Below are positions 1 through 42,468 of a stretch of DNA of 42,468 nucleotides, in pieces. Position numbers and translations under genes: made by a program. Positions within the stretch are counted from its first letter, which is position 1. Every line of letters begins with the position of its first letter. The notes under the pieces were generated by a model, which saw nothing but the letters and a program-made list of their open reading frames with translations, was not told where the DNA came from and did no database searches. The DNA is from a bacterium (GTDB lineage: Bacteria; Myxococcota_A; UBA9042), in NCBI GenBank assembly GCA_030425545.1, contig JAUIAC010000018.1, forward strand, positions 1 through 42,468, in the 5' to 3' direction.

Positions 1-1183
1 CGCTGAGGCCCAGGTTTGCCATGAGCAGGTCGAGCCGTCCGTCACCGTCAAAGTCGGCCACGCCCCAGCCGCCGCAGCGCCCCTGGCTCGCGAGCGCGAT
101 GGGCGCGAAGCCACCCTTGCCGCTGTTGCGCGCCACCCCGTGGCCGCCGTCGTGGTGGCCGACCACCAGGTCGACGTGACCGTCGTGGTCGAGGTCCGCC
201 GCCACGAGCTCGGTGCGTTGGCCGTCCGGCAGCACGTCGAGCAGCGCGCTCTGATCCGTCGTCGCCGCCAGCTTGCCCTCCGCCGGCGTCGCGCCCAGCC
301 ACAGGCGGTTGTCCAGCGCCGCGATGTCCTCCCACGACGCAGCGCCGGCCGGCAGCGGCGACGCACACACCCGCCGCGCGCCCGCAGGCGCACAGGTGGT
401 GGCTTCGCACGCGCCGTAGGTCAGCCCAGCGCCCACCGCCACGTCTGGCCGGCCGTCTCCGTTGAGGTCCCCGCTCGCGAAGGTCCAGGGGTCTTGCGCA
501 AAGCCCAGCGGAACGAGCTCGGGCGAACGGTCGACGAGGGCGCCCGTGCCGTCGTTGCGCAGCCACGCCACCGTGCCGGTGCCGCCCAGCAGCAGGTCCG
601 GCACGCCGTCGTTGTCCGGGTCGGCCACGCCGCAGCCGGTGTTGGGCACGAGCAGCTGCGTGTTCACCGGCGACGTGACCACCTGGGCCTTGCCCCCCGG
701 CCGCACCAGGTGCACGTCCACACGCGCCTTCCAGCTGCCGTCGTCCGCCTGCGCTGTGGGCACGAGCGCGACGTCCTCCAGCCCGTCCCCGTCGAAGTCC
801 GCGACCGCCACGCACGCGGCGTGCCGCTCGCCCGCGACGACGCCCCAGGGCGCCGCGTCGGCCACGCCAAAGACGGGCCCCACCGGCGCGAAGGAGGGCG
901 CGCCGTCCGCAGCGACCGCGTCACCGGCGTGGCCCGTGTCTCCCGAGGCGGCCCCGTCGCCAGCCGTGTCCCCCAGGCCGGCGGTGTCCCCACCCGCGCC
1001 GTCTGCCGCGCCGCGCCCCGCTGCCGCGGGCCGCTGACCGCTCGGTCCGCAGGCGACGCAGGCCAGGGCGGCAGCCAGCACCGCAGCGAGCGCCAGGGAC
1101 TGTCGCGCCGTGTCCGTCGCGGCCGCCCGTGGGCTCAGCGCACCCGCTCGGCTCGACGCATCGTGGGATCGCGTGGGGATCAT
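1..1183 (-). CDS. FG-GAP/VCBS repeat lipoprotein, 3' end outside window
   Basis: Reading from an ATG at 1183, the frame stays open to the window edge, so the C-terminus is missing. The N-terminus has a hydrophobic stretch ending in a lipobox-like ALACVAC, predicting an exported lipoprotein. A Gly/Asp/Thr/Ala-rich linker with GDT motifs follows. The rest contains repeated Ca-binding-like blades: ADFDGDGLED, ADPDNDGVPD, GDLNGDGRPD, ADLDHDGHVD and ADFDGDGRLD. These are FG-GAP/VCBS repeats, which in the family fold into a beta-propeller on the cell surface and bind Ca or ligands. No enzymatic domain is visible in the part present. Its substrate is unknown. It is divergent from the transporter gene starting at 1292. 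Confidence 0.85.
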   Translation of the reverse strand, partial: MIPTRSHDASSRAGALSPRAAATDTARQSLALAAVLAAALACVACGPSGQRPAAAGRGAADGAGGDTAGLGDTAGDGAASGDTGHAGDAVAADGAPSFAPVGPVFGVADAAPWGVVAGERHAACVAVADFDGDGLEDVALVPTAQADDGSWKARVDVHLVRPGGKAQVVTSPVNTQLLVPNTGCGVADPDNDGVPDLLLGGTGTVAWLRNDGTGALVDRSPELVPLGFAQDPWTFASGDLNGDGRPDVAVGAGLTYGACEATTCAPAGARRVCASPLPAGAASWEDIAALDNRLWLGATPAEGKLAATTDQSALLDVLPDGQRTELVAADLDHDGHVDLVVGHHDGGHGVARNSGKGGFAPIALASQGRCGGWGVADFDGDGRLDLLMANLGLS

Positions 1184-1291
1184 GGCGCCAACATAGCGCA
1201 ACGCCGGGCCCGACGGCACCTGAAGCGCGTCGCCCGCCGACCAGCCGGCACCCTTCTAGCCAGCGCGAGGCGCCTCCGCTAGCGTCTGCCC

Positions 1292-2110
1292 ATGCCGAAG
1301 CCCACCCCCGCGCTGCACCCCATCGAGGCGTCGCACCTGCACGCCCGCCGCGAGCGGGTGTTCCTCGTGCTCTCGGGGCTCTTCCTCGGCTCCCTGACCC
1401 TGCTCAACGTCCTCGGCATCACCCGCTTCATCGATCTCAGCTTCACCCTCTGGGGGACGAAGGTGCCCTTTGTGCTCGCGGTCGGCGTGCTGCCTTATCC
1501 GCTGACCTTCCTCTGCACCGACTTCATCAGCGAGTTCTACGGCCAGAAGCGGGCCAACGCCGTGGTGTGGATGGGGCTGCTCCTCAACCTCTGGGTGGTC
1601 GCCGTCCTGTGGCTCGGCGGCGCGCTCCCGGGCTACGAGCAGCTCGATCCGAGCGGCGAGATCGCCCGTGACGCCGCGGGTCGCCTGCCGGTGTTCTTCG
1701 AGGTTCGAGAGCTGGCCTTCGGCGCCGTGGCGGCGTCGATGCTGGCGTACATGGCGGCCCAGTTCTGCGACGTCTACGTCTTTCACTTCTGGAAGCGGCT
1801 GACCCGCGGCAAGCACCTGTGGCTGCGCAACAACGGCTCGACCATGGTCAGCCAGCTCGTCGACTCGTCGGCCGTCATCCTCATCACCCACTTCTACGCC
1901 CACGCGCTGCCGGTCAAAGACGACCTGCCGCTCTGGCCCCAGCTCTTCACGTTCATCGCGTCGGGCTACCTGTTCAAGTTCGCGGCGGCCGCCCTCGACA
2001 CGGGCCCCTTCTACCTGGGCGTGCGCTGGTTGAGCGGCTACCTCGGCATCGATCCCACCGCGGAGCACGACGCCGACGCGGAGGCCGTCGCGCCCTCTGA
2101 CGCAGCCTGA
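1292..2110 (+). CDS. yhhQ: YhhQ/VUT-family queuosine precursor transporter
   Basis: This 272-residue polytopic membrane protein matches the YhhQ (DUF165, VUT) family. Typical features are the early helix LVLSGLFLGSLTLLNVLG, the motif LPYPLTFLCTDFISEFYGQK with its acidic TDxxxExYG signature, and a later helix with the conserved FWKRLTRGKHLWLRNNGST and QLVDSS segments. Family members import 7-deazaguanine queuosine precursors (preQ0/preQ1) for tRNA modification, so the protein should sit in the inner membrane. The length is a little above the usual 220-240 residues because of an inserted loop near residues 115-130 and a short acidic C-terminal tail. No queuosine synthesis gene lies next to it. 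Function is inferred from family membership. Confidence 0.88.
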   Translation: MPKPTPALHPIEASHLHARRERVFLVLSGLFLGSLTLLNVLGITRFIDLSFTLWGTKVPFVLAVGVLPYPLTFLCTDFISEFYGQKRANAVVWMGLLLNLWVVAVLWLGGALPGYEQLDPSGEIARDAAGRLPVFFEVRELAFGAVAASMLAYMAAQFCDVYVFHFWKRLTRGKHLWLRNNGSTMVSQLVDSSAVILITHFYAHALPVKDDLPLWPQLFTFIASGYLFKFAAAALDTGPFYLGVRWLSGYLGIDPTAEHDADAEAVAPSDAA

Positions 2111-2273
2111 ACCCCCGCCATGCAGCCGGTGCTGCGCGCGCTTGCCCCACCCCCCGGTGAGCCCTCCCGCGCCCGAGCATCGGAGCTGCCACGACGTCAT
2201 CGGCCGCGTCTGTGCCTCGGTGCATCGCGCAGACATTTCAGCCTCTTTCGCACCTGTGCTAGGATTTTGGGCG

Positions 2274-3281
2274 ATGCGCCAACCTCGCCCCACGCCCGCC
2301 CATGTGACGTCCGACCGCCGCCCTCGCGTTGGCGGTGCCTGGTTCGTCGTCGTGGTGTGTGCGGCGCTGCTGCTCTCGGCGCGCCCGAGCGAGGCGCGAC
2401 GGCGCAGCCGGGGCGCCGCGGCGGCCACGGTCGCGTCCCAGCCCACGGTCACCGCGGACAACTTCCGCGCCCTCGAGCGCGACCTGGTCAGCCACTGGCA
2501 GGGGCCGTGGCTCCCCGACCTGCCGACACCCAAGGCGGGAGAGCGCTTCTGGGTCATCGGCTCGTCGTCGGTGGCGGGCAACCTCGGCCGGCTCATGGTC
2601 GACCGCCTGCACCGGCTCGGCTTCGACGCCAAGCGTCACGGCGCCTCGGCCACGGGCTTCTCGCGGCCGGACTTCTTCGACTGGTGGGCCGAGGTCGACA
2701 AGCTGCCGCTCAGTGACAAGGTCGCGGGCGTCCTGATCTACATGGGCGTCAATGATCCCCAAGGCATCTGGTTGCACCCCGGGGAGCGCAAGCAGGTGGG
2801 CAAGCGCGAGGTGTGGCTGCGCTTCCACGAGAAGGGTTGGGGCACCATCTACCGGCAGCGCGTCACGAGCCTCATCGACCGCATCTGTGCCCGCGGTGTC
2901 CGTCGGGTGATCATCCTGCCCCCGGCCGACGTCCGCGGTTCCTGGCTGCACGGCAAGCTCCGGCGCATCCGGCGCCTGCAGATCGCCGGCGCACAGGCGT
3001 CGAAGTGCGGCGCGGTGGTCTCCGCCGCTGGGGACACCCTCTTCCTCAAGGACCGCTTCGCCGAGCGTCGCGACCCGCGCCGCATGCCTGACGGCTACCA
3101 CCTCTCGACCTACGGCGCAGACATCGTGTGGCAGCGCATTCGTGGCCACCTGCTGCACCGCGTCGGCGGGCTGCCCCGTCCCGTGCGGCTGCAGCGCCAC
3201 GCGGCGCACACGCCCGTCGTCCGGCCGCGGCGGCTGTCGGCGCCCTCGGCCCGGCGTCTGCCCGCGGCGCCCGCGCGCTGA
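2274..3281 (+). CDS. Secreted SGNH hydrolase (DUF459-like)
   Basis: I place the start at the ATG at 2274, because it gives an Arg-rich n-region and a hydrophobic helix (residues 21-36) ending near RPSEA, a normal signal peptide; the open frame extends further upstream without support. The 335-residue product carries SGNH blocks: nucleophile Ser98 in GSSSV (block I), GVND at 158-161 (block III) and Asp273/His276 in DGYHLS (block V). This pattern resembles DUF459 proteins, periplasmic SGNH/GDSL enzymes linked in other bacteria to cell-wall or exopolysaccharide acyl or acetyl groups. The C-terminal 45 residues are basic and low in complexity. Substrate unknown. The next gene, on the opposite strand, ends only 4 bases away. 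Confidence 0.82.
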   Translation: MRQPRPTPAHVTSDRRPRVGGAWFVVVVCAALLLSARPSEARRRSRGAAAATVASQPTVTADNFRALERDLVSHWQGPWLPDLPTPKAGERFWVIGSSSVAGNLGRLMVDRLHRLGFDAKRHGASATGFSRPDFFDWWAEVDKLPLSDKVAGVLIYMGVNDPQGIWLHPGERKQVGKREVWLRFHEKGWGTIYRQRVTSLIDRICARGVRRVIILPPADVRGSWLHGKLRRIRRLQIAGAQASKCGAVVSAAGDTLFLKDRFAERRDPRRMPDGYHLSTYGADIVWQRIRGHLLHRVGGLPRPVRLQRHAAHTPVVRPRRLSAPSARRLPAAPAR

Positions 3282-3285
3282 GCGC

Positions 3286-4638
3286 TCAGGCGGAGCCGTC
3301 TCCCAGCTCGCGCCGGGTCTGTGCCGGGTCGATCCACCACAGCAACGCCAGCGGCGCCGTGGCTTGTAGGAGCGCGGCCGCCAGGTAGAGCCCCTGGTAG
3401 TCCAAGGCCTCGTCCAGCGGCCCGGCAATCCAGTGTCCCACCGTCGTCGACAGGTTCATCATCGCCATGTAGGCCGTGAACTGAGTCGCCGCCACGCGGG
3501 GCCAGCTGACCGCCATGAACATCGCGAAGAGGCCGACGCTCATCGTGCTCTGCAGCAGGGGCTCCAGCAGGATCAGCGCCACGGGGAGGGGCTGGATCAT
3601 CCCCGCTGAGCCGACCGCGTCCGCGGCTCGCCAGGGCAGGGCCACAGCGAAGGTCCAGTAGGGCTCCAACAGCGCGAACACGAGCCACACGGCCGCGAGC
3701 CCGAGGGTGCCCGCCGCGACGATGCGCTTGGCGCCGAAGCGGTCCGCCAGCCAGCCGCCCGCGACGCTGCCGAGGAGCCCCAACCACACCGCCCAGCCGT
3801 CCCACTGTGCCTTGGCCTCCGCCGCCCAGCCCAGGTCCTTGGTGAAGAAGACGGCCCCCACGACGCTCAGCACGCCAGCGCCCAGGTAGGCCGTCAGCGC
3901 CAGCGCGACCGCGGCGAGGGTCGTTCGCAAGCTGAAGGCCTTGAGCAGGTCGCGAAAGAGGCTCGCGGCCGACGAGGCCACGGCCTGAGTCGCCTGGGAC
4001 GCCTTGCCGGCCGACCACGGCAGCAGCCGCTCCCCCTCACGCTCTCGCAGGAGCAGGGGAAAGGCCATGATCCCCAGGAGCGCCGCCGTTTGCACCACCA
4101 GCGCGGTGCGCATGCCAGAGCCCGCCATCACGGTCGCGAGGCCCGCGCCGCCGACCCAGCCGCCGACGTACTTGCTGCCGTACATCAGCCCGTTGGCGGT
4201 GCCGCGCTCCTTCTCGGTGAGCAGATCCACCGCCAGGGCGTCGACGGACACGTCCTGCAGCGCGTTGAAGCAGTTGTGGACGAAGATCATCCAGCCCAGG
4301 GCCGTGATCCCCTGGGTGAGATCGGGGATCAGGATCATCGCGCCGATGGTCAGCGCCATCATCCCCTGGGCGAGCAGGATCCACGGCCGTCGGCGCCCCA
4401 TAGCGCGAAAGCCGAGGGTGTCGATGACCGGGCCGGCCGCCCACTTGAAGGTCCAGGGCAGGGTGGCCAGGGCCAACACGCTCCCCACGTCGCTGCTGGA
4501 CAGGCCGTGCTCGGCGAGCCAGGGCGGCAGGGCGATGGCGACGAAGCCCCACGGGATGCCCTGCGCCAGATAGAGCACGCACAGCGTGACCAGTCGCAGG
4601 CGCGGGCTGGTAGCGAGAGTCGGCACGTGGAGCCTCAC
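3286..4638 (-). CDS. AmpG-like MFS transporter
   Basis: A 450-residue protein with about 12 hydrophobic segments. It starts with LCVLYLAQGIPWGF and has AxPPWLAEHGLSSSDVG, GRRRPWIL and the helix containing HNCFNALQDVSVDALAVDLLTEKERGTANG in the order typical of the AmpG/acetyl-CoA-carrier (SLC33) branch of the major facilitator superfamily. AmpG imports anhydro-muropeptides during peptidoglycan recycling, but SLC33-like relatives carry other substrates, so the cargo is not certain. The start taken is a GTG; a second GTG lies four codons later. It lies 84 bases downstream of the alpha/beta hydrolase on the same strand and may be the last gene of the peroxiredoxin-hydrolase-transporter operon. 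Confidence 0.85.
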   Translation of the reverse strand: MRLHVPTLATSPRLRLVTLCVLYLAQGIPWGFVAIALPPWLAEHGLSSSDVGSVLALATLPWTFKWAAGPVIDTLGFRAMGRRRPWILLAQGMMALTIGAMILIPDLTQGITALGWMIFVHNCFNALQDVSVDALAVDLLTEKERGTANGLMYGSKYVGGWVGGAGLATVMAGSGMRTALVVQTAALLGIMAFPLLLREREGERLLPWSAGKASQATQAVASSAASLFRDLLKAFSLRTTLAAVALALTAYLGAGVLSVVGAVFFTKDLGWAAEAKAQWDGWAVWLGLLGSVAGGWLADRFGAKRIVAAGTLGLAAVWLVFALLEPYWTFAVALPWRAADAVGSAGMIQPLPVALILLEPLLQSTMSVGLFAMFMAVSWPRVAATQFTAYMAMMNLSTTVGHWIAGPLDEALDYQGLYLAAALLQATAPLALLWWIDPAQTRRELGDGSA

Positions 4639-4722
4639 GGGGGCGGTTCGGCGCGCGCGCGCGGGTGGGGTTCGGGGGAGCGTAGCGCGACGGGCCCGGA
4701 GCGTCTCCCGGCGTCGTTGGAT

Positions 4723-5553
4723 TCAGCGCGGCAGGCCGTCGACCAGCAAGCGCAAGAGCCCGGCGGGGTTGTCTGCGTGGAGCCAGTGCCCGGCGTCGGC
4801 GAGCTCCAGGTGACGCGCGCGCCCGGCGCGGTGGAGCGCGTCGAGCCGAGCCGTGTCCGCCGCCGTCCATCGCTCGCTGCGGGCCCCCCGGACCAGGACG
4901 TGCTGCGCCCCCTGGCGTGGGAGTGAGAAGGCGTCCCACAGGTCACGGGCGAAGTAGTCGGCCAGCAGCGCCTCGACCAGATCGAGGTCGAAGCGCCACA
5001 CGTAGCCGCCGTCGGCGCGGCGCAGGTTGGTCGTCATCCACTGCCCAAGGGCGCTGCTGAACCCCCGGCGCCGCAGGGCGTCCGCGACGTCGGCGCGCTC
5101 GGCCAGCGGCATGGAGATGTCGCGTAGCGCGGCCACGACCGACTCGACCTCGGTGGGCGCGTCGGAAGCCGAGCCGTCCCGCGCACCCAGGGGGGCGTCG
5201 AGCACCCAGAGCTGCCGCACGGGCCACGTGCGAGCGACCTCGGCCATGACCTTGCCGCCGAACGAATGCCCGACGACCAGCGGCGGCGACAGGTCGGGGC
5301 CGAGCAGGGCTGTCGCGAGCGCGACGACGTCGTCGGCGCAGGCCCGCACCGTCGGCGCCCCTGGCAAGCCGTGGCTCTCGCCGTGACCGCGCAGGTCCAG
5401 CGTCACCACGCACACGTCCGGACGCTCACGCGTGAGGCGCCGCGCGAAGCTGCGCCAGTTGTTGCGCGAACCCAGGATCCCGTGCGCGAGCAGCAGCACC
5501 ACGTCGGCGTCCTGCGGCGCCGCGCCCAGGAGCGTGTGCGCGAGCTGGGTCAT
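4723..5553 (-). CDS. Alpha/beta hydrolase (YbfF-like)
   Basis: A 276-residue single-domain alpha/beta hydrolase without a signal peptide. The oxyanion-hole region is LAHGILGSRNNW, strand 4 is TLDLRGHGES, the nucleophile is Ser97 in VVGHSFGGK and the catalytic His is His256 in DAGHWLHADNP. This set resembles the YbfF/ABHD11 group of cytosolic esterases acting on acyl-CoA or small acyl esters. Its ATG overlaps the stop of the upstream peroxiredoxin as ATGA, so the two are translationally coupled and probably work together. The pairing with a thiol or selenol peroxidase hints at detoxification of oxidised acyl compounds, but that is inference only. Confidence 0.87.
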   Translation of the reverse strand: MTQLAHTLLGAAPQDADVVLLLAHGILGSRNNWRSFARRLTRERPDVCVVTLDLRGHGESHGLPGAPTVRACADDVVALATALLGPDLSPPLVVGHSFGGKVMAEVARTWPVRQLWVLDAPLGARDGSASDAPTEVESVVAALRDISMPLAERADVADALRRRGFSSALGQWMTTNLRRADGGYVWRFDLDLVEALLADYFARDLWDAFSLPRQGAQHVLVRGARSERWTAADTARLDALHRAGRARHLELADAGHWLHADNPAGLLRLLVDGLPR

Positions 5554-6215
5554 GGGGTCCTCCCCGGTGGCGCCGGTTGGGCAGCGCTGGCTGGCCCGGC
5601 GCCGACGCGACGCAGCACCTCGGCCGTGGTCAAGCGCTTGCGATAGTTGTCTGTCACGTGCCGCCAGCGCACCCGCCCGTCACGCGCGACGAGCACCAGC
5701 GCCGGCCACGCGATGTCGTTGCCCGGGTCGTAGACGCCGTAGGCCTTGATGACCTTGCGTAGCGGGTCCGCGAGGACTGGAAACGTCAGCCCGAGCCGGT
5801 CTCGCAGACCGCGGTTGGTCTTCACCGGGTCGCTGACCACGGCCACGACGCGGATCTGGGCGGCGTCGAGCTGCGCGAGGTGCTGCTGCAGCTCTCCGAG
5901 CTGCCTCCTGCAGTGCGGTCACCAGTGCCCGCGGAAGAAGACCAGCAGGGTCTCCCGGTCGTGCGCTCCGCCGACGCGGACCGACTGACCCGCGGTGTCG
6001 GCCAGCGTCGCCACGGGAGCCAGGGCCCGCGGCGCCACCACGCGGGTGTCGATGCCCGCCGGGGGCCTCGTGCGCCGCGCCTCGGGCGGGTAGCCCGCCA
6101 GCTTCAACAGCCCGCCACAGCCCACCACCAGCGCGGCAGCGACCGCGACGCCCCAGCGTCGGCGTGCGCCGAAGCGAGAGGAGCGCGCGTCAGGGGACCT
6201 CGTCTTGGTGTTCAT
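5550..6215 (-). CDS. Selenocysteine-containing peroxiredoxin, lipoprotein
   Basis: A 221-residue AhpC/TSA-like peroxiredoxin read through an in-frame TGA (5921-5919) as selenocysteine 99. Before the TGA the frame ends LLVFFRGHW; after it the same frame continues PHCRRQLGELQQHL, then VVAVVSDP, GLTFPVLADP, KAYGVYDP and IAWPALVLVARDGRVRW, all standard for this family. The TGA sits exactly where FRGHWCPxC proteins have the peroxidatic Cys, giving a UxxC redox motif with Cys102. The start ATG at 6215 has GAGG upstream and gives a signal sequence ending VVGC (Cys33), a lipobox-like site, so the enzyme is probably membrane anchored and periplasm facing. A GTG at 6275 is an alternative start. A SECIS-like hairpin follows the TGA. 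A sequencing error or a pseudogene is less likely, since nothing else in the frame is damaged. The stop overlaps the hydrolase start by ATGA. Confidence 0.85.
5888..5921 (-). promoter_or_regulatory. UGA selenocysteine codon with bacterial SECIS-like hairpin
   Basis: On the minus strand the TGA occupies 5921-5919. Fourteen bases later GCAGCTC (5904-5898) pairs perfectly with GAGCTGC (5894-5888) around a three-base loop GGA (5897-5895). The loop begins 22 nt after the TGA and has G at its first two positions. Known bacterial SECIS elements have a small apical loop with a G in its first two bases, about 16-37 nt after UGA, bound by SelB. A weaker lower stem (CTGC with GCAG) may extend it. The hairpin lies inside coding sequence, as in other bacterial selenoprotein genes. 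Confidence 0.75.
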
Positions 6216-6292
6216 GGCGCCTCGCGGCGGGTCGCCGCGCCTCCGAAACCGACCGTTGTGGTCGTCTGGTGTCACGGGTATACCTCCGCCCC

Positions 6293-7006
6293 ATGCAGAG
6301 CTCCACGCACAACTCGACCAAACCCCTCGTCATCGGCATCGCGGGCGGCACCGGCAGTGGCAAGACCACCATCGCCCGCAAGATCGTCGGTGAGTTCCGC
6401 TCTGAGGACGTGACCCACGTCCAACACGACGCCTACTACCGCGACCAGCGTGATCTCAGCGCCGAGGAGCGCGCGCGGGTCAACTACGACCACCCCGACA
6501 GCCTCGACAACGCGCTGCTCGTGGACCACCTCGACGAGCTCCTCGCGGGGCGCGCTGTCGGCTGCCCGACCTACGACTTCGTCACCCACAGCCGCCTGCA
6601 GCGGACGACGCTGCTTCGGCCGACGCCGATCGTCATCGTCGAGGGCATCCTCATCTTCGCCGACCCGCGCTTGGTGAGCCGCATGGACATCAAGCTCTTC
6701 GTCGACACGCCGGCCGACATCCGCATCTTGCGCCGGATTCGCCGGGACATGGAGAAGCGGGGCCGGACCTTCGACGAGGTGCGTCAGCAATACTACGCCA
6801 CCGTTCGGCCGATGCACCTGGCCTTTGTCGAACCGTCGCGTCGCGTCGCCGACCTCATCATCCCTGAGGGCGGCAACAACCGGGTGGCCATCGAGGTCAT
6901 CGTCGACCGCATCCGTCGCGAGCTCGTCAGTCGCTCGGACGCGGAGCGGCGCGCCAGCGACCCCGAAGGTCAGGACCTGAGCGAGGCGCGTCGACCCAGG
7001 GCTTGA
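6293..7006 (+). CDS. udk: Uridine kinase
   Basis: This 237-residue protein is a full-length uridine/cytidine kinase, which phosphorylates uridine and cytidine to their monophosphates in pyrimidine salvage, in the cytosol. The P-loop GGTGSGKT lies at residues 18-25, followed by VQHDAYYRD, NYDHPDSLDNALL, PTYDFVTHSR, VIVEGILIF and the lid region RRIRRDMEKRGR. The tail after the kinase fold is a short, charged extension. The start is the ATG at 6293; upstream codons in the open frame belong to the region divergent from the peroxiredoxin gene, whose start lies only 77 bases away. Confidence 0.93.
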   Translation: MQSSTHNSTKPLVIGIAGGTGSGKTTIARKIVGEFRSEDVTHVQHDAYYRDQRDLSAEERARVNYDHPDSLDNALLVDHLDELLAGRAVGCPTYDFVTHSRLQRTTLLRPTPIVIVEGILIFADPRLVSRMDIKLFVDTPADIRILRRIRRDMEKRGRTFDEVRQQYYATVRPMHLAFVEPSRRVADLIIPEGGNNRVAIEVIVDRIRRELVSRSDAERRASDPEGQDLSEARRPRA

Positions 7007-7009
7007 GCC

Positions 7010-7029
7010 GCGTCGGAGCTGTCCGACGC
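7010..7029 (+). terminator. Hairpin between convergent genes
   Basis: A perfect 8-bp stem GCGTCGGA/TCCGACGC with a GCTG loop lies just after the uridine kinase stop and before the end of the opposing Cys-rich gene. No T-run follows on either strand, so intrinsic termination is uncertain; it may act on either transcript or simply protect 3' ends. Confidence 0.4.
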
Positions 7030-7048
7030 CGGCGCGCCACGCGGACTA

Positions 7049-10000
7049 CTAGTAGTAGCCGTTCGAGATCTGCACCTGGAAGTTGCTGCACACCGGACCC
7101 ACGCCCGTCTTGTAGTGGACGTTGATGTAGTAGTACGCCGACTGGCTCTTGCACTGGTTGTAGCCAGGGATGCCGGGGCCCGTGGAGCCGTTCTTGGTGG
7201 TGCACTTACACTCACCGCCCTTGACGGGGTAGGGCGTGTAGTACTTCGACCCCTTGCGCTTGCCGACGAACGACTTCGGTCCGGAGGTCGAGCCGTAGAA
7301 GTCCACCTTGTAGCGGTGCTCCGTCTCGTCCTTACAGATAAGGCTCGAGCCAGAGCAGCTGCCGCGGTAGACGTCCATGCGGAAGACGTCGCCCGGGTTC
7401 TGCGTGAAGCGGATGCGCACGTCGTAGTTGTCACACGCGTTGTAGTCGGTCGAGTCCTGCATGTAGACTCGGTACCACTGCCCGGTCTCGCCCGGCATCA
7501 GGTTGCCGGACACGTAGGTCAGCTTCTTGTCGATGTCCTTCATGGTCGACAGGATGATCGGCTTGGAGCACGACCCGCCAGCGCCGCCGTAGTTGCCGTC
7601 CGCGCCGCACTCGCAGCCCGTGCTGTATTTCTTGTCGAGGTCGAAGTAGCCGTACTTGCACTGGTTGATCGCGCATGAGGGCGACTTGCAGGTGACGGAC
7701 GCGTTCTTCACCGCAGCGCAGGACGCCGAGGCGCCGTCGTCCTTGACCTTGTCGCAGTCGTCGTCGACGCCGTTGCACAGCTCCTTGGCCTTGGGCTTGA
7801 TCGAGGCGTTGCCGTCGTTGCAGTCGCCCGACAGCTTCGCCGTGTGCTTGGTGGCCGCGTCGCCGTTGCACAGGCAGCGTGGGCCGCCGGTGCCGTAGCC
7901 GTCCTTGTCGCCGTCGTAGAAGTACTGCTGGCACGAGAGGCTGTTCTCCTCGTCGGTCTTGCCGTCGCAGTTGTCGTCGATGCCGTTGGTCACGCAGTTG
8001 TCCTGCACGCCCGGCTTCACCGCGCCGCTGGCGTCGTCGCAGTCGCCGGCCTTCACCGCGGTGTACTTCAGGGTGGTGTTCGCCTTGCACAGGCACAGCG
8101 GCTTGCTGCCCTTGGCGCCGTAGCCGTCCTTGTCGCCGTCCTTGTAGAAGGGCGAGCAGCCGATGGCGTTGACGTCGTTGTTGTCGTTGTTGCAGTTGTC
8201 GTCTCCCGAGGTCAGGCACGACTCCTGCTTGCTCGGGTTCACGCTGCCGTTGAGGTCCTCGCAGTCGCCGCCCTTGGTGGCCGTCAGCTTCTGCGGGATC
8301 TTCGGCGCGCACATGCACACCGCGGGCTTGGTCTTGTCGCCAAAGCCGTCGCCGTCCGCGTCGGTGTAGAAGTTCAGGCAGCCCTTGGCGCCGACGTTGT
8401 TGGGGTCGTCGTCGCAGTTGTCGTCGTAGGGCGTCGCGCACGACTCCTTGGCGTTCGGGTGCACGTTCTTCTTCTTGTCGTCGCAGTCGTCGGCCTTGGG
8501 GGCGGTGTACTTGCCGACCACGTCCGCAGCACACAGGCACTTGGCGGTGGTGTCTTCCTTGCCCGCGCCGTCGCCGTCGCCGTCGAAGTAGAAGGCCTTG
8601 CACTTGAGGGCGTCCTGCTCCTCGGCCTTGCCGCTACAGTTCTCGTCGGTCGCCTTGGCGTCGCAGATCTCCTGTGCCCCCGGGTTCACCGACTTCACGT
8701 CGTCGTCGCAGTCGCCGCCGCCCTTGGGGCACGCCTTGGGCTTGCCCTTGGTGGTCAGCTTCTCGTCGCAGTAGCCGTCGCCGTCCCCGTCGCAGGACTC
8801 GTCGGTGGCGCCGCTGCAGTTGTTGTCGAGGTCGTCGCAGAGCGACTCGTCCTTCGCGTTGGAGAAGGTGGCGTCGTGCTTGAGGTACACGCTGTCGTTG
8901 CAGAGGCCCCAGGCGCCCTTGACACACAGCGCGGCGGGCTTCTTCGCGCCCTTGCACACGCCCTTCTGGTTCTCACAGGTCGGCGCGTTCTTGGTGAGGT
9001 CGGCCTCGTCCGCGGCGTCGGTCTTGCCGTCGCAGTCGTCGTCCACGCCGTTGCACAGCTCGTCGGCCACCGGTGACACGGTCTTGTCGCTGTCGTCGCA
9101 GTCGCCCTTGCCCTTGGCGCACACCTTGGGCTGCCCCACGACCACGGCCTGGGCGTCGCACACGCCGTCGCCGTCCTTGTCGCAGCCGTTGTCCGTGACG
9201 CCGTCGCAGTCGTCGTCGACGTCGTTACACAGCTCCGGCGCCTTGGGGTACACCGCCTTGTTGGCGTCGTTGCAGTCCGGCCCTGCGACCTTGCACACGC
9301 TCGGCGTGCCCACCACCGTCATGTCCTTGTCGCAGTGGCCGTCGCCGTCGTCGTCGCAGCCTTCGTCGACCTGCCCGTCGCAGTCGTTGTCCAGGTCGTC
9401 GCAGACCTCGGTCGTGGCCTGGCTCTGGCCTCCGTCGGGATCCGTCGAGCAGGCGACCCCCTTGGCGTTGGCCGCGCAGACGACCACGCCGGCCCCGCAC
9501 GCGCCGATGCCGTCGCAGGGCGCACCCACGGCCAGCTTGGCGCTGCCGTAGACGAAGGACTCGTCGGTCAGCCCGTCACAGTCGTTGTCCTTGCCGTCGC
9601 AGGTGGTCTCCGACACGTCTTCGTAGTTCGGCACCGCGCTGTATTCGCAGTTCCACTGGCCGATCTTGCAGCTCGCGGCGACCTTGTCGGCGGTGCACAC
9701 GCCCGTCAGCTTGCAGTCCGAGTCGGTCACCGTGAGGTTCTCGTCGGTCTCGCCGTTGCAGTTGTCGTCGATGAAGTTGCAGGTCTCCTTCTTCGACTTG
9801 CCGCTGTTGTCGCAGGTGGCGCCGCTGCCGTCGGCCTTGCACACCACCAGGCCGCCCGTGCACGCGCCGGAGCCGCAGGCCGCGCCGAGCGCCTTCATCA
9901 CCCCGCCGTCGTTGAAGCCGTGACCTTCGTCGGTGTCGCCGTCGCAGTCGTCGTCCTTCATGTTGCACAGCTCGACCACCGCGGGCACGGCCGTGCAGGC

Positions 10001-10801
10001 GCCCAGGCCAGCGCTGGTGCACACGCGAGAGCCCCAGCAGGTGCCCTTGTCGTTGTGCACCGAGCACGTCGTCGCGGCCTTCTCGAGCTTGCCCCAGTCG
10101 TTGCACTTGCACGTGGTGCCGACGTCGGGGACGCACTGCTGCGTCTTTCCCTCGGCCAGGTCGAGCTCCTTGCAGCTGTAGCCGGTCGGGCATCCGACGC
10201 CGTCGCCACAGGGCGCGGTGCAGAACGAGCCGACGGTGCCGCCCGCGCCGTCTTGCATCGGCAGGCAGCGCGCCGCGCCCTTGGTGATGCCGACGTGATC
10301 GCAGTCACTCTCCTGCTCACAGGGCTGGCACAGCGTGGTGTCCGTGGGCGCGCAGAGGTAGACCAGGTCGCCGCTCTCGCCGGTCTGGACGCACTTGAAG
10401 CCACCCGGGCAGCTCTCCAGGCAGGTCTTCGTGCAGATCTTGCCGTCCGGCCCCTGGAGGCAGTAGCCGGTGTCGCACTCGTCGTTGTCCTTGCACGGGC
10501 AGTTGAACCCGCCGCTGCCTTCGCACTGGCTGCTGCCCGTGGTGTCGCCGCCCGCGTCGCCAGCGGCCACGTCGGGCGCCGACGTGTCCGTGCCCGTGGT
10601 GTCCGCGCCGGTCGTGTCCTGAGCCGCCGTGTCGGGCTGGAAGAGGATGTCGCCGCTGGCGGTGTCCGTCACCACGTTGCCCGTGTCGGCCTGGACGTCG
10701 GGCGTCGTGTTGCCTGCGTTGTCTTCCGCAGGGGTGCCGCAGCCCGTGGCCAACGCCAAAGCACAGATCATGGACAGACTGGTGAGGTGCCGAAGCATCA
10801 T
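7049..10801 (-). CDS. Giant MopE-like Cys/Asp-rich repeat lipoprotein
   Basis: I start at the ATG at 10801, which follows AGGAGGAA and gives a signal sequence ending LALATGC, a good lipobox; an in-frame start further upstream lacks these. The 1250-residue product has an Asp/Thr-rich linker (about residues 25-85), then Cys-rich EGF-like segments, then about twelve repeats of the type ELCNGVDDDCDGKTD, often followed by DGDGDG-type acidic loops. This is the MopE/SpiDaP metal-binding-like repeat (PF11617), known from copper-binding surface proteins and common in Myxococcota. The last 200 residues form a non-repetitive, Tyr-rich domain ending NGYY with tandem TAG stops. It is probably a surface-anchored, Ca- or Cu-binding, disulfide-rich protein; partner and ligand are unknown. 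Confidence 0.88.
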   Translation of the reverse strand: MMLRHLTSLSMICALALATGCGTPAEDNAGNTTPDVQADTGNVVTDTASGDILFQPDTAAQDTTGADTTGTDTSAPDVAAGDAGGDTTGSSQCEGSGGFNCPCKDNDECDTGYCLQGPDGKICTKTCLESCPGGFKCVQTGESGDLVYLCAPTDTTLCQPCEQESDCDHVGITKGAARCLPMQDGAGGTVGSFCTAPCGDGVGCPTGYSCKELDLAEGKTQQCVPDVGTTCKCNDWGKLEKAATTCSVHNDKGTCWGSRVCTSAGLGACTAVPAVVELCNMKDDDCDGDTDEGHGFNDGGVMKALGAACGSGACTGGLVVCKADGSGATCDNSGKSKKETCNFIDDNCNGETDENLTVTDSDCKLTGVCTADKVAASCKIGQWNCEYSAVPNYEDVSETTCDGKDNDCDGLTDESFVYGSAKLAVGAPCDGIGACGAGVVVCAANAKGVACSTDPDGGQSQATTEVCDDLDNDCDGQVDEGCDDDGDGHCDKDMTVVGTPSVCKVAGPDCNDANKAVYPKAPELCNDVDDDCDGVTDNGCDKDGDGVCDAQAVVVGQPKVCAKGKGDCDDSDKTVSPVADELCNGVDDDCDGKTDAADEADLTKNAPTCENQKGVCKGAKKPAALCVKGAWGLCNDSVYLKHDATFSNAKDESLCDDLDNNCSGATDESCDGDGDGYCDEKLTTKGKPKACPKGGGDCDDDVKSVNPGAQEICDAKATDENCSGKAEEQDALKCKAFYFDGDGDGAGKEDTTAKCLCAADVVGKYTAPKADDCDDKKKNVHPNAKESCATPYDDNCDDDPNNVGAKGCLNFYTDADGDGFGDKTKPAVCMCAPKIPQKLTATKGGDCEDLNGSVNPSKQESCLTSGDDNCNNDNNDVNAIGCSPFYKDGDKDGYGAKGSKPLCLCKANTTLKYTAVKAGDCDDASGAVKPGVQDNCVTNGIDDNCDGKTDEENSLSCQQYFYDGDKDGYGTGGPRCLCNGDAATKHTAKLSGDCNDGNASIKPKAKELCNGVDDDCDKVKDDGASASCAAVKNASVTCKSPSCAINQCKYGYFDLDKKYSTGCECGADGNYGGAGGSCSKPIILSTMKDIDKKLTYVSGNLMPGETGQWYRVYMQDSTDYNACDNYDVRIRFTQNPGDVFRMDVYRGSCSGSSLICKDETEHRYKVDFYGSTSGPKSFVGKRKGSKYYTPYPVKGGECKCTTKNGSTGPGIPGYNQCKSQSAYYYINVHYKTGVGPVCSNFQVQISNGYY

Positions 10802-11006
10802 CGCGCTTCCTCCTGCAGTGGCCCGGATTTGGGCGCTGGCGGACGGACGTCGCGGACGATAGCAGATCCGCTCCTGTGCGTGCACGTGCAATCGCGTGCC
10901 TGGGAGCGGCCTGGACGGGCAGGGCCACGCGTTGGACCGGAGCCGGCGCGGCTCGAGCGCCGGCGCCGCGCGCCAAGCCGGAGCGCGCGGCGTGCACGCG
11001 GCGCCG

Positions 11007-11050
11007 CCGGTGCGACGGCGCCGGTGCGACGGCGCCGGTGCGACGGCGCC
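11007..11050. repeat. 14-bp GC-rich tandem repeat, three copies
   Basis: The unit CCGGTGCGACGGCG occurs three times in perfect tandem (11007, 11021, 11035) and ends with CC. It lies about 205 bases upstream of the giant lipoprotein start and next to the palindrome cluster. No coding frame with protein features crosses it. Function unknown; slippage expansion is the simplest origin. Confidence 0.85.
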
Positions 11051-11070
11051 GCGTGCGCCTGGTCTCGAGT

Positions 11071-11230
11071 CTAGCAGACTGCGGCGAAATTGATTGTCGC
11101 CGCAATCTGCTAGGTTTTCTGTCTCTTAGGGGGGCTACGAGCGCCCCCAGCCACGGCAAGCCGTGGCTTCCCCTTCCCAGCAGACTGACCGGCGTGGCCG
11201 CAAGAACGGCGAGAAGGCGCAGTCTGCTAG
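11071..11230. repeat. 160-bp palindromic element with inverted terminal repeats
   Basis: The outer ends CTAGCAGACTGC (11071-11082) and GCAGTCTGCTAG (11219-11230) are perfect 12-bp inverted repeats. Inside, a 17-bp inverted repeat with one mismatch (11071-11087 with 11097-11113) forms a hairpin with a 9-nt AT-rich loop, followed by AGGTTTTCT. Two more hairpins follow: a G-run/C-run stem at about 11130-11148 and a perfect 9-bp stem at 11149-11168 (AGCCACGGC-AA-GCCGTGGCT). The 9-mer AGCAGACTG recurs at 11179-11187. Short non-coding mobile (MITE/REP-like) DNA, a structured RNA or a terminator cluster are possible. No clear target duplication was seen. Confidence 0.6.
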
Positions 11231-11233
11231 GGT

Positions 11234-11251
11234 CGCTGGCAGGGGCCAGCG
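11234..11251 (-). terminator. Hairpin after the HU gene
   Basis: CGCTGGC/GCCAGCG forms a perfect 7-bp stem with a four-base loop, 12 bases past the HU stop codon on the minus strand. There is no T-run, so it is only a candidate terminator or 3'-end stabiliser. It abuts the palindromic element at 11071-11230. Confidence 0.4.
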
Positions 11252-11263
11252 CGGTCGTGTGGG

Positions 11264-11551
11264 CTACTCCTCGAGTCGGCCCCGCAGGGTCTTGCCCACC
11301 TTGAAGTAGGCCGCGGTCCGGCTGGGGATGGTCAGCCGGTCTCCCGTGGACGGGTTGGTGCCCACGCGCTCGGCGCGTGTCTTGGTCATGAAGGTGCCGA
11401 AGCCCGGCAGGGTGACCTTGCCGCCCTCGGTGAGCTCGTTTGCGACGATGCCGTCGTCGGCGTCGAAGAGCAGGGTGAGGATCTCATTTGCGCGGACTCG
11501 GCTCATGCCGGAACGCCAGGCCAACTGGGTCGCGAGCTGCTTCTTGTTCAT
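11264..11551 (-). CDS. HU-family DNA-binding protein
   Basis: A 95-residue protein starting MNKKQLATQLAWRSGMSR at the ATG at 11551, which has GAGGAGG about 9 bases upstream. A longer open frame runs upstream but has no such support. The sequence shows the two N-terminal helices of the HU/IHF fold and the beta-arm segment GKVTLPGFGTFMTKTRAERVGTNPSTGDRLTIPSRTA. The family's PGFGxF and R-x-G-x-NP-x-T-G signatures are present; the Pro in NPSTG is the one that intercalates in DNA. It should bend and compact DNA as a homodimer. Whether it is HU or an IHF-like paralogue cannot be told from sequence alone. Confidence 0.93.
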   Translation of the reverse strand: MNKKQLATQLAWRSGMSRVRANEILTLLFDADDGIVANELTEGGKVTLPGFGTFMTKTRAERVGTNPSTGDRLTIPSRTAAYFKVGKTLRGRLEE

Positions 11552-11841
11552 GGGACGGACCTCCTCGAAGGGCCGGCGGATCGCGTTCGCACGCATGTTT
11601 GGGGGGAGTCGGTGCCAGCCCGACGAACAGATGCTGCATGACGCAATTTGGGTGCGTGACAAAGTTGAACGGGCCCAAGAACCCGGAATGTTTGGCAGGT
11701 GTGAACGCAAGCCCGACCGCCACGCCACCGCACAAAAGGCGGGTTCCTGCGTCCCACCGGGCTCCTGGGCGCTGCGAGCGCGTTGCCAACACGCTGGGAG
11801 CGGCCGCCCAACCTGGACGCAAAATGGGGGGGCCGTGGCGC
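11552..11841. other. Intergenic region upstream of HU
   Basis: This 290-bp stretch between the HU start and the end of the outer-membrane protein gene (both on the minus strand) has no supported gene. It is less GC-rich than its surroundings near 11625-11670, where the minus strand reads TTTGTCA followed by an AT-rich stretch. This is the most likely place for the HU promoter, but no convincing -10 box was found. Confidence 0.4.
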
Positions 11842-12573
11842 TCAGATGTTGGTGGTGTAGGGGAAGCGCACGTGGAACTTCAGCCACAGCTGACCCATGA
11901 ACCACAGGCTCTGGTCCAATCCGGCCGCGTCGAGCGTGGGGAGCTCGAACACGCCGGCGCCGATCGGCTGCGGGATGTAGAGCTGCGCCGACCAGCCGAA
12001 GGACATCAGGAAGTTGTCGGTGATCGGGATCTCCACCGAGGGGCCGATGTCGAGCCCGGGCCGCAGGAAGTGCATGGTGCCGCCGCCGACGCCGAACTCC
12101 GCGTTGTCCGAGTGCAGAAAGGCATAGGTCACGATGAGCCCCGCGGTCAGGTCGACGTTCACCGCCCCCTCCGCGAGCGGGATGCCGAGCCCGATGAACC
12201 GCCACGTAGCGCCGTACATGCCCGTGGCGCCGAGCTTGGGGCTGATCAGCAGGCTGTCCGGGAGCAGGGCGGTCGGGCGGTAGCGGAACTCCTGCATGCG
12301 CAGGGCCATCGGTCGGTACTGCTTGGGCACACGCTTGATGTGCTTGCGAATCAGCGCGTTGTTGATGATGGCTGCCAGGCTGATCTTGAGCCCGTAGTGG
12401 CCAGGCGCGTCGGCGAAGGCAGGGCCCACTCCGTGGTAGAACGCAGGACCCACGCCGACGTCCACGGGCACCGTCTCCTGGGCTGCGTGGGAGGGCGATG
12501 CGGCGAAGACGGCCGCGACGCAGGCACACAAAGCGAGCCCCGTGAGGGTTCGAACAGGAGGGTGGCGCGGCAT
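11842..12573 (-). CDS. Predicted outer-membrane/exported protein
   Basis: The ATG at 12573 gives a clear signal peptide of about 30 residues ending SPSHA-AQ, which decides the start; the upstream extension of the frame is Arg/Ala/Pro-rich shadow sequence. The mature part (about 213 residues) has alternating hydrophobic and Gly-rich strands such as GATWRFIGLGIPLAEGAVNVDLTAGLIVTYAF, FGVGGGTMHFLRPGLDIGPSVEIPI and SLWFMGQLWLKFHVRFPYTTNI. This pattern suggests a beta-barrel or periplasmic beta protein in the outer membrane. The first third is instead helical and basic (IRKHIKRVPKQYRP). No named family was recognised. It is divergent from the sulfatase-like gene at 12783. Confidence 0.72.
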   Translation of the reverse strand: MPRHPPVRTLTGLALCACVAAVFAASPSHAAQETVPVDVGVGPAFYHGVGPAFADAPGHYGLKISLAAIINNALIRKHIKRVPKQYRPMALRMQEFRYRPTALLPDSLLISPKLGATGMYGATWRFIGLGIPLAEGAVNVDLTAGLIVTYAFLHSDNAEFGVGGGTMHFLRPGLDIGPSVEIPITDNFLMSFGWSAQLYIPQPIGAGVFELPTLDAAGLDQSLWFMGQLWLKFHVRFPYTTNI

Positions 12574-12782
12574 GGTCGGACTCCCATTGGGCGGGTCGCA
12601 GCGCGCGACGGGGGCTGGCGGTGGACCCTCCCGGACGCGCGTTCGCCGGCATGATGCAGGCGGGCAAGGCGCTGAGCAACGCGGAGGGCTCGAGGTGGCG
12701 ATGCCGAGACGGGCTGGGCACACCCGAGGCCCGCTGACGGGTCGCCCCTCACGCGGGCGCTCGGGGCCGGGGCGGGCTCGCG

Positions 12783-14825
12783 ATGGCTGAGCGACGCGCG
12801 CGTCGAGACGGCGCCAAGACCGGGGCGAGCGCGCGGCCGCACGTCGACTCTGCCGACGCCTTGGGGCGCCCGGGGCCAGGGGTCGGCGACGGGCTGCCCG
12901 CTCTGGAGCTGCGCCGGGGGAGCGCCTCACAGTTCAAAGGGGTTGTCGCGCTGCTTGTGATGTGGCTGTGCACCCGGCTGCTGGCGTGGGTGTGGCTTTG
13001 GGACGCCAGCGAGCGCGCGGCGGTGTACACGTGGGGCACCCCGGCGGGCGATGACGCGGTCTCGGCAGGGCCGGCGCTGCTGGCAGGGCTGGGGTTGTTG
13101 GCCGGACCGGCGCCCTGGGTCGAGGCGGTCCTGGGGCTCGCAGCGGACCTGGGCGCCGTGCTGCTGTGGGTCTCGCTGCGGCGCGCTGCGCCGCGGGCGC
13201 GTTGGCCAGCGTGGGGCGCGGGCGTGGCGCTGGCGCTGCGCGTGCTCGACCTCGGCAGCTGCGTCGCAGCGGGTGCGCACGTCAGCCCGGCGGTGTGGTG
13301 GCACCTGGAGCCCGGCGCGTGGCGGGTCGCCATGGAGGCCGGCGCGCCGGTGTTGGTCGGCCTCGCCCTGGGCGCGGGCTTCGCGGCCACGCGCGCCGCC
13401 CGGCGCGTGGTCGCAACGGAGCGGTCGCGGCGCGGCGCGGGCTGGCTCGCCGCCGCCCTGGCCCTGGGGCTGGTGGCGCCGCCGCTGGTCGCGCCGCGCT
13501 CGCCGGTGCACCTGGGCGGCATGCCCGAGGTCGACGTGCCGCGCAGCTGGCTCACCCACGTCGGCTGGCGCGCTCCGGTGGCTTCGCGCCCGCCGACCGA
13601 CGGAGACCTGGCGAGGTGGCGCGCGCGCGGCTGGCTGCCGCGTCCCGAACTCCAGGGCGCGGCCGCGCCGCCGGACCAGGTGGCCCCGGTCCAGGGGGTG
13701 ATCGTCGTGCTGCTCGAGTCGATGAACGCGGGGTTCTCGGGGGCCTTCGTGTCTGACGCGCCGCTCGACACCCCCGGACTGCGGCGCGTGCGGGCGCGCG
13801 GCGTGACCGTGGGACCCTATGTCACCCAGTCTCGGCCCACCCACAACGGGCTCGTGGCCAGCCTCTGCGGTCTGCTGCCTGGGACCTGGCCCCTCGACGC
13901 CGCGGCCGGTCGGCGGGTCCCCAAGCTCCCCGGATGCCTGCCGCGGCTGGTGCGAGATCGCGGCGGCTCAGCGACCTTCGTGCACGGCGGTCCGCTGGCC
14001 TTCACCGGGCTGGACGTCACGCTGCGCCGCATGGGTTTCGACCGGCTCGTCGGCCGGACGGAGCTCGAGCCGGACGCGGAGCCCGACGACCTCAGCCCCT
14101 GGGGTGTTCATGACCGCGCCGTCTACGACCGCGCCCTGGCGGAGGTGGACCGGCTGGGCCGTGGTGCGCGGCCCTTCGTGCTGGTCGTGAGCACCCTGGA
14201 CGGACACGCCCCCGGCAACCCGCACCCCAGGTGCGCGCTGGCGGCAGGAGCCTCGCTGATGCTGCGCGCGCAGGCGTGCGCCGACAGCGCCCTCGACCGG
14301 TTTGTGCAGGCGCTCGAGGCAAAGGGGGCGCTGTCGTCCACAGCGCTGGTGGTCACGTCCGATCACGCCGCGCCGGCCGCGGTGTCCGAGGCGCTGCTCC
14401 CGCGGACCGCTCGCGGTCGATTTGCCCCGCTGCCGCTCGTCATCGTCGCGCCACGTCTCGTCGCCGGGGCCAGGCACCGCCGGCTGGGAGGACAGCTGGA
14501 CCTCGCGGCCACGGTCGCGCCGCTCCTCGGCCTGCGAGCGCCGCGGGGACAGGACCTGCTCGCGCCGTCGCCCGCCGCCGGGGAGACGTCCCGTGTCCTG
14601 CTGAGTACGAGCGGTCGCCGGTGGGTCGGCGTGAGCACGGCGCGGGCGCGGGCCGAGGCACCCCTGGCTCGCCTCGGGGCGGCGTGCCATCGCGACGGAC
14701 CCCAGGCCGGCTCTGGGCCGCTCGCCTGCGACGCGGCCCGTTTCCTCCGGGCGCTCGACGCGGCTTGGCACACCGACACGCTGACCGCGTTCTTCGGCGC
14801 ACCCGCGGCGCCGGCCAACCCCTGA
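12783..14825 (+). CDS. LTA-synthase-like membrane sulfatase/phosphoglycerol transferase
   Basis: A 680-residue protein with a cytoplasmic leader of about 50 residues, about five hydrophobic segments (near 51-73, 98-133, 143-164, 186-203 and 219-237) and a C-terminal alkaline-phosphatase-superfamily domain. Metal-ligand and catalytic features are visible: Glu312 in VVLLESMN, a likely nucleophile Thr353 in SRPTHNG followed by LxASLCGLLPG, then VSTLDGHAP and VVTSDHA. This architecture matches LtaS/OpgB-type enzymes, which transfer phosphoglycerol or phosphoethanolamine to envelope glycans or lipids on the periplasmic side. In a Gram-negative the acceptor is probably a periplasmic glucan, LPS or lipid rather than lipoteichoic acid. 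The start is uncertain, because the first 50 residues are low-complexity. Confidence 0.8.
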   Translation: MAERRARRDGAKTGASARPHVDSADALGRPGPGVGDGLPALELRRGSASQFKGVVALLVMWLCTRLLAWVWLWDASERAAVYTWGTPAGDDAVSAGPALLAGLGLLAGPAPWVEAVLGLAADLGAVLLWVSLRRAAPRARWPAWGAGVALALRVLDLGSCVAAGAHVSPAVWWHLEPGAWRVAMEAGAPVLVGLALGAGFAATRAARRVVATERSRRGAGWLAAALALGLVAPPLVAPRSPVHLGGMPEVDVPRSWLTHVGWRAPVASRPPTDGDLARWRARGWLPRPELQGAAAPPDQVAPVQGVIVVLLESMNAGFSGAFVSDAPLDTPGLRRVRARGVTVGPYVTQSRPTHNGLVASLCGLLPGTWPLDAAAGRRVPKLPGCLPRLVRDRGGSATFVHGGPLAFTGLDVTLRRMGFDRLVGRTELEPDAEPDDLSPWGVHDRAVYDRALAEVDRLGRGARPFVLVVSTLDGHAPGNPHPRCALAAGASLMLRAQACADSALDRFVQALEAKGALSSTALVVTSDHAAPAAVSEALLPRTARGRFAPLPLVIVAPRLVAGARHRRLGGQLDLAATVAPLLGLRAPRGQDLLAPSPAAGETSRVLLSTSGRRWVGVSTARARAEAPLARLGAACHRDGPQAGSGPLACDAARFLRALDAAWHTDTLTAFFGAPAAPANP

Positions 14826-15015
14826 CCTGCAGCCGGCGCGGTGGGCCGGCGGGCTGGCACGCGCGGGCGTCGCGACCGCGCCGCTGCCGAACGCGGAGCA
14901 CTTGTGTAGAGTGGGGGCGCCTGCCTCTCTCCACGATGTTGCGGCACGCGACCGCGTATCGCAGTGGAACGTGCGACCTCTGACGGCCAGACCGTCGCCT
15001 TGCACCGGACCGATG

Positions 15016-16917
15016 ATGCCCCAGACCGAACCTCGATTCTGCCCGATGTGCGGGCGCGTCTCGGACACCCTCCGCTGCCCGAACGACGGCGCGATCACCG
15101 TGCTCAAGGCCAAGCCGGCCAGCACCGCGCGCTTCGCGCCCGGTCACGTGATCAATCAGCGCTACGAGATCAGCGGCATCGTGGGCCACGGCGGCTTCGG
15201 CGTCGTCTATCGCGGCGTGCACGTCGGCACCGGGCAGGAAGTCGCGGTCAAGGTCCTCAACGCCGAGGCCGCCGGCGAGCGCCACGAGGCCGCCAAGCGC
15301 TTTGAGAAGGAGGGCCGAGTGCTCGCGCGGCTGCAGCACCCGGCCACCGTGCGCATCTTCGACGTCGGGGTCACCGCCGACGGCGCGCCCTTCATGGCCA
15401 TGGAGCTGGTGGACGGCCCCAACGTCGAGCAGGTCCTGGCCCACCTGAGCGCGCAGGGGCGGGCGTTCAGCGAGGCGCAGGCCATCGACATGATGTTGCC
15501 GGTGCTCGGGAGCCTGACCGAGGCGCACGGGCTGGGCCTGGTCCACCGCGATCTGAAGCCTGCGAACATCATGCTCACGGAGGTCGCCGACGAACCTCTG
15601 GTGGTCAAGGTGGTCGACTTTGGCGTGGTCCGCACCCACGACAGCGACCTCACCACCCGGCAGTCCTCCATCGGCACGCCGCGATACATGAGCCCGGAGC
15701 AATGTCGCGGCGACGGGGTCGACGCGCGCTCGGACCTCTACGCGCTGGGCTGCGTGCTCTTCGAGGCCGTGACAGGGGAGCCGCCCTTCTCGTCGGCGAG
15801 CCACGTCGACACCATGTACCTGCAGATGAGCGCGAAGGTGCCGGACGTCGACCGACTGGCGCGCTCTCCCGTGAGCGAGGGCTTCAAGGCCTTGGTCTAC
15901 CGCGCCCTCGCCAAGGAGCCGAGTGAGCGTTTTCCCACCGCGGGCGCGATGCGGCGCGCCCTGGCGCGCCTGCGGCAGGAGGCCTGGCGCAATGTGCCGG
16001 TGACGCCTCTCCACACCTTGCTGAACACCGACGGCGCTGGCGCGTGGCGCGTCATCGTCGACGGGGGCAGCGGCGGTGGCGAGACCCAGGCCGGCGTGCG
16101 GACCGGCGGCGAACGCACCGAGATCACGCCCGTCACGTCGGCACCCTCAGACGACATCCTGGCGGCGGCGCAGCGCGTGATCGACACCCATGTCGACGGC
16201 CACGCCGGTGCGCTGGCGGCGGCCGCCGCCGCGGCGCAGGCCGGCACGGAGATCCCCAAGTTCCGACCCAACCCGACCCTGCGCGGGCTGGGAGACCAGA
16301 GCGGCCGACGCGGTGCGGGGCGCCCCGTCGACTCCGCGCAGCCCGCGAGCCGTGGGGAAGCCGCGGAGGGCCCGCCAGCGGGTCGACGTCCCTACGACCC
16401 CTCACCGTCGCAGGAGTGGGTCCAGGTGGCGCGCAAGGGAGAGCTCCAGGTGGCCATCGCCGCTGTGGACGCGCTGGCGAGCGAGGCACAGGGGACCCCG
16501 AACGCCGACGCCGCTGCCCGGCAGCACGTGCGCCCGGCGAGTGACGGGCGCCTGCCCTTTGACGCGTCGGAGTCCCAAGAGCTGGTGCCGCTGCCCTCTC
16601 GCCGCCGGCTCGAGGCCGCGCTGGCCGCGAGACTCGCGGCGGAGGCCTCTGCCGCGCCCCCGAGCGCCGCGCCGACGCCCGACGGAGAGACCCGCGTGGA
16701 GGCCGCGCCGGGCGCACCTCGGCGGTCGCCCTCTGCCCCGCGCGGCTCGCGTGAGGGCGGGGGAGAGCGGCCCACCGTCACCGACCTGCCCGACGAGCCG
16801 GTGCGCCACGTCCAGGTCGCCCCGGCCCTGAAGCGTGACGCCAAGCGAGGGACCCGCCGCTGGGCCAAGGGCACCCTCCTGGGGACGGGCGTCACGCTGG
16901 ACGACGACGAGGACTGA
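15016..16917 (+). CDS. Ser/Thr protein kinase with N-terminal zinc-ribbon-like motif
   Basis: The start is one of two adjacent ATGs (15013, 15016). The 633-residue product begins with a small Cys motif, CPMCG at 9-13 and CPNDG at 21-25. A Hanks-type kinase domain follows (about 50-325): Gly loop GHGGFG, Lys79 in VAVKV, HRDLKPAN at 177-184, DFG at 201-203 and GTPRYMSPEQ at 220-229. All catalytic residues are present, so it should be active. The remaining 300 residues are Ala/Pro/Arg-rich, with two related segments RPYDPSPSQEWVQVARKGEL and LPFDASESQELVPLPSRRRL, and no transmembrane helix, so it is cytosolic. Myxococcota often carry many kinases of this form. Its substrates are unknown. Confidence 0.93.
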   Translation: MPQTEPRFCPMCGRVSDTLRCPNDGAITVLKAKPASTARFAPGHVINQRYEISGIVGHGGFGVVYRGVHVGTGQEVAVKVLNAEAAGERHEAAKRFEKEGRVLARLQHPATVRIFDVGVTADGAPFMAMELVDGPNVEQVLAHLSAQGRAFSEAQAIDMMLPVLGSLTEAHGLGLVHRDLKPANIMLTEVADEPLVVKVVDFGVVRTHDSDLTTRQSSIGTPRYMSPEQCRGDGVDARSDLYALGCVLFEAVTGEPPFSSASHVDTMYLQMSAKVPDVDRLARSPVSEGFKALVYRALAKEPSERFPTAGAMRRALARLRQEAWRNVPVTPLHTLLNTDGAGAWRVIVDGGSGGGETQAGVRTGGERTEITPVTSAPSDDILAAAQRVIDTHVDGHAGALAAAAAAAQAGTEIPKFRPNPTLRGLGDQSGRRGAGRPVDSAQPASRGEAAEGPPAGRRPYDPSPSQEWVQVARKGELQVAIAAVDALASEAQGTPNADAAARQHVRPASDGRLPFDASESQELVPLPSRRRLEAALAARLAAEASAAPPSAAPTPDGETRVEAAPGAPRRSPSAPRGSREGGGERPTVTDLPDEPVRHVQVAPALKRDAKRGTRRWAKGTLLGTGVTLDDDED

Positions 16918-16960
16918 AGGCCGACCTGCCCACGCCCCGGCGCCCCGCCACCCCTGGCCC

Positions 16961-17000
16961 TTGACAGCCCCCAGGGTGCGTCCTTGGGTTGCCTCGCCTT
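16961..17000 (+). promoter_or_regulatory. Possible promoter for htpG
   Basis: A perfect TTGACA (16961-16966), preceded by CC so that it also reads CTTGAC, lies 108 bases upstream of htpG in the gap after the kinase gene. The expected -10 position 17 bases later reads TTGGGT, which is poor. A heat-shock sigma-32-like -35 is conceivable given the gene, but without a matching -10 this is weak. Confidence 0.25.
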
Positions 17001-17074
17001 GCGCCTCCTCCCTCGTTCGCACCGTGCGGCGTGGTGGGTGACCGGCGCGACGTACCGTGACCTTGGAGGGACCC

Positions 17075-19084
17075 ATGAGCCAGACCACCCAGCCCACGAC
17101 CGATCAGGGCGAGAAGCGCAGCTTTCAAGCACAGACCCGCAAGCTGCTCGAGCTGATGATCCACAGCGTGTACAGCAACCGCGAGGTGTTCCTGCGGGAG
17201 CTGATCTCCAACGCGTCCGACGCCATCGACAAGGTGCGCTTCCTGGCGTTGACCGACGCCTCGCTCACCGAGGGCGACAGCGACTTCAAGATCAAGCTGG
17301 TGCCCAACGCCGACGCGCGCACGCTCACCATCGCCGACAACGGCGTGGGCATGAGCTTCGACGAGGTGGTCGAGCACATCGGCACCATCGCTCGGTCCGG
17401 CACGGAGGCCTTCGCGGCGCAGCTCGCCGAGGCCAAGACCGCTGACGCGCCGGAGCTCATCGGCCGCTTCGGCTTGGGCTTCTACAGCGCCTTCATGGTC
17501 GCCGACGCGGTCACGCTGACCACCTTCAAGCGCGGCGAAGACCACGGCGTGCGTTGGCACAGCGAAGGCGGCGACGACTACACCATCGCCCGCGTGGCGC
17601 CAGACGAGCTCGGCCACGGTCGCGGCACCCACATCACCCTCCACCTCAAGCCGCTGCCCGAGGCGTCGGGCGACGACACCGCCGACGAGCAGGACTTCAC
17701 CAACGCCTGGGTGCTCAAGCAGGTGGTGAAGAAGCACAGCGACTTCGTCTCGTTCCCGGTCGTCATGGACGAGAGCCGGACCGAGATCGAGCGCGACGAA
17801 GAGGGCAAGCCGGTCGAGGGCGCCGAGGAGAAGACCTTCGTCGAGGAGGTCACGCTCAACTCGATGAAGGCGCTGTGGACCCGTCGACCCGAGGAGATCG
17901 AGGACGAGGAGCACAACGACTTCTACCGTCACCTCACCCGCGACTGGGGCACGCCCCGCGACCGCATGCACCTGCGCGTCGAGGGCGTCCACGAGTACAC
18001 GGCGCTCATGTACGTGCCCGAGCGCGCGCCGGTGGACCTCTACTCGCGCGAGGCCAAGCGCGGCCTCTCCCTCTTCGTCAAGAACGTCTTCATCAGCGAC
18101 GAGGTGCGCGAGCTGATGCCGGAGTACCTGCGCTTCGTGCGCGGCCTGGTCGACAGCCCGGATCTGCCGCTCAACGTCAGCCGCGAGATGGTGCAGCAGC
18201 ACCGGCTGATCACGTCGATTCGCAAGCACCTGACCAAGAAGTGGCTGGGCAAGTTCGCCAAGCAGCTCACGAACGAGCGGGAGACCTACGAGGCCTTCTG
18301 GGCGGAGTTCGGACCCGTGGTGAAGGAGGGCTTCCACTACGACATCGGCAGCAAGGACCGGCTCGAGAAGACGTTGCTCTTCCGCACCACCCACGGCGAG
18401 GGCTGGCGCTCGCTGGAGGAGATCATCGCGGCGTTGCCCGAGGGGCAGGACGAGCTCTACTACCTCACCGCCGACCAGCTCGACACGGCGCGCAACGCGC
18501 CCCAGCTGGAGATCTTCCGCAGCAAGGGCGTCGAGGTGATCCTGCTCACGGACCCGATCGACGAGATCCTGGTCAGCAGCGCGCCCGACCTGGGCGGCAA
18601 GGCGCTGAAGTCGGTCACGCGTGGCGACATCGACGTCGACAAGCTCGGCGCCAAGGCCGCAGACGCCGAGAGCGAGAGCCAGGACGACGAGAGCAAGTCG
18701 GACGACGAGACCCTGTCGCCGCTGCTGGAGAAGCTCGGCGCGCTGCTCGAGGCGCGGGTGGAGAAGGTGCAGGTCTCGGGCCGGCTCACCGACAGCGCCG
18801 CCTGCCTGATCACGCCGGAGAGCGGCATCACCCCGCAGATGGAGCGTATGTTCAAGGCCATGGGCCAGGACGTGCCCTCGAGCAAGCGGCTCTTGGAGCT
18901 GAACCCGGGGCACCCGCTGGTGAAGAAGCTGGTGGACCTGCACGCGTCGGACGCCGAAGACGCCCGCATCGGCACCTACGCCGAGCTGCTGGTGGACCAG
19001 GCGCTGCTCAGCGAGGGCGGCCAGCTCGACGATCCGCACGCGTTCGCCAAGCGCGTCACCGAGGTGATGGCGGCCGCGCTCTAA
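17075..19084 (+). CDS. htpG: Molecular chaperone HtpG (Hsp90)
   Basis: The start is the ATG at 17075 with GGAGGG just upstream. The 669-residue protein is a complete bacterial Hsp90. The GHKL ATPase motifs are FLRELISNASDAIDK, DNGVGMSFDE, GTIARSGT and GRFGLGFYSAFMVAD; the middle domain has NSMKALWTRRPEEIEDEE, LYVxRVFI-like FVKNVFISDEV and LPLNVSREMVQQ with the catalytic Arg; and the dimerisation domain follows. A charged, Asp/Ser-rich insert lies at about residues 515-550. It is an ATP-dependent cytosolic chaperone for stress-damaged and client proteins. It stands alone, with a terminator hairpin after it and the kinase gene upstream on the same strand. Confidence 0.97.
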   Translation: MSQTTQPTTDQGEKRSFQAQTRKLLELMIHSVYSNREVFLRELISNASDAIDKVRFLALTDASLTEGDSDFKIKLVPNADARTLTIADNGVGMSFDEVVEHIGTIARSGTEAFAAQLAEAKTADAPELIGRFGLGFYSAFMVADAVTLTTFKRGEDHGVRWHSEGGDDYTIARVAPDELGHGRGTHITLHLKPLPEASGDDTADEQDFTNAWVLKQVVKKHSDFVSFPVVMDESRTEIERDEEGKPVEGAEEKTFVEEVTLNSMKALWTRRPEEIEDEEHNDFYRHLTRDWGTPRDRMHLRVEGVHEYTALMYVPERAPVDLYSREAKRGLSLFVKNVFISDEVRELMPEYLRFVRGLVDSPDLPLNVSREMVQQHRLITSIRKHLTKKWLGKFAKQLTNERETYEAFWAEFGPVVKEGFHYDIGSKDRLEKTLLFRTTHGEGWRSLEEIIAALPEGQDELYYLTADQLDTARNAPQLEIFRSKGVEVILLTDPIDEILVSSAPDLGGKALKSVTRGDIDVDKLGAKAADAESESQDDESKSDDETLSPLLEKLGALLEARVEKVQVSGRLTDSAACLITPESGITPQMERMFKAMGQDVPSSKRLLELNPGHPLVKKLVDLHASDAEDARIGTYAELLVDQALLSEGGQLDDPHAFAKRVTEVMAAAL

Positions 19085-19115
19085 GAGCGCAGCGCCCGCA
19101 CAGGCGACTCGATCA

Positions 19116-19156
19116 CGCGGCGGCGTCTCCGACTCGGAGGCGCCGTCGCGCTTTTG
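19116..19156 (+). terminator. Intrinsic terminator after htpG
   Basis: A 15-bp stem at 19116-19130 pairs with 19136-19150 around a GACTC loop, with two G-U wobbles, and is followed by CTTTTGG. It lies about 30 bases after the htpG stop and before the convergent ABC gene. Stem and T-run together make this the best intrinsic terminator in the window; the T-run favours the plus strand. Confidence 0.75.
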
Positions 19157-19165
19157 GCCGATCGG

Positions 19166-21016
19166 TCAGCGATAGCCCTGCGCCTGCAGCGTGAACAGGC
19201 GGGCGTAGAGCCCGTCGGCGGCCAGCAGCGACGCGTGGTCGCCGGACTCCACCACCGTGCCCTCGTCGAGCACCAGGATGTAGTCAGCCATGCGCACGGT
19301 GGAGAAGCGGTGGCTGATCAGCAGCGCCATCTGCCCCTCGCTCAGCGCCGCAAGCCGGCCGAAGATCTCGGCCTCCGCCTCGGCGTCCATGGCCGCCGTT
19401 GGCTCGTCGAGCACCAGCAGATCGGCGTCCTGTCGCATGAACGCACGCGACAGCGCGACCTTCTGCCACTGCCCGCCCGAGAGCTCGCGCCCGTCTTTGA
19501 ACCACCGCCCGAGCTGGGTCTGGTAGCCCTCGGGCAAGGTCTCGACGAAGTCGTGGGCCATGCCTTTCTCAGCCGCCACCTGCCAGCGGCTCGGGTCTTC
19601 CAGGTGGCGCACGTCGCCTACGCCGATGTTCTCGCCCACCACCAGCTGGTAGCGCACGAAGTCCTGGAAGATGACGCCGATGCGCTGCCGCAGCGCGTCT
19701 GTAGACCACTCGTTCAAGTCGCGGCCGTCCAGCGTGATCATGCCGCTGTCGGGGGTGTAGAGTCGGGTCATGAGCTTGACCAGGGTGGTCTTGCCGCTGC
19801 CGTTGTGACCCACCAGCGCGATGCGCTGACCCGGCCGCAGGTGCAGCGACAGGTGCCGCAGCGCCGGGGTCTCCGCGCCGGGGTAGGTGAAGGTCACGTC
19901 GACAAAGCGCAGGCCGTCGTTCGGGTTCGGCCCATCGCTCGCGGTGCCGGTGTCAGGCGGCGCGGGGTGGTCCAGGAACTCGTAGAGGTTGCTCAGGTAG
20001 AGGTTGTCTTCGTACATGCCGCCGATGCCGCTGAGCGTGGCTGAGATGGCGCTCTGGCCCTGCTTGAACACGGCCAGGTACATCGCCATCTGCCCCAGCG
20101 AGAGGGCCCCGGCGACGGTGCGCATGGCGACCCAAAGGTAGGCGCCGTAGAGCGCCGCGGTGCCCACCACGCCGAGCAAGAAGCCCCAGAGCGCGCGGCG
20201 GAGGGCGAGGTTGCGATCTTCGGCGTAGATGGACTGAAAGATGGCTCGATAGCGACCCACCATGGTCGGTCCGAGCCCGTAGAGCTTCACCTCTTTGACG
20301 AAGTCCTCGCGCGACACCAGGACCGCGAGGTAGGCCTGCTTGCGCGTCTCCGGCGAGAACCAGCGCGAGAGGCGGAAGGCTTCGCCGGAGAAGCGGGTCT
20401 CGGCGAAGAAGGTCGGCAGCGCGGCGCCAGCGATGACCAGCACGGCCAGGGGTGCGAGCGCGAAGATCATCGCCGCGTAGGTCACGAGGGAGACGCCGTT
20501 CTGCACCAGAGCGAAGGCCCGCCGCACCAGCGAGAGCGGGCGGTTGGTGGCGTCGCGGCGGGCCCGCTGCATCATGTCGTAGACCCGGTCGTCCTCGAAG
20601 TCGGCCAGCGAGAGGGTCAGCGCCTTGTCGAGGATCAACAGGTTGACCCGGTGCCCCAGCAGCTGTCGCAACACGCTCGAGCACACGTCGAGCCCGCGCT
20701 GCGCCGCCGCGGTCAGCAGCACCAACCCGGCCTCCAGCGCGACCCACCGCAGCGCCTCCCAACGCTCAGCGTCCAGCCCAGACCGGCTCGCCGCCAAGAT
20801 GGTGTCGATGATCTGCTGCGCCACCCACGCCTGCGCCGGGGGCAGCAGGCCGCCCACGAGCGAGAGGACCGCGTAGGTCAGGGTCAGCGGTCGGCTGGTC
20901 TCCCACGCCAGACGCGCGGCGGCGCCGGTGTAGCGAAACACGCTGAGCGCACGCGTGACGCGGCTCGGCAGCGGCGGATCACCCTGGGGCTGTGCGGGGC
21001 TGACGGGAGGGGGCAC
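19166..21016 (-). CDS. ABC exporter (fused TMD-NBD)
   Basis: A 616-residue half-transporter of the ABC-B type. Six hydrophobic segments fill about residues 40-335 and the ATPase domain covers about 368-610. Walker A is GHNGSGKTT (403-411), the Q-loop Gln is at 451 in IFQDFVRY, the signature LSGGQ is at 512-516, Walker B is LLVLDE (533-538) and the H-loop His is at 569 in LLISHRFST. It should work as a homodimer in the inner membrane, exporting lipids, peptides or drugs; the substrate cannot be told. The start is a GTG only 6 bases after the stop of the metallophosphoesterase gene on the same strand, so the two form an operon. Confidence 0.93.
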   Translation of the reverse strand: MPPPVSPAQPQGDPPLPSRVTRALSVFRYTGAAARLAWETSRPLTLTYAVLSLVGGLLPPAQAWVAQQIIDTILAASRSGLDAERWEALRWVALEAGLVLLTAAAQRGLDVCSSVLRQLLGHRVNLLILDKALTLSLADFEDDRVYDMMQRARRDATNRPLSLVRRAFALVQNGVSLVTYAAMIFALAPLAVLVIAGAALPTFFAETRFSGEAFRLSRWFSPETRKQAYLAVLVSREDFVKEVKLYGLGPTMVGRYRAIFQSIYAEDRNLALRRALWGFLLGVVGTAALYGAYLWVAMRTVAGALSLGQMAMYLAVFKQGQSAISATLSGIGGMYEDNLYLSNLYEFLDHPAPPDTGTASDGPNPNDGLRFVDVTFTYPGAETPALRHLSLHLRPGQRIALVGHNGSGKTTLVKLMTRLYTPDSGMITLDGRDLNEWSTDALRQRIGVIFQDFVRYQLVVGENIGVGDVRHLEDPSRWQVAAEKGMAHDFVETLPEGYQTQLGRWFKDGRELSGGQWQKVALSRAFMRQDADLLVLDEPTAAMDAEAEAEIFGRLAALSEGQMALLISHRFSTVRMADYILVLDEGTVVESGDHASLLAADGLYARLFTLQAQGYR

Positions 21017-21022
21017 GGGCGC

Positions 21023-22390
21023 TCACGGGACGAAGACAGTGAACTCGTCGACGGTCTGGCTGAGGAGGGTGTTGATGAACGTGCCTTTGGCCTTCTTGGG
21101 GTTGCCGTCGACGTTGAACTCGATGAAGAGCACGCCGTTGGGGTTGCCCAGCAGGCCCGAGGTCTGCTTCTGGCCGTTCTTGCGCCAAAGGTCGTTGGTG
21201 TAGATGGTCGCCCACCAGGTGTCGGACTTGTGCTTGCTCTCGAAGTCGCGGAGCGTCTTACCGCCCGTGCCGGTGACCATGGCGAAGGTCTGGCCTGGCT
21301 TGACCGTGAGCACGTCGAGCGGGGGCTTGGCGCCGTGGCCCTTGGTCTTGTCGCCGATGGCGGTCAGGTTCATGGTCCGGCTGTAGGCGTGCTCGTGGCC
21401 GGTGGCGATGATGGCGCCGTGCTTGGCACAGGCCTTGTAGACCTCCCAGCCGGTCTCGTCGCCCTTCTCGCCCGTGTTCATGTCGGCCTGGTTCTTGTGC
21501 CAGGAGCAGACCTTCCACAGGTGCTTCGACGCCGCAAAGGTCTTGTCGATGAACTTGTCGTGGTCCTTGCCGGTCACGCCGAGGGCCACAAAGACCATGT
21601 GCAGGCCCTTGTAGACGCACGAGCTCTGGACGCCGATGGTGCCGGTGCACTTGGCGCCCGACACCTTGGACAGCCGCTTGGCGAAGTCGGCCTGGTAGCT
21701 GCTGAGCTTCTTGATGTCGTGGTTGCCGACCGAGACAAAGTAGGGGAAGTCTGGACCCAAACTTCCGTCGATGAGGGACTGGAAGAGGCCGGGGTTGTGC
21801 TCGTAGTCGAAGTCGCCCTGGTGCATGACCAGGTCGGCGCCTTGTTTCTTGATCAGGTCGAGGGCGGCCGCGAAGCCGATGGACGCGCCGCTGTCGCCGA
21901 TGAAGGCGACCTTGAGGCCCTTGGTGGTGGCGACCTGGGTGGGGGGCGGCGGGCCGGTGTCGGTGACGCCTGTGTCGAGCATGCCGGTGTCCGACTTGGC
22001 CGTGTCGGGCATGCCTGTGTCCGTCGAGGCGGTGTCCGTCTTGGCGGTGTCCGTCTTAACCGCGTCGGGCGCCGCGGCGTCCACAGATCCCGCGTCTGTC
22101 ACGGCGACGTCGGACGCGGGCGCGGCGTCGGAGCTGCCCGCCGCGCTCGTGTCGGAGGTGGCGCTGCCGGTGTCCTGGTCCCCGGCGACGCCGCTGTCCT
22201 GCGAGAAGATTGGCTTGGTGGTGCCTGTGTCGACCGGCTCAGCGGCCTTGCTCGACTTGTCGTCCGCCTTGCCGCAGGCGGCGCAGGCCACGCTCATCGC
22301 GACGAGCCACACGGTGAGGCGCAGGGTGCGTCGCAGCGGCGCTGGGGGGGGCGCAACGAGGAGGTTCGACAAAGTGTGGCTGCGCCGCAT
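21023..22390 (-). CDS. Metallophosphoesterase lipoprotein with Asp/Thr linker
   Basis: The 455-residue protein starts at an ATG with GGAGCGGG upstream. Its N-terminal helix ends in VACAACG, a likely lipobox. Residues 50-150 are a flexible linker of DTG, DTA and ASD repeats. The calcineurin-like domain begins at about 158 and has the metal motifs GDS(G) with Asp166, GDFDY with Asp193, GNHD with Asn223/His224, and a late GHEHAY. All metal ligands are present, so it is probably an active phosphoesterase or purple-acid-phosphatase-like enzyme on the cell surface or in the periplasm. Insertions with paired Cys fit an extracytoplasmic site. Substrate unknown. It precedes the ABC exporter by 6 bases, which suggests a shared envelope role. 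Confidence 0.88.
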   Translation of the reverse strand: MRRSHTLSNLLVAPPPAPLRRTLRLTVWLVAMSVACAACGKADDKSSKAAEPVDTGTTKPIFSQDSGVAGDQDTGSATSDTSAAGSSDAAPASDVAVTDAGSVDAAAPDAVKTDTAKTDTASTDTGMPDTAKSDTGMLDTGVTDTGPPPPTQVATTKGLKVAFIGDSGASIGFAAALDLIKKQGADLVMHQGDFDYEHNPGLFQSLIDGSLGPDFPYFVSVGNHDIKKLSSYQADFAKRLSKVSGAKCTGTIGVQSSCVYKGLHMVFVALGVTGKDHDKFIDKTFAASKHLWKVCSWHKNQADMNTGEKGDETGWEVYKACAKHGAIIATGHEHAYSRTMNLTAIGDKTKGHGAKPPLDVLTVKPGQTFAMVTGTGGKTLRDFESKHKSDTWWATIYTNDLWRKNGQKQTSGLLGNPNGVLFIEFNVDGNPKKAKGTFINTLLSQTVDEFTVFVP

Positions 22391-22440
22391 GGCCCGCTCC
22401 CTTGTTGACGTTGAGACCTGTTTAGCATGACAGCCCGTGG

Positions 22441-22539
22441 CTTGGCAGCGGCTTGGCAGCGGCTTGGCAGCGGCTTGGCAGCGGCTTGGCAGTGGCTTGG
22501 CAGTGGCTTGGCGGCGGTCTGGCAGTGGTCTGGCCGCGC
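22441..22539. repeat. 11-bp tandem repeat array upstream of the metallophosphoesterase
   Basis: The unit CTTGGCAGCGG occurs four times perfectly from 22441. It continues as CTTGGCAGTGG (twice), CTTGGCGGCGG, TCTGGCAGTGG and a decayed copy, nine units in all. The array starts about 50 bases upstream of the metallophosphoesterase ATG, within its likely promoter or 5' region. An 11-bp period puts each copy on nearly the same DNA face. There is no coding support, since the period is not a multiple of three. Confidence 0.9.
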
Positions 22540-22652
22540 CTGGGAGCGGCTCTGCACCGGCTCGGCGCCACAGTGTCGTCAGCGAGCGCAGCGCACGGTC
22601 GGTGGCGCGCGCTCGACGGGCCGAAGCCGTGGGTGCCGCCGCAGCGGCGCGC

Positions 22653-24410
22653 TCAGGGGGAGCGCAGAGACCGCGCCTGCGTGGCCAGCGCGCTCAGCCG
22701 CGGGTGGTCGGGGTAGGGCGCGGTCACCCGCAGCGCCTTGGCCGCGTCGCGTCGGCGCAGGGCGAGCACCGCCCGCATCTCCGCTACCTGCGCGGCCTGG
22801 CCCCGCGGCGGCTGTCGCGCGAGGGTGTCCAGGAGTCGCTCTGCGCCGGCGGGGTCGCCGGTGGCGACCCGCGCGCCGGCGAGGTTGAAGAGCACCGAAG
22901 CAGCGTCGACAAAAGCCACGGCGCCGGGGCGTGGCGCCACCGCGGCCTCCAGGTGAACACGGGCGCGGTGCGCGTCGCGGGTCACCGCCCAATAGTGGTG
23001 TCCCAGCCACTGATGGCCCTCGCGGAAGCCGGGCGAGCGCGCCACGTCGGGCGCGAAGAGGCTGACGTCGTCGGCTACCCGCTGACCACCGGCGAAGGTG
23101 ACGCCGGACCACCCCACAGCCGCGATCAGGGCGAGCGTGACCGGTCCGACGCGCGCCCAGCGCGGCAGCGTCGGGTCGCCCTGCGTCAGGGCGCGGTGGG
23201 TGCGCCAGCGTGTCGCCGCCCAGTCGCCCAGCGCGAGCAGGAGCGCGGCCACGACCGCAGGCGCCAGGTAGAGATAGTGGGGCGAGCTCCAGCGGGGCAG
23301 GGGCACTACGCCGAGGCTGGGCGCGAGCACGACCCAGGCGACCCACGCCGGCGCGGCCAGGTGGTCGGCGAGACCGAGCGGCGTTGCGGCGCGCTGTGGC
23401 TGGAGCGCGCTGTGCGGGACGGCGCCGTTTGGAGCCCAACGGTTGAGGCGCGCGAGCGGCGGCAACGCGAGGGTCACCAGCGTCAACCCACCCAACCAGG
23501 GGGCGAGGTGCGCGAGCGTGCGCACCGGCGTGGCGTCGCTGAGGCTGGGCAGCCGGGCGCCGGCCAGGTCGGGGATGCGGTCGGCCAACGCGCCGAGGTG
23601 GCTGGCGACGAGGGTCGGCCAGGGCAGGGGCTCGCGCGCCACGTGCCAGCCGGCCGGAACGGCGGCGGCGCGCGACAGTCCGTAGGCGAGCAGGAGGCCG
23701 GCGACGGCCGCGGCGCCGACCCCCGCGCGCCTGCGGACGACCGGGGCGCCCGAACGCCACCCCTGCAGCAGCGCGGGCAGCGCCAGGGCAGGCAACCACG
23801 CGGCGGCGGTCTCCTTCGAGCCCAGGGCCAGTGCGCCACACGTCAGCGCGGCCAGCGCAGCGCTCGCCCCGCCGCGGCGCAGCCACCGCGAGCCGGCGGC
23901 GAGCGCCGTCAGCACGCTCGCGACCAGCAGCGACTCGGGCCGATAGGACACGACCGCAGCCGGCTGCCAGGAGAGCGGGTGAATCGCGAAGCACAGCGCA
24001 ACGGCCAGGCGTGGCAGGTCCCAGCGCCGCCGCGACGCTGGCGCCGCCGGCGCGCCTCGGACGCCGCCCAGGTCGCCGAAGAGCGCTGGGACCGCCAGCC
24101 ACACGGCGACGCTGGCCAGGGTGTGCAGCAGCAGGTTGGTGAGGTGAAAGCCCCAGGGCTGCGCCCCGTAGGCCGCCTTGTCGAGCAACACCGAGGCCGC
24201 GACCACCGGCCGGAAGAAGCCGGTGTGGCCGTAGGGCCCCCACACCGCGTCGACGCGGCCCAGCACGACGTCGCCGTGGTCGTGCCAGGTGAAGCCGCCC
24301 GTCAGCGCGCTGGCGTGCGTCGCGAAGCCGGCGAGGGCGACCGCTGCGAGAGCGCGCGGGTCCACGGCGCGTGGCGCGGCGTGCGCAGGTTGTGGAGTCG
24401 ACGTGGGCAT
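22653..24410 (-). CDS. TMTC/Dpy19-like polytopic membrane protein with C-terminal TPR-like tail
   Basis: A 585-residue protein with about ten hydrophobic helices. Early motifs such as GGFTWHDHGDVVLG, FFRPVVAASVLLDKAAYG and PWGFHLTNLLLHTLASVAVW match the N-terminal pattern of GT-C-fold proteins of the TMTC/DUF1736 type, which have an Asp in the first periplasmic loop and an FRP motif and transfer mannose to proteins in animals. IHPLSWQPAAVVSYRPESL also fits. The last 150 residues are alpha-helical and Ala/Arg-rich, like TPR repeats (for example PGAVAFVDAASVLFNLAGAR and LLDTLARQPP). It is probably a membrane glycosyltransferase or scaffold; activity is inferred only from the fold. The ATG at 24410 is preferred to the GTG at 24413. 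Confidence 0.72.
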   Translation of the reverse strand: MPTSTPQPAHAAPRAVDPRALAAVALAGFATHASALTGGFTWHDHGDVVLGRVDAVWGPYGHTGFFRPVVAASVLLDKAAYGAQPWGFHLTNLLLHTLASVAVWLAVPALFGDLGGVRGAPAAPASRRRWDLPRLAVALCFAIHPLSWQPAAVVSYRPESLLVASVLTALAAGSRWLRRGGASAALAALTCGALALGSKETAAAWLPALALPALLQGWRSGAPVVRRRAGVGAAAVAGLLLAYGLSRAAAVPAGWHVAREPLPWPTLVASHLGALADRIPDLAGARLPSLSDATPVRTLAHLAPWLGGLTLVTLALPPLARLNRWAPNGAVPHSALQPQRAATPLGLADHLAAPAWVAWVVLAPSLGVVPLPRWSSPHYLYLAPAVVAALLLALGDWAATRWRTHRALTQGDPTLPRWARVGPVTLALIAAVGWSGVTFAGGQRVADDVSLFAPDVARSPGFREGHQWLGHHYWAVTRDAHRARVHLEAAVAPRPGAVAFVDAASVLFNLAGARVATGDPAGAERLLDTLARQPPRGQAAQVAEMRAVLALRRRDAAKALRVTAPYPDHPRLSALATQARSLRSP

Positions 24411-24540
24411 CACGGAGGCGCTCCGGGCGAAGGCCCAGACTTATCGGGGCAAAGCGCCCTCGATTCAACGTGCGCGCCGGGGGAGCCGTGCGCGGCGGGA
24501 CACGCGGGGCTATGTTGAGCGCCCCGACGAACGAGGCCCC

Positions 24541-27108
24541 ATGACACGCCACGCACCGACGAGCATCGCGGCCACCGTCCTGGTCGCCCTCGCCGTCTTC
24601 GCCCCTGAGGCACGGGCTTACGGCCCCGGCGTGCACCTCCGCGAGTGCGCCCGCTTGGCCGAGCTCATGGCGGCGGAGAGCCACGCGCTGAAGGTCGTCG
24701 CGAGCCCGCAGGCGCGGCCCTGGCTCTTTCTCGGCTGCATCGCGCCCGACTTCCGCCAGGCGATCCAGGCCTTGGCCGGGCGGCCGACCCACAGCAGCGC
24801 GCTGGGTCTGCACCTGGTCCAGGCCGCTCAGAAGCCCGGCGCGCCTCCCCACGCGCTCGCCTTCGCTGTCGGCCACCTGGCGCACCACGCCAGCGACGGG
24901 GTGGAGGAGGCCTTCCTCACGCCGACCATGACCGCGGTGGCGCTGCTCGGGGCGCCCGACCTCTTGCCCGGCGTCGACGACACACCCAAGGCAGAGTGCG
25001 AGACTTGGACCGAGACCCTCGGTGAGTTCCCCAACGGGCGCATGGACCTGCTGATCGCGTGGCTGGAAGACATGGGCCTCTTCGCCAAGCCCGGCGTGGC
25101 CTGGGGGCCGATGCTCGCGTGGTATGCCGCGGAGCTGAGCGCGTGGTCGCCGAAGCACGCCGTGCAGGGCAAGCAGCTGGTGGCCGAGCTGCAGGCGCTC
25201 TTTGCCACCGCCAAGGCCAAGCTCGCGGCCTTCGACAAGGGCACCGTGCTCACGCTGCTCGACGCGCTCAAGAGCAACGCCCCGGCCACCAACCTGCAGG
25301 TGCTGAGCGCGCTCCCCATCGGCGACGCGCTGGCGGTCATCGGCATTACGGCGGGCGGCAAGCTCGACCCGGTGCGCTGGGCCGCGCTGAAGCCCTTGCC
25401 CTTCTTCGCGGACGCCACGCTCTTCCCGAAGATCTACGCGCCGCCCTTCGCGGATCTGGGCCCGCGCTGGACCCTGGATCTGCTCGCAAAGCCCCGCGTC
25501 GACGCCGATTTTCCGGACTACAACGTGTGGGCGATGCGCGCAGGCATCCGGATCAGCCTGGGACATGGCCTGCCGCCTGGGCTGCTCACCCCTGGGGGAC
25601 GGGTGCTCTTCGACGCGGCGCGCTGGCGCAACGCCAAGGGGAGCACGGTGACCTCGTGGCAGGCAGGAGACGGCCCGTTGACGCTCGAGGTCCGGGTCTA
25701 CGCGACGGAGAAGACCGACACCACGCTGGTGCTGCGGGCGCACGCCGACCAGGGTGGCCTGGCGGTCGACCTCGGCGAGGTGGTCACGTGGACGTCGGCG
25801 CCGCTGGTCCACGACCCCATGGACTACATGGCCAAGACCCCGCGCCAGTGGCTGACCCTGGCGGTCGACCCGGCCGGGTGGTTGGGCAAGGCCCGTGGGC
25901 TGGTGTGGTCCCTGGCGCGGGCCGACGCGGGCGTGTCGCCGCAGCAGGCGAAGCCCTTTGTTCACGGCCGCTGGGCGCTCTACCAGGCGCACGACGTGCT
26001 GGACGTGTGGGGGCCGCCCTATGACCCGCACCAGCACACCTACAGCGGCTGGCCGCGGGCGCTCTCGCTGCCCTTCGCGCCCGCGGCGACAGCGTCTGGC
26101 AGCGCGATGGTGGTGCTGCGCCACGGCCCGGCGGGGGGGCTGCTGCACGGGGTCGGCGCGGTGGCGACGCCGCCAGGTGGGGGCGCGCCCCTGACCCTGG
26201 ACCCCACGCCTGGAGGCCGACTCTTGCTCGACCAGGTCCCGCCCGGCACGTGGTCGGTGCAGCTCGGTGCGCGGCCAGGGGACCCGCTCGTGGTCGCGGC
26301 GACGCCGCCCTTCGCGCCGAAGCCGACGCTCAGCGTCACCGTGCTGCCCGGGCAGGTGACCGTGGTCCACGCCCGCGCCACGGCGCCGCTGGTCCTCACG
26401 TCGGCGAGCGCCAGCTGCGCGCAAGACACAGCCGATCCGCAGGTGAGCCTGGCTTGGTCCGTGGCGCCGCTCGCGCCCTTCTCGCGTCAGGACATGCGGG
26501 TGGAGCAGCGGCTGGTGGACCCGTCCGGCGCACAGGTGTGGCCCGGCGCGGGGGCGCGCGCCATCCGCTCGCTGAAGCAGCTCGACGCTGCGCCGCCGCC
26601 GGAGCGGCTGACCTACAGCACAGCGGTGCCGCACGACCTGGCCTGCGCTGTCGGCGCGCGTTGGCAGGCGCGGGTGGTCTACGGCGACCTCGCGGAGGAC
26701 GCCCCGCAGGGCGCTGCGCTCGGTCCCTGGGCGAGCCTGGCCGTGGCGTGGGCTGCGGTCGACCCGGCACACGCGGGTGGATCGGACGCGGACGGCCCTG
26801 GTGGCGACGACGCTGGCGCCGCCGGGCCTGACGGGGAGGCGGCGGACAGCGCGGGGCCAGGCGACGGCGCGGGCGACGACCTGGGCGGGGCCACGGGCGA
26901 CGCGGCGGCCGATGCCGGGCGTCCAAAGGACGCAGCTGCGCCCGACTCGGTGTCCGCTCCGTCGCAGCACGCGCCGGACAGCGGCTGTGTCGCGGTGCCA
27001 CGATCCCCGTCCAACGCGTCTGGCGGCACCACGGCGCTCGGGGGCGTCCTGGCGCTCTCGCTCTGCGCCCTCGCCGTGCTGGGCCGCAGGCGTCGGCGCC
27101 GCCGATGA
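24541..27108 (+). CDS. Zinc-dependent phospholipase C-like protein with MYXO-CTERM-like tail
   Basis: Starting at the ATG at 24541, the 855-residue protein has a signal peptide ending PEARA-YGPG. The first 250 residues resemble zinc-dependent phospholipase C/S1-P1-like domains (PF00882): an N-terminal GPGVHLRECARLAELM, CIAPDFRQ, THSSALGLHLVQ and GHLAHHASDG supply the His/Asp ligands. The central part is beta-rich with no recognised domain. Residues after about 770 form a Gly/Asp/Ala linker, then Ser-Gly-Cys, one hydrophobic helix and a run of seven Arg. This matches the MYXO-CTERM arrangement for anchoring or sorting at the Myxococcota cell surface. The stop overlaps the DUF2752 start as ATGA. 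Confidence 0.82.
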   Translation: MTRHAPTSIAATVLVALAVFAPEARAYGPGVHLRECARLAELMAAESHALKVVASPQARPWLFLGCIAPDFRQAIQALAGRPTHSSALGLHLVQAAQKPGAPPHALAFAVGHLAHHASDGVEEAFLTPTMTAVALLGAPDLLPGVDDTPKAECETWTETLGEFPNGRMDLLIAWLEDMGLFAKPGVAWGPMLAWYAAELSAWSPKHAVQGKQLVAELQALFATAKAKLAAFDKGTVLTLLDALKSNAPATNLQVLSALPIGDALAVIGITAGGKLDPVRWAALKPLPFFADATLFPKIYAPPFADLGPRWTLDLLAKPRVDADFPDYNVWAMRAGIRISLGHGLPPGLLTPGGRVLFDAARWRNAKGSTVTSWQAGDGPLTLEVRVYATEKTDTTLVLRAHADQGGLAVDLGEVVTWTSAPLVHDPMDYMAKTPRQWLTLAVDPAGWLGKARGLVWSLARADAGVSPQQAKPFVHGRWALYQAHDVLDVWGPPYDPHQHTYSGWPRALSLPFAPAATASGSAMVVLRHGPAGGLLHGVGAVATPPGGGAPLTLDPTPGGRLLLDQVPPGTWSVQLGARPGDPLVVAATPPFAPKPTLSVTVLPGQVTVVHARATAPLVLTSASASCAQDTADPQVSLAWSVAPLAPFSRQDMRVEQRLVDPSGAQVWPGAGARAIRSLKQLDAAPPPERLTYSTAVPHDLACAVGARWQARVVYGDLAEDAPQGAALGPWASLAVAWAAVDPAHAGGSDADGPGGDDAGAAGPDGEAADSAGPGDGAGDDLGGATGDAAADAGRPKDAAAPDSVSAPSQHAPDSGCVAVPRSPSNASGGTTALGGVLALSLCALAVLGRRRRRRR

Positions 27109-27587
27109 GCTCCCGACCCGAGCGCTCCGCGGCGCAGGAGCGCGCCGCCTGGGACCGCACCGCCAGGCCGCTGCACGCCCTGATCTTCGGCCTTGCAGCG
27201 CTGGCCGTCGCGCTGGCCACCCTGGCCCTGTCTCCCGGCGACGCGCCGCACCTGGTCGCGTTCCTGGGGGACGACGTCAACGTCCCCTGCACGCTGCGCA
27301 CCACCCTCGGCGTCCCCTGTTGGGCCTGCGGCATGACCCGCGCCTTCGTCCACGGAGCCCGCGGTCACCTGGCCGCCGCGTGGGGCTACAACCCGGCCGG
27401 CCTCGTGCTGCTGGGCGTGGTCGCGCTCCAGCTCCCCTATCGCGCGGTGCGCATGGCCCGTCCGGGCGTGCTGCCGGGCACGTGGCAGCCCGACGTCGCT
27501 GTGGCCGCCGCCGCGTTGGTGCTGACCCTCGCTGTGTGGGTGGCCCGGCTGCTGGGCGCGTGGCCGTTGCCGTTGCCGTTGCCCTAG
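27105..27587 (+). CDS. DUF2752 membrane protein
   Basis: A 160-residue protein with three hydrophobic segments. The motif CTLRTTLGVPCWACGMTRAFVHGARG has the conserved CPxCGxTRA pattern of DUF2752, followed by the AAxxYNPxG motif of that family. DUF2752 proteins are small inner-membrane proteins of unknown function, often next to other envelope genes. Here the start overlaps the preceding phospholipase-like gene's stop as ATGA, so they are coupled and probably act on the same envelope process. The stop is TAG, which shows that TAG normally terminates in this genome. Confidence 0.85.
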   Translation: MSSRPERSAAQERAAWDRTARPLHALIFGLAALAVALATLALSPGDAPHLVAFLGDDVNVPCTLRTTLGVPCWACGMTRAFVHGARGHLAAAWGYNPAGLVLLGVVALQLPYRAVRMARPGVLPGTWQPDVAVAAAALVLTLAVWVARLLGAWPLPLPLP

Positions 27588-27718
27588 TTTGCCTCGAGGA
27601 CTTGGCGGCGACGGCCTGGATCGATCGATGCGGTCGCGATCCCCGCGTCCCGGTCGCCCTCTTTTCGTTTCGGTCGCGATCCGCAACCATGGCCGCAACC
27701 CTCGCAAAGGAGCTGACG

Positions 27719-28486
27719 ATGTCCCACCTCACCGGGCGCCTGCGCCCCGTGCTCGCGTGCGCCGCGCTGGTCGCGCTGAGCCTGCCGCCCACCCTCACCC
27801 TCGGCGCGGAGCCTGCCGCGCCCGCCAGCGCGCCGCGATTCGCCGTTGGCACCGGCCTCGGCTGGACCGGCGAGGGCGCAGGCTCCAACGCCCTCGCTGG
27901 GCTCGTCGGCGCGGGCCTCGGCGGCCTCAGCGGCTCGTTCGCCGCGCTGCCCGTCGCCGTGCTCAACGCCGAGGTGCGCGTCGGCGCGACCAACTGGCTG
28001 ATGGCCGGCGTGTCCGCGCGCTACGCCACCACCGAGTCCGGCGCCCCTGCCGACTTCGCCGGCCTGACCTCCACCGTCCCGTTGGTCTCCGCGACGTCCA
28101 TGCAGGTAGGCGCCGCAGTGGGGCTGCGCCACGTGCACAACCGCGGCGGCGCTGTCGAGGTCTCGACCTACGCCCGGCTCTCGGTGCGACGCACGGTGAG
28201 CGTCGCCGACGTCACCCCGCAGTCGACCGCCCAGAGCGCGGCCGAGACCACGTCGACCACACGGAGCGCCATGGAGCTGGCCGGCTCCGCGGGCATCGTG
28301 CTGGACAAGCGCCTCACGGACGCGCTGTGGCTGCGCTTCACCACGCCCGTGCTCTTCGGCGGGACCACGTCGACGGAAGAGCGCGGCACCGGCGCCACGG
28401 GCGCCGACAAGGGCGACTCCAACGGCCGCAACAACGAGTTTGGGCTCCGCTTCGCGCCGACGCTGACCCTGCGGCTGGCGTTCTGA
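27719..28486 (+). CDS. Predicted exported beta-barrel protein
   Basis: The ATG at 27719 follows AAGGAG and yields a signal peptide ending LTLGA-EP. The 255-residue protein alternates Gly/Ser/Ala-rich strands such as NAEVRVGATNWLMAGVSARY and SMQVGAAVGLRHVHNRGGA with polar loops, and ends RFAPTLTLRLAF, with the terminal Phe typical of outer-membrane barrels assembled by BamA. No named family was recognised. It lies directly before the broken bestrophin, whose first recognisable residues begin at this gene's stop. An ATG at 27689 is a less likely start. Confidence 0.7.
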   Translation: MSHLTGRLRPVLACAALVALSLPPTLTLGAEPAAPASAPRFAVGTGLGWTGEGAGSNALAGLVGAGLGGLSGSFAALPVAVLNAEVRVGATNWLMAGVSARYATTESGAPADFAGLTSTVPLVSATSMQVGAAVGLRHVHNRGGAVEVSTYARLSVRRTVSVADVTPQSTAQSAAETTSTTRSAMELAGSAGIVLDKRLTDALWLRFTTPVLFGGTTSTEERGTGATGADKGDSNGRNNEFGLRFAPTLTLRLAF

Positions 28487-29400
28487 GCCCCAGCGGGCGG
28501 TCGCCGCTCGCCTGGACGTGGTTCGCGCTGCCCTGGCAGCCCGTCGGCCTGATCGGCGTGGCCCTCGCGTTCTATCTGGGCTTCAAGAACAACTCGGCCT
28601 ACGACCGGCTTTGGGAGGCGCGCAAGATCTGGGGGGGGGGCATCGTCAACGCGTCGCGCTCCTTCACTGTGATGGCCCGCGATTTCATCCACGGCGAGGA
28701 CGACGCACCCGCTCTCCGCAACGAGGTCGTCCACCGCCACGTGGCCTGGTTGCACATGCTCACGGTGGAGCTGCGCAAGGTCACGCCTTGGGAGCACCAG
28801 GGCAAGCTGTCTAAAGGTTCGCGCGAGCTCTACGGCACGGCGGTCACCGAGGCCGACGCCGAGGCGGTGCTGGCCGACTACGTCTCGGAGGAAGAGGCGG
28901 CTTAGGTGCTCAGCAAGGGCAACCGCTCGTCCCATCTGCTGAGCTCGCAGTCCCGGCGACTCATGGAGCTCCGCGAGCACGGCATCATCGATCACTTGCG
29001 CCACCTGGCGATGCAGGAGCTCATCACCGAGTTCTACACGGTGCAGGGCAAGGCTGAGCGCATCAAGAAGTTCCCGCTGCCGCGGCAGTGGGTCAGCGCC
29101 AACGCCTACTGCATCTCGATCTTCATGTTTCTGCTGCCCTTCGGGATGCTCGACGTGTTCTCGCCCGGCTCCGAGGTCTGGACGGTCTTTTTCGCCATTC
29201 CGGCGACGGTCATCTGCTTCTGGGTGTTCTGGATGATGGACCGCGTCGGAGAGTACAGCGAGAACCCCTTCGAGGGCCTCGCCAACGATGTGCCCATCAA
29301 GACCATGGCCCGCGGCATCGAGATCGATATCCGCGCGATACTGGACGAGACCGACCTGCCTCCGAATCGGGGGCCGGTCGAGGGCACCGACGTGCTGGTC
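28486..29400 (+). pseudogene. Bestrophin-like (UPF0187) gene, N-truncated with in-frame TAG
   Basis: One frame encodes most of a bacterial bestrophin-type chloride channel: VGLIGVALAFYLGFKNNSAYDR, LWEARKIWGGGIVN and, later, ELITEFYTVQGKAERIKKFPLPRQ, with two helices around FLLPFGMLDVF and TVFFAIPATVICFWVFWM. Two lesions are seen. The first helices normally at the N-terminus (about 60 residues) are absent and no start codon with a ribosome site exists; homology begins just at the stop of the preceding barrel gene. A TAG at 28903-28905 interrupts the frame within the KLSKG...EEEAA/VLSKG stretch. A run of ten G at 28631-28640 adds a Gly to the WGGIVN motif. After about 29400 a non-homologous tail runs to 29577. 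Probably non-functional. Confidence 0.75.
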
Positions 29401-29551
29401 CGACTTGGCGTGCCTGCGAGCGCACCCACAATCGGCGTCCACATCGACGCCGGCCATGGTCGCGGCGCGGCGAACGAGGCCCGACCTCGAGGGCTCATCT
29501 GGACATCAATCTCGCGGCCGCGGGGCTGTGGTCACACGGTGGCACAGCGAG

Positions 29552-30547
29552 TCACGTGGGCCACCGCTCCCCTGTGACCCGCTCGCACAGCGCCCATAGG
29601 GCGTCGACCTCGGCCGCGGGCGTGTGGGTCCGCGCCAAGGGCAGATGGGTGCGCCGGGGGAGCCGGTCGAGGAAGAGCAGCCCTCCCGCCGCGGCGGCCT
29701 CTGTGGATGCTGCGAGCCACACCGCCGTGTCGGCGCCCTGTGCTGCGTTGCGCAGGAAGCTCCGAGTCACTCGATGAAAACCAGGCAAGGCTTCGCGCAC
29801 GCCGCCCGTGTCGGCCCAGCCAGGGTGCATCGCGCTGACCTGGACGCCGCGCGGCCCGAGCCGCGTGTGCATGCGTTGCATCAGCTCAACCTGAGCGCGT
29901 TTGCACTGTGCATAGGCCACGACGCCGTCGAAGGTCTCTGCGCCCTGGCGAAGTTCGTTGGTGCGCAGGCGCTGGGTGTACATGCCGCCCGAGGTGACCC
30001 ACACCACGCGGCTTGGCGCGTCGCGCACGAGGCGCTCGCGGACCAGCGCTGTCAGTAGAAAAGGGCCCGCCACGTGCACAGCGAAGGTGGTCTCCAGACC
30101 TTCCCGCGTCAGCTGTCGCTCGGCGAGCAGCGCGCCAGCGTTGTGCACCACCGCGTCGATGGGGGCGGGGTCTGCAAGCAGCGCCGCCGCGAGCTCGCGC
30201 ACGGCTTCCAGGTCGCCAAGATCGCACCGGTGGAGCGCAAGTTCGGCGGCGGGGTGGTCCTGGGCCAGCTCGCGCTCTGCACGTTCGCCACGTGCAGGGT
30301 TGCGACAGACCAGGTCCACGCGCGCGCCGCGCTGTGCGAGCGCCTCGGCGATGGCCCGGCCCAATCCCGCGTTCGCACCTGTGACGACGATGCGCCTTCC
30401 AGTGAGCGACGCCATGCCGCCGTCTTCACTCCAGGACTGCGCGCGGGCCGCAAATCCGGGTGCGCCGAAGGCCGGCGCCACCATCCAGTCGAGGGTCCCG
30501 GCCAGGGCGCGAGACAGAGCCCCGTTGAGGGCGCGAGGGTTGGCCAT
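29552..30547 (-). CDS. Short-chain dehydrogenase/reductase
   Basis: I take the ATG at 30547, which follows AGGAGGTGAAC. The 331-residue protein has a 45-residue N-terminal extension, then the classical SDR Rossmann fold. TGANAGLG (56-63) binds the dinucleotide and CDLGDLEAV and NAG (136-138) follow. The catalytic set is Ser186 in VTSGGMY, Tyr212 and Lys216 in YAQCK. The sequence resembles retinol-dehydrogenase/DHRS12-type SDRs, which act on lipophilic alcohols or ketones, often membrane-associated. The Arg in CRNPARGE suggests NADP preference. Substrate unknown. It is divergent from the PlsC gene at 30664. Confidence 0.88.
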   Translation of the reverse strand: MANPRALNGALSRALAGTLDWMVAPAFGAPGFAARAQSWSEDGGMASLTGRRIVVTGANAGLGRAIAEALAQRGARVDLVCRNPARGERAERELAQDHPAAELALHRCDLGDLEAVRELAAALLADPAPIDAVVHNAGALLAERQLTREGLETTFAVHVAGPFLLTALVRERLVRDAPSRVVWVTSGGMYTQRLRTNELRQGAETFDGVVAYAQCKRAQVELMQRMHTRLGPRGVQVSAMHPGWADTGGVREALPGFHRVTRSFLRNAAQGADTAVWLAASTEAAAAGGLLFLDRLPRRTHLPLARTHTPAAEVDALWALCERVTGERWPT

Positions 30548-30663
30548 GTTCACCTCCTGCTCCGCTCGATGTCGCTGCTGTCGGGCAGGTGCGGCTGTTC
30601 GCACCTCCGCAGGTTCTCGGGCATCGGTTGGCGGGGCGCTCGTGCCGCCCGGGAGGACGTTCG

Positions 30664-31758
30664 ATGCGTGGCAGGCTGACCAGGCGACCTTGGGTTCGAC
30701 GCGCGGTGACCCTGCCGCTGCTCGCGTTGGCGGCGATGGGCGCCACGGCCCTGGCGCCCTTGGTGCTGCCCTTGGCCGTGGCGCGTGACACGCTTGGCCG
30801 TCGCCGGTGGGGGCTGACGCGGGGCCTGCTGGTGCTCTGCCTGCTGCTGGCCATGGAGACCTTCGGCGTGATTCGCGCGGGCTGGATCTGGCTCCGGTGG
30901 GGTGGGCCCTGGATCGACGCGCGCGGCGCGCGGGACGCCTTCATCCGCGACAACCACGCACTGCAGCGCTGGTGGGCGTCCACGCTCTGGGACAGGAGCC
31001 GACGACTGCTGGGGGTGCGGGTCGAGACGTCAGGTCTGGAGGCGTTGCACGGCGACGGACCACTCCTGGTGTTGGTGCGCCACGCCAGCCACGCCGACAC
31101 CCTCTTGCCGGTCGTGCTGCTCGGCACACGTCGGCTGCGCTACGTGCTCAAGGCAGAGCTTCTCCTCGACCCCTGTCTTGACGTCGTGGGCCAGCGACTG
31201 CGCAACGCCTTTGTGACTCGTGGGGGCGTCGACCGTGCTGCGGAGGTCACGCGCGTGGCCCAGCTCGCCGAGGGGCTCGCCGCCGACGAAGCCGTGGTCG
31301 TCTTTCCGGAAGGCACACGAGCGACACCGGCGAAGCGCGCGCGCGTGATTCAACGGCTCGAGGCGCGGGGGGATCTCGAGGGAGCGGCCCTCGCGCGGCA
31401 GCTCGCGCGCACCCTGCCGCCGCTGCGCGAAGGTGCGGTGGCGCTGGTTGAGCGGTCGGCGGACGCCGACGTGGTCGTGGTGGCGCATCGTGGGCTCGAG
31501 GTGGCGAATCGCCTGCCGAACCTGCTGTCCGGGGCGCTCGTCGGCGCGACGGTGAAGGTGCATGTCTGGCGGGTGCCCGCAGCCGAGGTGCCCCGCGATC
31601 CAGCGGGTGCCCAGGCCTTCCTCGCGGCGCAGTGGCGGTCCGTCGATCTGCTCGCGGGGGGCGTGCAGCCAGAGGCGGGACGGCCAGGCGCAAAGGCGCT
31701 GCCGGCGCGCGTCGGCGCGCGTCGACGTCAGCGGGTAGGCGACGTCGCGCTTGGGTGA
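30664..31758 (+). CDS. Lysophospholipid/glycerol-phosphate acyltransferase family (PlsC-like)
   Basis: The 364-residue protein starts at ATG 30664. Residues 15-80 contain two hydrophobic segments for membrane attachment. The acyltransferase blocks are HASHAD (His140 to Asp145, the HX4D motif), RNAFVTRGG near 181-189 and FPEGTR at 215-220. The enzyme should transfer an acyl chain to a lysophospholipid or related acceptor at the inner membrane. It differs from the usual 240-residue PlsC in its longer N-terminus and a basic C-terminal tail rich in Arg/Pro. It may form a divergent lipid-related pair with the SDR next door, but this is only context. Confidence 0.87.
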   Translation: MRGRLTRRPWVRRAVTLPLLALAAMGATALAPLVLPLAVARDTLGRRRWGLTRGLLVLCLLLAMETFGVIRAGWIWLRWGGPWIDARGARDAFIRDNHALQRWWASTLWDRSRRLLGVRVETSGLEALHGDGPLLVLVRHASHADTLLPVVLLGTRRLRYVLKAELLLDPCLDVVGQRLRNAFVTRGGVDRAAEVTRVAQLAEGLAADEAVVVFPEGTRATPAKRARVIQRLEARGDLEGAALARQLARTLPPLREGAVALVERSADADVVVVAHRGLEVANRLPNLLSGALVGATVKVHVWRVPAAEVPRDPAGAQAFLAAQWRSVDLLAGGVQPEAGRPGAKALPARVGARRRQRVGDVALG

Positions 31759-31806
31759 CGCGACGCAGCACGTCCCTTCGCCGTGCAGCCCCCCGGGCGA
31801 GGCTGC

Positions 31807-33181
31807 TCAGGGACCGCAGGTGCCGCCGACACCGAGCCCCTTGGACGTGCTCCAGTTCGAGAGTCCCCCTTGGAGCGCGAAGTCCTTGAGCGCCCCGTGG
31901 TTGCCCTTGCCGCTGGTGTCCTTGGCGACGGCTACGGTGCTGTTGTTGCCGCCGGGCGTGCCGTCTTCGAAGGTGTAGTTCACCAGGCGGCCCGGGCGGG
32001 GGCCGGTGATCGTGCAGCTCACCGCCGCGCCGCCGGCGCAGCTGCCGGTCTTGCACTGGTCAGCCTGCGTGCAGGCGTCGCCGTCGTCGCACTTGGGGCC
32101 CTAGGCCGGAGCGTGGGCACAGCCCTTCTTCGCCGTGCAGGCGTCGGTGGTGCACACGTCCGCGTCGTCACACAAGGTCACCGGCACGGGCAGGCCGGCG
32201 CAGCTGCCTCCAGCGCAGGTGTCCCCCGTGGTGCAGGGGTCTGCGTCGTCGCACGCCCCGCCCTTGTTGGCGGGCGCCGCGTTGCACTGTCCGGGCGTCG
32301 GGTCACAGAGGCTCACGGTGCACGCCCCGGGCAGCGCGGCAGGGCACGGGACGACCGTGGCCGCGTTGAGCCTGCAGCTCGGCGGACCCGCAGTCTTGTC
32401 GCCGTACAGGCTGCCATTGCACACGTTGGCGTCGTCGAAGGGCGCGCAGTCGGAATCTTCCCAGCACAGGCAAGCGTTGCTCTGCTGCACGCACTCGCCG
32501 GCGGCGCAGGTGTCCTTGCTGCAGACAAAGCCGCCGTCGTTGCAGGGGGTGCCGTCTGGTCGCTGCGTTGCCTTGCACTTGCTGTCCTTGGGGTCGCACT
32601 GCTGCGGTGAGCAGGTCGTGCCCCCAGCGCAGCCCACGGCGGTCCCCGGCGCGACGGCGCAGACCTTCTTTGCCTTGTCGCAGTACAGGGTCCCAGCACA
32701 GAGATCTGCGCTCTGCTTGGCTTTGCAGTCGGCGTCGCTCGCACAAGGACACAGGTTCGTCGCCGGAGCGCAGGTGCCGCCCTTGCAGACATCGACGGTG
32801 GTGCACCAGTTGCCGTCGGCCTCGCAGGGTTTGCCCTCCGAGGCGGGCGTCATCTTGCAGACCCCATCTTTGGCGTCACACGTGTTCTTCAGGCAGTCCG
32901 TGTCCTTGCCCACCCCACAGGTGACCACCGTCGCGGGGTTCGGGTAGCACTGCCCCTCGGGCTTGTTGCAGAACATGCTGCCGACGCACTTGTCAGTCGC
33001 AGCATACTTCGTGCACTCGGCGGTGGTGGTGCACTGGCACGCGGACTTCGACGGCTTGCACCGCCCCTTGGTGCAGCCCTCTCCGCTCGTGCAGTCGAAG
33101 CCATCGTCGCAGGGGAAGCCTTCGGGCAGCTCCTGCATGTCGCAGGCGCCCGTCTTGGGGTCGCAGGTGTTCTTGCGACAC
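31807..33181 (-). pseudogene. Cys-rich repeat surface protein with LamG-like end, broken
   Basis: One minus-strand frame encodes more than ten Cys-rich modules of the pattern CDPKTGACDM, DGFDCTSGEGCTKGRC and ADGNWCTTVDVCKGGTC, of the EGF-like/dickkopf-like type common in Myxococcota surface proteins. A LamG-like beta segment follows (GRLVNYTFEDG, DTSGKGNHGALKDFALQ), ending TCGP. Two lesions are visible. A TAG at 32103-32101 lies inside an otherwise continuous module (KKGCAHAPA, then GPKCDDGDACT). The N-terminus is missing, because module homology ends at about 33181, where a plus-strand glycosyltransferase begins. The upstream reading to 33834 is shadow sequence. Most likely a decayed fragment of a surface-binding protein. 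Confidence 0.75.
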
Positions 33182-34165
33182 GCAGACAACCTGAACACTG
33201 ACAAGCTCGGTGGCACCGAGCGCTGTGTCGCCGCCCTGAGCCGCTGGGTCGCGTCCCGAAAAGGGCGCTTGACCGTCGGCCTGCTGGGCTGCGTTCCCGA
33301 GCCCAGGGCGCTCTGGGAGGCCGTTGGCGCTCGCGTCGTCACTTGGACGGGCACCCCGCGCGGCGTGAGCGGACTCAAGGCCAAGGTCGACGGCCGGGTC
33401 GACGTCGCGCTGCTGCATTTTTTTCCCCTGCGTACGCCGCTGAGCTGGAACCTGCGCGCGCGTCTCGGCTGTCGGGCGGTGATGGTCGACGACCACTCGG
33501 GCCAGGAGCGGAACCTGCCGGGGCCCATGGCCCGCGCGCGTCGATTCGTGATTCGCGGTCCCTTGGCCGCGGTGGACCGTGTGATCGGCGTCAGCGACTT
33601 TGTCACGCGCCGTGTCGCAGAGGTGACCGGGCTCCCGGCCCACCGACTGTCCACGGTGCACAACGGTGTGCAGACCCGGGCGGTCGGCCAGGCGGCTCCC
33701 CGGCAACCGAAGCTCGCGCTCGTCCTCGCCCGCGCTGGTGGCTCGCGCACGCGGCTCGGGGCGCTCGCGGCAGACGTATGTCCCAGGGCCAGGTTTATTG
33801 GCCTGCGGTCGGACGTGCCGGCGTTGATCTCCATGGCCGACGTCGTCGCTGTTCCGAGCGTGTGGGCAGAGGCCTACGGCCTTGTCGTCGCCGAGGCGCT
33901 GGCCGCTGGTCGGCCGCTGGTCGCCTCCCGGGTCGGCGGCATTCCGGAGCTGGTCCGAGACGGCGAGACCGGCCTGCTGGTCCCGCCCCACGACGCCTCT
34001 GCCCTGGCGGCGGCGCTGGACGTCTTGCTTGGTGACCACCGCGCCCGCGAGTCGCTCGGCCGCTCCGCCCAGGCAGACGCCCGTCGCCGTCTGACCGTCG
34101 AGCGCATGACCCATCAGATCGGAACGACCTTGACGGAGGTGCACCATGCTCGCGCTGCTGCCTGA
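33182..34165 (+). pseudogene. Glycosyltransferase family 4, 5'-truncated
   Basis: The frame begins with HADNLNTDKLGGTERC, recognisable as the first loop of GT4 enzymes (GGxE motif), but the initial strand and start codon that should precede it (about 8-12 residues) are missing; upstream codons belong to the broken Cys-rich gene read on the other strand. The rest is complete: a first Rossmann domain, VDDHSGQERN, SDFVTRRVAE, HNGV, and a C-terminal domain with SVWAEAYGLVVAEALAAGRP (the EX7E motif) and GIPELVRDGETGLLVPP. Family members move sugars from nucleotide donors into surface polysaccharides. It could still be expressed from an internal CTG/GTG, but it looks truncated. Its stop overlaps the PhyH gene. 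Confidence 0.7.
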
Positions 34166-35048
34166 CTCCAGGGTCTCACCCCTCCTCCTCTCTCTCGAGC
34201 GTGACGGCATGGTGATGCTGCCCTCCCTCCTGACCGGTACGCTGCTGCGAGAGGCTCAGCGCGCCTTTCGCGCTCGACTGGCGGCGCCCGCGAACCACCG
34301 TTTCCGGGGGTGGTACGCCACCGACCGCAACCGGCTCATCCTGGATGATGTGCTCGCCGACTCCGAAGGGCTGTTGCGCGCCGCGCTCGACCCCATCGTG
34401 CTCGATGTCGCTGACGCTTGGCTCCGCCGCTCGTGGCAGTTCACCGAGGCCAAGGGCTGGCGGACCCTGGCGACAGACAGCAGCTTTCACTGCTGGCACG
34501 GCGACGCCTGGTACGACGACGGTCACCATGACGCCGCGTTCCACGCGAGGGTGCCGCGCCGGCTCAAGCTCGCCGTCTACCTGAGTGACGTCGACGGTGG
34601 CGGTTTCGGATACGTGCCCGGCAGCCACGGTGATGTTCCGCACCGCACCCGGCGCGACGATGAGGTTCCGAAGGACCGCGTGCGCAACGTGCGTGGCCCG
34701 GCGGGGACCGGCTTTCTTTTCGACGTCTCCGGGACGCACCGACAGATCTGTCCGGTCCCAAAGGACCGCGACGCCGTGTTCTTGGTCATGAATGATCCAG
34801 CCGTCCCCGTGCAGCCGGCCGACGTCGCTGCCGATCGCTACCGTCCCCTCCGCCTGAACGCCGCGTTGATCGGTGGACTCTCGGCTCGCGAGCGGCGCGT
34901 GTTGGGGATCGGTCGCCGCGAGCTCTGGCGGTCGGGCGCCACGCCAGCGCTCCGTCAGCCCCATCTGGCCAGGGCGATCGGGGTTGCGTCTCTTGCGGCG
35001 CTTGGCATCGACAGCCTGGTCGCCCGAGTCCGTGCCCGCCTGACCTGA
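34146..35048 (+). CDS. Phytanoyl-CoA dioxygenase (PhyH) family oxygenase
   Basis: A 300-residue Fe(II)/2-oxoglutarate oxygenase of the PhyH family. The first metal ligands His118 and Asp120 lie in FHCWHGDAWYDD, VPGSH at 157-161 is the typical strand turn, and the second His is His198 in SGTHRQI. Binding of 2-oxoglutarate by a later Arg is expected; Arg199 next to His198 fits. Members hydroxylate lipids, sugars or secondary metabolites. Its start lies 20 bases inside the end of the GT4 gene, implying co-transcription, so a role in modifying a glycan or glycolipid made nearby is possible. Substrate not predictable. Confidence 0.83.
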   Translation: MLALLPDSRVSPLLLSLERDGMVMLPSLLTGTLLREAQRAFRARLAAPANHRFRGWYATDRNRLILDDVLADSEGLLRAALDPIVLDVADAWLRRSWQFTEAKGWRTLATDSSFHCWHGDAWYDDGHHDAAFHARVPRRLKLAVYLSDVDGGGFGYVPGSHGDVPHRTRRDDEVPKDRVRNVRGPAGTGFLFDVSGTHRQICPVPKDRDAVFLVMNDPAVPVQPADVAADRYRPLRLNAALIGGLSARERRVLGIGRRELWRSGATPALRQPHLARAIGVASLAALGIDSLVARVRARLT

Positions 35049-35118
35049 AGCCAGCCGTCTGGACACGTCGGACGCCCCACACACCCACCTGCGAGCAATC
35101 CCTCGATCGGAGTCAGCC

Positions 35119-35244
35119 ATGAACCTCCAGACCTTTTTCGTCGACGTGCGTCGCCAACGGACCTGGTTTCACGCCCTGGTCTACCGGGTAGGCAAGGCCG
35201 CGATGCACCACTTGACGGGGCATGACCCCGTCAGCTTCGAGTAG
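35119..35244 (+). CDS. Small 41-residue protein, function unknown
   Basis: A short frame starting MNLQTFFVDVRRQRTWFHALV at ATG 35119, with GGAG 8-9 bases upstream, and ending in TAG. It is aromatic and basic at its start, with no transmembrane helix. It lies 70 bases after the PhyH gene on the same strand, so it may belong to the same transcript. A perfect 8-bp hairpin (TGACGGGG/CCCCGTCA, 35213-35233) lies within its last codons. Coding status rests on start, ribosome site and composition only. Confidence 0.45.
   Translation: MNLQTFFVDVRRQRTWFHALVYRVGKAAMHHLTGHDPVSFE
35213..35233 (+). terminator. Perfect 8-bp hairpin after the PhyH gene
   Basis: TGACGGGG and CCCCGTCA form a perfect stem around the loop CATGA, in the end of the small ORF. 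No T-run follows, so it could be a terminator, a processing site or simply chance. It is the strongest stem in the 300 bases after PhyH. Confidence 0.35.
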
Positions 35245-35356
35245 GCGCGGCGATTCAGGCGCGTTGGACGGCGGCGCCGTCGGTCCCGCGGTGCAGGCGA
35301 AACTGTGGCTCCCGCGGAGCAGAGCACACGCTGCTCGCGTCGGGCGGGTCTCGGCG

Positions 35357-36148
35357 TCACGCTCGACGCCGCACGGTCGTGACCGCCAGCATGCAGAGGG
35401 TCAAGAGCAGCCAGGGAAGCGGGTCGTTCGGCGGCGCAGCAGCCGCGCAGCCCGTGGGCGGCGTCGCGCCGTCGTCCGCGTCGACGGCGCCGCTGGGTGT
35501 GACTTCCGCGGGGCAGGGCACATCGGCCCGCGGCTCCGAAGGCGCTTCGGCCAGCGTCTCGTGGAAGCGGCGGACCTCGTCCAGCAAGGGGATGACCTCC
35601 AGCATGGCCTCCGCGTCGAACTTCTCGACGGTTCCCACGCTCAGCCAGAGCTTCGCGGTCCGGCCGTCGGCCGGCCACGCCGCGAGCCAATAGTCCCCCG
35701 TCTCCGGCAACGTCACCGTCTGCTCCAGCAGAATCCAGGACTGGGTGCTGCTGAATGGCTCGTCGAAGAGGGTGCCCTCCTGCGGCGTCGCGGCGGGCCA
35801 CGTTCGTCCGGTGGAGGCAGGGGCTGCAAAGGGCAGCGCGACGGGTGGCAGGCCCGGCCCCAGCAGAGCCAGCGCGAAAGGCCGGTGGGCGAGTCGCTCG
35901 AGCACCGGCACGCCGAGCTGCACGAAGAGCGCGTCGCCCGCCTTGGCCGGGATTCGGAACCAGAGCCGACGGGCGTCGCAGGTCGCCCGGTGGTAGACGA
36001 CCTGCGACAGCTCGATGTCTTGGACCACGTAGGCGTCTTTCGGCGTCGACCAGGCGCCATCTTGCAACGCGGGTCGGTGGCCAAGCGCGGGACTGGCCCA
36101 CATCGTGCAGAGAATCAGGGTGAGCGTCTGGCGTGAGTACGTCGGCAT
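35357..36148 (-). CDS. Exported protein with MYXO-CTERM-like C-terminus
   Basis: The ATG at 36148 has AAGAGG upstream and gives a signal peptide ending ALG-HRP. The 263-residue product has a beta-rich domain (for example LSQVVYHRATCDARRLWFRIPAKAGDAL and TVTLPETGDYWLAAWPADG) of no recognised family. It resembles domains that describe pressure- or force-like exported adhesion or pre-peptidase C-terminal (PPC) modules, but weakly. The C-terminus is a Pro/Ala linker, GC, then a hydrophobic helix and RRR, matching the MYXO-CTERM arrangement seen in the phospholipase-like protein at 24541-27108. This predicts cell-surface sorting. Convergent with the small ORF at 35119-35244, which ends 113 bases before it. 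Function unknown. Confidence 0.72.
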   Translation of the reverse strand: MPTYSRQTLTLILCTMWASPALGHRPALQDGAWSTPKDAYVVQDIELSQVVYHRATCDARRLWFRIPAKAGDALFVQLGVPVLERLAHRPFALALLGPGLPPVALPFAAPASTGRTWPAATPQEGTLFDEPFSSTQSWILLEQTVTLPETGDYWLAAWPADGRTAKLWLSVGTVEKFDAEAMLEVIPLLDEVRRFHETLAEAPSEPRADVPCPAEVTPSGAVDADDGATPPTGCAAAAPPNDPLPWLLLTLCMLAVTTVRRRA

Positions 36149-36267
36149 GGTGAGACCTCTTGGGGGCCCGTGGGATGCGACGGCTGACCAAAGGTTGCAG
36201 GCGGTGCGCCGCTTGCCGCGACCCTCGGTGGAGTTGGCCGCCATGCCTTCGACGTCCGGAGGTGTTC

Positions 36268-36506
36268 ATGCATCGGGCGGCCTCTTGTGCCCCGTCTTTC
36301 GTGCTGTCTGTCGCCTCTGGCCGTGGGGGGCGGGACCGACTCTGTCGAGGCTGGCCCATCGACCGGCACGTCGAGCTCAAGCGACGCCGCCAAACGAGCC
36401 GCCGTGCATCGGCGGCGGCTGGCGCGTCGACGCCGGCACCGCGTGTGTGCGCAACAACAGCAACAAGATGCCGTGGAACGACGACGTACTCTGCTGCAAG
36501 GACTGA
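36268..36506 (+). pseudogene. Small Cys-rich lipoprotein remnant with two frameshifts
   Basis: An ATG at 36268 follows a strong ribosome site (GGAGGT, 36258-36263). The first frame gives MHRAASCAPSFVLSVASG; after a G6 run near 36325 the next frame gives GGGTDSVEAGPSTGTSSSSDAA; around 36390 a third frame continues PNEPPCIGGGWRVDAG, then TACVRNNSNKMPWN and the end CCKD. Together they read as an approximately 78-residue exported protein with a Ser/Thr linker and a four-Cys tail. Each frameshift would need one inserted base. A decayed gene or two sequencing errors are equally possible; the rest of 36149-36543 shows no gene. Confidence 0.5.
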
Positions 36507-36543
36507 GGGTCCCGCCCGGACTGGGAGGCCCGGGGAGGCCCGC

Positions 36544-37548
36544 TCACTCCGGGCGAGTGCTCCGCGAGGGAGCTGCGGCGCGCAGCAGTCGCTTGGCTTG
36601 ATTGGGGACGAGCGAGAGGTGGCCCTCTCCGGTGACCACATGGAACGACGCCCCAGGGATCGCAGCGGCAAGGGCGCGGTTCGCGCGCATCGAGGCCATC
36701 TCGTCATGGTCACCGATGAAGACCTCAGTGCGGACACGAATCTCGTTGACTTTGAACCCCCAGTCCCGTCGATAGAGCAGGTGCTCTGTGACGGATCCTG
36801 CTACCCCCTGCGCGTAGCCAAGCCGCTTGCTTGCGACGTAGTCGGCGCCATGGGCCGCGAGGAACGCAGCGTCGGCGTCCCCAACGCCGCCTTGGGTTTG
36901 GCGAAGCAACTTGGCCGGGTCCTCCGTGGCGAGTCTGCGCTGCTGCTCGAGCAGCTTGCGCAGCGCCCACGGTGACCAATCTGCGAGCTTGGCGACCAGT
37001 CGAAATGGCAGGGCGATGTCGTTGGCCAGTGAAGCGAATGGCGGTGGTGGCGCTGCCCCGACGAGCACCAACGCGGTGACCCGATCCGGCAACGCCCAAG
37101 CCGTGGCTAGGCCGTGTGGTGCGCCACCCGAGAGCGCAATGACACCAAAGCGGTCGATGTTCAGGTGCGAGGCGAGGGCGGCGACGTCGTCAGGCCAATC
37201 CAGCAGACGACGGCTGGGCGCTGGGTCGGAGTCTCCGAAGCCGGGCCGGTCTGGGGCGATGACACGCAGCCCGAGCCTGCGGGCGTGGGTCGCGAGTGCG
37301 GCTCCCTCAAGGCGGGAGCTGTCTCCCCCTGAGAAGTAGAAGATGGCCTGGCCGCGGCGGTCTCCATATTCGGCGTAGGTCAGGCGTCTGCCGTTGACGA
37401 TGACGACTCCGTCAGGTCCGCGCGCGGTGAGTCGCTCGATTTGGGTCGTCATGTGCATGTCCAGGATTTGGGGATGGGAGCATGCGCTCGCGGCGAGGGC
37501 AAACAGCATGGCCGCCGTCGTGGTAGTTCTGTGGGACTTGTGGTTCAT
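36544..37548 (-). CDS. Alpha/beta hydrolase lipoprotein
   Basis: The ATG at 37548 gives a 334-residue protein with a signal sequence ending LAASAC (Cys23), a good lipobox; the ORF extends to 37575 without better support. The hydrolase core has YFSGGDSSR for the oxyanion region, APDRPGFGDSDP, nucleophile Ser140 in VIALSGGAP, acid in FIGDHDE and His in GEGHLS. The motif is A-L-S-G-G rather than the usual GxSxG, but the SGGAPHGLA context is typical of the family. Likely an extracytoplasmic esterase or lactonase. It is divergent from an AraC-type regulator gene, 95 bases away, which may control it. Confidence 0.83.
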   Translation of the reverse strand: MNHKSHRTTTTAAMLFALAASACSHPQILDMHMTTQIERLTARGPDGVVIVNGRRLTYAEYGDRRGQAIFYFSGGDSSRLEGAALATHARRLGLRVIAPDRPGFGDSDPAPSRRLLDWPDDVAALASHLNIDRFGVIALSGGAPHGLATAWALPDRVTALVLVGAAPPPPFASLANDIALPFRLVAKLADWSPWALRKLLEQQRRLATEDPAKLLRQTQGGVGDADAAFLAAHGADYVASKRLGYAQGVAGSVTEHLLYRRDWGFKVNEIRVRTEVFIGDHDEMASMRANRALAAAIPGASFHVVTGEGHLSLVPNQAKRLLRAAAPSRSTRPE

Positions 37549-37643
37549 GACGCCTCCGGCTGGTCGTGTTCCCATGGTGGTCGCGGGCGCGCTGCGCGCG
37601 CAGTGACCAAGGCGGACAACGGGATGACACTTCTGGCCAGGTC

Positions 37644-38621
37644 ATGAGCGGGGCGACGGTCACGAGCCTCGCGTTCGCGCCGTTGCTCCGCGTGGCACGG
37701 GCTGCGGGAGGTGTCCTCGGGCGCCGGGTGGTCAACGTGGCTGGCCCGCTGCCGGACCCCGCGTCCCTGCAGGAGCACGTCCCGGTCGAACGCTATCTCG
37801 ACTGCTGGTCAGCCCTTGAAAGCTCGCTCGGGGGCCAGGTCGCCGTTGACGCGGTCGTCGCCCAATCCAATCTGGCTGACCTCGAGATTTTTGGCTTTCT
37901 CGCCACGACAGCCGTCGATCTCAACGCCGCGTTTACCCGGATCGCTGCGGTCCGCGTGCTGTGGGCGGTGGGGGCTGGTTGGTCCGTGGTGCGCGACGAG
38001 CAGAGTGTCACGCTGCGGTATCATCCCTGGGCCACGGCGCACCCCGGCAGCGACGTCGCTTCGGCCTTCGCCGTCACCGATATGTTGCGCAGCATTCGTC
38101 AGATTGCTGGCGCAGACGTGCAGCCGCTCGCCCTCGTCATAGACCACGAGAGCTGCACCTATCGCTTGACGCTCGACGTCGACATCGGCGCCCGCAAGGC
38201 GCTGCAGTTTGACGACCGTCTCCATGACTTCTTTGTTCGTGAGTGTGAGGCTCTCATCACGCGGCTGCCGACCTCGGATGACTGGCTCGCTCGGACGACC
38301 GCTGCGCTCGCTCGAGCGCACGCTGGCACCATCCCGACCGCTGCGCTCGTGGCCAGACAGCTCGCGGTGAGCCCGCGGACGCTGCGACGTCGCCTCGCAG
38401 ACAATGGCACCACCTTTGGCCAGCTCCGTAGCAGCGTCGCGCTCGAACTCGCGCAGGCCTACCTCGCACGGGGCCTGTCCACCGCCGAGACGGCGTATGC
38501 CCTCGGATATGCCGAGCCACGCGCCTTCTTCCGCGCGTTCAAGGGCTGGACAGGCTCGACGCCGCGGCAGTTCGCCGACGCTCTCCGCGCGTCGCCCGCA
38601 ACAACGCCGTCGACACGCTGA
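37644..38621 (+). CDS. AraC-family transcriptional regulator
   Basis: A 325-residue regulator starting at ATG 37644. The N-terminal 200 residues form the OruR/ArgR-type sensor domain (Arabinose_bd-like, including PLPDPASLQEHVPVERYLDCW). The C-terminal 100 residues are the double helix-turn-helix of AraC proteins: PTAALVARQLAVSPRTLRRRLADNGTTFGQL, LAQAYLARGLSTAETAYALGY and EPRAFFRAFKGWTGSTPRQF. It should bind DNA near its own promoter and be activated by a small molecule of unknown kind. It shares a 95-base divergent region with the alpha/beta hydrolase lipoprotein, so that gene is the obvious candidate target. Confidence 0.9.
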   Translation: MSGATVTSLAFAPLLRVARAAGGVLGRRVVNVAGPLPDPASLQEHVPVERYLDCWSALESSLGGQVAVDAVVAQSNLADLEIFGFLATTAVDLNAAFTRIAAVRVLWAVGAGWSVVRDEQSVTLRYHPWATAHPGSDVASAFAVTDMLRSIRQIAGADVQPLALVIDHESCTYRLTLDVDIGARKALQFDDRLHDFFVRECEALITRLPTSDDWLARTTAALARAHAGTIPTAALVARQLAVSPRTLRRRLADNGTTFGQLRSSVALELAQAYLARGLSTAETAYALGYAEPRAFFRAFKGWTGSTPRQFADALRASPATTPSTR

Positions 38622-38744
38622 CGTGCGTGGGGGCTGGAGCGGCTGTGGGTCGCCTCTCGGTGTTGCGACGTGTTTGGAGGGCTCTGCCCCCGGGTTGAGC
38701 GTCCGACGCTGTCCGCGTCGTCTCCGCCGTTGATCGGCCCGCCT

Positions 38745-39530
38745 TCAGCGATCGAGCACCCGCCGCAGAAACGCGCCGCTCTTGTGGGCGATGGCGCTGA
38801 ACGTGGCGCTGATCTCCCCGTCTGCGCCGGTCGCGCTCGGCGAGCGTGCCAGTAGCCGCTCGAGCCGCTTGCCGTCGACGTGGTTCGGATCGGCCTTCAA
38901 GCAGATCTCCAGCCACCGCATGGCGTCGCGGGTGTCCCCGTCGTGCCGGCGCATGTGGGCGAGCAGGTACGCGGCCTGCGCGCGGTACGCGCCGGCGATC
39001 TCGCGCTCTACGACCCGGGTCCACAGGCTCCTGGCGGCGGCCGTGCGCGACTCCAGGGGATGCGAGGTGTCCCCCAAGACGGCCTGGCCCAGCAGCAGCT
39101 CGATCTCGGACTGCGGCACGTCGGGGGCCTGACGCCGCAGGTCGTGGATCGCCTGCTGGGCGGTGGCGAAGTCCCGCTTGGCGAGCAGCGCGCGAATCCC
39201 GCGCAGGCGCCCCTCGGCGTCGACGACGTCGGCCTGGCCCGTGCGCAGCAGCGTCGCGCGATAGGCCTCGCGTTCGGCGGGCTTGCCGATGCGCGCGAAG
39301 GCCTGCGACAGGGCCCGGGTCGCCCGCTCGACGTCGGCCGTGTGCTCGCCCTTTCCCCTGAAGATCGCCCGGTCCGGGTGGAGCAGGACACACAGGTCCC
39401 GGTGAGCGAGCTCAACCTCGCGTTGCGCTGCGTTCTGGCTCAGCCCGAGCATCGCGAAGGCGTCGGCGCCGTTCTCGATCCGCTCGAGCACCTCGGCCAG
39501 CGCCTCGAGGGATGGTTGTGTTGTCGCCAC
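38745..39530 (-). CDS. J-domain protein with TPR-like region
   Basis: A 261-residue protein starting at a GTG with GAGGT upstream. Residues 20-95 form a J domain: DAFAMLGLSQNAAQREVELAHRDL, with HPD in VLLHPDRA, so it should stimulate a DnaK-type ATPase. The rest is helical and TPR-like (RALLAKRDFATAQQAIHDLR, ESRTAAARSLWTRVVE, AAYLLAHMRRHDGDTRDAMRWLEICLKADPNH), suggesting protein binding. No Gly/Phe or zinc-finger region of DnaJ is present, so it is a type III J-protein. Partner unknown. It is divergent from the repeat lipoprotein at 39925. Confidence 0.82.
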   Translation of the reverse strand: MATTQPSLEALAEVLERIENGADAFAMLGLSQNAAQREVELAHRDLCVLLHPDRAIFRGKGEHTADVERATRALSQAFARIGKPAEREAYRATLLRTGQADVVDAEGRLRGIRALLAKRDFATAQQAIHDLRRQAPDVPQSEIELLLGQAVLGDTSHPLESRTAAARSLWTRVVEREIAGAYRAQAAYLLAHMRRHDGDTRDAMRWLEICLKADPNHVDGKRLERLLARSPSATGADGEISATFSAIAHKSGAFLRRVLDR

Positions 39531-39924
39531 GGTGACCTCGACTCCAAGTGAGGGGCGGCGGGCCCAACCTGGGAGGCGCCCGCTCTACATGCCCTGTTGT
39601 TTCGTCTGATGGGCAAAGACATACCGAATGCCTCGGCCAAGGGACAGCGCAATCCTGGCGTGACCGCAAAGCTTCACGATGTGGCTGGTGCCGCGCTCGC
39701 CTCGTCAGCCGTGGACTGCGTCCTGCCGCGCCGCTCGCTCTTGCGGCTGCGGAGGGCGACCGTGCGTTGGTACTGGGGGGCTCGCTGGGGCAGGGTGGGG
39801 GACCGGAGCGGTCAGGTCCTGCTCGCCCTGTCCGGGCCGCCACGGCTCGGTTCACGGTGCGCATCTCTCGGTGGATGGCCACTTGCAGCCGATCTCCCGC
39901 AAGGTCCAACGGAGGCGCGGCGCC
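39531..39924. other. Divergent intergenic region, 394 bp
   Basis: No gene with start, ribosome site and family signature was found. The region separates two divergent genes. A relatively AT-rich patch at 39598-39630 contains TTGTTT and CATACC 17 bases apart on the plus strand, a weak promoter match. The ribosome site GGAGGC of the lipoprotein gene lies at 39911-39916. Otherwise nothing is seen. Confidence 0.4.
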
Positions 39925-41079
39925 ATGCACAACACGTCCATCATCCCGCTCGTCGCGTGTCTGATGTGCGTCGCCGGATGCGGGACGCCTGGTGACGGAG
40001 ACCGGGGCGCCGACGTCCACACCGGAACCGACGTCGACACTGACGCCCTCGTGGACGCTGGCGCGGCCGCGGACACTGGCGCCCCCGTGGACACTGGCGC
40101 TGACGTCGATACCGGCGCTGACGTCGATACCGGCGCTGACGTCGATACCGGCGCTGACGTCGATACCGGCGCTGACGTCGATTCCGGCGCCGACGTCGCT
40201 TGGTCAGACGCCGGCGCCGAGACCTCGGTGGTCAGCGACATCGGCGATGGCGACGCGCAGGGATGCACCGGCGCGGCGCCAGACTGCGCCCAGTTCTGCG
40301 GGAGTGACTTCAAGGTCGGGGTCGCTACCTGCAGCGGCGCAAAGTGGGTCTGCGCCGACGGCGTGGTGAAGCCCGACTGCCCCAAGGACACCTGCTGGGG
40401 AGCGCAGCCAGAGGGCTATGTGTGCGAGGCGGGCAAGTGGCTCTGCAAGCCGAGCGCGGCCCACTATGCGACGTGTCCGACCACGATGTGCGCGACCTGT
40501 GACGGCTTCGCCGGGCTGGTGATCCAGGGCGGCTGTTCGTGCGCCTGCACGGCCGGACAGGTCGTCTGCACCAAGGTCGCGCCGGCGTGTGACGCGACGT
40601 TCTCGAGCGATCTCTCCGACGTCGCGCTCGTCTTTCCGCCCGGCCCGTGCACGGCGACCTTGGCTGAGGCGGCGGCGGGGCTCGTCATCCCCTACAAGGT
40701 CATCGTCGCGCAGCCGGTGACCGACGTCGTCGCGCTGCCCATGGACGCGGGGCAGTGTGGCCAACCCGACAAGAGCGGCCTCGTCCCCTTCGCGAAGGTC
40801 GAGGGCGGCGGGCACAAGTGGTGTGTCTGTGACGCAGGCCTGTGCATGGGGCCGAGCGGGACGACCAAGACGCTCGCCGCGGGGACCTTCGGCGGCGCCT
40901 TCACGTGGGACGGCGTCAACTGGTCCGGCCCCTCGGACACCGGCAACCCCAAGGGCAAGCCCTTCCCCGCAGGCAAGTACACCGTCTCGTTGCAGGCCAA
41001 GGGCTACCGGGTGGACGCCGCGAAGGGCAAGGTGCCCTTCACCCTCTCCGCGACGCGTTCCCTCGTGCTCGTGCCCTGA
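39925..41079 (+). CDS. Cys-rich lipoprotein with variable Asp/Thr repeat linker
   Basis: The ATG at 39925 has GGAGGC upstream. The N-terminus LVACLMCVAGC gives a lipobox (Cys19). Residues 25-95 are a DTGADV-type linker, coded in part by an 18-bp tandem repeat (40099-40188). Next come about eight paired Cys in a module (CAQFCGSDFKVGVATCSGAKW, CDGFAGL, CSCACTAGQ), then a beta-rich C-terminal domain of about 160 residues ending SATRSLVLVP. The C-terminal part has a Cys-rich loop HKWCVCDAGLC. The protein is 384 residues. It should be anchored outside the cell by its lipid; no enzymatic motif is visible. Confidence 0.83.
   Translation: MHNTSIIPLVACLMCVAGCGTPGDGDRGADVHTGTDVDTDALVDAGAAADTGAPVDTGADVDTGADVDTGADVDTGADVDTGADVDSGADVAWSDAGAETSVVSDIGDGDAQGCTGAAPDCAQFCGSDFKVGVATCSGAKWVCADGVVKPDCPKDTCWGAQPEGYVCEAGKWLCKPSAAHYATCPTTMCATCDGFAGLVIQGGCSCACTAGQVVCTKVAPACDATFSSDLSDVALVFPPGPCTATLAEAAAGLVIPYKVIVAQPVTDVVALPMDAGQCGQPDKSGLVPFAKVEGGGHKWCVCDAGLCMGPSGTTKTLAAGTFGGAFTWDGVNWSGPSDTGNPKGKPFPAGKYTVSLQAKGYRVDAAKGKVPFTLSATRSLVLVP
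40099..40188 (+). repeat. 18-bp tandem repeat inside the lipoprotein gene
   Basis: The unit GCTGACGTCGATACCGGC occurs four times perfectly (40099, 40117, 40135, 40153) plus one copy with a single change (40171). It keeps the reading frame and encodes ADVDTG. Exact repetition at the nucleotide level suggests recent slippage and possible length variation between strains. Confidence 0.93.
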
Positions 41080-41239
41080 CGGACTGCGGCGCCGCTTGTC
41101 GTCGCCGGAACGTGCCCGGCCGCCCGCGCACAGGGAGGCCAACGTGGCGGCGTGGCGCGAGCCCACCCCGCGGCTGCGCCCAGGCGCCCTGGTCGCTGCC
41201 AGGCCGCCGCGCTAGCCTGGGTCCGACCTAGGAGCCGAC

Positions 41240-41842
41240 ATGACCCACGCGCCCCCCGATCCGCCGGCCGGTGATCTTGCCGGTGCGCCCCCTGCGCCGC
41301 CAGTACCCACTGCGCCGCCAGCACCCGCCGCGCCTTCAGCAGCCGCCACGCCACCGGCACCTGCCGCGCCTTCAGCAGCCGCCGCGCCACCGGCGCCCGT
41401 CGCGCCGGCAGCGCCCGCCGTGCCGCACGGGGTCGCTGGCCCTGGCTTCCCGCAGCCCCCGGCCGCTCACCGCGCAGGGCCAGCCTCGTCACCCTTTCAG
41501 CAGGGCGGTGGCGCACCCCGTGGACCCGGCCCCAGCACCATGTCCATGGTGTCCGCCGGCCTCGGGCTCTCCGGGCTCGGCTTTGTCACCTTTGGCTGCT
41601 GCTGCGGCATATTTTCGCTGCTGGGTGTGCCGCTCGGGCTCGCGGGCCTCATCATCGGCTACCTCGAGCGCGGCAAGGTCAAGGCCGGCGAGGTCGACCC
41701 AGCCAGCGACACCTGGGCGCTCGTGGGCATGATCACGGGCGGCATCTGCACCGCGCTCGGCGTCCTCTTCGGGGTGCTCGCGGGCATCGGCCTGCTCGCC
41801 AACTTTTCGAAGCTGCTCCAGGAGCTGAAGGACAACGTGTGA
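41240..41842 (+). CDS. Proline-rich membrane protein, DUF4190-like
   Basis: A 200-residue protein starting at ATG 41240 (AGGAG just upstream). The first 95 residues are almost only Pro, Ala, Gly and Ser, coded by an imperfect tandem repeat (SAAATPPAPAAP / SAAAAPPAPVAP). Two hydrophobic helices follow (about 105-138 and 158-190), separated by ERGKVKAGEVDPASDTW. This two-helix, Gly-rich arrangement, with a motif like GxLERGK between the helices, resembles DUF4190-type membrane proteins of unknown function. The Pro/Ala-rich tail should lie in the cytosol or periplasm as a flexible linker. It is convergent with the amylase gene. Confidence 0.75.
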   Translation: MTHAPPDPPAGDLAGAPPAPPVPTAPPAPAAPSAAATPPAPAAPSAAAAPPAPVAPAAPAVPHGVAGPGFPQPPAAHRAGPASSPFQQGGGAPRGPGPSTMSMVSAGLGLSGLGFVTFGCCCGIFSLLGVPLGLAGLIIGYLERGKVKAGEVDPASDTWALVGMITGGICTALGVLFGVLAGIGLLANFSKLLQELKDNV

Positions 41843-41866
41843 CGTCCAGGCCCGCGGCAGCCGCTC

Positions 41867-42468
41867 TCAGGGCGCGGTGAACACCGCGCAGCTCCGCGGC
41901 GGCAGGGTCGCGGTGCCGACGCCAGCGTTCACGCTCAGCGTCGCGCCGAGCCCCACGTGCTCCTTCGCCGCGCCGGCCTTCCACCCGAGCTGGCTCAGCT
42001 TCAGCGTCAGGATCGCGGCCTTGCTGCCGCGGTGCACGACCACCACAGCCGCGTCGCCGCCCGGCGCCGCCCGCACGAAGGGCAGGGTGTCCTCGGTGGC
42101 GCCCAGGCTCTGGTAGGTGCCCTGCCGCAGGGCCGCCAGCTGCTGGCGGGCAGCTCCCAGCTTGCGCGCGGTCGCCAGCAGCCCTTGTTCCCGGGCGTTC
42201 AGCGCGCCCGGCTTCACCCCTGACCCGCTCACGGCCAGCCCGCGAAAGGGGTGGCGGTTGTCCGGATCGCTGGCGCCGAACTCCCCGTAGGCGTCCCCCG
42301 CGTAGAGCATCGGCGCGCCGGGGATGGTCAGCAGCCAGCACAGCGCCGTCCGCGCCCGCAGGTAGGGCTCGTCTTCGCCCGGCTGGTCGGGCAGCGGCTG
42401 GTCGCTCCACTTGTTGTCGACCACCGACTTGGGGTGCCCCGCCTGCCCGCGATAGTCCGCCCGCGTGA
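41867..42468 (-). CDS. GH13 alpha-amylase family protein, 5' end outside window
   Basis: The last about 200 residues of a glycoside hydrolase family 13 enzyme; the frame is open to the window edge. It contains TIPGAPMLYAGDAYGEFGASDPDNRHPF, the end of the (beta/alpha)8 barrel, where family members have GxPxxYYGDEYG and DPxxR, and then the all-beta C-terminal domain ending RSCAVFTAP. GH13 enzymes cleave or rearrange alpha-glucans such as starch or glycogen. The catalytic Asp/Glu/Asp regions are outside the window, so activity cannot be judged. Subfamily unknown. Confidence 0.83.
   Translation of the reverse strand, partial: TRADYRGQAGHPKSVVDNKWSDQPLPDQPGEDEPYLRARTALCWLLTIPGAPMLYAGDAYGEFGASDPDNRHPFRGLAVSGSGVKPGALNAREQGLLATARKLGAARQQLAALRQGTYQSLGATEDTLPFVRAAPGGDAAVVVVHRGSKAAILTLKLSQLGWKAGAAKEHVGLGATLSVNAGVGTATLPPRSCAVFTAP

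Follow-up and report, generated by a model that had tools for sequence, protein, structure and literature searches.

Gene organization at the locus

The window analyzed here is a contig of 42,468 nucleotides (JAUIAC010000018.1, assembly GCA_030425545.1; GTDB lineage Myxococcota_A, UBA9042). On its minus strand, an ATG at position 6215 opens a frame that extends to a TGA at 5552-5550 and contains a single internal TGA at 5921-5919 (Table 1). This internal TGA, codon 99, lies within the sequence FFRGHW-U-PHC and is followed by 122 further codons before the terminal stop, as an earlier note on this DNA had described. Under translation table 11 the frame is split into two ORFs (5919-6275 and 5550-5846), in keeping with that note's expectation that gene callers would break up the gene. 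The N-terminus of the read-through protein is basic and hydrophobic and is followed by a lipobox (VVG-C33), then by a short linker that leads into an AhpC/TSA domain. The protein's match to AhpC-TSA (PF00578; 5.7e-24) covers residues 66-184 and crosses the TGA, confirming that homology continues beyond this codon. A scan of the window for further TGA codons of the UxxC/CxxU type returned 520 pattern matches, of which those listed were inspected by eye.

Table 1. Features of the candidate selenoprotein locus, in window coordinates
Feature	Position	Strand	Evidence or remark
MFS transporter	3286..4638	-	next downstream gene; conserved neighbor in G001
Alpha/beta hydrolase	4723..5553	-	4-nt overlap of its start with the selenoprotein stop; neighboring homologue in G001 (60.5% identity)
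Candidate selenoprotein gene (Prx-like UxxC lipoprotein, 221 aa, predicted Sec at codon 99)	5550..6215	-	stop TGA 5552-5550
SECIS-like hairpin GCAGCUC-GGA-GAGCUGC	5888..5904	-	agreement with bSECIS constraints, covariation, energy
In-frame TGA, predicted U99 of U99-P-H-C102	5919..5921	-	TGA shared by 13 homologues at this codon; TGC or TGT in further ones
Signal peptide and lipobox VVG-C33; Cys33 (codon 6119-6117) is the predicted lipidation site	6117..6215	-	sequence, aligned homologues
Uridine kinase (divergent neighbor)	6293..7006	+	conserved in G001, 79% identity

The stop codon of the candidate selenoprotein gene and the ATG of the hydrolase gene share the sequence ATGA (5553-5550), a 4-nt overlap that agrees with the proposed operon and suggests that the read-through frame couples translation of the two genes. 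The order MopE-repeat protein, uridine kinase (udk), selenoprotein, hydrolase and MFS transporter is conserved in the congener G001, and none of these neighbors was found beside the gene within the 5-6 kb examined in G009 and G019. A scan for promoters and terminators found nothing. The MopE-repeat protein (window positions 7049-10891, 1280 aa) carries several MopE-type copper-binding motifs (PF11617, 9.9e-62) and stands beside uridine kinase in G001 as well.

Conservation of the in-frame TGA

Homologues were sought in 90 related genomes with stop codons read through, and the residue at codon 99 was read from the DNA. TGA occupies this position in 13 homologues from other contigs or genomes, with homology on both flanks. 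The closest is from G001, of the same genus as the window genome (56% identity), and another is from G009, of the same family (45%); further examples come from G038, G036 (two genes), G039, G043, G031, G089, G061 and G084, and TGA is also present in paralogues from the window's own genome (G000:C862) and from G001 (G001:C236). Together, the TGA-bearing homologues, whose frames are open on either side of the codon, represent eight families within the phylum. The alignment with Cys homologues that had been proposed as a check bears out the assignment, as the TGA column contains TGC or TGT in G019 (same family), G075 and G052. Across a 17-sequence alignment, W98 and C102 are invariant and position 99 varies only by exchange of Sec and Cys. 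The gene thus shows the pattern by which bacterial selenoproteins are recognized: an in-frame UGA, Cys or Sec in the corresponding column of homologues, and sequence similarity extending to either side. The family tree is weakly resolved, with only one of its 14 inner branches well supported, and is too weak for counting switches between Sec and Cys.

The two ORFs obtained under table 11 would also be expected if the TGA were a true stop, in which case a short N-terminal polypeptide would be made and a thioredoxin-fold C-terminal fragment would be initiated independently. However, the TGA splits the UxxC active-site motif, the Prx domain covers both halves, the downstream ORF begins well inside this domain, and the Cys homologues keep one uninterrupted frame, which together render termination at codon 99 highly improbable.

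The paralogues from the window genome (L044 3094-3903 in G000:C862) and from G001 (L049 2084-2893 in G001:C236) represent a second UxxC selenoprotein, in which an N-terminal hydrophobic multi-helix region is joined to a Prx-like domain bearing the motif FFRGSWUPYC or FFRGGWUPYC, respectively.

A SECIS-like hairpin downstream of the TGA

The earlier note had described a perfect 7-bp hairpin with a GGA loop after the TGA, and this description is accurate: the stem is exact, the loop is 3 nt and the folding energy is -11.5 kcal/mol. The stated distance of 22 nt applies to the loop, which begins at nt 22 (a spacing of 21 nt), but not to the hairpin itself, whose first stem base is nt 15. Published constraints for bSECIS elements require a loop of 3-9 nt, a stem of 4-16 bp, G in the first two loop positions, a spacing of 16-37 nt and an energy of -7.5 kcal/mol or lower (PMC13188914). 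With its spacing of 21 nt, GGA loop, 7-bp stem and energy of -11.5 kcal/mol, the window hairpin conforms to all of them, so that the geometry proposed for it holds.

Taken alone, the window hairpin is weak evidence. At that place, 4% of synonymous-codon shuffles of the single window sequence match its stem length, longer segments around it have competing folds for which single-sequence folding statistics are not significant, and hairpin energy compared with codon shuffles sequence by sequence was not discriminating. Comparison among homologues is more informative. The same hairpin position is kept in 9 of the 13 TGA homologues, giving ten Sec genes including that of the window, with loops of GGA, GGU, GGC or GUC. 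At the exact geometry these ten sequences sum to 70 bp, far beyond chance, as 5000 synonymous shuffles averaged 19 bp and never exceeded 52, and their covariation score is 0.289 versus 0.078 when shuffled (0 of 500) and at most 0.086 with the partner slid, although the shuffle total and the covariation figures are somewhat flattered because the ten genes were chosen for shared geometry. Changes on both sides of the stem, i.e., compensatory changes, occur at four of the eight hairpin pairs among these genes. A second geometry, with a 5-nt loop beginning 16 nt after the TGA, is common to the paralogues L044 and L049 and to L027. Neither geometry suits L016 well.

The closest Cys gene, that of G019, forms zero base pairs at the geometry of the window hairpin. 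The peptide encoded by the hairpin, QLGEL, is common among the Sec proteins and is not found in the aligned Cys proteins, a distribution that fits selection acting on the RNA.

Selenocysteine machinery in the host and its relatives

A search for selA, selB, selC and selD had been proposed as a check on the selenocysteine reading. The window genome is a draft of 945 contigs that is 92% complete. It contains a tRNA-Sec that scores 76.9 bits, where the cut-off is 47, and is confirmed by ARAGORN; a SelB over the cut-off (244.5 bits) with a SelB winged-helix domain; and a SelA over the cut-off, whose gene is divided between two contig ends with 205 nt in common at 99.5%. Thus, selC, selB and selA were recovered in the genome itself, but selD only in its congeners, as neither the family model nor the congener's protein revealed a selD in the 92%-complete draft. 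A match in C753 (20.3 bits, model positions 83-170, within a 682-aa frame) fell below the cut-off and was rejected. Among the 31 genomes tested for selD, 27 carry it over the cut-off, including all three congeners, and 26 carry a tRNA-Sec over the cut-off. The gap in the window draft is most simply explained by a missing contig. For three class relatives that possess the Sec gene (G031, G038 and G039), whose genomes are incomplete, no tRNA-Sec match was obtained, and SelB is over the cut-off in all three.

Two further observations concern this machinery. The selD gene itself contains an in-frame TGA in G001 (L054 1405-2559, HGAGUACK), G003:C411, G009:C896, G031:C45 and G089:C219, such that SelD of several relatives is probably a selenoprotein, while most family members are without an internal stop. 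In the window genome, the tRNA-Sec model also gives four matches below threshold within 2 kb (G000:C415 6074-7910), which probably represent a cluster of ordinary tRNA genes.

These results also bear on whether the gene could be dead, its Cys codon having mutated to TGA or having been misread in sequencing to leave two nonfunctional halves. TGA is a single base away from TGC and TGT, and the window comes from a genome in 945 contigs. Nevertheless, independent genomes carry this TGA as well, which in practice excludes a sequencing error. A pseudogene is left with very little probability, because the codon recurs in 13 homologues from eight families within the phylum whose frames are open before and after it, the hairpin covaries and the Sec machinery is present. 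Both this explanation and that of two separate ORFs were therefore rejected on the basis of the conserved TGA with its covarying hairpin and the domain spanning the TGA. The same lines of evidence favor the selenocysteine reading put forward in the earlier note, and codon 99 is, with high probability, decoded as selenocysteine.

Active site, fold and class

The TGA had been placed at the peroxidatic Cys site of a peroxiredoxin, and this placement proved incorrect. In sequence alignments with solved peroxiredoxins, including AhpE and archaeal members, the Thr/Ser of TxxC is matched by U99 and the peroxidatic Cys by C102. The canonical signature PxxxT(S)xxC is absent from RGHWUPHC, in which R95 occupies the Pro position and U99 the Thr position. 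An AlphaFold2 model with a confidently predicted domain (mean pLDDT 85.9) had Bcp4 as its best PDB match (TMt 0.85), followed by AhpE, and all structure neighbors listed for it are peroxiredoxins. Hence the term peroxiredoxin holds for the AhpC/TSA fold but not for the PxxxTxxC signature, whose absence makes it a fold assignment. The predicted motif U99-P-H-C102 is a thioredoxin-like UxxC.

The Prx-like UxxC selenoprotein family had been catalogued by 2005. The window protein combines the two features of this class, an AhpC/TSA domain (PF00578, 5.7e-24) and a thioredoxin-like UxxC motif, and by domain and motif the predicted protein belongs to it, in accordance with the earlier note. With the known members it has in common the UxxC in place of TxxC or TxxU, a bSECIS directly downstream of the Sec codon and the existence of both Sec and Cys versions; it differs in being a predicted lipoprotein, in forming a lineage-specific orthologue group, and in its location beside genes for an alpha/beta hydrolase and an MFS transporter. 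The group is listed as a Prx-like thiol:disulfide oxidoreductase, UxxC/UxxU (PMC13188914, Table 1).

Comparison with other selenoproteins and peroxiredoxins reveals both shared and differing features. Its best NCBIfam match is the SelL/SelL-related redox protein model NF040769 (1.1e-12), which all 17 aligned homologues match, but its score of 48 bits is far under the curated cut-off of 120 bits. The window protein has UxxC, whereas SelL proper carries UxxU. Because no NCBIfam model reaches its cut-off for the window protein, the Sec residue may well be missed by standard annotation. PrxU (NF040737, TxxU) likewise combines a peroxiredoxin fold with an active-site Sec, but the predicted Sec of the window protein precedes the PrxU position by three residues, and the match is poor (E 0.015, 15 bits versus 270). 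The fold is also that of AhpE and Bcp-type peroxiredoxins (PDB 1xxu and 3hjp; TMt 0.79-0.85), of which the Thr and Pro of PxxxTxxC are replaced in the window protein. These reference enzymes have neither Sec nor a lipid anchor. Distinct TxxU-type, PrxU-like Sec peroxiredoxin candidates with the motif DWTPTUSxEVP were observed in relatives within the phylum (L030 in G065 and L035 in G056).

The same Sec protein might instead act as a true peroxidase, in which C102 attacks the peroxide and U99 resolves, rather than as a general thiol/disulfide oxidoreductase. Such an activity is consistent with the position of C102, which aligns with the peroxidatic Cys in AhpE and in Bcp-type peroxiredoxins from archaea, and with the exclusive presence of peroxiredoxins among the listed structure neighbors. 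Against it, the PxxxT part of the signature is missing, with R95 for Pro and U99 for Thr, and UxxC Prx-like proteins are classed as thiol:disulfide oxidoreductases (PMC13188914, PMC1088965). A dedicated peroxidase is a real possibility, albeit one that we regard as somewhat improbable.

A predicted lipoprotein orthologue group

The lipoprotein signal noted previously is apparent in the sequence, where a basic n-region and a hydrophobic stretch precede VVG-C33, judged by eye against the lipobox pattern [LVI][ASTVI][GAS]C. An aligned GC followed by G[YF]PPEARR or GYPPNPMR occurs in G001, G009 and G019. A class-wide search gave four matches above 230 bits, all from one family (G000, G001, G009 and G019), comprising three Sec genes and one Cys gene. 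The predicted lipoprotein form with a G[YF]PPEARR-type linker is thus a small orthologue group, and it is this putative form, in four genomes of one family, that is new relative to the known UxxC kind. The window protein perhaps represents a lipoprotein subgroup within a known kind of selenoprotein. A more far-reaching proposal is that this group, with its lipobox, G[YF]PPEARR linker and F[FY]RGHWU[PS]HC motif, constitutes a distinct envelope-anchored Sec enzyme that partners the translationally coupled alpha/beta hydrolase and in which Sec at the peroxiredoxin Thr site would resolve the product of C102 attack. We consider this unlikely; if true, it would entail a division of labor between Sec and C102 that is not described for canonical peroxiredoxins.

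Proposed mechanism and significance

The explanation that best accounts for these findings, and one that we consider very probable, is that the gene encodes an AhpC/TSA-fold Sec lipoprotein, produced by SelB- and hairpin-dependent decoding of codon 99 and serving as a UxxC redox enzyme of the envelope. Bound to the hairpin a short distance past the TGA, SelB would bring Sec-tRNA(Sec) to codon 99. The 221-residue product would then undergo export and lipidation at Cys33 and remain anchored at an envelope membrane. The UxxC pair, U99 and C102, would stand at the beginning of the active-site helix of the thioredoxin fold and cycle between a selenol/thiol and a selenenylsulfide, which is the best-supported mechanism for the predicted protein. 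Envelope disulfides or peroxides would most likely be reduced in this cycle, with a thiol reductant as the donor. Both the envelope location and the redox cycle are features that we infer from the sequence.

This locus provides a well-supported selenoprotein that is split by standard gene calling, in a lineage in which tRNA-Sec and SelB are widespread. The natural exchange of Sec and Cys within an apparent single orthologue group, of which the G019 member has Cys and is without the hairpin, makes this group suitable for testing the benefit of Sec at an envelope redox enzyme.
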